A stretch of 64,000 nucleotides of DNA from Microbispora hainanensis (GTDB lineage Bacteria > Actinomycetota > Actinomycetes > Streptosporangiales > Streptosporangiaceae), in contig NZ_VIRM01000014.1 in NCBI RefSeq assembly GCF_006874475.1, forward strand, positions 62,001-126,000, written 5' to 3'. The position numbers and the translations under genes were made by a program. Each line of letters starts with the position of its first letter. Position 1 is the stretch's first letter. A model generated the notes under the pieces. It did no database searches. It was given only the letters and a program-made list of their open reading frames with translations, and was not told the origin of the DNA. Positions 1-64,000 of this stretch are shown piece after piece.

Positions 1-526
1 GGGGCTCGACGGTGCGGACCGGCACTCCGTTCCGTCCCGGATAGCGCAGCCGCAGCCGCCGGTGGTCGCGGCAGGCCGCCGCGAGCGCGGTCAGCAAACC
101 CGGGTCGACCGCCTCGGCGGCCGGCGCCGGCCCGGTCAGCGGTACGGCCGCCGCGCGGAACGCGGTCACCCGGTGCCGGAGACGGGCCGGGAGCATCTGT
201 TCCAGCTTGGCCAGCGCCCGCACCGAGCTCTCCTCCAGCCCGGCGACACTGCCGGTCGCCGCCGTGTGCAGCCCGATCGCGACCGCCACCGCCTCCTCGT
301 CGTCGAGCAGCAGCGGCGGCAGCGCCGTGCCGGCTCCGAGCCGATAACCGCCCGCGACTCCCGGCGTCGCGTCCACCGGATAACCGAGGTCGCGCAGCCG
401 ATCGATGTCGCGCCGCACCGTACGCAGGCCCACGCCGAGCCGTTCGGCCAGGTCGGCGCCCCGCCAGTCGCCGCGCGACTGGAGCAGGGACAGCAGCCGG
501 AGCAGTCGCGCCGAGGTTTCCAGCAT
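1..526 (-). CDS. WYL/YafY-type HTH transcriptional regulator (3' end cut by window)
   Basis: The reading frame is open from an ATG at 526 to the window edge, about 175 residues. It starts MLETSARLLRLLSLLQSRGDW and continues with a winged helix-turn-helix (residues about 18-45, including LAERLGVGLRTVRRDIDRL), followed by the GGYRLG segment usual in the YafY/DeoR-like family and the start of the sensor part. The family's WYL domain would lie beyond the edge. These proteins are local regulators that often control a divergent neighbour, so the epoxide hydrolase 63 bases away is the likely target. The effector cannot be told from the sequence. The protein type is well supported; the regulatory link is inferred from position. 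Confidence 0.85.
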   Translation of the reverse strand, partial: MLETSARLLRLLSLLQSRGDWRGADLAERLGVGLRTVRRDIDRLRDLGYPVDATPGVAGGYRLGAGTALPPLLLDDEEAVAVAIGLHTAATGSVAGLEESSVRALAKLEQMLPARLRHRVTAFRAAAVPLTGPAPAAEAVDPGLLTALAAACRDHRRLRLRYPGRNGVPVRTVEP

Positions 527-576
527 GAGGGAAATTGTGCCCGCTATTGGTGACCGAACCTGACACCGATTGTTCC

Positions 577-582
577 TACGGT
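577..582 (+). promoter_or_regulatory. -10 element (TACGGT) for a leaderless epoxide hydrolase transcript
   Basis: TACGGT fits the actinobacterial TANNNT -10 and is followed by exactly seven bases and then ATG at 590. Transcription should start at or next to the start codon. No convincing -35 is visible. This spacing favours ATG 590 over the in-frame GTG at 581. Confidence 0.4.
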
Positions 583-589
583 GATCCGC

Positions 590-1744
590 ATGACGAACAC
601 CGAAATCCGTCCGTTCCGCATCCAGGTCCCCCAGGCCGGCATCGACGACCTGCGCGACCGGCTCGCCCGCACCCGCTGGGCTCCCCAGTTGCCGGACACC
701 GGCTGGGAGCGCGGCGTGCCGACCGGCTACCTGCGCGATCTGGCGGCGTACTGGGCGGAGAAGTACGACTGGCGGGCGCACGAGGCCGCGATCAACGCCC
801 ATCCGCAGTTCACGACCACGATCGACGGCATCGACCTGCACTTCCTGCACGTCCGCTCGGCGGAGGCGGGCGCCACACCGTTGCTGCTGCTCCACGGCTG
901 GCCCGGTTCGATCGTGGAGTTCCTCGACGTGATCGGCCCGCTCACCGACCCTGCGGCGTACGGCGGGGACCCCGCCGACGCCTTCCACGTGGTGATCCCG
1001 TCGCTTCCCGGGTATGGCTTCTCCGGCCCGCTGCCCGCCGCCGGCTGGACCGACGGACGTGCCGCCGCTGCGCTGGCGGAGCTGATGGACCGGCTCGGCT
1101 ACGACCGGTACGGCGTGCAGGGCGGCGACGTGGGCGCCTTCGTCGCCCCGCTGGTCGGCCGGGCGGCGCCCGACCGGGTCATCGGGGTCCACCTCAACGC
1201 GCTGGTCACCTTCCCGACGGGGGACCCGGCCGACATGGCCGCGCTCACCGAGGCCGAACGGGAGCGGCTGAACCGGATGAAGGACTGGCAGGACCGGTCG
1301 AGCGCGTACATGCAGATCCAGGGCACCAAGCCGCAGACGATCGGGCACGCCCTGCATGACTCCCCGGCCGGCCAGCTCGCCTGGATCGTGGAGAAGTTCC
1401 AGGAGTGGACCGACCCGGCCGCCGCTCTGCCCGAAGACGCCGTGGACCGCGACCGGATCCTCACCGACGTCAGCCTCTACTGGCACACCGGCACCGCGGG
1501 CTCGGCCGCGCACACTTACTTCGAGCGGTTCAACGACCCGTCCATGTGGGCACCGCGCGAGCGGTCGGGCGTGCCCACGGCCGTGGCGGTCTTCCCCACG
1601 GACTTCGCCGTCCGCGGGTTCGCCGAGAAGGTGCACACCATCGCGCGCTGGACCGAGTTCGACCGGGGTGGCCACTTCCCCGCCCTGGAGGCGCCCGGTC
1701 TGCTCGTGGAGGACCTGCGGGAGTTCTTCGGCGGGCGCGCCTGA
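590..1744 (+). CDS. epoxide hydrolase, microsomal-type (EHN + alpha/beta hydrolase)
   Basis: A 384-residue protein, close to the length of bacterial microsomal-type epoxide hydrolases. The N-terminal EHN segment ([20 protein letters not shown] and on) is followed by an alpha/beta-hydrolase fold with the oxyanion motif HGWPGS near residue 103. The nucleophile elbow GGDVG lies near 178, with Asp as expected for an epoxide-opening enzyme, and the catalytic His sits in [10 protein letters not shown] near 360. It would hydrolyse an epoxide to a diol in the cytoplasm through an alkyl-enzyme ester; the natural substrate is unknown. It is divergent from a YafY-type regulator, which probably controls it. 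ATG 590 is chosen because of the -10 seven bases upstream; an in-frame GTG exists at 581. Confidence 0.88.
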
Positions 1745-1797
1745 CCTGCTCCGCCCGGTTTTCCGGGGTCCGTGCAGCGATCCCCGGCCGGCGGGGC

Positions 1798-4038
1798 TCA
1801 GGACTCGGCGACCAGGCCCTCGGGCTCGGTGTCCGTCTCCTCTGCGACCGTCTCGGCGCGCTCGTCCATCTCCGGGCTCACGGCCGTCGGGCTCTCCACC
1901 GGGCGCAGCCACACGACGCCGAGCGGCGGCACGCGCAGCCGGGTCGAGCAGGGCAGCCCGTGCCGCGGCGTCTCCACCGACTCGACCGAGCCCATGTTGC
2001 CGACGCCGCTCCCGGCGTACTCGTACGCGTCGGTGTTGAGGACCTCCTCCCACCGCCCGGGAGTGGGCAGGCCGAGGTGGTAGTCCTCGTGCGGGGCGCC
2101 GGAGAAGTTGGCGACGCAGGCCAGCACCGAGCCGTCCGCGCCGTAGCGCAGGAACGACAGCACGTTGCCCGAGGCGTCGTCGGCGTCGATCCAGCGGAAG
2201 CCCTCGTGGGTGTGGTCGCGCGTGTACAGCGCGGGCGACTCCCGGTAGAGGCGGTTGAGGTCTTTCACCAGGCGGCGTACGCCCTGGTGGTAGTCGAAGT
2301 CGAGCACCCACCAGTCGAGGCCGTTGGCCTCCGACCACTCGGCCCCCTGGCCGAACTCGCCGCCCATGAACAGCAGCTGCTTGCCGGGGTGGGCCCACAT
2401 GAAGCCGTACAGCGCGCGGAGGTTGGCGAAGCGCTGCCACTCGTCGCCCGGCATCTTGCCCAGCAGCGACCCCTTGAGGTGGACGACCTCGTCGTGCGAC
2501 AGCGGCAGCACGAAGTTCTCGGAGAAGGCGTACATCAGGGAGAACGTCATCTGGTGGTGGTGATACTGCCGATAGATCGGCTCGCGGGACATGTAGCTGA
2601 GCGAGTCGTGCATCCAGCCCATGTTCCACTTGAAGCCGAAGCCGAGCCCGCCGAGGTGGACGGGCCGCGATACACCGGGCCAGGCGGTCGACTCCTCCGC
2701 GATCGTCACGATTCCCGGCTCTTCGCGGTAGACGACGGAGTTCATCTCCTTGAGGAACTCGATCGCGTCGAGGTTCTCCCTGCCTCCGTACACGTTGGGC
2801 GTCCACTCGCCCTCGCGCCGGGAGTAGTCGAGGTAGAGCATCGAGGCCACGGCGTCCACCCGCAGGCCGTCGACGTGAAACTCCTTGAGCCAGTAGAGCG
2901 CGTTGGCCACGAGGAAGTTGCGCACCTCGTTGCGGCCGAAGTCGAAGACGTACGTGCCCCAGTCGGGGTGGGTGCCGCGGCCGGGGTCGGCGTGCTCGTA
3001 GAGCGGCGTGCCGTCGAAGCGGGCCAGCGCCCACTCGTCCATGGGGAAGTGCGCGGGCACCCAGTCGACGATCACGCCGACGCCGGCCCGGTGCAGCTCG
3101 TCCACGAGGTGGCGGAAGTCGTCGGGGGAGCCGAACCGTGAGGTGGGGGCGTAGTAGGAGGTCACCTGGTATCCCCACGAGCCGCCGAACGGATGCTCGG
3201 CGACCGGCAGGAACTCCACGTGGGTGAATCCCATGTCCGTGACATACTCGACCAGCTCGCGGGCGAGGTCGCGGTAGGACAGGCCGGGCCGCCAGGAGCC
3301 CAGGTGCACTTCGTAGACGCTCATCGGCTCGGCGAGGGCGTCGCGCGACGACCGCGCGGCCATCCACTCCTCGTCGCGCCACTCATAGTCGGAACTCTCG
3401 ACGATGCTGGCCGTCGCCGGGGGCACCTCGGTGCGGCGGGCCATCGGGTCGGCCTTCTCCCGCCAGATCCCGTCGAGGCCGAGGATCTGGAACTTGTACC
3501 GCGTGCCCTCGCCGATCTCCGGGAGGAACAGCTCCCACACGCCGGAACGGCCGAGGGAGCGCATGGGGTGGGCGGCGCCGTTCCAGTGGTTGAAGTCGCC
3601 GATCACCCGCACACCCTGCGCGTTGGGCGCCCAGACCGAGAAGGCCGTCCCGTCCACGTCCTCGTGACGCATCACGCGCGCCCCGAGCACCTCCCACAGC
3701 CGCTCGTGCCGGCCCTCGCCGATCAGGTGGAGGTCCAGTTCGCCCAGCGTCGGCCAGTGCCGATAGGGATCGTCCGTCTCGTACGGCGGAGCGTCGGGAT
3801 AGGTGATGCGCAGGCGATAGTCGGGGACCTTGTCGACGCCGGGCAGCGTCACCTCGAACACCCCGAACGCGCGATGGCTCATCTCGTGCGCCGACCCGTC
3901 GGCCAGCACCTCGACCTTCTCCGCGAAGGGGCGCAGGGCCCTGATCGTGACGCCTTCGGGCCCGGGATGGGCCCCCAAGATCGAGTGGGGGTCGTGATGC
4001 GCGCCCCCGGCCAGCCGGTCCAAGTCCATGTCGCCCAA
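1798..4038 (-). CDS. glgB: 1,4-alpha-glucan branching enzyme
   Basis: A GH13 branching enzyme of 746 residues. It has an N-terminal CBM48-type region ([15 protein letters not shown], then [20 protein letters not shown]) and a barrel with the four GH13 motifs: DWVPAHFP, the nucleophile region [17 protein letters not shown], the acid in TIAEES, and [10 protein letters not shown]. It introduces alpha-1,6 branches, here most likely into the glucan extended by GlgE from maltose-1-phosphate. It is the last gene of glgE-treS-mak-glgB, 38 bases after mak. The start is uncertain: TTG at 4038 gives MGDMDLDRL, and an in-frame ATG lies at 4029. The last 30 residues are acidic and not conserved. Confidence 0.96.
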
Positions 4039-4076
4039 CCTGCCCTAGATATGCCCCTCCGAACACCCCGATCTTG

Positions 4077-5425
4077 TCAGCGAAAGGCCGCGAGCGGGAT
4101 GGGCAGCCACGAGGGCCGGTTGCGCGCCTCGTAGACGACCTCGTAGACCGCCTTGCTCAGTTCGAGCGCGCGCAGCAGCACCGCGTCGTCGCCGCGGATG
4201 CGCCCGCCGCCCTCGGAGTAGCCGGCCAGGAAGGCGGCCCGGTTGCGCTCGGACCACTCCCTGGCCCGGCACTCCAGCGCCTCGGCGTTGGGATGCCCGG
4301 CCAGCAGGTGCCGCGCGGCGTATTCGAAGGAGCGCAGCATGCCCGCCACGTCGCGCAGCGGCGAGTCGAGCGCCCGCCGCTCGGCCAGCGGCTGGCCCGG
4401 CTCGCCCTCGAAGTCGAGCACCACCCAGTCGGTCATCGTGCGCATGACCTGGCCGAGGTGATAGTCGCCGTGCACGCGCTGCACCGTGATCTCGTGACCG
4501 AGGTCGGCCAGCCGGTCGAACGCCTCGGCGGCCACGGCGGCGTGCTCGCCGAGGGGCGGCACCTCGGCCACCGCCTTGTCGAGGCGGCGGCGGAACCGCT
4601 CGGTCATCCGCTTGATCTCGGTCGGCTCGATCGTTCCCGTGGGGAAGGCGCGCGCGAGCTCGCGGTGCACCTGCGCGGTGGCCACCCCGAGCCGCCGCGC
4701 CTCGGCGGCGAAGTCGCCTCCGGCGTCCTCCGCCGGCATGCCCTCGGGGCACGCGTAGAAGTCGCGCACGCTGGTCAGCGCCATCGACCAGCCCTCGTTG
4801 GCGTTCTGCAGATACTCCTGCATGATCGCCAGGGTGGTGGGCTCGCCCTGGAGCTCGGTCTCGATCCAGCCGTACGGCTTGGCCACGTGGGCCGAGCCCG
4901 CGTCCGCGAGCGCCGTGATGATCTCCAGCTCGGGGTTGACTCCCGGGTTGAGCTGGCGGAACAGCTTGAGGATGTACGTGTCGCCGTACACCAGCGAGGT
5001 GTTCGACTGCTCGGCGGTCAGCACGAGGCTGCGCTGCGAGGTGTCGATCTCCACTCCGTGCGCCGGGTGGAAGCCGAGGCCGTCGAACCGGCGGTCGCCG
5101 GCCATCCCCTCCAGCAGGTGCCCCATCAGGGCGGAGTCGTGCAGCGCGTCGTACACCTCGACCTCGCGGCCGTCGCCCCGGCGGCAGGTGCCGATCCGGA
5201 CGTGACCGAGCCGGTCGGGCAGGTGCTCGCGCAGCCCGACCGGGATCTGGTAGCGCGTGCGGCGCTCCCCCTGCCGCACGCACACGATCAGGTGGACCAG
5301 CGCCGGGTCGCCGGAGGCGATCTCGATCTCGGAGTCGATGGACAGGTCGTCGATGGCGCGCCCCTTGCCGGCGAACCACCGTTGTCCGGTGATCCAGCCG
5401 GCCAGGAGTCCCTGAAGTGAAGTCG

Positions 5426-5429
<4 letters not shown>
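4077..5429 (-). CDS. mak: maltokinase
   Basis: Maltokinase (Mak/Pep2) of 450 residues, an aminoglycoside-phosphotransferase-like kinase. It makes maltose-1-phosphate from maltose and ATP, the donor used by GlgE. Visible marks are the N-terminal [13 protein letters not shown] typical of these enzymes, [13 protein letters not shown] in the small lobe, the catalytic loop [11 protein letters not shown] and the metal-binding VVLDFEGEP. The GTG start at 5429 overlaps the treS stop in a GTGA, with GGAGG immediately upstream, so translation is coupled. The frame is open upstream of this GTG, but that stretch lies inside treS and shows no family similarity. Confidence 0.93.
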
Positions 5430-7177
<1,748 letters not shown>

Positions 7178-7208
7178 CTTTTGACTCCCCGGATGTGCCG
7201 AGCTGCGC

Positions 7209-9257
7209 TCACGGGCGGTGCGCTGACCCGTGGCGGAGCGTGAGAATGTGTGCGGGATGGACGTGCGGGTCGAGGCGCACGTAGTTCGCCTGCCCCCAGC
7301 GGTACGACTCGCCCGACAGTTGGTCGTCCACGACGAACTCGGCATGCCAGTCGAGACCGAGGGCCGGCATGTCGAGCCAGACCGTCGCCTCGTGTGTGTT
7401 GTGTGGATCCAGATTGACGACGGCCAGCACGACATCGCCTAGTCCGTGCCGTCGTGAGGCCGTGTCATAGGCGCCGGGCAGCCGCTTGGAGAAGCAGATC
7501 ACGTCCGGCTGGTCGACGTTGTGAAACCGTAGGTTACGCAATTCCTGGAGTGCCGGGTGCGCTCTTCTCAACAAATTGAGCTGGGTAATGAGCGGGGCAA
7601 GGCTGCGGCCCTCACGCTCCGCTTCGGCCCAGTCACGCGGCCTGTACTGGTATTTCTCGCTGTCCAGGTACTCCTCGCTGCCGGGACGCACCGGGACGTT
7701 CTCGGCCAGCTCATACCCGGAGTACACACCCCACGTAGGAGCCATCAACGCGGCCAGAATGGCCCGGATCTTGAACGCCGGGACGCCGCCGTGCTGGAGA
7801 TACTCGTGCAGGATGTCGGGCGTGTTGACGAACAGGTTCGGCCGCAGGTAGTGCGAGGTCTCGTGGGACAGCTCCCGCAGGTACTCCTCCAACTCGGGCT
7901 TGGAGTTGCGCCAGGTGAAGTAGGTGTACGACTGGTGGAACCCGACCTTGGCGAGCGTGCGCAGCATGGCAGGGCGGGTGAACGCCTCGGCGAGGAACAG
8001 CACGTCGGGGTCGGTCGTGTTGATGTCGGAAATCAGCCGCTCCCAGAACCGGACCGGCTTGGTGTGCGGGTTGTCCACCCGGAAGATCCGCACGCCGTGG
8101 TCCATCCAGTGCCGGACCACCCGCTTGACCTCCGCGTAGATCCCCTCGGGGTCCTTGTCGAAGTTCAGCGGGTAGATGTCCTGGTATTTCTTCGGCGGGT
8201 TCTCGGCGTACGCGATCGAGCCGTCGGCCCGGATGTTGAACCACTCCGGGTGCTCCTTGACCCACGGGTGGTCGGGGGAGCACTGGAGCGCGAGGTCGAG
8301 GGCGACCTCCATGCCCAGTTCGCGCGCCTTGGCGACGAACGCGTCGAAGTCCTCGATCGTGCCCAGATCGGGGTGGATCGCGTCGTGCCCGCCCTCCTGT
8401 GAGCCGATGGCCCAGGGCGACCCGGGGTCGTACTGGTCGGGGGTCAGGGTGTTGTTGCGGCCCTTGCGGAACTGCGTCCCGATCGGGTGGATCGGCGGCA
8501 GGTAGACCACGTCGAAGCCCATCTGGGCGATCGCCGGGAGCCGCCTGGCCGCCGTACGGAACGTGCCCGACTTGGGCGCCACGCCCTCCTGCCCCACCAC
8601 GGCGCCCTCCGAGCGGGGGAAGAACTCATACCAGGAGCCGAACAGCGCCCGCCGCCGGTCCACCCGCACCCGGTTGCGGCCCGACCGGGTGAGCAGGTCG
8701 CGCAGGGGGTGCGCGGCGATCAGCGCGGCCGTCTCGGGCAGCTGGGTCACCGCGAAGCGCGCCCTGGGGTCCACCGCGTCGTCGCGCAGCCGGGCCGCGA
8801 GGGCCAGCAGAGCGGCCCGGTGCCCGCAGGTGCCGCCCGCCTCCGCCGCCGTGCAGTCCGCCGCCCGCACGCCCTTGGCCGCCCGCTCGAACAGCCGGGC
8901 GCCCTCCTCGCACATGAGGTCGGCGTCCAGGTCGCGCGGGATCTTGATGCCCGCGTCGTGCATCCACGTGGCGATCGGATCACTCCACGCCTCCACCCGG
9001 AACTGCCACAGGCCCTCGGCGGGCAGCGTGACCTCCACGCTCCACCGGTCGGTGCCGGGGGCGACCTCGCGCATGGGCAGCATCCGGCCCGGCGTGCCGC
9101 TCGGGTCGGTCAGCACCACGCCGGCGGCGACCGCGTCGTGTCCTTCGCGGAACACCGTCGCACTGATCTCGAAGGTCTCTCCCGCGGCGGCCTTGGCGGG
9201 CCACTGGCCGCAGTCGACGACGGGCTGGATGTCCTGGATGGGAATGCGTCCGATCAT
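7209..9257 (-). CDS. glgE: alpha-1,4-glucan:maltose-1-phosphate maltosyltransferase
   Basis: GlgE (GH13 subfamily 3), 682 residues, transfers maltosyl units from maltose-1-phosphate to alpha-1,4-glucan. The start [20 protein letters not shown] is the family N-terminus. It is followed by the beta-sandwich N-domain, the inserted helical domain, and a barrel carrying the nucleophile in [10 protein letters not shown] and the acid in FLAEAFTRP. The ATG at 9257 has only a weak Shine-Dalgarno; an in-frame GTG at 9263 is the alternative. It heads the operon glgE-treS-mak-glgB and is divergent from glgP across 374 bases. Synthesis and breakdown of the same polymer are therefore controlled from one intergenic region. 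Confidence 0.95.
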
Positions 9258-9631
9258 CGTCACTTCGTACTCGGGGGCGGCACACCGGGTGCCGCCGGGG
9301 TTTGCGGGGCAGGAACAGCTGTGGTCAGGCGGCAGCACGAGACACGGGATCCGCTGGCCGCGGTCCTTCTCGTCATACAGGGGTTGCCCTAATAGTCCAC
9401 TCTTACCCCTGCGGAACGAAAGACCGCTCGCGTGTTTGGGATGACGCCCCCGGGAGATCGATCATTGCGTGCCGGCCTCCGCGGTCCGGCACCCACATCA
9501 CCAGGTCAAGGGTACTTTGGTGAGGTTTGAACCGGTCTGATGGTGGTGAGAGCGTTCGAGAGCTGGCTTCGCAGTACGGCAAGGTTGATTCGGTCGCGCG
9601 TCGTGGCGCTGAGTAACTAGGGTCTGGCCCC
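9258..9631 (+). other. 374-base divergent intergenic region, glgE operon / glgP
   Basis: No supported gene. It must hold the promoters for the glgE operon (leftward) and glgP (rightward). A TTGACC on the minus strand and TTGATT on the plus strand are visible, but neither has a -10 at canonical distance. The best -10 is TAGGGT at 9618-9623, eight bases before the glgP start. Confidence 0.4.
9618..9623 (+). promoter_or_regulatory. -10 element (TAGGGT) for a leaderless glgP transcript
   Basis: TAGGGT is followed by eight bases and the GTG start at 9632, and no Shine-Dalgarno is present. TTGATT at 9585-9590 is too far away (27 bases) for a standard -35. Confidence 0.35.
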
Positions 9632-12229
9632 GTGAGAGCTATCCGCAGGTTCACTGTCCGAACGGTTCTTCCCTCACAGCTCGCACCTCTGGGCGAGTTG
9701 GTCCAAAACCTCCGATGGTCGTGGCACCCCGAGACCATGGACCTGTTCGCCGAGGTGGATCCCGAGGTCTGGGAGCGTGTCGATCACGACCCCGTCGCGC
9801 TGCTCGGTGCGGTCGAGGCCGAAAGGCTGCGTGAGCTCGCCCAGGACCGGCGCTTCCTGCGCCGCCTCGCCGACGCCGCCGACGACCTGCGCGAGTACAT
9901 GACCGCCCCCCGGTGGTACCAGTCGCTGGAGGACGCGCCGAAGGCGATCGGCTACTTCTCGCCCGAATACGGCATCTCCGCCGCCCTGCCGCAGTATTCG
10001 GGCGGCCTCGGCATCCTCGCCGGCGACCACCTGAAGGCCGCCAGCGACCTCGGCGTCCCGATCCTCGGCGTCGGCCTGCTCTACCGGCACGGCTACTTCA
10101 CCCAGTCCCTTTCGGCGGAGGGCTGGCAGCTTGAGCACTACCCGTCCCTCGACCCCGGCGGCCTGCCGCTCACCCTGCTCAAGGAGGAGGACGGCGCCCC
10201 GGCCCGCATCAAGATCGGCCTCCCCGAGGGGCGCGTCCTGCACGCCCAGATCTGGGTGGCCCAGGTCGGCCGCGTGCCGCTGCTCCTGCTCGACTCCGAC
10301 GTCGCCGAGAACGACACGGTCGCCAGGGACGTGACCGACCGCCTGTACGGCGGGGGCGGCGACCACCGCCTGATGCAGGAGCTGCTGCTCGGCATCGGCG
10401 GCGTGCGGGCCATCCGGGCCTACTGCCGGATCACCGGCCACCCCGACCCCGAGGTGTTCCACACCAACGAGGGCCACGCGGGCTTTCTCGGCCTCGAGCG
10501 CATCCGCGAGCTGACCGAGGCCCGGCTGTCGTTCGAGGAGGCCCTCGAGGCCGTACGCGCCGGGACCGTGTTCACCACCCACACGCCGGTCCCCGCGGGC
10601 ATCGACCGGTTCCCGGCCGAGATGATCGCCCGGCAGTTCGGAGGGTCGAACGCCTGGCCGACGGTGTCGGTCGACCGCATCCTGGAGCTCGGCGCCGAGC
10701 CCGACGGTCCCGATGCCGACAAGTCGGTCTTCAACATGGCCGTCATGGGCATGCGGCTGGCCCAGCGGGTCAACGGGGTGTCCAAGCTGCACGGCCGCGT
10801 CAGCCGGGAGATGTTCAAGGGGCTGTGGCCGGGCTTCGACGTTGACGAGGTGCCGATCGGCTATATCACCAACGGTGTCCACGCCCCGACCTGGGTCGGC
10901 CGGGAGATGATGGAGCTCGCCGGCGAGGAGCTGCCCTCGCTGATCGACATCGAGCAGGGCTGGGAGGGGGCGCGCAAGCTCTCCGAGGCCGACATCTGGG
11001 GCATCAGAGGCACGCTGCGCGCCCGCCTGGTCGGGGAGGCGCGGCGGCGGCTGCGCAAGTCGTGGCGCCAGCGCGGCGCCAGCGAGGCCGAGCTGGGCTG
11101 GGTGGACGAGGCGCTCGACCCGAACGTGCTGACGATCGGCTTCGCCCGGCGGGTGCCCTCCTACAAGCGGCTGACCCTCATGCTCAGGCAGCCCGACCGG
11201 CTCCGCAGGCTGCTGCTCGATCCGGACAAGCCGGTGCAGATCGTGATCGCCGGCAAGGCGCACCCGGCCGACGAGGGCGGCAAGAAGCTGATCCAGCAGA
11301 TCGTCCGCTTCTCCGACTCCGAGGACGTGCGGCACCGCATCGTCTTCCTGCCCGACTACGACATGGCGCTCGCCCAGCTCATGGTGACCGGCTCCGACGT
11401 GTGGATGAACAACCCGCTGCGCCCCCTGGAGGCGTGCGGCACGTCCGGCATGAAGGCGGCGCTCAACGGCGGCCTCAACCTGTCCGTCCGCGACGGATGG
11501 TGGGACGAGTGGTACGACGGCAACAACGGCTGGGCGATCCCCAGCGCCGACGGCGTGGACGACCCCGAGCGCCGCGACGAGCTGGAGGCCACGGCGCTGT
11601 ACGACCTCATCGAGCGCGAGGTCGCCGACCGCTTCTACGACCGGGCCGCCGACGGCCTGCCCCGGCGCTGGCTGGAGATGGTCAAGCACACGCTCATCTC
11701 GCTCGGGCCGAAGGTGCTGGCCGGGCGGATGCTGCGCGACTACGTCGTCGACCTGTACACCCCGGCGGCCGTCTCCGCCCGGACGCTCGCGGCCGACGAC
11801 TACCGCAACGCCCGGCAGTTCGCGGCCTGGAAGCTGCGCGTGGCCAAGGCGTGGCCGGGCGTACGCGTCGAGCACGTCGAGGCGACCGGCGTGGGGGACA
11901 CCCCCGAGCTGGGGGCCCGGCTGGAGCTGCGGGCCACGATCGCCCTCGGCGAGCTGTCGCCGGAGGACGTCCAGGTCCAGGCCGCCTACGGCCGGGTGGG
12001 CGCGCACGACGAGCTGATCTCGCCGAGCTACGTCACGCTGAAGGTCGACTCGGTGGGCGACGACGGCCGGGCGCACTACAGCGGCGTCGTGCCGCTCGAC
12101 CGCACCGGCGCGTTCGGCTACAGCGTGCGCGTGGTCCCGTTCCACCCGCTGATGGCGTCGGTGGCCGAGCTCGGCCTCGTCGCCGTCCCGGAGGAGCCGG
12201 TCGGCATGACCAACGGCACCCTGCGCTGA
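9632..12229 (+). CDS. glgP: alpha-glucan (glycogen) phosphorylase
   Basis: A GT35 phosphorylase of 865 residues, the long actinobacterial type. It starts MRAIRRFTVRTVLPSQLAPL, with a typical NLRWSWHPET segment. The PLP site is recognisable in CGTSGMKAALNGGLNLS, and FHTNEGHAGF and FLPDYDMALAQ are conserved phosphorylase segments. It releases glucose-1-phosphate from alpha-glucan ends using phosphate, counteracting the divergent GlgE operon. The GTG start follows a -10-like TAGGGT by eight bases and has no Shine-Dalgarno, so the mRNA is probably leaderless. A strong hairpin follows the stop codon. Confidence 0.94.
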   Translation: MRAIRRFTVRTVLPSQLAPLGELVQNLRWSWHPETMDLFAEVDPEVWERVDHDPVALLGAVEAERLRELAQDRRFLRRLADAADDLREYMTAPRWYQSLEDAPKAIGYFSPEYGISAALPQYSGGLGILAGDHLKAASDLGVPILGVGLLYRHGYFTQSLSAEGWQLEHYPSLDPGGLPLTLLKEEDGAPARIKIGLPEGRVLHAQIWVAQVGRVPLLLLDSDVAENDTVARDVTDRLYGGGGDHRLMQELLLGIGGVRAIRAYCRITGHPDPEVFHTNEGHAGFLGLERIRELTEARLSFEEALEAVRAGTVFTTHTPVPAGIDRFPAEMIARQFGGSNAWPTVSVDRILELGAEPDGPDADKSVFNMAVMGMRLAQRVNGVSKLHGRVSREMFKGLWPGFDVDEVPIGYITNGVHAPTWVGREMMELAGEELPSLIDIEQGWEGARKLSEADIWGIRGTLRARLVGEARRRLRKSWRQRGASEAELGWVDEALDPNVLTIGFARRVPSYKRLTLMLRQPDRLRRLLLDPDKPVQIVIAGKAHPADEGGKKLIQQIVRFSDSEDVRHRIVFLPDYDMALAQLMVTGSDVWMNNPLRPLEACGTSGMKAALNGGLNLSVRDGWWDEWYDGNNGWAIPSADGVDDPERRDELEATALYDLIEREVADRFYDRAADGLPRRWLEMVKHTLISLGPKVLAGRMLRDYVVDLYTPAAVSARTLAADDYRNARQFAAWKLRVAKAWPGVRVEHVEATGVGDTPELGARLELRATIALGELSPEDVQVQAAYGRVGAHDELISPSYVTLKVDSVGDDGRAHYSGVVPLDRTGAFGYSVRVVPFHPLMASVAELGLVAVPEEPVGMTNGTLR

Positions 12230-12242
12230 CGAATGCCGGTCA

Positions 12243-12275
12243 CCCTCCCGCCTGCTTCCTTCCCAGGTGGGAGGG
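12243..12275 (+). terminator. 12-bp hairpin after glgP that also contains the next gene's Shine-Dalgarno
   Basis: CCCTCCCGCCTG (12243-12254) pairs with CAGGTGGGAGGG (12264-12275) with one G-U pair and a nine-base pyrimidine loop. There is no T-run. The right arm includes the GGGAGGG ahead of the ATG at 12289, so the hairpin could terminate glgP and/or hide the next ribosome binding site. Confidence 0.55.
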
Positions 12276-12288
12276 GTAGACCAGCACC

Positions 12289-13347
12289 ATGGCACAGGCC
12301 CTGCACATCGGGATGATCGCCCCGCCGTGGTATGACGTGCCGCCTCGCGCGTACGGCGGCATCGAGGCGGTGACCGCCACGCTGGTCCGCGGACTGCGGG
12401 CGAGCGGGCACCGGGTCACCGTGATCGGAGCCGGCCGCGACGTGGATCTGCGGACCTACGACGAGCCGCCCTCGGACCGGATCGGCGAGCCCTTCCCCGA
12501 GGTGGTGCACGCGGCCGAGGCGGCCCGCCTCCTGCGCGGCCTGGAGGTGGACATCGTCCACGACCACTCGCTGGCCGGGCCGCTCACCGCCGCGGGGCGG
12601 CTCGTGCCGACGGTCGTCACCTGCCACAGCGACGTGAGCGGGGAGCTGGGCGACTACTACCGGAGCCTCGGCGCGGACGTGGCCCTGGTGGCCATCTCCT
12701 CGTCCCAGCGCGCCCACGCGCCCGGCCTCAACTGGGTGGGGCGGGTGCACAACGCGGTGGACGTCGCGGCGTGGCCGTTCCGGGAGCGCAAGGACGACTG
12801 GGTGCTGTGGCTGGGGCGGTTCAACCCGGACAAGGGCGCGCACCTCGCGATCGAGGCCGCGCGGGCGGCGGGCCGCCGCATCCTGCTGGTCGGCAGGCTC
12901 GCCGAGCGGGCGGAGTGGGCCTACTTCCGCGAACGGATCGAGCCGCTGCTCGGGCCCGGCGCCGAATACCTCGGCGAGGCGGACGAGCGGTTCAAGAGCG
13001 ACCTGTTCTCCCGGGCCCGGTGCCTGGTGCTCCCGCTGCTCTGGGACGAGCCCTTCGGCATGGTCATGATCGAGGCGATGGCCTGCGGCACGCCGGTGGT
13101 GGCGCTGCGGCGGGGCGCGGTGCCCGAGATCGTGGTGGACGGGGTGACCGGCTACATCCGCGACACGCCCGAGGAGCTGCCGGCCGCGATCGAGGCGGTC
13201 TCCGCGCTGGACCCGCACGCGGTGCGCGACAGCGTGGTCCGGCATTTCGACGTGCCCGTGATGATCAGGGGTTACGAGCGCGTCTACCACGAGGTCACGG
13301 CCGCGTCGGCGGAGGCGCCCCGGCGGCCCCTCCCGCTCGGCCACTGA
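12289..13347 (+). CDS. glycosyltransferase family 4
   Basis: A 352-residue GT-B glycosyltransferase. The N-terminus has the donor-side pattern ALHIGMIAPPWYDVPPRAYG followed by GGIEAVTATLVRGL. The C-terminal half has LWLGRFNPDKGAHLAIEAA and the GT4 nucleotide-sugar motif DEPFGMVMIEAMACGTPVVA, with the conserved E-x7-E spacing. No signal peptide or membrane segment is seen. It lies 59 bases after glgP, on the same strand, so a role in glucan or another saccharide is suggested only by position; the sugar and acceptor are unknown. The Shine-Dalgarno GGGAGGGG ends 12 bases before the ATG and lies partly inside a hairpin. Confidence 0.82.
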   Translation: MAQALHIGMIAPPWYDVPPRAYGGIEAVTATLVRGLRASGHRVTVIGAGRDVDLRTYDEPPSDRIGEPFPEVVHAAEAARLLRGLEVDIVHDHSLAGPLTAAGRLVPTVVTCHSDVSGELGDYYRSLGADVALVAISSSQRAHAPGLNWVGRVHNAVDVAAWPFRERKDDWVLWLGRFNPDKGAHLAIEAARAAGRRILLVGRLAERAEWAYFRERIEPLLGPGAEYLGEADERFKSDLFSRARCLVLPLLWDEPFGMVMIEAMACGTPVVALRRGAVPEIVVDGVTGYIRDTPEELPAAIEAVSALDPHAVRDSVVRHFDVPVMIRGYERVYHEVTAASAEAPRRPLPLGH

Positions 13348-13368
13348 TCTCCCCTTTATCGTGGAGCC

Positions 13369-14142
13369 ATGGGTGAATTCGTCAGGGTGGAGATCTCCGA
13401 GCACGTCGCCACGATCCGGCTCGACCGGCCGAAGATGAACGCGCTGAACCGGCAGGTCCAGGAGGAGATCGCGGAGGCCGCGGGCCTCGTGGACGCCGAT
13501 CCGAACACGCACGCGGTCATCCTCTACGGCGGCGAACGGGTCTTCGCGGCCGGCGCCGACATCAAGGAGATGGCGGTCATGTCCTACGCCGACATGGCCG
13601 TGCACTCGCGCACTCTGCAGGACTGCTTCACCGCGGTCGCGCGGATCGGCAAGCCGGTCATCGCCGCGATCACCGGCTATGCCCTGGGCGGCGGCTGCGA
13701 GCTCGCGCTGTGCGCCGACTTCCGGGTGGCCGGGCAGAGCGCGAAGCTCGGCCAGCCGGAGATCACCCTGGGGATCATCCCCGGCGCGGGCGGCACCCAG
13801 CGCCTGCCCCGGCTCGTCGGGCCCGCCCGGGCCAAGGACCTGATCTTCACCGGGCGGCACGTGGACGCCGCCGAGGCGCTCGCCATCGGCCTGGTCGACC
13901 GGGTGGTGCCCGACGGCGAGGTCTACACCGCGGCGCTCGAACTCGCCGCGACCTTCGCCCAGGGGCCGGTCGTCGCGGTGCGGGCGGCCAAGCTCGCGAT
14001 CGACCACGGCCTCGAGACCGACCTCGACACCGGCCTGGAGATCGAGCGCCTCCAGTTCTCCGGCCTGTTCGCGACCCAGGACGCCCGGGAGGGCATGACG
14101 GCCTTCGCCGAGAAGCGCCGCCCCAAGTTCACCGGGAAGTGA
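13369..14142 (+). CDS. enoyl-CoA hydratase/isomerase family protein
   Basis: A crotonase-fold protein of 257 residues, the usual length. The oxyanion-hole segments are visible (FAAGADIKEMAVMSYADM and ITGYALGGGCELALCADFRVA). Glutamates are present where hydratases carry their catalytic pair (GQPEITLGIIPGAGGTQRLPRLVG), so hydratase activity on a 2-enoyl-CoA in fatty-acid or amino-acid breakdown is likely. The ATG at 13369 has GGAG close upstream, and TATCGT at 13357-13362 could be a -10 for a leaderless or very short leader. It converges with the downstream hydrolase, the coding ends overlapping by 14 bases. Confidence 0.88.
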   Translation: MGEFVRVEISEHVATIRLDRPKMNALNRQVQEEIAEAAGLVDADPNTHAVILYGGERVFAAGADIKEMAVMSYADMAVHSRTLQDCFTAVARIGKPVIAAITGYALGGGCELALCADFRVAGQSAKLGQPEITLGIIPGAGGTQRLPRLVGPARAKDLIFTGRHVDAAEALAIGLVDRVVPDGEVYTAALELAATFAQGPVVAVRAAKLAIDHGLETDLDTGLEIERLQFSGLFATQDAREGMTAFAEKRRPKFTGK

Positions 14143-15019
14143 GCTCACCGGCCGCCGTGTGGGCGAGGACGGCGCCGGCCAGTTCGGCGTGGACCTCGGG
14201 CGGCAGGGTGTGGCCCATTCCCTTGACGGTCATCAGCCGGGCGCCGGGGATCCGCTCGGCGACGAGGGCGCCGTGGCCCGGCTTGGCGGGCTCGTGCGTG
14301 CCCTCGACGACCAGGGTGGGCGCCGTGATCCGGTGCAGGACGCCCACCGGCTCGAAGCCGGGCTCGGCCGCCGCCGCAAGCCGGTGGTTGGCCGCCGCGT
14401 CCAGGTTCCGCGCCCGGTCGTACACGCGTTCGGCCAGCCTGCGCGAGGCGTCCTCGTCGAACGGCAGCCCGGTGCCGTGCAGCACGCGGTCCTCCGCGAT
14501 CATGCGCTCGATCCGCTCCCGCCGGTCGCGCGGCGGCGGGGCGGCGATCACCTCGCGGTAGAACGCGACGAACTCCGGCGTGGGCTCGGGCAGACTGCCC
14601 TCGGGCTGCGGCTCGCCCGTCAGCGCCCGCATGAGCACCGCGCCCTCACCGCCGCCGAGCGGCGACGAGGCGATGACGGTGAGCGTCCGCACGCGCTCCG
14701 GCCGCTCCACCGCGATCAGCTGCCCGAGCAGCCCGCCCGCCGAGTGGCCGACCAGATGCGCGCTGTCCAGCCCGTGCGCGTCCATCACCCGCAGCACGTC
14801 GTCCTTGATGTCGTCCCATGTGTACGGATCCTTCGCGAAGTCGGCGACGCCGGACATCCCGGTGTCGCGGTGGTCGTAGCGGATCACGCGCCGGCCGCCC
14901 GTGACGAGCCGGCCCACGAACGCGTCGGGCCACAGGATCCCCTGCGACATCGCCCCCATCACCAGCACGATCGGCGCGTCGGCCGCGGCCCCGAACTCTT
15001 CACTCCAGATGTTTGGCAT
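14129..15019 (-). CDS. alpha/beta hydrolase
   Basis: A 296-residue alpha/beta hydrolase. The oxyanion region is LVMGAMSQG, the nucleophile elbow is GHSAGG with Ser93, and the catalytic His is in GMGHTLPPEVHAE near the C-terminus. The closest family type I can name is the esterase/methylesterase group (RdmC/DnrP-like), but the substrate cannot be inferred. It begins three bases after the stop of the large LuxR-type regulator on the same strand, so the two are almost certainly co-transcribed. Its 3' end overlaps the convergent enoyl-CoA hydratase gene by 14 bases. Confidence 0.82.
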   Translation of the reverse strand: MPNIWSEEFGAAADAPIVLVMGAMSQGILWPDAFVGRLVTGGRRVIRYDHRDTGMSGVADFAKDPYTWDDIKDDVLRVMDAHGLDSAHLVGHSAGGLLGQLIAVERPERVRTLTVIASSPLGGGEGAVLMRALTGEPQPEGSLPEPTPEFVAFYREVIAAPPPRDRRERIERMIAEDRVLHGTGLPFDEDASRRLAERVYDRARNLDAAANHRLAAAAEPGFEPVGVLHRITAPTLVVEGTHEPAKPGHGALVAERIPGARLMTVKGMGHTLPPEVHAELAGAVLAHTAAGELTSR

Positions 15020-15022
15020 GGG

Positions 15023-17740
15023 CTAAAGCATGCTGTGCGGGGCCGCCGGCGCCTTCCGTAGAACTACCAGCCGCGCCAGTTCCGTACGTGAGGTGATGCC
15101 GAGCTTCGGATAGATCTTGTACAGGTGATATTCGACCGTGCGCGGGCTGAGGAACAGCCGGGCGGCGATCTCCTTGCTGGTCGCGCCGTCCGCCACCAGC
15201 GTGGCGATGCGCAGCTCCTGCGGGGTGAGCGCGTCGAGCGCCGTCCCCCGCACGTCCGGCACCGCCACGGGCGTCGCCGGCCCGTCCTCCTCCGGCCGGA
15301 CGCTCTCGCCCGCCGCGCGCAATTCGCCGTACGCGCGGCGCGCCCACGGATCGGCTCCCGCGCGCCGGAACGTCTCGAACGCCGCGCGCAGGTGCGCCCT
15401 GGCCTCTCCGGGCCGGTGCGTACGGCGCAGCCGCTCGCCCAGCAGCAGTCCCGTCCTGGCCGCCTCGAACGGGTTGGCGTGCAGTCGCGACGCGTCGCCG
15501 AGCGCATCGACCGCCTGGCCGTCCGGCAGGACCAGGCCGCGGCACCGGGCGAGCAGCGCCCGCGACTCGGCCGTCCCCGCGTGGGCCGACCAGCGTTCGT
15601 ACGCCTCCAGTGCCGCCCGGGCGGCGTCGGCGTCGCCCGCGCCGACGGCGGCCTCGATCCGGTCGGGCGTGCTCCGCCAGACCACGGTCGGATGACCGGC
15701 TCCCCGGCCCGCGGCGGCGAGCGCGGTGAACCGGTCGTGCGCGGCGGCGAACCGGCCGAGGCACAGGTCGAGCATGGCCAGGGCGTACGCCGCGAGCCCG
15801 GCGCGCAGGCCCACCCGGTGGGGGACGGCGATGGCGAGCGCCTCCCCGGCATGCCGGGCGCAGGCCTCCTCCTCGCCGCGCAGGGCCGCCACGGCCGCGA
15901 GGTTGGCCAGGTGGGCCGCCACGGTGTTGGCATATCCGGCCTCGCGCGCCAGCTCCAGGCCCTCCTCCGAGACGGCCCGGCTCTCGGCGAGGCGTCCGGC
16001 GAGCCGCTCCGCGGTGGCGACGAACTCCAGCACCACGGGAAGCTGACCGGCCATCCCGGAGACCCTGGCCACGCGCCCGGCCCGCTCGGCCAGCTCGGCG
16101 GACAGGTCGACCTCGCCCAGATAGCCGGCCGCCGCCGTCGCCCACAGGAAATCGGCCGCCTCGCGCAGCTCGCCCGTACGGCCGAGCGCCCGCCTGAGCA
16201 GGTCGTGCCCGCCGTCGCCCGCGAGCGTCGCGCCGATGCCGGCGACCACGTCGCGCAGGAACCCTTCGGGGAAGGCCGCCGCCCGCCGCCCGATCTCGAC
16301 CATGGCCGCCGTGTCGCCGGCGTACGACGCCGCCTCCGAGGCGTCGGCGAGCATGTCCAGGGTGTCGCCCGCCGCGAGGATCCGTACGGCCTCGGCGGCG
16401 TTGCCGGAGTTGAGCTCGAACCGTCCGCGGAGCCGGGCGATCTCCATGGTCAGCGTGGTGTCCGCCCCGGCGAGCTCGCGCGCCTCGGCCAGCAGCGACT
16501 CCGCCTGGCCGGGACGGCCCCCGAGCCACGCGGCCGCGGCGGCGTCCGTGAGCCGCCGGGCGCGCACGAGCGGCGCGGGGGTGAGCTCGGCGGCCCTGGT
16601 CAGGGCTGCCGCGGCGGCGCCGTAGCCGCCCCGGTCCCGGGCCTGCTCCGCGGCCCGCGCGAGCGCCGCGGCGACCGATTCGTCCTGGCCGAGCGCGGCC
16701 CCGGCCAGATGCCAGGCCCGCCGGTCCCCCTCGGACATCTCGGACGCATCCGACACCTCGGCCAGCGCCCCGTGCGCCTCCCGGCGTGCGGCGGGGGAGA
16801 CCGCCTCGTACACCGCCGACCGGATCAGCGGATGGCGGAACCGCACGCGCGTCCCGGACACGCCCGCGAGCCCGGCCGACTCCAGCTCGGGCAGCGCCGC
16901 CTCGCCCGCGCCCAGCCGCTCGGCGGCCCGCAGCACCAGGCCGAGATCGCTTTCGACGGCCGCCAGCAGGGCGGTCAGCCGCGCCCCCGCGGACAACGCG
17001 GCCACCCGGTCGCCGAAGAGCCGGCTTCCGCCGGGCAGGGGGTCGGGGAGCGGTTCCCGCCCGGCCCGCTGGGCGTCCGTGAGCAGCCGCGCCGTCTCGC
17101 GCAGCGCCAGCGGGTTGCCTCCGGTCAGCGCCACGAGCTCGCGCCTGACCGGCGCCGCGAGCGTGAAACCGGCGTCGAGCAGCTCGGCGGCCGCCGGTTC
17201 GGCCAGCCCGGCGATCTCCAGCGAGGGCAGGCCCGGCACCGGCATGTCGCCGCGTACGGCCAGCGGCATCGCGATCGGCTCGGTGCGCAGCCGCCTGGCG
17301 GCGAACAGCAGGGCGTCGGCCGACGGCCGGTCCACCCACTGGAAGTCGTCCACGACGCAGATCAGCCCGTTGGGCGCGGCGGCCTCGGCCAGCAGCGACA
17401 GCACCCCCGCCGCCAGCAGGAACCGGTCGCCGGAACCGGCGGGGGCCAGCCCGAGCGCGCCGCGTACGGCCTCGGCCTGCGGGTCCGGCAGCGCGTCGAG
17501 CAGCCCGGTCACCGGCAGCAGCAACTGGTGCAGGGCGGCGAACGCCAGATCGGCCTCCGCCTCGACCCCCGTGGTCCGCAGCACGCGCACGGGCCCGCCG
17601 CGGGAGGCCGCCAGGTCGAGCAGCGCGGTCTTGCCCGCGCCGCCCTCGCCGCGCAGCACGAGCGCGCCGCCCTGCCCCTTCCCGGCCCGAGCGATGAGGT
17701 CGTCTATCGCGGCCGTCTCCGCCGATCTGCCGTAAAGCAC
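15023..17740 (-). CDS. large ATP-binding LuxR-family regulator (LAL type)
   Basis: A 905-residue regulator. It opens with LYGRSAETAAIDDLI and a Walker A GEGGAGKT at about 31-38. A Walker B-like ICVVDDFQWVD follows near 130. The middle is a long alanine-rich helical repeat region (TPR-like), and the C-terminus is a LuxR/GerE helix-turn-helix (LTPQELRIATLVADGATSKE, then IAARLFLSPRTVEYHLYKIY). LAL proteins are ATP-dependent activators, often of secondary metabolism or sugar use. Its partner gene is the alpha/beta hydrolase three bases downstream. The GTG at 17740 is preceded by TACAGT and eight bases, suggesting a leaderless mRNA. Confidence 0.9.
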   Translation of the reverse strand: MLYGRSAETAAIDDLIARAGKGQGGALVLRGEGGAGKTALLDLAASRGGPVRVLRTTGVEAEADLAFAALHQLLLPVTGLLDALPDPQAEAVRGALGLAPAGSGDRFLLAAGVLSLLAEAAAPNGLICVVDDFQWVDRPSADALLFAARRLRTEPIAMPLAVRGDMPVPGLPSLEIAGLAEPAAAELLDAGFTLAAPVRRELVALTGGNPLALRETARLLTDAQRAGREPLPDPLPGGSRLFGDRVAALSAGARLTALLAAVESDLGLVLRAAERLGAGEAALPELESAGLAGVSGTRVRFRHPLIRSAVYEAVSPAARREAHGALAEVSDASEMSEGDRRAWHLAGAALGQDESVAAALARAAEQARDRGGYGAAAAALTRAAELTPAPLVRARRLTDAAAAAWLGGRPGQAESLLAEARELAGADTTLTMEIARLRGRFELNSGNAAEAVRILAAGDTLDMLADASEAASYAGDTAAMVEIGRRAAAFPEGFLRDVVAGIGATLAGDGGHDLLRRALGRTGELREAADFLWATAAAGYLGEVDLSAELAERAGRVARVSGMAGQLPVVLEFVATAERLAGRLAESRAVSEEGLELAREAGYANTVAAHLANLAAVAALRGEEEACARHAGEALAIAVPHRVGLRAGLAAYALAMLDLCLGRFAAAHDRFTALAAAGRGAGHPTVVWRSTPDRIEAAVGAGDADAARAALEAYERWSAHAGTAESRALLARCRGLVLPDGQAVDALGDASRLHANPFEAARTGLLLGERLRRTHRPGEARAHLRAAFETFRRAGADPWARRAYGELRAAGESVRPEEDGPATPVAVPDVRGTALDALTPQELRIATLVADGATSKEIAARLFLSPRTVEYHLYKIYPKLGITSRTELARLVVLRKAPAAPHSML

Positions 17741-17748
17741 AACCGCAG

Positions 17749-17754
17749 ACTGTA
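17749..17754 (-). promoter_or_regulatory. -10 element (TACAGT) for the leaderless LAL regulator
   Basis: Read on the minus strand, TACAGT (17754 to 17749) is followed by eight bases and the GTG start at 17740; there is no Shine-Dalgarno. Confidence 0.4.
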
Positions 17755-17870
17755 TTGCGCGGTGAGAGGCGAGGCCGGCGCTCCCCGCCCCGGGAACCGG
17801 TCATATGCGGCTTCCCAGGGTCCTTTGAGCAACTTCAAATTTTGCGTCAAGAACCGCTTCAAAATGCCAC

Positions 17871-17876
17871 TATCGT
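17871..17876 (+). promoter_or_regulatory. -10 element (TATCGT) for the coiled-coil / QueC-like operon
   Basis: TATCGT lies eight bases before the ATG at 17885, downstream of an unusually AT-rich stretch (17827-17865). No standard -35 at 16-18 bases is obvious. Confidence 0.4.
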
Positions 17877-17884
17877 GGCGGTCC

Positions 17885-18253
17885 ATGATGCGGTTGCGAG
17901 TGCTGGGCCTGTCACGGCTGCGCCGGGCGCTGCTGTCCCGGCTCGACTCTCGATACGTCACCAAGCCCGATCACCGGCAGGACCTGAAGGACGCCCTCTG
18001 GGAGGTCCAGATGCTCCGCCGCGAGGTCGTGGGGCTGCGCGACGAGGTCGACCGGCTGCGGCGGGTCGCCACGGCGCCCGTGAAGCAGGCCGCGGCCCCC
18101 ACCCCTGCCCCCGATCCCAAGGCGGCCGAGGCCCACCGGCTGGCCACCGAGACCGCCGAGGCGGTGGACACGCTGTTGCAGAACGAGATGCGCATCTGGC
18201 AGGCGATCGACGACCTGTCGGCACGGGTGGGCGCTCCCGGGCGGGCGGGGTGA
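17885..18253 (+). CDS. small coiled-coil protein of unknown function
   Basis: A 122-residue protein starting MMRLRVLGLSRLRRALLSRL. The basic start is followed by a heptad-rich segment (DLKDALWEVQMLRREVVGLR and EVDRLRRVA, residues about 38-70), an Ala/Pro linker and a second helix around LLQNEMRIWQAIDDLSARVG. No signal peptide, membrane segment or catalytic motif is seen. It starts a five-gene run, ends six bases before the QueC-like gene, and has a -10 eight bases upstream. The second codon is also ATG, so either could be used. Being first in the operon, it may be a scaffold or partner for the next protein; that is inference only. Confidence 0.65.
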   Translation: MMRLRVLGLSRLRRALLSRLDSRYVTKPDHRQDLKDALWEVQMLRREVVGLRDEVDRLRRVATAPVKQAAAPTPAPDPKAAEAHRLATETAEAVDTLLQNEMRIWQAIDDLSARVGAPGRAG

Positions 18254-18259
18254 CCGGTC

Positions 18260-19486
18260 GTGCGGGTGCGATGGACGCGTGACACGGACGTCTGGCGGCT
18301 GGTCTTCCTGCTCGACCCGGAGGACGAGACGACGGGGGCCTGCACCGACGGCCACCCCGTCGAGCTGCGGACCAACTCCTGCCACGTCCGGATCGGGGAC
18401 GCCGGTGCGTCCCCCCATCCCGACCTGCTGGCCGTCGCGGCGTGGACCGTCGTCGCGCCGTGGACCAGGCGCCGGGTGACCTTCGACCGGCCGATCTCCG
18501 CCGGGCTCGCCGAGGCGTTCCGTACGGCGTGGGGCGTGGACGCCGGGCCGGTCGGGGCGGACGCCAGGCGCGGCACCCGCCTCGCGATCTCCTACAGCGG
18601 GGGCGCCGACTCGATGGCGGTGGCCGCGATGTTCCCCGACGCGCCGTTCGTGCACTTCCAGCGGGTCGGCCACCCCCGGGTGCCCAACCGGTGGACGCAC
18701 TACCGCTCGGATGTGCTGGCCAAGCTCGCCCGGCAGACCGGCCGCGAACTCCACATCGCCCAGTCTGATCTGGAGTTCCTGCTGAGCCGTCCCCGGCCCG
18801 GCTTCCCCGAGCACCACGCCGTCACGGTGGGGGCGCTGCTCCTCGCCGACGATCTCGACCTCGGCGGCGTCGCGCTGGGCTACGAGATCGGGTCGCGCTG
18901 GCTCGGTGGCGACCGGTACGTCCTCCGCTACACACCGGACAATCCAATGTGGGCGCAGGAGGGGAAGTGGGGACGGGTGTTCACCGCTGCTGGACTGCCG
19001 ATGGTGCTTCCCGTGGGCGGCGTGAGCGAGGCCGTGACGATGCGGCTCGCTCTGGAGTCGGATCTGCGTGAGCACGTTCGCTGGTGCCTGCGCGGCTCGG
19101 ACGACGGGCCCTGCGGGCTGTGCGGCAAATGCCTGTACAAGGAGCTGATCCAGGCCGCGATCGAGGGCCGTTCGATGCGCACCACCCTCACCGCCGAGAG
19201 CGCTCCTGCTCGTTCCTGGCAGAAGCCGCCGCCGTACGGCGGGCAGGAGATGATCGAGTACGGGTGTGCCAGGGTGCCGAACGTCGAGGAGACGCCGTTC
19301 GCGAGGGCGGCGGAGCACCTCCAGGCGACCAAGGAGTCCACCCGCTGGTTGGAGCACTGCTACCGGCCGGCCGTCGACGAGGTCCCCGAACCGTGGCGCA
19401 AGCAGGTCGACACCTTCGTCGGTGAAAACATCGGGCTGATGACCGAGGACGAGGCGCTCCGCGTGGAGACATGGGGGGAAAGATGA
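18260..19486 (+). CDS. QueC-like PP-loop ATP pyrophosphatase-fold protein, function unknown
   Basis: A 408-residue protein. After an N-terminal region of about 100 residues without clear similarity comes a PP-loop, LAISYSGGADSMA (SGGADS at 113-118), which binds the ATP pyrophosphate in N-type ATP pyrophosphatases. C276, C285, C288 and C291 form C-x8-C-x2-C-x2-C (WCLRGSDDGPCGLCGKC), the zinc-site spacing I know from QueC 7-cyano-7-deazaguanine synthase. No other queuosine gene lies nearby and the protein is longer than QueC, so an adenylating reaction on another substrate is more likely. The GTG start is six bases after the coiled-coil gene. Its stop overlaps the aminopeptidase start in an ATGA. 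Confidence 0.7.
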   Translation: MRVRWTRDTDVWRLVFLLDPEDETTGACTDGHPVELRTNSCHVRIGDAGASPHPDLLAVAAWTVVAPWTRRRVTFDRPISAGLAEAFRTAWGVDAGPVGADARRGTRLAISYSGGADSMAVAAMFPDAPFVHFQRVGHPRVPNRWTHYRSDVLAKLARQTGRELHIAQSDLEFLLSRPRPGFPEHHAVTVGALLLADDLDLGGVALGYEIGSRWLGGDRYVLRYTPDNPMWAQEGKWGRVFTAAGLPMVLPVGGVSEAVTMRLALESDLREHVRWCLRGSDDGPCGLCGKCLYKELIQAAIEGRSMRTTLTAESAPARSWQKPPPYGGQEMIEYGCARVPNVEETPFARAAEHLQATKESTRWLEHCYRPAVDEVPEPWRKQVDTFVGENIGLMTEDEALRVETWGER

Positions 19487-20325
19487 AGATCTACCTGTCG
19501 GTGGACATGGAGGGGGTCACCGGGCTCACCGACCCCGAGGAGATGCACCACGGGGGCCGCGGGTACGAGCGCGGCTGCGAGCTGATGACCGGGGACGCCA
19601 ACGCCGTGATCCAAGGGGCTTTTGACGCCGGTGCCGCATCCGTGCTGGTGAACGACGCCCACGGCTCCACCAAGAACCTCAGGATCGACCTGCTGGACGA
19701 GCGCGCCACGCTGATCAGGGGTCCGGGCAAGCCGCACCGCATGGGTCAGGGCCTCGTCGCCGGCATGGACGCCGCCTGCTTCGCGGGCTACCACGCGCGC
19801 GCGGGCGTGCCGCACGGGGTGCTCAACCACACGTGGATGGGCAAGGAGATCCAGAACGTCTACCTGAACGGCGAGGTCTGCGGCGAGACCCGGATCGTGG
19901 CCGGCTTCGCGGGCTCGCTGGGCGTGCCGGTCGCGCTCGTCACCGGTGACGAGGCGGTGTGCGAGGAGGCCAGGGAACTGCTCGGCGACGTCGAGACGGT
20001 CGCCGTGAAGAAGGGCATCGACAAGTTCTCCGCCGAGCTGCTACCCCCCGCCGTCGCCTGGCGGCGCATCCGCGAGGCCGCGGCCCGTGCCCTGGGCAGG
20101 CTGTCCGATTTCCGGCCCTACGTGGTCGAGCCGCCGTACACGCTGGGCGTGGAGTGGAACTCCACCGCCATCGCCGCGGCCTGCTCGATCGTGCCCGGCG
20201 TACGGCTCGCCGGCTCCCGGCACACCGAGTTCACCACGGACGACTACCACGAGATCATGGCGGTGTTCGGGCTCTTCTCCATGATCGGCGGCCAGGTCGC
20301 CTGCGGCAGCGGCCGGTACGGCTGA
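19483..20325 (+). CDS. M55 family metallopeptidase (D-aminopeptidase, DppA-like)
   Basis: A 280-residue member of peptidase family M55, whose type member DppA of Bacillus releases N-terminal D-amino acids with a zinc centre. The metal-binding SVDMEG is at the N-terminus, and LVNDAHGST, CFAGYHARAGVPHGVLNHTW and EFTTDDYHEIM contain further expected ligands. There is no signal peptide, so it is cytoplasmic. The ATG at 19483 overlaps the QueC-like stop (ATGA) and has a GGGGGAAAG ribosome binding site; a start at 19471 is possible but less well placed. The 13 bases around the stop codon are repeated exactly 27 bases downstream. Confidence 0.85.
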   Translation: MKIYLSVDMEGVTGLTDPEEMHHGGRGYERGCELMTGDANAVIQGAFDAGAASVLVNDAHGSTKNLRIDLLDERATLIRGPGKPHRMGQGLVAGMDAACFAGYHARAGVPHGVLNHTWMGKEIQNVYLNGEVCGETRIVAGFAGSLGVPVALVTGDEAVCEEARELLGDVETVAVKKGIDKFSAELLPPAVAWRRIREAAARALGRLSDFRPYVVEPPYTLGVEWNSTAIAAACSIVPGVRLAGSRHTEFTTDDYHEIMAVFGLFSMIGGQVACGSGRYG

Positions 20326-20357
20326 CGCCGTTCTTCCCCCCAGCACGGCTGACGCCG
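20318..20357. repeat. exact 13-bp direct repeat copying the stop-codon region
   Basis: ACGGCTGACGCCG occurs at 20318-20330, where it contains the aminopeptidase stop codon, and again at 20345-20357. The intervening bases are C-rich. Confidence 0.8.
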
Positions 20358-20409
20358 GTCACCCCGATCACGGCCGAAGCCGGTTCCCCCAACGACGAAG
20401 GCAGGCAGG

Positions 20410-21993
20410 GTGGCTAGCAGTGACCGCGGGACGCGGGAGCGTACGGGGGCGCTGACGCGGCGCGCCTTTCTGGTGGGCGTCGGCGCGGCCGGAGGCGCCG
20501 GAGCGATGTACGCGGCGATGGGGGCGCTCGGGCTCGCACCGGATGACCAGGAGAAGGACTACACGCCGCCAAGCCGTTCCGACTTCGCGCTCAGCGGGAG
20601 GGGCGCCGGCTCCGTGGTGATCCTCGGTGCGGGCATCGCGGGCCTGGCCGCGGCGTACGAACTGAGCAAGGCGGGCTACGACTGCACCATCCTGGAGGCC
20701 CGCGACCGGGTCGGCGGGCGCAACCTCACGCTGCGCGGGGGCGACCGGCTGCCCGAGCTTTCGGGTGCGACGCAGGAGGCACGGTTCGGAGAGGGCGTCT
20801 ACTTCAACGCCGGCCCGGCCCGCATCGCCCAGTGGATGGTAACTCTCGATTACTGCCGGGAGCTCGGCGTCCCGATCGAATTGTTCGTCAACGACAACTC
20901 CAGCGCGTACGTCTACAACAGGGGCATGAAGGCACCAGTCCGCGCGCGCACCGCCCGCGCCGACACCTACGGCTACATCAGCGAGCTGCTGGCGAAGGCC
21001 ACGAACGCGGGCGCGCTGAACCGGCGGCTGACGGCGGGCGACAAGGACCGCCTGCTCCACTTCCTGTCGGAGTTCGGCGACATCGGCAAGACCTACACCT
21101 ACACCGGTTCGGAGCGCAGGGGGTTCTCCGAAAACCCGGGCACGGCCGAGGGCGTGGCGCTTGGTCCGCCACCGCCTCTGTCGGAGGTGCTCGGCTACGG
21201 GCTCGGCCGGTCCATCACGTTTCCCTTCGGCTACGAGATGGCCATGCCGATGTTCCAGCCGGTCGGCGGCATGGACGCCATCGCCGTCGCGCTGGCCGAC
21301 GCCGTGGGGCGCGACCGCATCCGCACTTCGGTCGAGGTCAAGAAGATCATTAATCTGCCCGACGGTGTGGAGGTCGAGCACACGGGCGGCTCGACCAGGG
21401 CGGACTTCTGCATCGCGGCTCTGCCGCCGCACGTGCTCGCCCGGATCCCCGGCAACCTGGACGCGCGGGTCGTCGCGGCCCTGAGGACGCCCACTCCGGT
21501 GTCGGCCGGGAAGATCGGGTTAGAGTATCGTCGCCGCTGGTGGGAGACCGACGAACGGATCTACGGCGGCATCACCGAGACCGATCTGGACATCGCGCAC
21601 ATCTGGTATCCGTCCTACGGTTTCCACGGCACACGGGGGCTGGTGGTCGGCTACTACAACCTCGACGAGGACGCCGAGGCGTACGGCCGCCTCACCCACG
21701 CGGAGCGGCAGCGGCGGGCGCTCACCCAGGGCAAGAAGATCCACGGCGAGAAGTACCGGTCCGAACTGCTGTCCAGCGTCTCGATCGCCTGGCAGCGGCA
21801 GCCTTTCATCGAGGGCGCGTGGGTCGCCTGGCCCTCCTATGAGGGGGCCTTCACGCTCCTGCAGCGACCGGCCGGCCGGGTGTACTTCGCGGGCGACTGG
21901 CTCACGCACCTCATCGCCTGGCAGGCGGGGGCGCTGGAGTCGGCCCGTAAGGTGGTCACCCAACTGCACGAGCGCGCCGTCAAGGAGGGCTGA
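20410..21993 (+). CDS. Tat-exported flavin amine oxidase
   Basis: A 527-residue FAD-dependent amine oxidase. The N-terminus has a twin-arginine signal (LTRRAFLVGVGAAGGAGAMY), so it should be exported folded with its FAD. The dinucleotide-binding motif VVILGAGIAGLAAAYELSKA is followed by LEARDRVGGRN, and the C-terminal FAD motif is VYFAGDWLTHLIAWQAGALE. The substrate could be a primary amine, polyamine or L-amino acid. The GTG at 20410 has AGGCAGG upstream. The aminopeptidase ends 84 bases before it, and the next gene starts directly at its stop. The pairing with a D-aminopeptidase and a QueC-like protein is unusual. Confidence 0.87.
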   Translation: MASSDRGTRERTGALTRRAFLVGVGAAGGAGAMYAAMGALGLAPDDQEKDYTPPSRSDFALSGRGAGSVVILGAGIAGLAAAYELSKAGYDCTILEARDRVGGRNLTLRGGDRLPELSGATQEARFGEGVYFNAGPARIAQWMVTLDYCRELGVPIELFVNDNSSAYVYNRGMKAPVRARTARADTYGYISELLAKATNAGALNRRLTAGDKDRLLHFLSEFGDIGKTYTYTGSERRGFSENPGTAEGVALGPPPPLSEVLGYGLGRSITFPFGYEMAMPMFQPVGGMDAIAVALADAVGRDRIRTSVEVKKIINLPDGVEVEHTGGSTRADFCIAALPPHVLARIPGNLDARVVAALRTPTPVSAGKIGLEYRRRWWETDERIYGGITETDLDIAHIWYPSYGFHGTRGLVVGYYNLDEDAEAYGRLTHAERQRRALTQGKKIHGEKYRSELLSSVSIAWQRQPFIEGAWVAWPSYEGAFTLLQRPAGRVYFAGDWLTHLIAWQAGALESARKVVTQLHERAVKEG

Positions 21994-22509
21994 ATGCCGC
22001 TCGAATGGGTTCCCGCGTCCGACCGGCCGGACCTGCTCGCCGATCCCGTCGCCAAGGCCGTGGCCTCGCTCGACGTCACGGTGAAGGTCGCCGAGATCGA
22101 TCCCGCGCTGTCCGACACCGCCGCGTTCTGCGAGCGGTACGGCGTGGCGATGGAGGACTCGGCCAACTGCGTCGTCGTCGCCGCCAAGCGGGGCGGGGAG
22201 ACGCGGTATGCCGCCGTCATGGTTCTCGCCACCGATCGGGCCGACGTCAACGGAATCGTGCGCCGCCGTCTGGACGCGCGGAAGGCGTCCTTCGCCCCGC
22301 AGGCGGAGGCCGTCGAACTGACCGCTATGGAGTATGGAGGGATCACTCCGATCGGCCTTCCCGAGGGCTGGCCGGTGCTTGTTGACGAAAACGTGACCCG
22401 GCGGCCTTTCGTGGTGATCGGCAGCGGCGTCCGCCGCTCCAAGCTGGCGCTTTCCGGCGAGGCGCTGGTCGCGGCGACGCGGGGGGAGGTCCTCGCGCTC
22501 ACCATTTGA
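21994..22509 (+). CDS. YbaK/EbsC-like protein (aminoacyl-tRNA deacylase fold)
   Basis: A 171-residue protein resembling the YbaK/ProX editing family, which hydrolyses mis-acylated tRNA. The region CVVVAAKRGGETRYAAVMVL lines up with the conserved core, as do the region around FAPQAEAVELTAMEYGGITP and a C-terminal stretch including IGSGVRRSKLALSGEAL. A lysine is present in the expected VVAAKRGG position. The ATG follows the amine oxidase stop with no gap, so translation is coupled. In this operon it might act on an aminoacyl or peptidyl adduct rather than tRNA, which is speculative. It is the last of the five-gene run; a kinase gene follows after 106 bases with its own promoter-like element. 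Confidence 0.75.
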   Translation: MPLEWVPASDRPDLLADPVAKAVASLDVTVKVAEIDPALSDTAAFCERYGVAMEDSANCVVVAAKRGGETRYAAVMVLATDRADVNGIVRRRLDARKASFAPQAEAVELTAMEYGGITPIGLPEGWPVLVDENVTRRPFVVIGSGVRRSKLALSGEALVAATRGEVLALTI

Positions 22510-22600
22510 CCGTTTGCCGGGAAACCGCTGGCGTCTTTTCTCCGTTGTGCTGAGCAGAGATGTGGCGCGATGGTTCACTCATGGGCGTTCTTTTAGTCGG

Positions 22601-22606
22601 TATGGT
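22601..22606 (+). promoter_or_regulatory. -10 element (TATGGT) before the kinase cluster
   Basis: TATGGT lies nine bases before the ATG at 22616, implying a leader of only two or three bases. No strong -35 or Shine-Dalgarno is seen. Confidence 0.35.
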
Positions 22607-22615
22607 GCTTAGGCA

Positions 22616-24948
<2,333 letters not shown>

Positions 24949-24952
<4 letters not shown>

Positions 24953-26907
24953 CGGGGGACGACATGTCGGCTACTGAGGCTCCGGAGAGGATCGGGCCCT
25001 ACCGGCTGCTGCGGCAGCTCGGTGAGGGCGGCATGGGGGTGGTCCATCTCGGCCTGGACGCGGAGGGGCGCGAGGTCGCGGTCAAGGTGCTGCATCCGCA
25101 CGTCGCCACCGACCTCAAGGCGCGCGACCGGCTCACCCGCGAGGTCGAGACCATGCGGCGGGTGCGCAGCAGGCGGGTCGCCGAGGTCCTCGACGCCGAC
25201 CTGACCGGCGCCGCGCCCTACATCGTGACGCGGTACGCCCCCGGGCGGACCTTAGAGCAGACGGTCCTGGAGGACGGGCCGCTCGCCGACGACGGCGTGA
25301 TCCGGCTCGCGGTGGGCCTGTGTGAGGCCCTGGTCGCCATCCACGCGGCCGACGTCATCCACCGCGACCTCAAGCCGGCCAACGTGATGCTCGTGGACGG
25401 CGAGCCGCTCGTGATCGACTTCGGCATCGCCCACCTGGTCAACGCCACCCGGCTGACCCAGACGGGGATGTTCGTCGGCACGCCCGGCTATCTCGCCCCG
25501 GAGATCATCCGGGATACCGAGATCACCCAGGCCGCCGACGTGCACGCGCTGGCGGCCACGGTCTTCTTCGCGGCCACGGGGAAGGCGCCGTTCGGCTCGG
25601 GCACGTTCGAGTCGATCTGTTACAACATCCTTGAGGGCAAGGCGCAGGTGGACCTCGCGCCGGCCTGGATGGGGAACTGGCTCCGCCTCGCGCTGGCGTC
25701 CGAGGCGACGTCGCGCCCAACCGCCGCGTCGCTGCTCAGGCTCACCCGTCAGCTCGACCCCTCGGTCACCGTGCTCAGGGAGACCGCCCACGAGTCGCCG
25801 CGCGACGGCGGGACGCGGATCCTGGACGGCACGCGCGTGCTCGACGACGTGGCGCGGAGGGACGCGGGCGGCCCCGTGAACGGGACCGGCCCGGTCAACG
25901 GGGGCGCGCTGAACGGCGCCGGCGGGAGCCGCACCGGCATGCTGCCGGCCGACGACGACAGCTACTCCGACCTGCTGCCGCCGGTGAACTACGTGGAGCC
26001 GGAGCGGCCCCGCCGGGAGCCCAGGGAGTCCCGGGGGCCCAGGCAGCGCCGCCCCGAGTCCGCGCCGCCTCCGGCGCACCCGCAGGCCCTGCCGTACGGG
26101 CAGGCGCCTCCGCCGCCCTATCAGCCGCCGGTCTACCAGCCGTACACCGACCAGCGGGTGGCGGGCTATCCGGAGCCCCCGGTCGCGCCGCCGCAGGCCC
26201 CCGCCGCGCCCTACCAGCCCGAGCCGAGGCGGGCCCCCTACCGGGCCCCGCATCCCGTGCTCGCGGCCCTGCTGCTGGCCACGATCGTGGCGCTGGCCTG
26301 CCTGCTGCCGGTCGTGGTGAGCCTGTTCGCCGTCGTGGCGGCGCTGTGCCTGCGGGTGGGGCAGTATCTGCTCGGCGACCTCGCCGACCGCCGGGCCGCG
26401 CGGGGCAGCAGCGGGGCCGACCCGCTCCTCGCGGTGCTCGGCACGCCGTGGGCCCTGATCAAGGCCGGGCTGGCGACGGTGGTGCAGGTGCCGCTGGCCC
26501 TGATGTTCGCGATGTGCGTATGGGGCGGGTTCTACTACCTCGGCGGGGTCAGGCCCGACCCCGCCGCGGCGTACGCCGCGGGCGCCTTCGTGGCCGGGCT
26601 GTTCGTCCTGCCCGGCGGGAAGGCCCCCCGCAAGGCGGTGTCCCGGACGCTGAGCGCGGTGATCCGGAGCCCCGGAGCGGGAATGATCGTGACGATCGCG
26701 GTCGGCACGGTCGCGCTGTTCGCGGTCATGACGGCGCTGTCCGCGGACGCCTCGTGGATCCCCTGGCGGCCGCCGTCGGTGGCGGTGGACCACATCGTCG
26801 CCGACCTCAAACAGAAGGGTCAGGACACCGTCGTCAACCTGATCGGCGGCGTGATCGGCGACATCATGGACAGGATCGGCCTGGGCTTCCTGACCTTCTG
26901 GACCTGA
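24949..26907 (+). CDS. membrane Ser/Thr protein kinase (second of three)
   Basis: A 652-residue kinase with glycine loop GEGGMG, VAVKVLHPHV, HRDLKPAN near 138, DFGIAHL and GTPGYLAPE. The linker is Pro-rich with PYQPPVYQPY-type repeats. The C-terminal part from about residue 435 has hydrophobic segments (ALLLATIVALACLLPVVVSL and others), and its overall arrangement matches the C-terminus of the preceding kinase. The GTG at 24949 overlaps the previous stop by four bases; an ATG five codons later (MSATEAPERIGPYRLL) is the alternative start. An imperfect 15-bp hairpin follows the gene. Confidence 0.91.
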
Positions 26908-26929
26908 CCGGCCTGACAGTGAACCGCCA

Positions 26930-26963
26930 GGCACCGAGCGCGCCGGTGGGGCGCGCCGGTGCC
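26930..26963 (+). terminator. GC-rich hairpin between kinases 2 and 3
   Basis: GGCACCGAGCGCGCC (26930-26944) pairs with GGCGCGCCGGTGCC (26950-26963) with one mismatch/bulge and a five-base loop. There is no T-run. It may terminate or attenuate transcription between the second and third kinase. The rest of the 180-base gap is GAGCGAG-rich. Confidence 0.5.
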
Positions 26964-27086
26964 CGGACCGAGGAGCGAGTGGAGCGAGGGGCGAGCGACT
27001 CCGAGCGGCGAGGGAAGTGTTCGGCGCGCGCCTCCGGCGCGACCATCGGATGAGAGCGTCCCGACGAGCGAAGCGGGAGACACAGT

Positions 27087-28322
27087 TTGGGCACGCCGGA
27101 ACAGCTTGGTCCCTATCGTCTGGTCTCCGCCCTCGGCTCCGGGGGGTTCGGTGAGGTCCACCTCGCGCTGGACCCCGACGGGCGCACGGTGGCGGTGAAG
27201 GTCCTGCATCCCCACGTCGCCTCCGACGGGTTCGCCATCACCCGCCTCGCCCGCGAGGTGGAGACCATGCGCCGGGTGCGCGGGGCCCACGTCGCCGAGG
27301 TGCTGGACGCCTCCCTGTCGGGGGAGCGGCCCTACATCGTCACGCGGTACGTCCAGGGCAGGCCGCTCAGCACGGTCGTGGCCAACGACGGGCCGGTCGC
27401 CGGGGCCGACCTGCTGCGGCTCGCCCTGGGGCTGGCGGAGGCGCTGGAGTCCGTCCACGCGGCCGGGGTCGTCCACCGCGACCTCAAGCCGGCCAACGTG
27501 ATCGTCTCCGAGCGCGAGCCGTACGTGATCGACTTCGGCATCGCGTGCGCACTGGAGTCGGCCTCGGTCACCGCCTCGGGCGCGGTCGTCGGCACGCCCG
27601 GCTACCTGGCCCCCGAGGTGCTGGAAGGCCGGGAGGCCGGGCCGGAGGCCGACGTGTTCGCCTGGGGGGCGACGCTGGCCTACGCCGCCTCGGGGCGGCA
27701 GCCGTACGGGACCGGGCCGGCCGCGGCGATCGCCTACCGGGTCGTCCACCGCGAGCCCGACCTGACGGGCGTGCCGTCCTGGCTCGTCCCGATCGTGGAG
27801 CGGTGCCTGAGCACCGGCCCGGCGGACCGCCCGGCGACGGCCGAGCTGGCCGGGCTCCTCAAGGAGGCCGCGCCCGTGCTGGACGGGATCGAGCCGGCGC
27901 GGCCCGCGCTGTCGGAGGCGCCCACCCAGCAATGGCGGCCCGGCGACCGCCGGGAGCGCCGGCCCGCGCGCGGAAGCCGCCGCGGAGAGGTGGACGACCC
28001 GCGCGCCGCGCACCGGGAGAAGCTGCACCGCCGCTGGGTGATCGGCTCCGCGGTGGTGGTCGGCCTGTTCGCCGCCGCGGCGCGGGCCGACCTGCCCGAG
28101 GTGTCGCTTCTGCTGCTGGTGCTCTATGGCATCGCGCTGCTCGTGGACGCGGGGTTCGGGCTGCTGGGGAAGTCGCGGCGGCGGCTCGTGGTGGATCTCG
28201 CGGGCGGCGTCGGGGCCGTCGCGGTGTGGGCGCTGCTGAGCACGCTGTTCAGCACGGTGACGCTCCTCATGGCCGTCGGCACGGTCGTGTTCCTGCTCGT
28301 CATGCTCGTGATCGCCAGTTAG
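27087..28322 (+). CDS. membrane Ser/Thr protein kinase (third of three)
   Basis: A 411-residue kinase, shorter than its two neighbours because it lacks the long linker. The glycine loop is GSGGFGEV, with VAVKVLHPHVAS, HRDLKPAN near 130, DFGIACAL and GTPGYLAPEVLEG. From about residue 317 there are three or four hydrophobic segments (for example VTLLMAVGTVVFLLVMLVIA at the C-terminus). I take the TTG at 27087 (MGTPEQLGPYRLV), preceded by GGGAGA; no better start lies nearby. Sequence similarity in the kinase domain suggests a tandem triplication. The stop overlaps the convergent lipoprotein gene by four bases. Confidence 0.9.
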   Translation: MGTPEQLGPYRLVSALGSGGFGEVHLALDPDGRTVAVKVLHPHVASDGFAITRLAREVETMRRVRGAHVAEVLDASLSGERPYIVTRYVQGRPLSTVVANDGPVAGADLLRLALGLAEALESVHAAGVVHRDLKPANVIVSEREPYVIDFGIACALESASVTASGAVVGTPGYLAPEVLEGREAGPEADVFAWGATLAYAASGRQPYGTGPAAAIAYRVVHREPDLTGVPSWLVPIVERCLSTGPADRPATAELAGLLKEAAPVLDGIEPARPALSEAPTQQWRPGDRRERRPARGSRRGEVDDPRAAHREKLHRRWVIGSAVVVGLFAAAARADLPEVSLLLLVLYGIALLVDAGFGLLGKSRRRLVVDLAGGVGAVAVWALLSTLFSTVTLLMAVGTVVFLLVMLVIAS

Positions 28323-29272
28323 GAGAACCAGTCGGCGCCGACCTCCTGGATGGTGTGGCCGCCCTGGGGCACCACCAGCGCCTCGCTCAGCACCTGGTTG
28401 ACGTGCTTCGGGTTGTTGACCATGCCGAACAGGAAGAACGAGCCGCCGTCCGCCGTACGGAAGCCGAAGACCGACCCGTGCCCCTCGAAGGCGACGTACG
28501 CGCCCTTGTTCACGGCCGGGAACGCCTTGCGGCTGTAGCTGTCCTTGGCCAGGCGATAGCCGGAGGCGCCCTCCTTCTTCTCGTTGTTCCAGAAGTTCAG
28601 GTATTCCTGGGCCACGGCGCGGGCCACATCGGAGTCCATGTCGGTGATGTAGCCGTCGGCGTCGACCCGCGGCTTCGGCATCCGCCGGCCCCAGTGGAGC
28701 GGGGTCGCGACGGCCAGCTTGAACGGCTGCCCGGGGGAGCGGAAGAACGCGAGCACGTGGGGGCGCGCGTGGCCCTCGGTGTCCTTGTAGGTCGCCTGCG
28801 CGATGAACCAGTCGCCGATCGACGGCTGCCGCTCCGGCCGGGGCAGGTAGATCGTCGGAGTGCCGATCACGTGGATCGGCTTGTGCCCCGGCTTCGACCC
28901 GAAGATCTCATGGTTGCGCTCGATCACGCCCTCGTGCAGCGCGGCCTCGACGAACAGCGCGTCGAGCAGGTCGTTCCGGTTCCACCACTTGCGCTTGCGC
29001 AGCGTCGCGTTGTATTCGCCCACCCACTTCTGCATGGCCTGCCTCGCCCCGGTGAGCGTCGGCCCCGTCCCGGTGGGAGCAGGGGTGGCGGCGGTGGGAG
29101 CAGGGGTGGCGGAGGGAGTGGGGCCGGTGGAGGGAGTGCGGGCGGTGCTCGACATCGGCCGTGGTGACGTGGCCGGGCTGGGCGCGTCGGCGCGGTGCGC
29201 CACCACATCGGTGAACGCGCCGCAGCCGGACAGGCTCACGACCAGGGCCACGATCAGCGATGTCCTGCGCAC
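28319..29272 (-). CDS. putative lipoprotein of unknown function
   Basis: A 317-residue protein with a lipoprotein signal: VRRTSLIVALVVSLSGCG, with lipobox LSGC. A Pro/Thr/Ala-rich linker follows, typical of surface lipoproteins. The body (from LTGARQAMQKWVGEYNATLR) is a globular domain with many aromatic residues and no motif I can assign. The C-terminus (FFLFGMVNNPKHVNQVLSEA) is conserved-looking. I choose GTG 29272, which has GGGGG eight bases upstream; a TTG at 29287 is in frame. It converges with the third kinase and could be an extracellular partner of the kinases, but only position suggests this. Confidence 0.7.
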   Translation of the reverse strand: MRRTSLIVALVVSLSGCGAFTDVVAHRADAPSPATSPRPMSSTARTPSTGPTPSATPAPTAATPAPTGTGPTLTGARQAMQKWVGEYNATLRKRKWWNRNDLLDALFVEAALHEGVIERNHEIFGSKPGHKPIHVIGTPTIYLPRPERQPSIGDWFIAQATYKDTEGHARPHVLAFFRSPGQPFKLAVATPLHWGRRMPKPRVDADGYITDMDSDVARAVAQEYLNFWNNEKKEGASGYRLAKDSYSRKAFPAVNKGAYVAFEGHGSVFGFRTADGGSFFLFGMVNNPKHVNQVLSEALVVPQGGHTIQEVGADWFS

Positions 29273-29634
29273 CGGCGGCACCCCCAAGATCGACCAGAAA
29301 TGCCAACATATCGGACACCGGAGCGCGGGTGAGCCCCGGCCGCGGGGCCTCCCCGATGCTTCTGGAACATAGTTCGGTAGGGTGGCAGTGGGCGTGACCG
29401 GGTTCTGGGTAATTCCTCAGCCGAAGGACGCGGCCGTAAAAACCTGGAGGTTTGCACCTAAGCTACCGATGGGTAACATACGCCTGGGGGGACCAGGGTC
29501 AGCTCGACACCCGGGCCACCTGCACAGGCGCGCCCGCTAGCACCTGGCAGTCTTGCATCACGTGCGCGTACCCCGCGCCACGTACCGAGAACCGCGGCGT
29601 CAGCCGTACGGAAAGGGGAGGTCGGCCACCGGCC
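29273..29634 (+). other. 362-base divergent region, lipoprotein / etfB
   Basis: No supported gene. The left part serves the lipoprotein gene; the right part has the etfB promoter at 29452-29479 and a leader of about 150 bases. The purine-rich GGAAAGGGGAGG at 29610-29621 is about 13 bases before the etfB ATG, a rather wide ribosome-binding spacing. Confidence 0.5.
29452..29479 (+). promoter_or_regulatory. housekeeping-type promoter for etfBA
   Basis: TTGCAC (29452-29457), a 16-base spacer and TAACAT (29474-29479) match a sigma-A-type promoter. The transcript would carry a leader of about 148 bases before the ATG at 29635. Confidence 0.5.
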
Positions 29635-30414
29635 ATGAACATCGTCGTCTGCGTGAAGCAGGTCCCCGACACGGCGACCGAGCGCAAGCTGAGGTCCGAT
29701 GACAAGACGCTCGACCGCGACGCCGCCGACGGCGTCGTGAACGAGCTCGACGAGTACGCGGTCGAGGAGGCGCTGCGGCTCAAGGAGGCCCATGGAGGCG
29801 AGGTCACCGTCCTCAGCATGGGCCCCGCCAAGGCGACCGAGACCATCCGCAAGGCCCTGGCGATGGGCGCCGACAAGGCGGTGCACCTGCACGACGACGC
29901 GCTGCACGGGTCGGACGCCCTCGGCACCTCCTACGCCATCTCCCAGGCCCTGAAGAAGATCGGCTTCGACCTGGTGATCCTCGGCTCGGAGTCGACCGAC
30001 GCCCGCACCGGCATGCTCGCCGCGATGCTGGCCGAGCGGCTCGGCGCGCCGCAGCTCACGCTCGCCCGCAAGGTCGAGGTCGAGGGCACGTCCATCCGGG
30101 TCGAGCGGATCACCGACTACGGCTACGACAAGGTCGAGGCGTCGCTGCCGGCCGTCGTGTCGGTGGTCGAGAAAATCAACGAGCCGCGCTACCCGTCGTT
30201 CAAGGGCATCATGGCCGCCAAGAAGAAGCCGGTCGAGACCCTCGGGGTCGCCGACGCGGAGATCGCGGGCGACCAGGTGGGCCTGGCGAACTCCTGGAGC
30301 GAGGTCGTGGACTTCGCCGCCGCCCCGCCGCGTGCCGCGGGCACCGTGATCAAGGATGAGGGCGACGGCGGAGCCAAGGCCGCCGAGTTCCTCGCGTCGA
30401 AGAAGTTCATCTGA
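29635..30414 (+). CDS. etfB: electron transfer flavoprotein beta subunit
   Basis: EtfB, 259 residues, begins with the family N-terminus MNIVVCVKQVPDTATERKL and has the AMP-binding ETF domain with LGSESTDARTGMLAAMLAER. With EtfA it carries electrons from acyl-CoA and related dehydrogenases to the membrane quinone pool. The ATG at 29635 is chosen from the family start although the frame is open further upstream. The etfA gene follows eight bases later, so the two are co-transcribed from the promoter at 29452-29479. Confidence 0.95.
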   Translation: MNIVVCVKQVPDTATERKLRSDDKTLDRDAADGVVNELDEYAVEEALRLKEAHGGEVTVLSMGPAKATETIRKALAMGADKAVHLHDDALHGSDALGTSYAISQALKKIGFDLVILGSESTDARTGMLAAMLAERLGAPQLTLARKVEVEGTSIRVERITDYGYDKVEASLPAVVSVVEKINEPRYPSFKGIMAAKKKPVETLGVADAEIAGDQVGLANSWSEVVDFAAAPPRAAGTVIKDEGDGGAKAAEFLASKKFI

Positions 30415-30422
30415 GGGGCCCC

Positions 30423-31379
30423 GTGATGAGTGAGATTCTGGTTCTCGTCGAGCACGTCGACGGTGACGTCAAGAAGGTCACCCTCGAACTGCTGACCCTG
30501 GCCCGGTCGCTGGGCACCCCGGCCGCCGTGTGGGCGGGCCCCGGCTACTCCGACGCGGGGAAGGCCAGGCTCGCCGAGTATGGCGCCGAGAAGATCTACG
30601 TGGCGAACGCCGACGAGATCGGCGACTACGTGGCGGCCCCCAAGGCCGAGGTGCTGGCGCACCTGGTGACCGAGCGGTCCCCGGCCGCCGTCTTCGTCGC
30701 CGCGACCGGCGAGGGCAAGGAGATCGCCGGCCGCCTCGCGATCAAGACGGACTCCGGCGTGATCTCCGACGCGGTGGGCGTCGGCGAGGGCTTCGTCGCC
30801 GAGCAGTCCATCTTCGGCGGCGGCGTCAACGTGCACAGCCGCGTGACCAAGGGCACCCCGATCATCACGGTCCGCCCGAACAGCACCGCCCCCGTCGCCG
30901 CCCCCGCGGCCGGCGCCGAGGAGAAGGTGGAGGTCGCGCTGTCGGACGCCGCCCGCGCGGCCAGGATCGTCGAGCGGGTCGTCCAGGAGAAGGGCGCCCG
31001 CCCGGAGCTGACCGAGGCCGCGATCGTGGTCTCCGGCGGCCGGGGCGTGGGCTCGGGCGAGAACTTCGCGATCATCGAGAAGCTCGCCGACGCTCTCGGC
31101 GCGGCCGTGGGCGCCTCGCGGGCCGCGACCGACGCCGGCTGGTATCCGCACCAGTTCCAGGTCGGGCAGACGGGCAAGACGGTCTCCCCGCAGCTCTACA
31201 TCGCGGCCGGCATCTCCGGCGCCATCCAGCACCGGGCCGGCATGCAGACCTCGAAGACCATCGTCGTGATCAACAAGGACGCCGAGGCGCCCCTGTTCGA
31301 GATCGCCGACTTCGGTGTCGTGGGCGACCTGTTCCAGGTCGTCCCGCAGCTCACCGAGGAGATCGAGAAGCGCAAGTGA
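30423..31379 (+). CDS. etfA: electron transfer flavoprotein alpha subunit
   Basis: EtfA, 318 residues. The N-terminal ETF domain ([20 protein letters not shown]) is followed by the FAD-binding C-terminal domain with [20 protein letters not shown], the GQTGKTVSP loop and [16 protein letters not shown]. The start is GTG 30423 or the ATG immediately after it; the GAGGGG sequence fits either. It forms the heterodimer with EtfB. A perfect 15-bp hairpin follows the stop codon. Confidence 0.95.
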
Positions 31380-31384
31380 CGCGC

Positions 31385-31420
31385 CCGGCCCGTGCCGCGT
31401 GAACGCGCGGCACGGGCCGG
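31385..31420 (+). terminator. perfect 15-bp hairpin after etfBA
   Basis: CCGGCCCGTGCCGCG (31385-31399) and its exact reverse complement (31406-31420) enclose a six-base loop, starting six bases after the etfA stop. No T-run follows, as is usual in high-GC actinomycetes. Confidence 0.75.
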
Positions 31421-31500
31421 ACGCCCACCATTACGGCCTTGCCGGGGCCCTGGCCGCCCGTCCAGGTAAAACCACTGGTGGGATGCGGAGCCCGCGGGCC

Positions 31501-32727
31501 TCAGGCCGCCGCGCGGAGGTGCACCTCCTCGTCCTCCTCCTCGCCCGCCGACCGCACCGGCAGCGGGATGATCTCCGTACGCGACGCGGGCAGCAGCCGC
31601 GCGGCCACGGCGATGACGACGCCGAGGACGACCGCCACGCCCATCGCGACCCGCAGTGAGGCCGCGGCGGACAGGAAGCCGATGACCACGGGCCCGAGCA
31701 GCAGGCCCGCGTAGCCCATCGCGCTCGCCTGCGCGATCGCCGGACCGGGCTCGCGCGTCGCGGTCCCGGCCAGGGACAGCGCCATGGGCGAGATGGTCGC
31801 CACCGACAGCCCGATGAAGAACAGCCCGGCCACGGCGGCCACGGTGACCGGCGCGGCGATGACCGCGAGGAACGCGAGCGCGGTGGCGGCGCCGGAGAAC
31901 ATGATCAGCCCGCGGGCGCCGTAGCGGCCGCGCAGCCGGTCGCCGGCCAGCCGTGCGAGCAGCATGCCCGCCTCGAACACCGGGTAGCCGAGGGCGGCGA
32001 CCGCCTCGGAGGCGTGCAGCGTGCCCATCAGATAAAGGCCGTTCCAGTCGGCGACGACGCCCTCGACCATGAACCCGGCGAAGGTGACCGCGCCGAGCAG
32101 ATAGACGACGCCGGGCAGCCTGCGCCTGGCCCGGGCCGAGGCCCGGCCCGCCTCGTACGCCTCGGGCGCCGGGTCGGGCAGGTGCATGCGGCTGAGGGCC
32201 AGCGCCGCCGGCACCGAAAGCAGGGCGACGACCAGGATGTGGGCGGTGAGGGACAGGCCCAGGGCGATGGCCGCCGTGCCGGCCAGGCCCGCCGAGATCG
32301 CGCCGACGCACCATCCCGCGTGCATGCCGCTCATGACGGGCCGGCCGTACGCGCGCTCGACGGCCGAGCCCTGGGCGTTCATGCCGACGTCGACCGCGCC
32401 GAACGCCATGCCGAACAGCGCGGCGGCCACGGCCAGCACAGGAAAGGACGGCGCGAACGCGACGAGGACCAGTGACGCCGCGCACAGGGGAGCGGCCGCG
32501 CGCAGGACGCCACGGCTGCCGATCCTGGCCAGCACGACGCGCATGAGCTGCATGGTGAGCAGCGCGCCGATCCCCCAGCTCAGCAGGGTGAGCCCGACGG
32601 CCGACTCCGGCAGGTGGAGCCGGTCGGCCAGGGCGGGGAGGCGCACGGTGAAGGTTCCGCACATGAGGCCGGCCAGGACGAAGGTGAGGACTGCCCCGTG
32701 ACGGGCCTTCCTCAAAGCGCGGGTCAT
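31501..32727 (-). CDS. MFS transporter (probable exporter)
   Basis: A 408-residue major facilitator protein with about twelve hydrophobic segments (for example [20 protein letters not shown] at the N-terminus). The start [11 protein letters not shown] at 32727 has GGAAAGGAAG upstream. It is downstream of, and on the same strand as, a TetR-family regulator, an arrangement usual for drug or metabolite efflux. The final 30 residues are charged and cytoplasmic. No substrate can be assigned. The frame is open for 20 more codons upstream, but that stretch has no Shine-Dalgarno. Confidence 0.85.
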
Positions 32728-32865
32728 CACAGCTTCCTTTCCAGGTGAGTCAAGTGGGTTTCCGAACCCGGATTTACGGGCAGACACCAGCAGGTCGCCC
32801 TTTCACGGCAGAGCCGGAAGGAAGGGCGACCACCAGGTGAAGGTCAGAGGGCTGCAAACGCCGGG

Positions 32866-33357
32866 CTACAACAGGGCGAGCAGCCTGGCCCGGATCGCGG
32901 CGTAGTCGATGATCCCCGCGCAGTGCGTGGCGACCTCCCAGACGCCCTCACAGGCCAGCCGTACGACCTGAGAGGTCAGGGGGTCGGGCTCGTCGTCCAG
33001 GCCCTGCCGCATCCAGCGGTCCATCGCCTCGCGCAGCGGCGCGAGCAGTTCGGGGTCGCCGGCCGCACCCGTCACCACGGCCCATCGTCGCAGCCGGCCG
33101 GTCTCCACGGCCTCGAACGTCGCGGCGACGTACGCCCGGGTGTAGGTGCTCTCCGACTGCGCCTCGATCAGCGCGTCGAAGTCGGCGATCAGGCGCTCGA
33201 TCATGCCTTTGACGAGCGCGTCCTTGCTCGCGAAGTGATAGAGGAGACCGCCCTTGCTGACACCGGCGCGCTCGGCCACCGCCGCCAGGGTCAGGGCCTG
33301 GGCGCCCTGATCCTGCAGCAGGCCCTCGGCCGCGTCCAGCAGTTCGTCTCTCCTCAT
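32866..33357 (-). CDS. TetR-family transcriptional regulator
   Basis: A 163-residue TetR-type repressor. The DNA-binding domain is RDELLDAAEGLLQDQGAQAL followed by TLAAVAERAGVSKGGLLYHF and ASKDALVKGM. The ligand domain is short. The start ATG 33357 is supported by a -10, TACAGT, exactly seven bases upstream, implying a leaderless mRNA; a longer frame upstream crosses the operator and is unlikely. A perfect 14-base palindrome at 33370-33383 abuts the -10 and should be its own operator. The MFS gene lies 138 bases downstream on the same strand, so regulator and exporter are probably controlled together. Confidence 0.88.
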   Translation of the reverse strand: MRRDELLDAAEGLLQDQGAQALTLAAVAERAGVSKGGLLYHFASKDALVKGMIERLIADFDALIEAQSESTYTRAYVAATFEAVETGRLRRWAVVTGAAGDPELLAPLREAMDRWMRQGLDDEPDPLTSQVVRLACEGVWEVATHCAGIIDYAAIRARLLALL

Positions 33358-33364
33358 GACGTCT

Positions 33365-33370
33365 ACTGTA
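33365..33370 (-). promoter_or_regulatory. -10 element (TACAGT) of the leaderless TetR gene
   Basis: On the minus strand TACAGT (33370 to 33365) is followed by seven bases and the ATG at 33357. Confidence 0.5.
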
Positions 33371-33383
33371 CCGTCTGGACGGT
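33370..33383. promoter_or_regulatory. palindromic TetR operator
   Basis: ACCGTCTGGACGGT is two perfect six-base arms around a two-base centre, extended by outer ACT/AGT positions two bases out on each side. It directly overlaps the end of the TetR -10 and sits 78 bases before the divergent cysteine desulfurase start. Autoregulation is the obvious reading. Confidence 0.65.
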
Positions 33384-33460
33384 TAAGTTGCGACTCGTGC
33401 CCGTGTTCTCCATCGGCCCGGATACGCTTGGTGGGCTGAATCACGTTTCTGGGAGGGGCC

Positions 33461-34615
33461 GTGGGAGCTGCTTATCTGGACCATGCCTCGACCACGCCGA
33501 TGCTGCCCGAGGCGATCGAGGCGATGACCGCCCAGCTCGGTCAGGTCGGCAACCCATCGTCCCTGCATGCGGCGGGCCGCCGGGCCCGCCGGGTAGTCGA
33601 GGAGTCGCGTGAGACGATCGCGTGCGCGCTCGGCGCCCGCCCCAGCGAGGTCGTGTTCACGGCCGGTGGCACCGAGGCCGACAACCTCGCGATCAAGGGC
33701 CTGTTCTGGGCGAGGAAGCGGTCCAGGATCCTGATCAGCTCCGTCGAGCACCACGCCGCCCTCGACCCCGCCCACTGGCTCGGCGACAACCACGGCGCCC
33801 GGGTCGAGCTGCTGAAGGTGGACGAGCGGGGCCGGGTGCATCCGGAGACGCTGCGCGAGGCCATCGCCCGCGACCCGGACGACGTGGCCCTGGTGAGCGT
33901 CATGTGGGCCAACAACGAGGTGGGCACCGTGCAGCCGGTGCACGTGCTGGCCGGCATCGCCCACGAATACGGCATCCCCTTCCACACCGACGCGGTGCAG
34001 GCGGTCGGTCAGCTCCCGGTGTCGTTCGCCGAGTCCGGCGTGGACGCCATGACCGTCTCCGGCCACAAGGTCGGCGGTCCCGTGGGCGTCGGGGCGCTGC
34101 TGCTGGCCCGGGGCGTCGATCCGGTGCCCGTCCTGCACGGCGGCGGGCAGGAGCGCGACATCCGCTCCGGCACCCTGGACGCGCCGGCCATCGCCGGGTT
34201 CGCCATGGCGGTCGAGACGGCCGTCGCGCGGCAGCCCGCCACGGCCAAGCGGCTGTCGGCGCTGCGTGACGACCTGATCGAGCGCGTACGGCTGGCCGTG
34301 CCCGACGTCGTGCTGAACGGCGACCCGGTGAACCGGCTGCCCGGCAACGCCCACTTCTCGTTCCCCGGCTGCGAGGGGGACGCCCTGCTCATGCTGCTCG
34401 ACGCCAAGGGCGTGGAGTGCTCCACGGGCTCGGCCTGCTCGGCCGGGGTCGCCCAGCCGTCCCACGTGCTGCTCGCCATGGGCCAGGACGGCGCGCGCGC
34501 CCGCGGCTCGCTGCGGTTCTCCCTCGGCCACACCTCGGTGGAGGAGGACGTCGACAGGGTCGCGGGGGTCATCGGGCACGTGGTCGAGCGCGCCCGCCGC
34601 GCCGGCCTGTCATAA
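33461..34615 (+). CDS. cysteine desulfurase (NifS/IscS-like)
   Basis: A 384-residue PLP enzyme that removes sulfur from cysteine as an enzyme-bound persulfide. [20 protein letters not shown] is the typical N-terminus. The PLP lysine is in [12 protein letters not shown], and the active cysteine loop is [19 protein letters not shown]. In related actinomycetes this gene lies close to mnmA, as here (2.8 kb away), so it is a likely sulfur donor for tRNA 2-thiouridine. The GTG at 33461 has GGGAGGGG upstream. It is divergent from the TetR gene. Confidence 0.93.
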
Positions 34616-34735
34616 CCTCACCTGATCGTCCCCTGATGCCCGTGTCTCGATGACTTCCCGGTCTTCTGTGGCTTTCCGGTCTTCCGGGGGGACCAGGCCG
34701 GAGACGCCCGGGCCCGGTGCGTCGGGGAGCCCCGC

Positions 34736-35290
34736 CTATCGGGCCGTACGGCGCAGCAGCGCCCGCTGCAGGCGGAGGAACGCGCGGATGCGCTGTGACG
34801 AGCGCAGTTGCTCCAGGCGGGTCTGGAGGCGGTCGCCCACGTCGACGAGCAGGTCCGCGTCCGCGAAGCGCTCGACCTCCGGGAACATCTCGAGTTCCTC
34901 GTCCAGGTGGGCGTGTGACACCAGCACGTCGTGCAGCACGCCCAGCTCCCGGTCGAACCGCTCGCGGCTCGGGTCGGCGCGCACGAACGCCGCGAGCTGG
35001 TCGGTGAGCTGGCGGTGCTCGGACCAGGCCGCCGCGATGGCCGGAGTGATGTCGCGCACGGCGGGATAGAAGATGTCCTCCTCGATCCGTTCGTGCATCC
35101 ACAGCTCGTCGAACAGCTCGTCGGCGAGCGCCTGCCGCCGTCCGGGCTCCGAGCGCGGCGTCTCCGTCAGCTTCCGCAGGAGACCCCGCAGCACCTCGTG
35201 GTGCTCCACGAGCACCCGCGTCGCCGTCTTCCGCTCCTGCCGGGCGGGCGCCTCCCGCACCTCCGTGAGCGCCGATGACCTTCTCCTCAC
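34736..35290 (-). CDS. hemerythrin-like domain protein
   Basis: A 184-residue protein with hemerythrin HHE-type metal ligands spread over four helices: LVEHHEVLRGLL, ELWMHERIEEDIFYPAV, AWSEHRQLTDQL and LVSHAHLDEELEMFPEV. It would bind a di-iron centre and sense or handle oxygen or nitric oxide. The GTG at 35290 overlaps the stop of the Rieske gene in a GTGA, so the two are translationally coupled. The N-terminus (MRRRSSALTEVREAPARQER) is basic and cytoplasmic. The C-terminal 30 residues are Arg/Leu-rich. Confidence 0.83.
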   Translation of the reverse strand: MRRRSSALTEVREAPARQERKTATRVLVEHHEVLRGLLRKLTETPRSEPGRRQALADELFDELWMHERIEEDIFYPAVRDITPAIAAAWSEHRQLTDQLAAFVRADPSRERFDRELGVLHDVLVSHAHLDEELEMFPEVERFADADLLVDVGDRLQTRLEQLRSSQRIRAFLRLQRALLRRTAR

Positions 35291-36207
35291 GGCTGCACCT
35301 CCTGCTGGTGGACCAGCGCGCTGCCGGGAGGCGCGGTGGCCGCGACCGGCGCTCGGCGCACCTCGATCCACCCGTCGCGTATGCGGGTCTGGAAGCACGG
35401 CGCCGGTGCGGTGGCCGGGCCGTTCAGGCTCTCCCCGCTGGACAGCTCGAACTGGGAGCCGTGCCAGGGGCAGGTGAGGGCGCCGTCCCGGAGCCAGCCG
35501 TCCGACAGCGGGCCGCGCAGGTGCGGGCAGGCGTTCTCCAGAGCGTGGACGCGGCCGTCCGCGCGGACCAGGACGACCTCCACGTCGCCCGCCCGCACCC
35601 GGCGGGGGCTGCCGTCGGTCAGGTCGCGCTCGGCCAGCACGCGGGTGAAATGGCGCGGGTCGAGCCGCCTGACGGTCTGGTCGACCCCGATCTGGTGGCG
35701 GAAGACGAGCGTGCCGCCCAGGAACCCGCTGACCATGATCAGGGGATAGCCGAGCAGGGCGGCGAGCCGTCCCCGAAGGTCGTGTCCCCGGCCCCGCTGC
35801 AGCCACGACCAGCCGTACAGGCCGAGGGCGAGCGTGTTGAGCGCGCCGTGGACCATGCCGATGCGCCGGGCGTTGTCGTGCGTGTACTGCCAGTCGTGCA
35901 GGCCGGTCGCCATCGCGGCCAGCGCACCCGCGATGCCGACTCCCACGGCCGTGCGCGCCGCCCGCTTCTGACCGGTGAGGTCCAGGACCAGCGCGGTCGT
36001 CCAGGACCCGATCGGGATGTCGGTGAGCGTCGGGTGGAGCGGGTGCCCCAGCCAGACGCCGTGCAGGAGGCCTCGGGCGCGGCCTTGGGTGACCCCGAGA
36101 AGGTTCTCGGCGAAGGCGAGGCCGTGTTCGAGCCGATGACCGGGCCGGTCGAGCCGGCCGTCGCCTTCGATCGCGTTCAGCATCCGGTCCAGTGTGCGCT
36201 GAGCCAT
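35287..36207 (-). CDS. DUF2231-like membrane protein with C-terminal Rieske [2Fe-2S] domain
   Basis: A 306-residue fusion. The N-terminal part has HGVWLGHPLHPTLTDIPIGS, a hallmark of DUF2231 membrane proteins, and about four hydrophobic segments. The C-terminal part is a Rieske domain with CPHLRGPLSDG and CPWHGSQFELSSGE supplying the two Cys and two His ligands. It probably transfers electrons at the cytoplasmic membrane. ATG 36207 (MAQRTLDRMLNAIEG) is my choice; the frame is open to 36315, but that stretch is low-complexity. The coupled hemerythrin gene suggests a joint oxygen/redox function. Confidence 0.82.
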   Translation of the reverse strand: MAQRTLDRMLNAIEGDGRLDRPGHRLEHGLAFAENLLGVTQGRARGLLHGVWLGHPLHPTLTDIPIGSWTTALVLDLTGQKRAARTAVGVGIAGALAAMATGLHDWQYTHDNARRIGMVHGALNTLALGLYGWSWLQRGRGHDLRGRLAALLGYPLIMVSGFLGGTLVFRHQIGVDQTVRRLDPRHFTRVLAERDLTDGSPRRVRAGDVEVVLVRADGRVHALENACPHLRGPLSDGWLRDGALTCPWHGSQFELSSGESLNGPATAPAPCFQTRIRDGWIEVRRAPVAATAPPGSALVHQQEVQP

Positions 36208-36341
36208 GCCCGACCCCAGTCCCGTCGCCGGATCGGCCCCGCAGCCTGCGGGAACGGGTGGAACGCGGGCGCTCGCCCGCGCATCGCGTCTTATCGCGGG
36301 GTGCCCGCCCGTCATGGCGTGAAACGCGCTCTATTCCCAGC

Positions 36342-37382
36342 TCAGGTCAGGAAGTGGGCCACCGCGCTCCAGGAGGGGTCCTCGGCCACGTCGACGCGGG
36401 CGCGCCCCTCCTTCCACCCGGCGGCGACCTCCTCGACCACGGGCGGCACGGCCGCCGCGGGGTCGGCGTAGACGTGCATCACCCGGCTGCGGTCGGCGCT
36501 CAGGTGGGCCACCAGGACGGCCGAGCCGAGCGCGGCCAGCCGTTCGTTCAGCCGCTCCTCGAACTCGCGCAGCGCGTCCAGGGAGGCCCCTGCGGGCAGC
36601 CCGTCGCCGTCGGCCTCCCGGTAGGGCAGGGTGACGGTGATGTGCTGGTCGAACAGCGGGAAGTCGACCGGCCTGAGGGGATAGCGAGCGGCGGCGGTCA
36701 GCCGGCCGCCGGTGGCGGTGTGGCCTTCGAGGAGCGCCCACTGCTCCTCCTTGAACTCCTCCGCCACCTCGGCGACGACCGAGGGCAGGTGGATCGCGGG
36801 GAGCGCGTCGATCGGCTCGAACTCGGCGGCCACGATCTCGCCGACCCAGCGGGCCACCTCGTCCTCGCCCAGCAGCCAGTCGAGCGCGAGGAAGGCCGCC
36901 TCGGTGCGGGTGTCGTCGTCGACGTCGGGGAAGATCGGGTGGAAGGCGGTGACGTCCACGCGCGGCGAGCCGGGCGGCACGCGCAACGCCACCACCAGCC
37001 GGTCGAGCCCGAACTCCCGCCCGCCGACGTCGACCGTCAGATCGGCGGCCTGCGGGTTCGCCTGCCGCGACGGATAGAACTCCCACATCGCGTCCGCGGG
37101 AGGCGCGGCCAGGGCCCACCGGTGGGCGAACGGCCGCAGCTCCGGGTCGTTCGACGCGCTGACGACCAGGGCGTTCACCGCCATGCGGCCGGGGGCGATC
37201 TCCCAGACGAGGGACGGATGAAGGGCGGTGACGGCGGGGCCGATCATCTCGAACAGGGCCTCGGGGTCCTCCGCCTCGACGTGCGCGTCGATCTGGGGAC
37301 GTGCCTCGTCCCACCAGGCCCAGAAGGCCGCGATGGCCTCGGCGGGGTCGGCGGACTCGCTCTTGCGCCCGAACAGTCGCAT
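36342..37382 (-). CDS. hypothetical protein
   Basis: A 346-residue soluble protein starting MRLFGRKSESADPAEAIAAF. It has a Trp-rich N-terminal segment (FWAWWDEARPQIDAHVEAED) and a middle with FPDVDDDTRTEAAFLALDWL and GEDEVARWVGEIVAAEFEPI. A C-terminal part resembles small DUF695-like domains (EFEERLNERLAALGSAVLVA). No catalytic motif, signal or membrane segment is seen. GGGAGG lies upstream of the ATG. It is divergent from mnmA with 76 bases between. I do not recognise a function; the DUF695 hint is weak. Confidence 0.7.
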   Translation of the reverse strand: MRLFGRKSESADPAEAIAAFWAWWDEARPQIDAHVEAEDPEALFEMIGPAVTALHPSLVWEIAPGRMAVNALVVSASNDPELRPFAHRWALAAPPADAMWEFYPSRQANPQAADLTVDVGGREFGLDRLVVALRVPPGSPRVDVTAFHPIFPDVDDDTRTEAAFLALDWLLGEDEVARWVGEIVAAEFEPIDALPAIHLPSVVAEVAEEFKEEQWALLEGHTATGGRLTAAARYPLRPVDFPLFDQHITVTLPYREADGDGLPAGASLDALREFEERLNERLAALGSAVLVAHLSADRSRVMHVYADPAAAVPPVVEEVAAGWKEGRARVDVAEDPSWSAVAHFLT

Positions 37383-37443
37383 GACCCCGCATCCTCCCAG
37401 CCCGCCCGCCCCGATGCCAACGCGGGCGCGGCACGGCGGGCGG

Positions 37444-37449
37444 TAACCT
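37444..37449 (+). promoter_or_regulatory. -10 element (TAACCT) before mnmA
   Basis: TAACCT is nine bases before the ATG at 37459 and no Shine-Dalgarno is present, so a near-leaderless mRNA is likely. Confidence 0.35.
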
Positions 37450-37458
37450 CGAAGTGTT

Positions 37459-38544
37459 ATGGGTTCCACACGAAAGCTTCGCGTCCTCGCGGCCATGTCC
37501 GGCGGGGTCGACTCCGCGGTGGCCGCCGCCCGTATCGCCGAGGCGGGGCACGACGTGACCGGCGTCCATCTGGCGCTGTCGTCCAACCCGCAGTCCTACC
37601 GCACCGGCGCGCGCGGGTGCTGCACGCTGGAGGACGCCCGCGACGCCCGCCGGGCGGCCGACGTCATCGGCATCCCCTTCTACGTGTGGGACATGGCGGA
37701 ACGGTTCCACCGCGACGTGGTCGACGACTTCGTCAGCGAGTACGCCGCCGGGCGCACCCCCAACCCCTGCCTGCGCTGCAACGAGAAGATCAAATTCGAG
37801 GCGGTGCTCGACCGGGCGCTCGCGCTCGGCTTCGACGCCGTCGCCACCGGCCACCACGCGCGGCTGGAAGACGGTGTGCTCCGGCGCAGCGTCGACGACG
37901 CCAAGGACCAGTCGTACGTGCTGGGCGTGCTCACCCGTGAGCAGCTCGCGCACGCGATCTTCCCGCTGGGCGGCTCGACCAAGGCGCAGGTGCGCGAGGA
38001 GGCCGCGCGGCGCGGGCTGACCGTCGCCGACAAGCCCGACAGCCACGACATCTGCTTCATCGCCGACGGCGACACCCGGGCGTTCCTCGCCGAGCGGCTC
38101 GGCGCGGCCGAGGGGCCGATCGTCGACGCGCTCACCGGCCGGGTGGTCGGCAGCCACCAGGGGGCGTACGGCTTCACGGTCGGGCAGCGCAAGGGCCTGC
38201 ACATCGACCGTCCGGCCGCCGACGGCAGGCCGCGCTATGTGCTGTCGATCGAGCCGGTGTCCAACACGGTCACGGTCGGGCCGCGCTCCTCCCTGGAGGT
38301 GACCTCCATCGCGGCGGAGCGGCCGGTGTGGAACGGGCCGCTGCCGGAGCCGTACGAGCCGATCACCTGCACGGTGCAGCTGCGGGCGCACGGCGAGGTG
38401 TACGGCTGCCGCGCCCAGGTGTCCGGCGGCGAGCTGCACATCCAGCTCGACCGCCCGGCGACCGGCGTCGCGGCGGGTCAGGGGGCCGTCCTGTACGACG
38501 GGGACGTCGTCATCGGCTCCGCCACGATCGCCTCGGCCGTCTGA
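37459..38544 (+). CDS. mnmA: tRNA-specific 2-thiouridylase
   Basis: MnmA/TrmU, 361 residues. It activates U34 of the tRNAs for Lys, Glu and Gln with ATP and replaces oxygen with sulfur. The PP-loop is [19 protein letters not shown]. The first catalytic cysteine is in [19 protein letters not shown] and the second in [12 protein letters not shown]. The sulfur probably comes from the cysteine desulfurase encoded upstream. The methionine synthase and ligA genes follow, as in other actinomycetes. Confidence 0.95.
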
Positions 38545-38545
38545 A

Positions 38546-39178
38546 CTACGACAGTTCGACGGAGTCCCCGACCGGGATCCGGCGGAAGTCGGCCTTCTGC
38601 TTCCCGGCCTCCATGCCGAGCCAGTTGTCGATCAGCGTCGCGCCGATGTCGTTGACGAGCCCGTCATGCGTGGAGTAGGCCCGCGCCGGACGGAGATAGC
38701 GCAGATACATGATCATCTCCGCCCCCTTGAGCCACGGTGCGTTGGTCGGCACGAGCAGCGTGGGCACGTCCGTGCCCGGCGGCGTGAGGGCGTCACCGGG
38801 ATAGAACACCTCGTCGTCCATGAAGAAACCGACGTTCTGCACGGGCAGGACGTCGGGCAGGTTGATCGCGTGCCACTCGCCGACCGCACGCACCCGGAAG
38901 CCCGCCGTGTCGAAGGCGTCCCCGTGGGTGACCACCTGGACCTTCGCCGGGATCTGGCCGAGCTGGTCGGCGACGGCCTGGCAGGTGTACACCTCCAGGT
39001 TCGGGCTCGCGTCCTTGAACAGGTTCACGTCGACGTGGTCGAAGTGCTCGTGCGTGATCAGCACGGCGTCCGCGCCGTCGAGAAGCCCTTGACCGCTGAA
39101 CGCGCCGGGGTCGATGACGAGGGTCCGCCCGTCCTTCTCCAGCCGCCAGCACGCGTGACCGAGTTTGGTGAGTTTCAT
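38546..39178 (-). CDS. metallo-beta-lactamase-fold hydrolase
   Basis: A 210-residue MBL-fold protein. It starts MKLTKLGHACWRLEKDGRTL, has the zinc motif HEHFDHVD (HxHxDH), a downstream Asp in VFYPGDALTPPGTD and a His in YSTHDGLVND. It belongs to the UlaG/UPF0173-like group of small hydrolases; the substrate is unknown. The gene ends two bases after the convergent mnmA stop. The ATG at 39178 is exactly seven bases from a -10, TAGCTT, which overlaps the -10 of the divergent methionine synthase gene. Confidence 0.87.
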   Translation of the reverse strand: MKLTKLGHACWRLEKDGRTLVIDPGAFSGQGLLDGADAVLITHEHFDHVDVNLFKDASPNLEVYTCQAVADQLGQIPAKVQVVTHGDAFDTAGFRVRAVGEWHAINLPDVLPVQNVGFFMDDEVFYPGDALTPPGTDVPTLLVPTNAPWLKGAEMIMYLRYLRPARAYSTHDGLVNDIGATLIDNWLGMEAGKQKADFRRIPVGDSVELS

Positions 39179-39184
39179 AATCCC

Positions 39185-39191
39185 TAAGCTA
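39185..39191. promoter_or_regulatory. shared symmetric -10 for two divergent leaderless genes
   Basis: The seven bases TAAGCTA read TAAGCT on the plus strand (39185-39190), seven bases before GTG 39198. On the minus strand they read TAGCTT (39191 to 39186), seven bases before ATG 39178. Both genes would have leaderless mRNAs from overlapping -10 elements, which must exclude each other at any one moment. Confidence 0.6.
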
Positions 39192-39197
39192 GTCACC

Positions 39198-40202
39198 GTG
39201 AGCGAGTATCCGTGGAGCGAGGCCACGGCCACAGGGGTGGGGTCCTATCCGGGCGAGGATCATCTGGAGGCGGTCAGAACCGCCTTCGGTGAGCTGCCCA
39301 TGCCCTACCTGCCCGAGCTGCCCGCCCGCGGCGTCGGCGCCGACATGATCGGCCGTACGGCGTCGCTGCTGGTCGAGCTGCCGGTCGAGGTGCAGCCGTC
39401 CGGCTGGCGGCTCGCCGACCGGCCGGGGCGGGATTTCAAGCGGGCCAGAGACCATCTCGTGCGCGACCTCGACGGGCTGGAGGAGGTCTCCCAGGGCTAC
39501 GAGGGGCCGTTCAAGATCCAGGCGTGCGGGCCGTTGACGCTGGCCGGGGCGATCGAGCTCAGGCACGGCGACAAGGTGCTCGCCGACGCGGGAGCCGTAC
39601 GCGACCTGACCGAGTCGCTGGCCGAGGGGCTGGCGCAGCACGTGGCGGACGTGCGGCGGCGGATTCCGGGGGCCGACCTCGTCGTCCAGATCGACGAGCC
39701 GGGGCTGCCCGGGGTGCTCGCGGGCACGGTGCCGACCGCGTCGGGCTTCGGGCGGCTGCCCGCCGTCGAGTCACCCGTCGCGGCCGAACGGCTGAAGGCC
39801 GTGCTGTCCGCGCTGGCGCCCGCCTTTCCCGTCGTGCACTGCTGCGCGCCGGACGTGCCGTACGAGGTCATCCGTACGGCGGGGGCGCGGGGCGTGTCGG
39901 TGGACGCCGCGCTGCTGCGCCGCCGGGACGAGGACCAGATCGGGGAGACGATCGAGAAGGGACTCGCGGTGTTCCTCGGCGTCGTGCCGGGCACCGACAC
40001 CCGGCTCGCCGACGTCGGGGGGGTGGCCAAGCCGGCGGTCGAGCTGTGGCGCCGGCTCGGGTTCCCGCCCGCCCGGCTCGCCGAGCAGGTCGTGCTCACC
40101 CCCGCCTGCGGCCTGGCCGGGGCCTCGCCCGCGTACGCCAAGGCGGCGCTGGCCCGGTGCCGGGAGGCGGCCCGGGTGCTCCGGGAGGACCCCGGCGAGT
40201 GA
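39198..40202 (+). CDS. short MetE-like methionine synthase
   Basis: A 334-residue protein of the cobalamin-independent methionine synthase / UROD-like fold, about half the length of classical MetE and equivalent to its C-terminal catalytic part. The start VSEYPWSEATATGVGSYPGE is the usual one for the actinobacterial short form. Likely zinc ligands are in VVHCCAPDVPYEV and LTPACGLAGASP. Its methyl donor is not known. The short form is standard next to ligA in actinomycetes, so it is not a truncation. The GTG follows a -10 by seven bases. The 13 bases containing the stop are repeated three times. Confidence 0.85.
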   Translation: MSEYPWSEATATGVGSYPGEDHLEAVRTAFGELPMPYLPELPARGVGADMIGRTASLLVELPVEVQPSGWRLADRPGRDFKRARDHLVRDLDGLEEVSQGYEGPFKIQACGPLTLAGAIELRHGDKVLADAGAVRDLTESLAEGLAQHVADVRRRIPGADLVVQIDEPGLPGVLAGTVPTASGFGRLPAVESPVAAERLKAVLSALAPAFPVVHCCAPDVPYEVIRTAGARGVSVDAALLRRRDEDQIGETIEKGLAVFLGVVPGTDTRLADVGGVAKPAVELWRRLGFPPARLAEQVVLTPACGLAGASPAYAKAALARCREAARVLREDPGE

Positions 40203-40236
40203 CGGCGCTCAGTGACGGCGCTGAGTGACGGCGACC
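40198..40236. repeat. 13-bp tandem repeat (x3) starting at a stop codon
   Basis: AGTGACGGCGCTC, AGTGACGGCGCTG and AGTGACGGCGACC run head to tail. The first copy contains the stop codon of the methionine synthase gene, so each copy holds a TGA. Confidence 0.8.
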
Positions 40237-40448
40237 GGCCCGAGCACAGGCGGACAAAAGGGAATGAAAGTGGGCTGCAAGCGGTCTACCGTAATTCTCG
40301 ATCGCTCCTGCAGCGAGGGGCCGCGCGGTCTGGAGCGGCCCTGTCGCCGAGCGGTCCGGCGGGAGTCGCCCACGTCCTCGGTGCGGCTCCCGCCCCCGTC
40401 CATCGCGAACTGTCGGTCGCCGGAGATACGGTTGCCCTGGGTGTCTGA

Positions 40449-42902
<2,454 letters not shown>

Positions 42903-43123
42903 GCCGCACCTCCCAAAACCGCCGAGGCAGCGCCGGCGGGATCCGGGGCGCCATGAGACCCTGTCTCTTGGCACCGAGTTCACGGGCGGTTTCACGGGCG
43001 GTGCCCCTTACCGCCAGGCGGCGAGCAACTCCTCGGGGCCTCGATGCGCGACGCTCGGCAGGCCGTTCTCGGCCGTCGGCTCGTTCTTACGTAGATGCGA
43101 TCTAACGTAGACGTGATCTTACA
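42903..43123. other. 221-base gap after ligA with a possible gene remnant
   Basis: No intact gene. The minus strand has a short open stretch ending at 43011 that reads like a protein C-terminus (PSVAHRGPEELLAAWR then stop), but it has no start codon and a TAA just upstream. It may be a fragment of a lost gene divergent from the PhzF remnant. A 17-bp direct repeat occupies the right end. Confidence 0.4.
43089..43123. repeat. 17-bp imperfect direct repeat, operator-like
   Basis: Two copies of ACGTAGA-(T/C)G-(C/T)-GATCT-(A/T)-A lie side by side. The first is nearly palindromic (TACGTAGAT GCG ATCTAACGTA), as expected for TetR- or MarR-type operators. The regulator is not in the window. Confidence 0.5.
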
Positions 43124-43728
43124 TTGTCAAGGCGTCTGCGGCTTGGACGCGGGGGAATGCTCGACGCCGCCGGTCTGGACGACGCGGACATGCTCGCCGT
43201 CGCCGCCGAGGTGGGTCACCCGGAGACGGCCTTTCTGAGCGAGGCTCCCGCAGGTCTCACCGACGCCGGTCGGACGTTCACCATCCGCTATTTCAGCCCG
43301 AAGCGGGAGGTGCCGTTCTGCGGGCACGCCACGGTGGCGTCCGCGGTCGCGCTCGCCGAGCGGATCGGCCCAGGTGGCCTGGTCTTCGAGACGAAGGCGG
43401 GAACCGTACCCGTCGACGTGGCGGCGGACGACGACGGCGTGCTGTGGGCGACGCTGACCAGTGTGGATCCGTACGTCGAGCCGGTCGGAGAGCTCGACGT
43501 GGCGCAGGCGCTCGACGCGCTGAGGTGGCGGATCCGGCCACCGGGGCCGCCGCGGCCGCTTTCGGCGCGTACCTGCGGGAGCTCGGCAAGGCCGGTCCCG
43601 CTGCCGTGCTGACCCTGCACCAGGGCGTCGACATGGGACGGCCCGGCCTGCTGCGGGTGGAGCTGCGGGACGGGGACACCAGGGTCCGGGTGTCCGGCGC
43701 CGCGGTGCCCGTTGCGTCCGAAGGCTGA
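43124..43728 (+). pseudogene. broken PhzF-family (phenazine biosynthesis-like) gene
   Basis: Frame 1 encodes LDAAGLDDADMLAVAAEVGH and RYFSPKREVPFCGHATVASA, clear PhzF N-terminal features including the GHATVAS signature. It then runs out of family sequence after about residue 130. A second frame resumes with DPATGAAAAAFGAYLRELGK and HQGVDMGRPGLLRVEL, the PhzF C-terminus, and stops at 43728. About 100 central residues are missing, and the usual GNPAGVV near the N-terminus is also lost. It has therefore suffered at least a frameshift and deletions, and no functional isomerase can be made. Confidence 0.8.
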
Positions 43729-43850
43729 TCAAGCTCGCCCGCGAGCGCCTCACGAAGGACGACCCGCCTGCTTCACGTCCAAGGCCGAGGCGGCGATGCG
43801 CCGGTGATCGACTTGGCCGCTTTCGGCCTCGTGGAGATTCCGTCCTGACA
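43729..43850 (+). pseudogene. possible further gene remnant
   Basis: One frame ends DAPVIDLAAFGLVEIPS then stop at about 43850, which looks like a genuine protein C-terminus. Other frames nearby give LARERLTKDDPP and FTSKAEAAM, as though one gene has been split by frameshifts. No start codon or family could be recognised. It fits the decay seen in the adjoining PhzF remnant. Confidence 0.35.
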
Positions 43851-43857
43851 TGCCGAA

Positions 43858-43894
43858 GGCGTGCCGTACGGGTGGGGAGTCCGTACGGCACGCC
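43858..43894 (-). terminator. perfect 14-bp hairpin, terminator of the GH6 gene
   Basis: GGCGTGCCGTACGG (43858-43871) and CCGTACGGCACGCC (43881-43894) are exact complements around a nine-base loop, 18 bases beyond the GH6 stop on the minus strand. Confidence 0.75.
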
Positions 43895-43912
43895 TGGACT
43901 ATGCGGCGGGGA

Positions 43913-45526
<1,614 letters not shown>

Positions 45527-45615
45527 TCATGGTGACGGAGTGTGCCCAAGCGGTTTCGCGAAGTGGCCCAGAGGTCGTACCCTCCCATAGTGACCTCTTG
45601 GGGGGTTTCTTACCG

Positions 45616-47760
45616 ATGACGCTTTCACGCGGTCTTATGCCGCTTGCCGGGGTGCCACGTGTCCTCCTGCCCGCCGTCGACCTGGGCGAAATGTCCACGC
45701 CCGTCGACACCCGGGACACCGGACCGCGCCCGGGCTCGCCCCTGTGGGCCTACCTGACGGCGGTCACCGCCGTCGGCGTCACCGCGCTGGTGATCGCGCA
45801 GGTGCGGCTCGGCTTCGGCGAACTGGGCGAGGTGGCCCGCACTCCGCTGTTCTGGATGCTGACGGTCCTGGTCGTGCTGGGCGAGCTGCGCCCGGTCATG
45901 TTCAGCTCCTCGACGCTCGTCGGGGGGACGCCGGCCTCCACGATGTTCACCTTCGCCGTGCTGATGTACCAGGGCCTGCCGACCGCTGCGCTGATGCAGG
46001 CGGTCGCCGTGGTGGTCAGCGGACTGGTGCACCGCAGGGCCTGGCACCGGGTGCTGTTCAACCTCGCCCAGGTGACCCTGGCCTGCGTGGCGGCCGCGGG
46101 GGCCTTCGCCGCGTTCGGCGCGCATGCGGCGCCTCTCACGCCCCGGACGCCCGACGGCGCGGACATCCCGGCCATCGCGGTGGCCGCGTCGGCGTACTTC
46201 GCGGTCCGCGCGATCCTGGTCTGCCAGGCGGTCGCGCTGCACGAGCGCCGGCCGCTGGCCCGGGTGATGAAGGCGTCGATCGGCCCGCAGGCCCTCGTCT
46301 ACGGGGCGCTGCTCGGGCTCGCGCCGCTCGTCGTGGTCGTGATGGCGCACTCCACGGCCCTGGTGCCCCTCTTCGTCGCGCCGCTGGCCGCGGTCTACTT
46401 CACCGCGACGCTCTCGCTGCGCCGCGACCACCAGGCCACCCACGACGGGCTCACCGGCCTGCCGAACCGCAAGATGCTCATCCTGCGCACCGAGGAGGCC
46501 CTGGCCGAGGCGCGCGAGCACGAGCGGGTGGGGCTGCTCCTGCTCGACCTCGACCGCTTCAAGGAGGTCAACGACACGCTGGGCCACCCGGTCGGCGACC
46601 GGCTGCTGCAGATCGTGGCCCACCGGCTCACCCACAGCGTGCGGCCGGGCGACGTGGTCGCCCGGCTCGGCGGCGACGAGTTCGCGGTGCTGCTGCCGTC
46701 GATCAGGGACGCCCACGCGGCCAGGGAGGTCGCCTCGCGGCTGCGGGTCGCGCTGACCGAGCCGGTACGCCTTGAGGGGATGACCTTCGATCTCGACGCG
46801 TCGATCGGCATCGCGCTCTATCCCGACCACGCGCCGGACTTCGAACTGCTCATGCAGCGCTCCGACGTGGCGATGTACCTCGCCAAGGAGGGCCGTACGG
46901 GCGTCGAGTTCTACCTGCCGGGCAAGGACCGCAACTCGCCGGAACGGCTCAGCCTGCTCGGCGACCTGCGCCGGGCGATCGACGCCGACGAGCTGGAGCT
47001 CCACTATCAGCCCAAGGTGAGCCTGGAGGACGGCAGGGTCGAGAGCATCGAGGCGCTGCTGCGCTGGTGGCACCCGGTGCGCGGGCCCATCTCACCCGCC
47101 GAGTTCATCCCGCTGGCCGAGCAGTCCTACCTGATGCGCGAGCTCACCCAGCACGTCATCGGCCACGCGCTGCAGCAGGCGGCCCGCTGGTGGCACGCGG
47201 GAATCGACGTGCCGGTCTCGGTCAACGTGTCGGCCCGCGACCTCCTGGATTCGAGCCTGCCCGAGCAACTGGAGTCCGGGCTGGAGAAGCTGGACCTGCC
47301 TCCCGAGGCCATCCGTCTGGAGGTCACCGAGCGCATCCTGATGACCGATCAGGCCTACAGCGCCGAGACGATCCGCACCCTGGCCGGTCTCGGCATCCAG
47401 CTCGCCCTGGACGACTTCGGCACCGGCTACTCCTCGCTGGTACGGCTCCAGCGGCTCCCGGTCTCCGAGGTCAAGATCGACGCGTCGTTCGTACGGCGGC
47501 TCGGGGAGTCGCCGGACGACGAGCGGATCGTCCGTTCGATCATCGACCTCGTGCGGTCCCTCGGGCTGAGGTCGGTGGCCGAGGGGGTCGAGTCGCCGGA
47601 GGTCGCGACGCTGCTGCGCGAGATGGGCTGCCAGGCGGGTCAGGGCTGGTGGCTGGCCAAGCCCATGCCCGCGAGCGAGGCGACCACGTGGCTGCGCGGC
47701 CGGCTCAGTGCGGCCTTCCGCGACCGCGAGACCGGCGGCGCCCGGCTCGCGCCGCACTGA
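45616..47760 (+). CDS. membrane GGDEF-EAL protein (c-di-GMP turnover)
   Basis: A 714-residue protein. The N-terminal half (residues about 42-265) has five to seven hydrophobic segments with no named sensor. GGDEF follows, with DLDRFKEVNDTLGHPVGDRL and an intact LGGDEFAVLL near 352, then EAL with SIEALLRWWHPVRGPISPAE near 476 and DDFGTGYSSLVRLQRLPVSE. Both motifs are intact, so it may make and/or degrade c-di-GMP. ATG 45616 (MTLSRGLMPLAGV) is chosen because of the TTGGGGGG upstream. A short-repeat cluster directly follows the stop. Confidence 0.93.
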   Translation: MTLSRGLMPLAGVPRVLLPAVDLGEMSTPVDTRDTGPRPGSPLWAYLTAVTAVGVTALVIAQVRLGFGELGEVARTPLFWMLTVLVVLGELRPVMFSSSTLVGGTPASTMFTFAVLMYQGLPTAALMQAVAVVVSGLVHRRAWHRVLFNLAQVTLACVAAAGAFAAFGAHAAPLTPRTPDGADIPAIAVAASAYFAVRAILVCQAVALHERRPLARVMKASIGPQALVYGALLGLAPLVVVVMAHSTALVPLFVAPLAAVYFTATLSLRRDHQATHDGLTGLPNRKMLILRTEEALAEAREHERVGLLLLDLDRFKEVNDTLGHPVGDRLLQIVAHRLTHSVRPGDVVARLGGDEFAVLLPSIRDAHAAREVASRLRVALTEPVRLEGMTFDLDASIGIALYPDHAPDFELLMQRSDVAMYLAKEGRTGVEFYLPGKDRNSPERLSLLGDLRRAIDADELELHYQPKVSLEDGRVESIEALLRWWHPVRGPISPAEFIPLAEQSYLMRELTQHVIGHALQQAARWWHAGIDVPVSVNVSARDLLDSSLPEQLESGLEKLDLPPEAIRLEVTERILMTDQAYSAETIRTLAGLGIQLALDDFGTGYSSLVRLQRLPVSEVKIDASFVRRLGESPDDERIVRSIIDLVRSLGLRSVAEGVESPEVATLLREMGCQAGQGWWLAKPMPASEATTWLRGRLSAAFRDRETGGARLAPH

Positions 47761-47857
47761 GCAGGCCGCACTGGGAGTCCGCACTGGGCAGGCCGCACTG
47801 GTGAGTCCGCACTGGGCAGTCCGCGCTGGGCAGTCCGCGCTGGGCAGTCCGCGCTGA
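47749..47857. repeat. about seven degenerate 14-bp tandem repeats after the GGDEF-EAL stop
   Basis: Units of the form GGCAGTCCGC(A/G)CTG run head to tail; the first, CCGCACTGAG, contains the stop codon. Copies further on carry TGG instead. No gene is seen in 47761-47996 apart from the gatC leader. Confidence 0.75.
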
Positions 47858-47996
47858 GGGGCGCGGCAGGGCGCCGGCCACGATGCGGGAGTCGCGTTAA
47901 GACGATGTGACGCGCCGTCGTCGGTTCGGCCGCGCTCGGCGACGAGCCCTAGGATGGGTAGGTCCAATCTCCATCATGAAACGGGTTCGACGACTC

Positions 47997-48296
47997 ATGT
48001 CCGCCATAACCCGCGATGAGGTCGCTCACCTCGCCCGGCTGTCCCGGCTGGCACTGGCCGACGACGAGCTCGACCACTTCGCCGCCCAGCTCGACCAGAT
48101 CGTCGGCGCCGTCGCCCGTGTCGCGGAGGTGGCGGCCGACGACATTCCGCCGTCCTCGCACGCGCTTCCGCTGACCAACGTGTTCCGGCCCGACGTCGTA
48201 CGGCCCGGCCTCACGCCGGAGGGCGCCCTGTCCGGCGCGCCCGCGGTGGAGGACGACCGATTCCGCGTGCCGCGGATCCTCGGGGAGGAAGAATGA
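47997..48296 (+). CDS. gatC: aspartyl/glutamyl-tRNA amidotransferase subunit C
   Basis: GatC, 99 residues, starts [20 protein letters not shown] and ends with the typical RVPRILGEE. It bridges GatA and GatB in the enzyme that converts mischarged Glu-tRNA(Gln) and Asp-tRNA(Asn). The stop overlaps gatA in ATGA. The frame is open further upstream, but the family N-terminus is at 47997. Confidence 0.94.
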
Positions 48297-49783
48297 GCTT
48301 GATTCGCAAGACCGCCGCCGAGCTCGGCGCGCTGGTCGCCTCCCGAGAGGTCACCGCCGTCGAGGTCACCCAGGCCCATCTCGACCGGATCGCCGAGGTC
48401 GACGGCCGGGTCAACGCCTTCCTGCACGTGGACGCCGAGTCCGCGCTGGCGCAGGCGCGCTCGATCGACGAGCGCATCGCCGCCGGTGAGACGCTCGGGC
48501 CGCTGGCCGGGGTGCCGATCGCGCACAAGGACGTGTTCACCACGACCGGCATGCCGACGACCGCCGGCTCGAAGATCCTCGAAGGCTGGCGCCCGCCGTA
48601 CGACGCGACCGTGACCCGCCGCCTGCGCGAGGCCGGTCTGGTGATCCTCGGCAAGACCAACCTGGACGAGTTCGCCATGGGGTCGTCCACGGAGAACTCG
48701 GCGTACGGCCCGACGCACAACCCCTGGGACCTGTCCCGGATCCCCGGCGGTTCTTCCGGAGGTTCGTCGGCCGCGGTGTCCGCCTACGAGGCGCCGCTGT
48801 CCACCGGCACCGACACCGGCGGCTCGATCCGCCAGCCCGCCGCGGTGACCGGCATCGTCGGCATGAAGCCGACGTACGGCGGCTCGTCCCGCTATGGGGT
48901 GATCGCGTTCGCGTCCTCGCTCGACACGCCCGGGCCGTTCGCCCGCAACGTGCTCGACGCGGCGCTGCTGCACGAGGCGTTCTCCGGCCACGACCCGCTC
49001 GACTCGACCTCGATCGACGCGCCGGTCCCGCCGGTCGTCGAGGCCGCGCGGCACGCCGACGTGGCGGGCATGCGGGTCGGTGTGGTCAAGGAGTTCGGCG
49101 GGGAGGGCTACCAGCCCGGCGTCCTCGCCCGGTTCAACGAGGCCGTCGAACTGCTGGAGTCCCTCGGGGCCAAGGTCGTCGAGGTCTCCTGCCCGACCTT
49201 CTCCTACGCGCTGCCCGCGTACTACCTGATCGCGCCGTCGGAGTGCTCGTCCAACCTGGCCCGCTTCGACGCCATGCGATACGGCCTGCGCGTCGGCGAC
49301 GACGGCACCCGCAGCGCGGAGGAGGTCATGGCCCTGACCCGGGCGGCCGGTTTCGGGCCCGAGGTCAAGCGGCGCATCATGCTCGGCACCTACGCCCTGT
49401 CGTCCGGCTACTACGACGCCTACTACGGGCAGGCGCAGAAGGTCCGCACGCTGATCATGCGGGACTTCGAGGCGGCCTTCCAGCAGGTGGACGTGCTGGT
49501 CTCGCCGACCACGCCGACCACTGCGTTCCCGATCGGGGAGCGGGCCGACGACCCGATGGCGATGTACCTCGCCGACCTGTGCACCATCCCGACCAACCTG
49601 GCCGGCAACGCGGCGATCTCGGTGCCGTGCGGCCTGGCCGACGAGGACGGCCTGCCGGTCGGACTGCAGGTCATGGCCCCGGTCCTGGCCGACGACCGCT
49701 GCTACCGGGTCGGCGCCGCCGTGGAGAAGGCCTTCGAGAGCCGGTGGGGCGGCCCGCTGCTGTCCCGCGCGCCCGCGCTCTAG
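48293..49783 (+). CDS. gatA: aspartyl/glutamyl-tRNA amidotransferase subunit A
   Basis: GatA, 496 residues, is the amidase that frees ammonia from glutamine. The Ser-cisSer-Lys machinery is visible in [16 protein letters not shown], in [20 protein letters not shown] and in [14 protein letters not shown]. It overlaps gatC by four bases. In most actinomycetes gatB follows closely, but here two unrelated genes come in between, starting 25 bases later. Confidence 0.96.
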
Positions 49784-49808
49784 TCGCCGAGAGGAGGGGA
49801 ACGGCGGC

Positions 49809-51029
49809 ATGATCACCCGCATCGAGATCGACGGCTTCAAGTCCTTCGAGAACTTCGCGCTCGATTTGCCGCCTTTCCTCGTGCTCATCGGCACCAACGC
49901 CAGCGGCAAGTCGAACCTCCTCGATGCGCTGACGTTCGTCGCGACGGCAGGGACCCGCGGCGTGGACGCCGCAGTGTCGGAAGTACGGGGCGACGCGCGG
50001 GGACTTTTCCGCAAGCGTGGCGACGGCAGCCGCGTCGACCGGATGCGTTTCGCGCTGGAACTCCTTCTCCCGGCGCGAGGCTCTTCGCTGAGCAGCCGCT
50101 GGCGTTGGGAGGTGTGCTTCGCGTGGGCGGTGCCCGAAGGGGAGCTCGAAGGGATCACGATCGAGACGCAGCGACTCGTCTCCTTGTCGTCACCCGGACG
50201 GGTCATCCCCTCGATGGAGCACGAGTGGGTCGTATCGGGCAGAAGATCCGCACTGCAGTACTTTCCCAGCTCTCCGAAGGCGGACTGGCAGGTCGTCAGC
50301 GATATCGAGCACGAGTTGGCGCAGGTCAGATCCCTGCATTTGGAAGCGGGCTCCCTACGTGGGGCGAGTGAGCTCGGCGGACCCCGTCGTATGGACTCCA
50401 CTGGCCGGAACCTGCCGAACTACCTGAGATTTCTGGCGCGTGAGACGGCTTCGGAGAACAGGCCGCTCGGCGTGGTCGGCGAGATCAAGATGCACCTCGT
50501 CGGACTGGTGAGAGAGATCAGCGATTTCGAGATCGTCGAGGACAAGCGCCGCAGGGACGTCAGGCTCGAGTTCGCCTCGCCCTACGACCGGGGGTTGGAC
50601 GCAGAGTTCGCGTCCGACGGAACGCTGCGCATGCTGGCGATCCTGGCCGCGTTGCACGACGACGGAACCGCGGTGATCGAGGAGCCGGAGAACGGCGTCT
50701 TCCCGGAGAGACTCCGTCAGTTGCTCGGTCTCGCCCGGGAGCTGGTCACGGGCGAAGACGAAGCCGTGACGTCCGGCCCGGGCCGGCCTCTGCAACGGCA
50801 GGCCCTGTTCACCAGTCACTCTCCGGTGGTGCTTGACGCGGTACCGCGGGAGAACATCGCCTTCCTCGACATGACGACCATCCTGGAGGGCGCTGTCGCC
50901 AGCCGTGTAAGCCGGGTGCGACGGCTGCGCGAAGATGACGGCGCGGTACGCGGGGACGGCGAGCGATGGCCGCGGGTCACGGACTCCGAGCTCGACAGGT
51001 TCCGGGCCGGGGTGGAGGAACCGGTCTGA
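49809..51029 (+). CDS. OLD/RecF-like AAA ATPase, inserted between gatA and gatB
   Basis: A 406-residue ABC/SMC-type ATPase of the AAA_21/OLD group. MITRIEIDGFKSFENFALDL and Walker A GTNASGKSN (28-36) are at the N-terminus. The signature-like FASDGTLRMLAILAAL, Walker B TAVIEEPENG near 290 and the switch TSHSPVVLD near 334 follow. No TOPRIM domain is fused. Instead a separate TOPRIM-like gene starts at its stop (the ATG overlaps by one base), as in two-gene OLD-like defence systems. GGAGGGG lies upstream of the ATG. Codon use is less GC-biased than in gatA and gatB, which suggests transfer. A defence role is inferred from gene pairing only. Confidence 0.83.
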   Translation: MITRIEIDGFKSFENFALDLPPFLVLIGTNASGKSNLLDALTFVATAGTRGVDAAVSEVRGDARGLFRKRGDGSRVDRMRFALELLLPARGSSLSSRWRWEVCFAWAVPEGELEGITIETQRLVSLSSPGRVIPSMEHEWVVSGRRSALQYFPSSPKADWQVVSDIEHELAQVRSLHLEAGSLRGASELGGPRRMDSTGRNLPNYLRFLARETASENRPLGVVGEIKMHLVGLVREISDFEIVEDKRRRDVRLEFASPYDRGLDAEFASDGTLRMLAILAALHDDGTAVIEEPENGVFPERLRQLLGLARELVTGEDEAVTSGPGRPLQRQALFTSHSPVVLDAVPRENIAFLDMTTILEGAVASRVSRVRRLREDDGAVRGDGERWPRVTDSELDRFRAGVEEPV

Positions 51030-51663
51030 TGCGGAGCCTCAGCTGCGTCCTGATCAGGGAGGGACCGTCGGACGACTGGTTCCTGCCGATCCTGCTGCGC
51101 CGGGCCCTGGAGGACCTCGTGATCGAGTCCTTCCCGGCCTGCAGGGAGGTGCAGGAGGTACGCAGCCTGCCGAAGGCGGGCAACCAAAGTCTGAGCCGGT
51201 GCTCAGAGCCCTGGATCGGGAACGGGGAACGTTCGACGTGGTCCTTTATCACCATGACGGAGCTCCACCGGCCAAGTCGGGTCCTGTGCTGGAACGCATG
51301 CGGCAGACTTGGCAGGCGAGTGACTTCGAGGAGCCGCTGGTGGCCGTTGTGCCGATGAGGGAGACGGAGGCCTGGGTGCTCGCCGACGCGGCGGCCCTCG
51401 TGAGGGTGCTCAACGTGCGTAGGCTTGATCGGTCGGTCGTGACTGGGCCGGAAGTGGAGTCCTGCCGCAACCCGAAGGCGGTTATTGACGCGCTGCTCGC
51501 GGGGGCCGGTCTCAATCCGAACGGGAACGGCGTGCTCCAGAACTTCTATGTGTCGGTGGCGGAGACCGCCGGCATCGCTGAACTGCGGAAGGTGGCCGCC
51601 TTCCAGCAATGGTGGAATGACATGATCGAAGCATTGGAAGGACTGGGTTACCAGCATGGCTGA
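51029..51663 (+). pseudogene. DUF4276-like TOPRIM-fold gene with a one-base frameshift
   Basis: The ATG at 51029 overlaps the ATPase stop. Frame A gives MRSLSCVLIREGPSDDWFLP with the TOPRIM-style Glu of REGxSD, and reads well up to about 51175 (VQEVRSLPKAG). The family-like sequence then continues in another frame: LRALDRERGTFDVVLYHHDG with the second acidic motif, and VPMRETEAWVLADAAALVRV, ending at 51663. Start to stop is 635 bases, one short of a multiple of three, so a single base is missing near the G-run at 51176-51180. Restored, it would be about 211 residues. It could be a real mutation or a sequencing error. Its end overlaps the gatB start by eight bases. Confidence 0.7.
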
Positions 51664-53164
51664 TACCGCGACGCTCATGCCGTACGACGAGGCGCTGGAG
51701 CGCTTCGAGCCGGTGCTGGGGCTGGAGACGCACGTCGAGCTGGGCACCGAATCGAAGATGTTCTGCGGCTGCCCGACGGCCTTCGGCGCGCCGCCGAACA
51801 CGCAGGTCTGCCCGGTGTGCCTGGCGCTGCCCGGCTCGCTGCCGACGGCCAACGAGAAGGCGATCGAGTCGACGATCCGGATCGGCCTCGCGCTCAACTG
51901 CACCATCGCCAAGTGGTGCAGGTTCGCCCGGAAGAACTACTTCTATCCGGACATGCCGAAGAACTACCAGATCAGCCAGTACGACGAGCCGCTGTGCACG
52001 GACGGCTACCTGGACGTCGAGGTGGACGGGAAGATCGTCCGCGTGGAGATCGAGCGGGTGCACCTGGAGGAGGACACCGGCAAGTCCACCCACGTGGGCG
52101 GCGCGACCGGGCGGATCCACGGCGCCGACTACTCGATCGTCGACTACAACCGCGCCGGCATCCCGCTCGTGGAGATCGTGACCAAGCCGATCGCCGGCAC
52201 CGACCGGCTCGCCCCCGAGGTCGCCCGCGCGTACGTCACCGAGCTGCGCGAGGTGATGCGCTCGCTCGGCGTGTCCGACGTGCGGATGGAGCAGGGCTCG
52301 CTGCGCTGCGACGTGAACGTCTCGCTGATGCCGCGCGGCTCGTCGGAGTGGGGCACCCGTACGGAGACCAAGAACGTCAACTCGCTGCGCAGCGTCGAGC
52401 GGGCGGTGCGGGGCGAGATCGAGCGCCAGGCGGCCATCCTCGCCGAGGGCGGCCGGATCGTGCAGGAGACCCGTCACTTCCACGAGGACACCGGCCAGAC
52501 GACCTCCGGGCGGTCGAAGGAGGAGGCGCAGGACTACCGCTACTTCCCCGAGCCCGACCTGCTGCCGATGGCGCCCGACCCGGCCTGGGTCGAGTCGCTG
52601 AAGGCGGCGCTGCCCGAGCTTCCGTCGGCGCGGCGCAAGCGGCTCCAGCAGGAGTGGGGCGTGTCCGACCTGGACATGGCCGCCATGCACAACGCCGACG
52701 CGATCGACCTGGTCGAGGCGACGGTGGCCGCGGGCGCTCCCGCCGCCGACGCGCGCAAGTGGTGGATGGGCGAGCTGGCCCGGCGGGCCAACGAGTCGGC
52801 GACGGCGCTCGCCGACCTGCCGATCACCCCGGCGCAGGTCGCCCGGGTGACCGAGCTGGTCGCCTCCGGTGCGCTGAACGACAAGCTGGCCCGCCAGGTG
52901 CTGGAGGGCGTGCTCGCCGGCGAGGGCGGCCCGGACGAGGTCGTGGCCAAGCGCGGGCTCCAGGTCGTCAGCGACGAGGGTGAGCTCTCGGCGATCATCG
53001 ACCAGGTGCTGGCCGACAACGCCGACGCCGCAGAGAAGGTGCGCGGCGGAAAGATCGCCGCCGTGGGCGCGCTGGTCGGCGGCGTGATGAAGGCCAGCCG
53101 GGGCAAGGCGGACGCGGGCCGGGCCCGCGAGCTGATCCTGGAGAAGCTGGGCGTCCAGGGCTGA
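51656..53164 (+). CDS. gatB: aspartyl/glutamyl-tRNA amidotransferase subunit B
   Basis: GatB, 502 residues, binds the mischarged tRNA and phosphorylates the acyl group. It has [32 protein letters not shown] and [14 protein letters not shown], and a C-terminal YqeY-like tail domain. The ATG at 51656 overlaps the end of the inserted DUF4276-like gene by eight bases; an ATG at 51677 ([10 protein letters not shown]) is an alternative. It is followed by a tandem-repeat block and a strong hairpin. Confidence 0.96.
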
Positions 53165-53287
53165 GCACCCGGTCCTGAGAACCCGTGCCCTGAGAACCCG
53201 CGCCCTGAGAACCCGTGCCCTGAGAACCCGTGCCCTGAGAACCCGTGTCCTGAGAACCCGTGTCCTGAGAACCCGTGTCCTGAGAGC
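53161..53287. repeat. 15-bp tandem repeat block starting at the gatB stop
   Basis: Seven near-identical units CCTGAGAACCCGTGC (53174-53278) and one decayed unit follow an initial copy, CTGAGCACCCGGTC, which contains the gatB stop codon. Units differ only at C/T positions near the end. There are no spacers, so this is not a CRISPR array. Confidence 0.9.
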
Positions 53288-53334
53288 AGCGCTCTGAGGA
53301 CACGCCTCGGCGGGGGTCCCACGGCAAGGCGAGA

Positions 53335-53368
53335 ACGGCCGGCCGCGCGGTTCCGCGTGGCCGGCCGT
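53335..53368 (+). terminator. terminator of the gatCAB operon
   Basis: ACGGCCGGCCGCGCG (53335-53349) pairs with CGCGTGGCCGGCCGT (53354-53368) over 15 pairs, one of them G-U, around a four-base loop, followed by CGGCCTTT. Confidence 0.8.
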
Positions 53369-53532
53369 CGGCCTTTCCCGACCCGCTTCGATTTGTTCCG
53401 GTTTGTTCCGAACAGTGCTGCCGGTGAAAGCGATGTCGGTGAAAAATCGCGTCTTGTGCACGGAAAGCGACCTTTCCGGCGAGCGCGGAAGGTGTTGCTC
53501 AGGGACATATCCAGCGGAGGCCGTTTAGGGTT

Positions 53533-53546
53533 AACTGATCGCAGTT
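53533..53546. promoter_or_regulatory. short inverted repeat upstream of the VanW gene
   Basis: AACTG and CAGTT flank ATCG, with partial extension (TTAACTG/CAGTTGA). It is followed by TTGACC. It could be an operator, but no regulator is adjacent. Confidence 0.3.
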
Positions 53547-53572
53547 GACCTTGAGCTGGAGGAGACCGAGGC

Positions 53573-55540
53573 GTGCGCAACGCCGGAGCGTCCGTCGATC
53601 CGCCCACGGATCCGTCCGGGGCGGCGTCCGCTCCTCCGCACAAACATCCGGTGCGCCGCGTCACCTCGCTGCCCCGCGGGGTCTCGGCCCTCCCCCAAGG
53701 GGTGTCGGCCGACATCTTCGCCGGATCTCCCGCTCCCGCCGCTCCGGCCGCCAAGCCGTCCGGTGGCGGGAGCATCCCGCCGCCGGCTCAGCCGGTCGAG
53801 CCCTGGCGGGTGCCGGAGCGCCCGGCGCGTGAGGAACCCGCCGTCGTCCCGTCGCTGGATCCCGACGACCTCTACGACCCCGTCCCGCAGGGCCGTACGC
53901 TCCGCCGTGCGCTGATCGGCCTGGCGGCGTTGCTCCTGTTGCTCTATCTCGTGCCGGCCGTCTTCATGGCGGGGAAGGTGCTGCCCGGCACGACCGTGCT
54001 CGGCGTGGACATCGGCGGGCAGAGCAGGGCAGACGCCGTCGCCACCTTGCGCGAACGCCTGTACGCGCAGGCAAGGACGCCGGTGATCGTACGGCAGGGC
54101 ACGCGGCGGCTGACCGTGGACCCGCAGCAGGCCGGTCTGATGCTCGACGCCGAGGCCACGGTGCGGGCCGCGCCGGGCGGCTTTCCCAACCCCCTGGAGG
54201 TGTGGAACGCGCTGACCGGCACCCGAGAGGTGAAGCCCGTCGTGTCGGTGGACCGCCGCAAACTCGACGAGGCGGTGGCCAGGTTCGTCGCCGCGCCGCT
54301 GGAACACCCGGGGCGCGAGGGCGACGTCTCGTTCGAGGGGGTCACCCCGGTCCCGATCTATCCGCGGGTCGGCCGCGTCATCGACAGGAAGGCGACGGCC
54401 GACCAGATCGTCCGGGGATATCTCGACCCCGTGGCCGTCATCGTGGTGCCCACGTCGCGGGATCTGCCGCACATCACCCGGGCCGAGGTGCGGCGCGCCC
54501 TGCAGTGGGCGAGACGTGCGGTGGCCGCGCCGCTCACGCTGACCAACGGAGCCGCATCCGTCAGCCTGTCACCGGCCACACTGGCGCGATACCTCACGTT
54601 CGCGCCCGACGGGGCGGTCCTGCGGCCGCACTTCGACGCCGTGGCGGCGATCGCGGGCGTCGAGCCCACGCTGGTCGGCCCCTCGCGGGTGGCCCGCGAC
54701 GCCGCCTTCACGGTCAAGGACGGCCGGCCGGTCCTGGTGCCCGGCAGGCCGGGCGACCGGGTGGACACCGATCGTCTCGCCGCCGACGCGCTGGCCGCCC
54801 TCGACGGCCGCGACCGTACGGTGGCCGTGTCGGTCGTGAACGGCCCGCCACGGATCACCGACGACGCGGCGCAGCGGATGGGAATCCGGGAGGAGATCGG
54901 CCGTTTCACCACCTCCTACGCTTGCTGTCCCCAGAGCGCGGGCAACATCCGCACCGCCGCCGCGCTCCTCGACGGCCGCCTCGTGGCGCCGGGGGAGACG
55001 TTCTCGTTCAACGAGGTCGTCGGCCCGCGCACCGCGGCCGCGGGGTTCGACGGCATCGGCCCCACCATGATCCGCGGCCGGGCCGGCACGGAGGCGGCGG
55101 GGATGACCCAGGCCGCGACCACCCTGCTGAACGCCGTGATCCGCGCCGGGCTCCGGCTCGGCGAGCACACCCCGCCCGACGTCCACGCCTCCCAGCTGCC
55201 GATCGGCACCGAGGCCGCCGTCTCCTTCCCCGGCCCCGACCTGCGCTGGAGGAACGACTCGCAATACGGCGTGCTCGTCCATGCGTCCACGAGCGGCACC
55301 TCGCTGACCGTGACGCTGTGGAGCACCAAGCGGTACGACGTGGACGTGCAGGAACCGGTCGTCGGGCAGCGGGTCGAGCTGCCCGCCGTGACCGGTCAGG
55401 GGCCGGGCTGCGTGACGACACAGGGGCAGCCCGGTTTCACCGCCGCCGTGACGCGGGTGCTGCGGCAGAACGGCGAGGTGGTCTCCCGGCAGACCTTCCG
55501 CACCTCCTACCACGCCCAGGCCGCGGTCATCTGCCGCTGA
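53573..55540 (+). CDS. VanW-family membrane protein
   Basis: A 655-residue protein. A Pro/Ala-rich cytoplasmic N-terminus of about 110 residues precedes one membrane helix (LIGLAALLLLLYLVPAVFMA). Outside the membrane come two copies of a YoaR-like peptidoglycan-binding-type domain (TTVLGVDIGGQSRADAVATL) and a C-terminal VanW domain with GETFSFNEVVGPRTAAAGFD, TTLLNAVIRAGLRLGEHTPP and NDSQYGVLVHA. Three Cys (CC near 450 and C near 615) are in the exported part. It probably acts at the cell wall; the molecular function of VanW is unknown. GTG 53573 has GGAGGAG eight bases upstream. Confidence 0.87.
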   Translation: MRNAGASVDPPTDPSGAASAPPHKHPVRRVTSLPRGVSALPQGVSADIFAGSPAPAAPAAKPSGGGSIPPPAQPVEPWRVPERPAREEPAVVPSLDPDDLYDPVPQGRTLRRALIGLAALLLLLYLVPAVFMAGKVLPGTTVLGVDIGGQSRADAVATLRERLYAQARTPVIVRQGTRRLTVDPQQAGLMLDAEATVRAAPGGFPNPLEVWNALTGTREVKPVVSVDRRKLDEAVARFVAAPLEHPGREGDVSFEGVTPVPIYPRVGRVIDRKATADQIVRGYLDPVAVIVVPTSRDLPHITRAEVRRALQWARRAVAAPLTLTNGAASVSLSPATLARYLTFAPDGAVLRPHFDAVAAIAGVEPTLVGPSRVARDAAFTVKDGRPVLVPGRPGDRVDTDRLAADALAALDGRDRTVAVSVVNGPPRITDDAAQRMGIREEIGRFTTSYACCPQSAGNIRTAAALLDGRLVAPGETFSFNEVVGPRTAAAGFDGIGPTMIRGRAGTEAAGMTQAATTLLNAVIRAGLRLGEHTPPDVHASQLPIGTEAAVSFPGPDLRWRNDSQYGVLVHASTSGTSLTVTLWSTKRYDVDVQEPVVGQRVELPAVTGQGPGCVTTQGQPGFTAAVTRVLRQNGEVVSRQTFRTSYHAQAAVICR

Positions 55541-55650
55541 CCAGGAGGCGCTGACCACGAGGCGTGATCACGAGGTGCCTGATTGCGGGGCGCTGACCAC
55601 GGGGCGCTGATCAGTGCCGATCGATCAGTGCCGATCGATCAGTGCCGATC
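55536..55650. repeat. two repeat clusters after the VanW stop
   Basis: GCTGACCAGGAG, GCGCTGACCACGAG and GCGTGATCACGAG (55536-55574) are degenerate copies of the stop region. Further on, GATCAGTGCCGATC occurs three times without spacing (55609-55650), ending two bases before the next gene's stop. Confidence 0.8.
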
Positions 55651-55652
55651 GG

Positions 55653-56810
55653 TCAGGGGGAGGGCCGCACCACCAGGATCCGGTCGTCGCCGTCCCTGGG
55701 GGAGCCGCGCCCGTCCCGGTTGCTGGTGCCCACCCACAGCGTGCCGTCGGACGCGGTGGCCACCGCGCGCAGCCTGCCGTACTCGCCGCTGTAGAGCGCG
55801 GCGGGGCGCCCGGCGCGGCCCGAGGCGTCCACCGGCACACGCCACAGGCGCTCGCCGCGCAGTGCCGCGGCCCACAGCGCCCCCGAGGCGTACGCGAGGC
55901 CGGACGGCGACGCTTCGTCGGTCGACCAGGTGAGCAGGGGATCGGTGTATCCGGACCGGCGGCCCACCCCCTCGACCTCCGGCCAGCCGTAGTTGCCGCC
56001 CTTCTCGATGAGGTTGATCTCGTCGTAGGTGTTCTGGCCGAACTCGGTGGCGTACATGTGCCCCCGGTCGTCCCAGGCCATGCCCTGCACGTTGCGGTGC
56101 CCATAGGTCCACACGAGGGTCCCGAAGGGGTTGCCCGGGGCGGGCCGGCCGTCCGCCGTCATGCGCAGGATCTTGCCGCCGAGCGAGTTCCTGTCCTGGG
56201 CCATGCCGCGTTCGCCGGTCTCCCCGGTCGAGGCGTACAGGTAGCCGTCGGGGCCGAAGGCGAGGCGGCCCCCGTTGTGGATGGCCCCCTTCGGGATGCC
56301 GCTGACGATCACCTTCCGGTCGGAGAGCCGCCCGTCATAGCGGTAGCGGACGATCCGGTTGTCGTCCTGGGCGGTGAAGTAGACGAAGACGTAGTGGTCG
56401 TCGGCGTAGCGGGGCGAGACGGCCACGCCCAGCAGGCCGCCCTCGCCGCTGGCGGCCACCCCCTCGATCACGCCGGCCTCGTGGACCTGGCCGCCCGGGG
56501 TGACCCGCAGCAGCCGCGCCGACTCGCGTTCGGTCACCAGCGCGTCGCCGCCGGGCAGGAACGCGATCGCCCAGGGCACGCTCAGGCCGGTGACCAGCGT
56601 GCGCGGCGCGGCCGGGGCGACGCTCGTCTCACCGCCGCCCGGAGTCGCACCCTCGCCACCGCCTGCGGCAGCGGCGCCCGTGTCGTCGCTCGCGGCGGAC
56701 AGCGGCGGGGGAGTCCTGCCCCCGCCCTCCTCGCCCGGCGCACACGCCGCGGTCGCCGTCAGAAGGGCCGCCCCCAGCAGCGCCGCGCCCACCCCGTGCC
56801 TGTTCGCCAT
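55653..56810 (-). CDS. PQQ-type glucose/sorbosone dehydrogenase lipoprotein
   Basis: A 385-residue lipoprotein; the signal ends LLTATAACAP with a lipobox-like TAAC. A Gly/Ala-rich linker is followed by the six-bladed propeller of soluble glucose/sorbosone dehydrogenases: PRTLVTGLSVPWAIAFLPGG, GGLLGVAVSPRYADDHYVFV, VWTYGHRNVQGMAWDDRGHM and EINLIEKGGNYGWPEVEG, which carry the expected cofactor and calcium residues. It would oxidise an aldose outside the membrane. ATG 56810 (MANRHGVG) has GAGGAGG nine bases upstream; upstream ATGs at 56828 and 56837 are in frame. It is divergent from a 2-hydroxyacid dehydrogenase. Confidence 0.87.
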   Translation of the reverse strand: MANRHGVGAALLGAALLTATAACAPGEEGGGRTPPPLSAASDDTGAAAAGGGEGATPGGGETSVAPAAPRTLVTGLSVPWAIAFLPGGDALVTERESARLLRVTPGGQVHEAGVIEGVAASGEGGLLGVAVSPRYADDHYVFVYFTAQDDNRIVRYRYDGRLSDRKVIVSGIPKGAIHNGGRLAFGPDGYLYASTGETGERGMAQDRNSLGGKILRMTADGRPAPGNPFGTLVWTYGHRNVQGMAWDDRGHMYATEFGQNTYDEINLIEKGGNYGWPEVEGVGRRSGYTDPLLTWSTDEASPSGLAYASGALWAAALRGERLWRVPVDASGRAGRPAALYSGEYGRLRAVATASDGTLWVGTSNRDGRGSPRDGDDRILVVRPSP

Positions 56811-56863
56811 CCCTGATGACCTCCTCATGCACCCCATACTCGCTGGCCGGGCCGATGGTTCCC

Positions 56864-56869
56864 TAGGTT
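56864..56869 (+). promoter_or_regulatory. -10 element (TAGGTT) for a leaderless dehydrogenase
   Basis: TAGGTT is followed by seven bases and the GTG at 56877; no Shine-Dalgarno is present. Confidence 0.5.
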
Positions 56870-56876
56870 TGTTCCT

Positions 56877-57809
56877 GTGAAGATCTGGGTCGCATCACAG
56901 GACATCGCCGACGCACTCACGGGGCTGCCCGAAGGACTCCCTGCCCTCGACTGCGTCGTGTACGACGGGCGGACGCCGCTGCCCGGCCCGCCCGAGGACG
57001 TGGAGGTCTGGGTGCCTCCGCTGGTCCCGGTGCCGGACATTCCCGGACTCCTGGGCCGCATGACCAGCCTCCGTCTGCTGCAGACCGTGACGGCGGGGGT
57101 CGAGCCCTACCTGCCGCACGTGCCGCCGAAGGCGGTCCTGTGCAACGCGCGCGGCGTCCACGACGCGGGCACGGCCGAGTGGGCGGTGGGCGCGATGATC
57201 GCGATGCTGCGGGAGTTCCCCGATTTCGCGGCCGCCCAGGCCAGGCGGGAATGGACCTACCACCACACCGGCGTCCTCGCCGACAGCACGGTGCTGATCG
57301 TCGGGTACGGCTCGATCGGCGAGGCGCTCGAACGCCGTCTGGCCGGATTCGAGGTGGACATCGTCCGGGTGGCGCGCACGGCCCGCGGCAACGTCCACGG
57401 CCATGTCCATGGTGAGGACGAACTGCCCGCGCTGCTGCCCGAAGCGGACGTGGTCGTGCTCCTGGTGCCCGCCACCCCGGGGACGGCCGGTCTCGTGGAC
57501 GCCGGGTTCCTCGCCCGGATGAAGGACGGCGCGCTGCTGGTGAACGCCGCGCGCGGGTCGGTCGTGGACGCCGACGCGCTGCTGGCCGAGCTGCGGGCGG
57601 GCAGGCTGCGGGCGGCGCTCGACGTCACGCCCGTCGAGCCGCTGCCGTCCGACCACCCGCTGTGGACCGCGCCGGGGGTCTTCATCACCCCGCACATCGC
57701 CGGCAGCACGCCCGCTTCGGTGCGGCGTACGCGGAAGCTGGTGCGGGAACAGGTGATCCGTCATCTGACGGGCCGTCCACTCGATAACATGATCACCGGG
57801 CATTACTGA
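56877..57809 (+). CDS. D-2-hydroxyacid dehydrogenase family protein
   Basis: A 310-residue NAD(P)-dependent oxidoreductase. The cofactor fold has VLIVGYGSIGEALERRLAGF (GxGxxG). The catalytic set is Arg in VNAARGSVVDADAL, Glu in VTPVEPLPSDHPLW and His in ITPHIAGSTPAS. It reduces a 2-keto acid or oxidises the D-2-hydroxy acid; the substrate is unknown, and serA-type features such as an ACT domain are missing. The GTG start seven bases after a -10 suggests a leaderless mRNA. It stands alone, divergent from the sugar dehydrogenase. Confidence 0.9.
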   Translation: MKIWVASQDIADALTGLPEGLPALDCVVYDGRTPLPGPPEDVEVWVPPLVPVPDIPGLLGRMTSLRLLQTVTAGVEPYLPHVPPKAVLCNARGVHDAGTAEWAVGAMIAMLREFPDFAAAQARREWTYHHTGVLADSTVLIVGYGSIGEALERRLAGFEVDIVRVARTARGNVHGHVHGEDELPALLPEADVVVLLVPATPGTAGLVDAGFLARMKDGALLVNAARGSVVDADALLAELRAGRLRAALDVTPVEPLPSDHPLWTAPGVFITPHIAGSTPASVRRTRKLVREQVIRHLTGRPLDNMITGHY

Positions 57810-57998
57810 CCGCTCCGTTAAGGATTCCGGAACGTGGCTGCCTCGTGACCTGGGGTGCGTACGGTGAAGCTCAGCGTGCGCGGCTGGTTATCAGATAGGT
57901 GACGACTCGCTCGTTGTCCCCCTCTCGATCAGCGGGAGTGCGCACACTGGCCATGTGACAGGGAGAGTAAAGCCGAGTCGAGAACGGGAGGGGCAGTG

Positions 57999-60785
57999 AT
58001 GGCACACCCCACCGAATCCGGCGACGCTGACACGACTCCGGACTCGGCCGAAACCCCGGCGGACACGACAGCCGGAGACGAATCGGCGACAGGTGCAGAG
58101 GCGACGCGCGTGAACGGCAGGCGTGACCCCCGGGTCCCACTCACCACCGCGGCCGGGCTCGGCGCGGTGGCGGTCGTCGTGGCCCTGGTCACCGGAGGCT
58201 CGGCACCGGTCGTGACCGCGGTCGCGGGAGTCGTCACCGGCCTGCTCGCGGCCATCTCGCTGATCATGGCCGCCTCCCGTGTCGTCTCCGCCCACCGGCG
58301 CCAGCCCGGCGCGTGGCGGTGGATGGCCGCCGGGTCGCTGACCTGGCTCCTCGGCGTCGGCGTACGCCCCGTGGCCGACGGCACGCCGTTCGTGCTCACC
58401 TTCGCCGACCTGCTCATGCTCGTCGGTTCGGTGCTGCTCGCGATCGGCTGCGGCATGTCGGTGAAACCACCCGCGTTCACACGCGGGGTGATACGCCAGG
58501 CGGCCGACGCCTACCTGGGCGCGGCGTCGGTCTTCGCCGTGGCCTGGGTCGCCGTGCTCGGCCCGGCGTTCCGGAAGGCGGAGGACACCGGAGCGTTCTT
58601 CGTCGCGCTCGCGCTGCCCGTGGTCTGCCTGCTCGCGACCTGCGCCGTGACACCGGCCGTGGCGGCCTCCCGATCGGGCAACCGGGTGGTCGGGCTCGCC
58701 GGCGTGGGTCTGCTCACCGCGATAACGGCGGCGGAGCTGGCCACGGCCCTCGCCCGCCTCGACGGCGACACGCCGCCGCTCGCGGCGGGGCTCGTCGTCC
58801 CGGCCATGCTGCTGGTCCTCGCCGTCGCCCCGTGGGTGCACGAGGACCGGCCGGTCAGGCCGTTGCCCGCCGCGCTGACGGCCGCCACCCCGCTCGTGCT
58901 GGTCGCCGCCGCCACGCTGGTCGCCACCCTGTACGCGATCGGCAACAGCCGCGACGCCGCCCTGGTGATCGTGGCCGCCTCGGTCGTCCTCGTCCTGCTC
59001 GGCCGCCTGTTCGTGCTCCTGGTCGAGACCGCGGGCATGCGCCGCCTGGTGGACGTCGGCGAGCAGCAACTGCGCAGGCTCGCCGAGAACACCGGCGACG
59101 TCGTGCTGGTGTGCGATCCACGCGGGGTCATCCAGGAGGTCGGTCCCGGCCTCGAGACGACGTACGGCTACTGCCCCGACGACCTCGCCTTCCGGCCGAT
59201 CTTCGACTACATCCACCCCGAGGACGTGCCGGCCGTACAGGCGCTCCTCGATCGCATGATGGACGACGAGGACGACGGGCCGGATCAGGAGGGTGGACCG
59301 GCGCAGGAGGACGGGGCGGCACAGGGGGGCGGCACCCGCATCTCCTGCCGGTTCCGCGCCTCCGACGGCACCTGGCGTCCCACCGAGTCCGTCGCCGCCC
59401 GGCACGTACGCGACGACGACCTCGTCCTGGTCACGATCCGCGACCTCAGCCACCAGGTGGCCCTGCGCAACCAGGTCACCCACCTGACCTTCCACGACGG
59501 GGTCACCGGGCTGCCCAACCGGGCCTACTTCGAGGAGCGCGCCCGGGACGTGCTCACCCGCCGCGGCGCCGGCGGAACCGCCGTGATCTTCCTGGACCTC
59601 GACGGCTTCACCTCCGTCAACGACTCCGTCGGCCACGCCAGCGGCGACCACCTGCTCGGCCAGGCCGCCCGCCGCCTGCGCTCGGCCGTACGCGCCGACG
59701 ACACGCTCGCCCGGTGGGGCGGGGACGAGTTCGCGGTGCTGCTGGAGGGCGGCGGGTCCGGCGGCACCGACGCGCAGACCGCCATCGACCTGGCCGAGCG
59801 GCTCGTCCGCGCGGTCTCCAACGAGCCGTTCCGGGTCGCGGATCGGGACATCGCGCTGACGGCCAGCGTCGGCGTGGCCTTCGCCGAGGAGGACCTGCCG
59901 CCCGGAGACCTGCTGCGCAACGCCGACGTGGCGATGTCGCGGGCCAAGGAGCTCGGCGGGCGCCGGATGGAGGTGTTCGCCACCCACATGCACGCCGACG
60001 TCCTGCGCCGCCTGGAGATCGCCTCCGACCTGCAGCGGGCGCTGCTGGAGAACCAGTTCGCGATCGAGTATCAGCCCGTGGTCGACCTGGCCACGTCGCA
60101 GGTGACCGCCGTCGAGGCGCTGGTGCGCTGGTGGCGGGGCAGCACGTTCGTGCCGCCCGAGCAGTTCCTCGGGCCCGCCGAGGACACCGGGATCATCGTG
60201 CCGCTCAGCGAGTGGATCCTGCGCGAGGCGTGCCGCGAGGTGGCGGCCTGGCGCGCGTCGTCATGGGACATCGGGCTGGCGCTGAACCTGTCCGCGCGGC
60301 AGATCATGGCCCCGCGCTTCGTGGAGACCGTGGCGGAGGCGCTGAGCGAGAGCGGGCTGCCCGCCAGCGTGCTGACCCTCGAAGTCATCGAGGAGATGCT
60401 GGTCGAGGACGCCGGCGAGATGATCAGCAGGCTGTCGGAGCTGAGGACCCTCGGCGTACGGCTGGCCATCGACGACTTCGGCACCGGCTACGCGTCGCTC
60501 GCGTTCCTGCGGCAGCTGCCGGTCGACATGATCAAGATCGACCCGTCGTTCGTCTCCGGGCTCGGCCGCGACGACACGCTGACCCTGCTGACGAAGACGA
60601 TCGTGCAACTCGGCAACGACCTCGGGCTGATCGTCGTCGCCGAGGGCATCGAGCGTCCCGAGCAACTCGACCTCCTGCGCAAGATGGGCTGCACGCGCGG
60701 CCAGGGCTATCTGGTGGCCCGCCCCATGACCGCACGGGGCGTCGACTCCCTGATGCCGAGCACGACCCTCCAGAACACCGCCTGA
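57999..60785 (+). CDS. membrane PAS-GGDEF-EAL protein (c-di-GMP turnover)
   Basis: A 928-residue protein. After an acidic N-terminus of about 45 residues come roughly ten hydrophobic segments to residue 340. A PAS domain follows (LRRLAENTGDVVLVCDPRGV), then GGDEF with VIFLDLDGFTSVNDSVGHAS and RWGGDEFAVLLEGG near 573, and EAL with AVEALVRWWRGSTFVPPEQF near 705 and DDFGTGYASLAFLRQLPVDM. Both catalytic motifs are intact. The ATG at 57999 has GGGAGGGG five bases away, better than the adjacent GTG at 57996. It is the second such protein in the window and has a different sensory part. Confidence 0.93.
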   Translation: MAHPTESGDADTTPDSAETPADTTAGDESATGAEATRVNGRRDPRVPLTTAAGLGAVAVVVALVTGGSAPVVTAVAGVVTGLLAAISLIMAASRVVSAHRRQPGAWRWMAAGSLTWLLGVGVRPVADGTPFVLTFADLLMLVGSVLLAIGCGMSVKPPAFTRGVIRQAADAYLGAASVFAVAWVAVLGPAFRKAEDTGAFFVALALPVVCLLATCAVTPAVAASRSGNRVVGLAGVGLLTAITAAELATALARLDGDTPPLAAGLVVPAMLLVLAVAPWVHEDRPVRPLPAALTAATPLVLVAAATLVATLYAIGNSRDAALVIVAASVVLVLLGRLFVLLVETAGMRRLVDVGEQQLRRLAENTGDVVLVCDPRGVIQEVGPGLETTYGYCPDDLAFRPIFDYIHPEDVPAVQALLDRMMDDEDDGPDQEGGPAQEDGAAQGGGTRISCRFRASDGTWRPTESVAARHVRDDDLVLVTIRDLSHQVALRNQVTHLTFHDGVTGLPNRAYFEERARDVLTRRGAGGTAVIFLDLDGFTSVNDSVGHASGDHLLGQAARRLRSAVRADDTLARWGGDEFAVLLEGGGSGGTDAQTAIDLAERLVRAVSNEPFRVADRDIALTASVGVAFAEEDLPPGDLLRNADVAMSRAKELGGRRMEVFATHMHADVLRRLEIASDLQRALLENQFAIEYQPVVDLATSQVTAVEALVRWWRGSTFVPPEQFLGPAEDTGIIVPLSEWILREACREVAAWRASSWDIGLALNLSARQIMAPRFVETVAEALSESGLPASVLTLEVIEEMLVEDAGEMISRLSELRTLGVRLAIDDFGTGYASLAFLRQLPVDMIKIDPSFVSGLGRDDTLTLLTKTIVQLGNDLGLIVVAEGIERPEQLDLLRKMGCTRGQGYLVARPMTARGVDSLMPSTTLQNTA

Positions 60786-60789
60786 CGTC

Positions 60790-60934
60790 GTGCCGGAGGC
60801 GCGCCATGGGCACAGTGCCGGAGGCGCGCCAGAGGGCACAGCGTCGTGCCGGAGGCGCGCCAGAGGGCACAGTGCCGGAGGCGCGCAGGGGTAGGCGTTT
60901 CCCGCGTCGCTCGGTGTGCCGTGCCGGAGGCGCG
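60790..60934. repeat. GTGCCGGAGGCGCG repeat, five copies
   Basis: Exact copies start at 60790, 60815, 60846, 60872 and 60921. The first four are joined by related CAGAGGGCACA-like sequences, giving an irregular 25-31-base spacing. A sequence close to the reverse complement also occurs near 27028. Confidence 0.85.
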
Positions 60935-61019
60935 GGATCGTGCCGGGCGCGTGGCGGGTCGCATAGCCTGGGAGTCCGTTGTGGGTGTCTTGGATGGCGA
61001 GACGGGCGTCCCAGATGAT

Positions 61020-61049
61020 TTGACGTGGAGGCGCTCCATCGGACATCGT
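61020..61049 (+). promoter_or_regulatory. promoter of the ilv leader
   Basis: TTGACG (61020-61025), an 18-base spacer and CATCGT (61044-61049). The leader ATG lies exactly seven bases after the -10, so the leader peptide itself would be translated from the first base of the RNA. Confidence 0.5.
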
Positions 61050-61056
61050 TGTAGCC

Positions 61057-61104
61057 ATGCATAGCGGTGGGATTCTCGTAGTACTTCGCAGGCGCGCAGC
61101 CTGA
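61057..61104 (+). CDS. ilv operon leader peptide
   Basis: A 15-residue peptide, MHSGGILVVLRRRAA, with a run Ile-Leu-Val-Val-Leu at codons 6-10, the amino acids whose supply the ilv operon controls. It is followed by competing hairpins and a T-run terminator. The ATG has no Shine-Dalgarno but lies seven bases after a -10. Confidence 0.85.
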   Translation: MHSGGILVVLRRRAA

Positions 61105-61129
61105 CGAAGCACTAGGTCCTGCGCGCGCC
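61091..61129 (+). promoter_or_regulatory. antiterminator hairpin candidate of the ilv attenuator
   Basis: GCGCGCAG (61092-61099, inside the leader's last codons) pairs perfectly with CTGCGCGC (61119-61126). With a two-base bulge the pairing can be extended into GCC at 61127-61129, taking the foot of the terminator stem. A competing stem, 61080-61088 with 61105-61113 (eight of nine pairs), overlaps the control codons. Confidence 0.6.
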
Positions 61130-61160
61130 CCAGCTCCGCTCAGCGGATGGGGCATTTTTT
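61127..61160 (+). terminator. ilv attenuator terminator
   Basis: GCCCCA-gc-TCCGC (61127-61139) pairs with GCGGATGGGGC (61143-61153), followed by A and six T (61155-61160). It is one of the few T-run terminators in the window. It lies 22 bases after the leader stop codon and 61 bases before ilvB. Confidence 0.88.
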
Positions 61161-61221
61161 ATGCCAGGAGTCACGCCAAGCAGCCCAGCCAGAAGCAAGC
61201 TCAGCCACAAGGAACGAGCCG

Positions 61222-62967
61222 ATGACCGAGAAAATGACAGGTGCCCAGGCCCTCGTGCGGGCGCTGGAGCAGGTCGGGGTCGACACGGTGTTCGGGATCC
61301 CGGGCGGGGCCATTCTCCCCGCCTACGATCCCCTCTACGACTCGACCAAGGTCCGGCACGTGCTTGTACGGCACGAGCAGGGCGCCGGCCACGCGGCCGA
61401 GGGCTATGCGCAGGCGACCGGCAGGGTCGGGGTGTGCATGGCCACCAGCGGCCCGGGGGCGACCAACCTGGTGACCCCGATCGCCGACGCCTACATGGAC
61501 TCGGTGCCGATCGTCGCGATCACCGGCCAGGTCTCCACCCCGCTCATCGGGACCGACGCGTTCCAGGAAGCCGACATCTCCGGCATCACGATGCCGATCA
61601 CCAAGCACAACTTCCTCGTCACCAACGCCGAGGACATCCCGCGGACCATCGCCGAGGCGTTCCACATCGCCGCGACCGGCCGTCCGGGGCCGGTGCTCGT
61701 GGACATCGCCAAGGACGCCCTGCAGGCCACCACCACCTTCTCCTGGCCGCCGGTCATGCAGCTTCCCGGCTACCGCCCGGTGACCCGGCCGCATTCCAAG
61801 CAGATCCGCGAGGCCGCCCGGCTGATGACCGAGGCCAAGCGGCCGGTGTTCTACGTCGGCGGCGGCGTGCACAAGGCGCGGGCCGCGGCCGAGCTGCTTG
61901 AGCTGGCCGAGCTGACCGGCATCCCGGTGGTCACCACGCTGATGGCGCGGGGCACCTTCCCCGACAGCCACCCCCAGCACATGGGCATGCCCGGCATGCA
62001 CGGCAGCGTGTCCGCCGTCGGCGCCCTGCAGCGCTCCGACCTGCTGATCGCGCTCGGCACCCGCTTCGACGACCGGGTGACCGGTGAGCTGTCCAGCTTC
62101 GCGCCGCACGCCAAGGTCATCCACGCCGACATCGACCCCGCGGAGATCTCCAAGAACCGGCACGCCGACGTCCCCATCGTGGGCGACTGCCGCGAGGTGA
62201 TCGGGGACCTGATCACGGCGGTGCGAACCGAGCAGGCCGAGGGCCGCAAGGGCGACTATGCCGAGTGGTGGCGGCTCCTCAACGGCTACAAGGAGACCTA
62301 CCCCCTGGGCTACGAGGAGTTCGCCGACGGCTCGCTGGCCCCGCAGTACGTGATCGAGCGGCTGAGCGCGCTGGTGGGACCGGAGGCGATCTACACCGCG
62401 GGCGTGGGCCAGCACCAGATGTGGGCCGCGCAGTTCGTGAAGTACGAGCACCCGGGGACGTTCATCAACTCCGGCGGCGCCGGCACGATGGGCTTCTCCG
62501 TCCCGGCCGCCATGGGCGCGAAGATGGGCTGCCCCGACAAGGTCGTGTGGGCCATCGACGGCGACGGGTGTTTCCAGATGACCAACCAGGAGCTGGCGAC
62601 CTGCGCGATCGAGGGTGTGCCGATCAAGGTGGCGGTCATCAACAACGGCAACCTCGGCATGGTCCGCCAGTGGCAGACCCTGTTCTACGACGAGCGCTAC
62701 TCCAACACCGACCTGCAGCGGCCCAAGCGGATTCCCGACTTCGTGAAGCTCGCCGAAGCGTACGGTTGCGTCGGCCTGCGGTGTGAGCGTCCGGAGGACG
62801 TGGACGACACGATCCGCAAGGCCATGGAGATCAACGACGTGCCGGTGGTGGTCGACTTCGTCGTGCACCAGGACGCGATGGTCTGGCCGATGGTCGCGGC
62901 CGGCACGAGCAACGACGACATCAAGTACGCCCGTGACATGGCGCCGAACTGGGAGGGTGGAGAATGA
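61222..62967 (+). CDS. ilvB: acetolactate synthase large subunit
   Basis: The 581-residue catalytic subunit of acetohydroxyacid synthase, the first common step to Val, Leu and Ile. The N-terminus has [20 protein letters not shown] and [16 protein letters not shown]. The thiamine-activating Glu is in [20 protein letters not shown], and the TPP/Mg site is [19 protein letters not shown] with [12 protein letters not shown]. The start is ATG 61222 with AAGGAACGAG upstream; ATG 61234 is also possible. Expression is governed by the attenuator upstream. Confidence 0.95.
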
Positions 62968-63022
62968 GCCCCGCCCAGGCCCGACCCGTTCACGACCAGC
63001 AGCGCGAGGAGATGGAGCAAGC

Positions 63023-63547
63023 ATGAGTCGCCACACGCTGTCCGTGCTGGTGGAGAACAAGCCGGGCGTGCTGGCCCGGGTCGCCGCCCTGTTCAGCCGC
63101 CGCGGGTTCAACATCGACTCGCTGGCGGTCGGGCCCACGGAGCACGACGACATCTCGCGGATGACCATCGTCGTCAACGTGGAGGACCTCCCGCTGGAGC
63201 AGGTCACCAAGCAGCTCAACAAGCTGGTCAACGTCATCAAGATCGTCGAGCTCGACAACAGCCAGTCGGTGCAGCGCGAGCTGATGTTGATCAAGGTGCG
63301 GACCGACTCGGAGAGCCGGTCGCACGTCCTCGAACTCGTGAACCTCTTCCGGGCGCGTTGCGTTGACGTGGCTACGGACGCGGTCACGATCGAGGTCACC
63401 GGGACGACCGACAAGCTGGAGGCGTTCGTCCGGGTCCTTGAGCCGTACGGCATCAAGGAGCTCGTGCAGTCGGGCATGGTGGCCATCGGCCGCGGTGCCC
63501 GTTCCATCACCGACCGCTCGCTTCGCGCCCTCGACCGCAGCGCATAG
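63023..63547 (+). CDS. ilvN: acetolactate synthase small (regulatory) subunit
   Basis: IlvN, 174 residues, with an N-terminal ACT domain (SRHTLSVLVENKPGVLARVA and FSRRGFNIDSLAVGPTEHDD) that gives valine feedback, and the usual C-terminal domain (VQSGMVAIGRGARSITD). The ATG at 63023 has GAGGAGATGGAG upstream and is 55 bases after ilvB. Confidence 0.95.
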   Translation: MSRHTLSVLVENKPGVLARVAALFSRRGFNIDSLAVGPTEHDDISRMTIVVNVEDLPLEQVTKQLNKLVNVIKIVELDNSQSVQRELMLIKVRTDSESRSHVLELVNLFRARCVDVATDAVTIEVTGTTDKLEAFVRVLEPYGIKELVQSGMVAIGRGARSITDRSLRALDRSA

Positions 63548-63595
63548 CTCCCATGGCAGGCACGTCGCGACGGACAACCCGTGAAAGGCAAGCAA

Positions 63596-64000
63596 GTGAC
63601 TGAGATCTTCTACGACGACGACGCCGACCTGTCGATCATCCAGGGCCGCCACGTCGCGGTTCTGGGTTACGGCAGCCAGGGCCACGCGCACGCCCTGAGC
63701 CTGCGCGACTCGGGGGTGGACGTCCGGGTCGGCCTGCCCGAGGGCTCGAAGAGCCGCGAGAAGGCCGAGGCCGACGGGCTGCGCGTGCTGTCTCCGGGCG
63801 AGGCCGTCGAAGAGGCCGACCTCACGATGATCCTCGCGCCGGACCACATCCAGCGGCACCTGTACGCCGAGCACGTCGCGCCGAACCTCGTCGAGGGCGA
63901 CGCGCTGTTCTTCGGCCACGGCCTCAACATCCGCTACGGCCTGATCGAGGCCCCGGCGGGCGTCGACGTGGCCATGGTGGCGCCGAAGGGCCCGGGTCAC
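63596..64000 (+). CDS. ilvC: ketol-acid reductoisomerase (5' part)
   Basis: The first 135 codons of IlvC, cut by the window end. GTG 63596 gives [20 protein letters not shown], then the NADPH-binding [19 protein letters not shown] and the stretch ILAPDHIQ and [11 protein letters not shown]. It follows ilvN after 48 bases with AAAGG upstream and completes the ilvBNC operon. Confidence 0.95.

Follow-up and report, generated by a model that had tools for sequence, protein, structure and literature searches.

The described system closest to the gene pair considered here is HEC-01, a PADLOC candidate: its profiles for an ATPase (HEC-01A) and a DUF4276-type partner (HEC-01B) both match, side by side, two genes that lie between gatA and gatB in the window, i.e. 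the whole stretch of 64,000 nucleotides of Microbispora hainanensis DNA that was analysed. The module in the window differs from HEC-01 in that it resides in a housekeeping operon and comes with a variable lobe and with coupling scars. HEC-05 and HEC-06 are described as Hma-embedded (citing Payne et al. 2024, PMC11411939). In the literature searched, outside which most bioRxiv preprints lay, DUF4276 does not occur as a word, and among the papers listed no description was found of HEC-01 itself or of this gat site, nor of the variable lobe and the coupling scars.

With respect to other defence systems, PtuA of Septu and of retrons ranks first (2.2e-13) when the model of the ATPase is compared with known structures by Foldseek. 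However, PtuB is an HNH protein whereas the partner in the window is DUF4276-like, the identity to PtuA amounts to 11-15% (best 50 matches), and Septu was rejected since no HNH family was found on the partner with the Pfam and PADLOC profiles. The ATPase fold is also common to OLD and to GajA of Gabija (6p74, 8x5i), and an ATPase and its partner on one chain can likewise be found in some relatives of the module (L013, see below), but the ATPase in the window has neither a fused TOPRIM nor a helicase partner. In particular, it ends at 406 aa without a C-terminal TOPRIM, which speaks against an OLD nuclease, and the genes downstream of it are the DUF4276 gene and gatB and not a GajB helicase, which speaks against Gabija. 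PARIS (AriA/AriB), to which an earlier note made from the sequence had likened the pair, likewise combines an ATPase of the AAA_21/AAA_15 type with a neighbouring small gene that looks like an effector. This assignment had to be given up: the partner pieces and their intact relatives match DUF4276 and gave no match to DUF4435, and the match of the ATPase to the AriA profile (9e-25) is far weaker than that to HEC-01A (PDLC04184, 5.8e-88), the best family. A search of 148 genomes for DUF4435 proteins gave no match in any of them.

The gene pair between gatA and gatB

The presence of an ATPase and DUF4276 pair between gatA and gatB, as given in the earlier note, was confirmed with agreeing coordinates, and its spacings (25 bases, a one-base overlap and an eight-base overlap) as well as its G/C counts (36 of 60 in the module against 43 of 60 in gatB) are exact. 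The locus consists of the following features:

48293-49783, plus strand: gatA, flanking the module as the upstream gene of the operon
49784-49808, plus strand: spacer of 25 nt with a Shine-Dalgarno-like GGAGGGG
49809-51029, plus strand: HEC-01A-like ATPase of 406 aa, AAA_21/AAA_15, intact, with its ATG at 49809
49890-49913, plus strand: Walker A GTNASGKS (residues 28-35), in invariant alignment columns
49920-50498, plus strand: equivalent of the hypervariable lobe, codons about 38-230, from the diversity profile and the ATPase model
50613-50630, plus strand: signature-like SDGTLR (residues 269-274), from the ATPase alignment
50664-50690, plus strand: Walker B region (residues 286-294), from the ATPase alignment
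51029-51187, plus strand: DUF4276/HEC-01B-like partner, N-terminal piece with the motif REGPSDD
51181-51663, plus strand: C-terminal piece of the DUF4276/HEC-01B-like partner, read in a different frame, with the motifs YHHDG and RETEAW
51656-53164, plus strand: gatB, starting inside the last codons of the partner

The stop of the ATPase and the start of the partner have one base in common (51029), the stop of the partner (51663) and the start of gatB (51656) give an overlap of 8 nt, and the spacer between gatA and the ATPase measures 24-25 nt in all 13 genomes of the genus that carry the module between the two genes. With 0.83 for the ATPase gene and 0.77 for the partner gene, GC3 is lower than in gatA and gatB (0.97 each), which supports the foreign-leaning composition that had been proposed. 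Scanning of positions 49500-51900 revealed no sigma-70-like promoter, where 0.1 would be expected, and a single terminator-like site against an expectation of 0.9, located on the minus strand.

The ATPase carries a Walker A motif (GTNASGKS), a signature (SDGTLR), a Walker B motif (IEEPENG) and a switch (TSHSP), the core residues of which are invariant or nearly so across 32 aligned ATPases. It matches AAA_21 (1.5e-21) and AAA_15 (7.2e-15) in Pfam, and amongst the best 50 Foldseek matches of its model (pLDDT 87) the nearest folds are PtuA, SMC, Rad50, GajA and OLD (E from 2e-13 to 7e-11, query TM about 0.38-0.54). By the profile matches of both of its genes, the pair is HEC-01-like and belongs to a candidate defence family; the Pfam and HEC-01A/B matches thus back the earlier suggestion of a defence-type pair.

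The partner is frameshifted near 51185 in the window, resulting in two pieces in different frames, and is intact in relatives; the earlier note does not list this break among the features seen and hints at it by speaking of a repaired gene. The piece from the window reaches 26.9 bits with Pfam DUF4276, below the cut-off of 30.2, as compared to 33.3 for the intact relative L003, and the HEC-01B profile of PADLOC (PDLC04210) is matched at 1.4e-10 and 8.6e-29 by the two pieces and at 1.1e-40 by L003. No slippery site for programmed frameshifting was seen by eye in the window. Judged from its reading frames, the copy in the window looks half-inactivated, with an intact ATPase and a frameshifted partner, unless the frameshift is an error of the draft assembly.

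The TOPRIM fold has a beta-alpha-beta core with a glutamate at strand 1 and a DxD motif at strand 3. The partner was modelled with a pLDDT of 89.6 as a Rossmann-like protein in which EGxSD follows strand 1 and HxD follows strand 3; this topology and the EGxSD motif would suit a TOPRIM. Foldseek searches of the PDB with this model gave no match at E<=0.001, and an hmmsearch of solved structures with the partner gave six matches (best E 0.24), none of them a TOPRIM by name. Comparison with OLD-like TOPRIMs by hhalign yielded weak values of 18.8% for all partners, 23.6% for those of class A and 2.2% for those of class B (see below for these classes), the controls being 1.8% for the ATPase versus TOPRIM and 99.9% for class A versus class B partners. 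We infer that the partner is a Rossmann-like, possibly TOPRIM-like, putative nuclease. In the partners of a class B subgroup (L048, L054, L038, L057 and L071), at least one of the putative acidic motifs is missing while the frames are open, which argues against one uniform catalytic role. In L013, the ATPase and the partner form one chain of 678 aa (HEC-01A 1.1e-157, HEC-01B 1.4e-46), and this naturally occurring fusion suggests that the two proteins probably act together.

Exchange of modules and the variable lobe of the ATPase

In the genus to which the window belongs, the modules fall into two classes, with class A found in six genomes, including that of the window, and class B in seven. 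Across the two classes the ATPases are 31-34% identical, and the gatA and gatB parts have a nucleotide identity of 89-99% within the genus. When G001 and G012 are compared in steps of 90 nt, the flanks are 94-100% and most of the module 36-64% identical. The first 120 nt of the ATPase gene of G001 are 93-100% identical to those of three class B genomes (67-100% to those of the class A genome G006); being class B-like at its 5' end and class A in the rest, this gene is recombinant. With a simple counting method whose high values are near saturation, ten class A pairs gave a dS of 0.03-0.19 for the gat genes and of 0.23-1.03 for the ATPase, and in the pair G003-G005 the dS of the module (0.17) lies below that of the flanking gat genes (0.24-0.29). 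In addition, in the 13 genomes of the genus the gatB start ATGGCTGA goes with class A and GTGAGCAGC with class B, and therefore the exchanged tract takes in the start of gatB. In G071 (L037, positions 1012-4832), the space between gatA and gatB is taken up by a class B module followed in tandem by a class A module, the ATPase and partner frames of both being open. Taken from sequence comparison, the module appears to be exchanged frequently at a fixed site, in the manner of an immune locus, with its role in defence being putative.

Diversity along the locus was computed in windows of 60 nt. In the seven class B genomes it is about 0.05 (0.005-0.10) in gatA and gatB, rises to 0.25-0.47 at codons 38 to about 217 of the ATPase, is 0.18 up to about codon 237, and from there to the end of the partner lies at 0.02-0.15. 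Between G003 and G007, the identity per window is at least 0.86 except in the variable stretch, where it goes down to 0.48. In class A there is a narrower peak of 0.33-0.40, in the windows that begin at codons 138 and 158, against a higher level throughout the module, so that the sharp lobe pattern is a class B result. As a control, recF of these genomes, which codes for another SMC-like ATPase, has a within-gene mean of 0.113 and a maximum of 0.178; windows upstream of recF reach 0.26 in class B and 0.46 in class A, and high diversity over 60 nt is thus not unique to the module. In the ATPase model the variable stretch folds into a lobe of beta and helical elements that is flanked by the Walker A helix on one side and the signature on the other, and we infer that this lobe may be the sensor of the ATPase.

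We consider it fairly probable that a polymorphic immune cassette of two genes, HEC-01-like and acting by abortive infection, has its fixed place between gatA and gatB and is exchanged there by homologous recombination. The simplest route for such an exchange would be homologous recombination in gatA and gatB and in the conserved ends of the cassette. The ATPase would form a dimer with the lobe between Walker A and signature as its recognition surface, and a phage trigger would lead to the ATP-dependent activation of the DUF4276 partner; the activated partner, as a putative nuclease, would then cut nucleic acid, and the infected cell would stop. Expression from the housekeeping operon might keep the cassette armed, and translational coupling to gatB might shape which deletions survive. 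More tentatively, and by analogy, the locus might be a dedicated polymorphic immune locus in which the recognition lobe is swapped between species by recombination and the motor, the effector and the operon coupling stay fixed. The hsdS specificity domains and polymorphic NLR loci follow a comparable logic; however, the cassette would be anchored in an essential operon by homology and not by a mobile element.

If this were true, a conserved essential operon could serve immune cassettes as the place of their exchange, which would also explain the route of their expression, and the variable lobe of an OLD/PtuA-like ATPase would be named as the likely surface for trigger recognition. The natural series of two main classes, many lobes, fusions, decayed copies and scars lends itself to probing the sensing and action of HEC-01.

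Decay and scars at the gatB junction

All seven class B pairs are intact, as are three of the six class A pairs (G004, G006 and G009). In the remaining class A genomes, the partner is frameshifted (G000, the genome of the window) or shortened in frame (G001), or the ATPase and the partner are fused with loss of the N-terminus of the latter (G008). Since class A is damaged this often, and since G002 has retained a mere remnant of 417 bp, any benefit of the module may be weak or transient.

All 11 short intervals from the survey described below were retrieved. Six of the seven of 101-159 bp between gatA and gatB contain in-frame mini-ORFs of 28-31 codons, found in G070, G113, G177, G139, G159 and G023; these represent three genera, and as four of the six genomes come from one genus they are possibly non-independent. 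The mini-ORFs have an ATPase-like start, partner-like last codons and the same overlap with gatB as the full modules, except in G023, where the mini-ORF ends beside the gatB match. In the short interval of G062 no remnant of the module was seen. Amongst the longer remnants, four of them from the survey below and one from G002, that of G172 is in frame, and those of G132, G153, G002 and G120 are not. Our reading of the short scars is that they may represent deletions under pressure to keep gatB translated, and the longer out-of-frame remnants may be too young to show such a pressure on frame.

Scars that keep the gatB junction would also be left by a selfish, addiction-like or passenger module, in which a toxin-like DUF4276 protein and its ATPase are retained as their deletion harms gatB translation and which has no immune role. 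The damaged partners in the three class A genomes named above fit with such a module, as does the fact that the HEC-01 family is a candidate defence system only. Nevertheless, the module has been lost repeatedly and is distributed patchily, which speaks against addiction, a passenger would not be expected to combine conserved ends with a strongly variable lobe, and the ATPases are under purifying selection (dN/dS 0.13-0.36 within classes), so that this explanation strikes us as unlikely.

Occurrence and origin of the gat location

A match to the ATPase is present in all 15 genomes of the genus: 13 carry the module between gatA and gatB, G002 has the remnant mentioned above, and for G014 the match is known with the gat interval lying outside the data seen. 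Among named relatives, L088 and L091 have ATPases that do not differ from those of G003 and G007. In a survey of Streptosporangiaceae, 146 of 150 genomes searched were matched, and amongst the matches listed 68 intervals had both gat ends readable. Counted by hand, 32 of these 68 gaps are long (about 1.7-3.8 kb), 11 measure about 90-770 bp, and 25 are under about 65 bp or overlapping. By tblastn, all 32 long gaps contain homologues of the ATPase and the partner, as two genes or as one chain; Pfam and PADLOC profiles were run for a few of them. The presence of the module is patchy and it is the least conserved part of the locus, so that the case which the earlier note had named as its refutation, a module in all relatives with housekeeping-type conservation, does not hold.

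In Micromonosporaceae, 25 of 200 genomes were matched, at least 14 of them with a gat-linked module (one of which, in G493, is decayed), and in Streptomycetaceae 15 of 249, at least two of them gat-linked; each group was searched with one query at E<=1e-25, making the 14 and the 2 lower bounds, and the group names were deduced from loci of known name that are nearly identical. When 84,980 species were scanned with one genome each, 22 of 80 homologue loci among the matches listed adjoin gat genes, all 22 being actinobacterial by title and 21 of them lying after gatA; for the other 58, no gat gene is present in the examined stretch, which in some cases is a short contig. The arrangement is real and recurs, with a known family of candidate defence genes at an uncommon location. 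In L124 (Streptomyces sp. Z26, 4501-5796), the remaining one of the 22 loci, and in L023 (G016, 1501-1755), a related ATPase gene lies just downstream of gatB and not between gatA and gatB.

The majority of the ATPases linked to gat belong to one of three clades, namely class A, class B and a third clade of Kitasatospora, genomes with fused or near-fused genes and Micromonosporaceae. Depending on the rows included, the label of gat location changes three to five times on the trees: five times on the tree of 128 rows, on which the placement of L195, L197, L200, L201 and L203 (none of them in the smaller tree) is unreliable, three times on the tree of 70 rows, and four times on another tree. A single gat clade was rejected by the AU test (p = 0.0185) with 70 of the 128 rows, the 58 rows dropped being 23 gat rows (the long-branch L219 and L237 among others), L124 and 34 non-gat rows; this is moderate evidence against a single origin of the gat location. 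Both repeated capture and one capture followed by escapes fit the data.

That the gat location recurs in three families, and that the trees do not unite the ATPases found there in a single clade, is also what might be seen if the module were an accessory or guard of Gat which responds to the state of GatCAB, to tRNA amidation or to stress in translation, its location reflecting its function. However, many close relatives lack the module, the 58 listed loci just mentioned have no gat gene in the stretch examined, and no family match points to tRNA. In addition, in the Chloroflexota MAG locus L085 (2688-9111), a HEC-01-like pair is placed between genes for a type III methyltransferase and a restriction enzyme, which by its gene order is another apparent embedding inside an operon. 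We regard a guard function as highly improbable, and for the monitoring of translation or tRNA charging put forward in the earlier note, as for its link to tRNA amidation, no supporting result was obtained. An ordinary one-off insertion now in decay, with no special site or selection, which the broken copy in the window and the decay series in relatives might suggest, is scarcely tenable, being already contradicted by the interval survey, in which 32 of the 68 intervals readable among the matches listed for Streptosporangiaceae have the same family in the same slot, by its occurrence there in two other families, and by the exchange of classes and the tandem pair in G071.

The mobility of the module assumed in the earlier note holds for recombination at a fixed site, as in the exchanged immune cassette that we favour, but not for a phage carrier, and the plasmid matches are distant. 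Phage records gave no match at 1e-10, and plasmid records gave five, all under 60% identity, with an 11.85-Mb record as the best and two plasmids under 300 kb matching at 25-28%. At 11 non-gat loci, three proteins at two loci, one of them helicase-like, match PADLOC at 1e-10 amongst the 20 neighbours examined; the other nine loci have no PADLOC-matching neighbour in this set, which weighs against the defence reading.

The genome of the window itself has a second, distant pair of an ATPase and a HEC-01B-like gene on another contig (G000:C230:48122-49929, L168), with no gat gene in the adjoining stretch read. In the window, what is presumably a GGDEF/EAL-type two-domain gene, as read from its translation, lies upstream of gatC (45511-47760). 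Also upstream of gatC is a 14-bp repeat in 7.6 copies (47752-47856), and a 15-bp tandem repeat in 8.4 copies (53161-53285) begins at the end of gatB.
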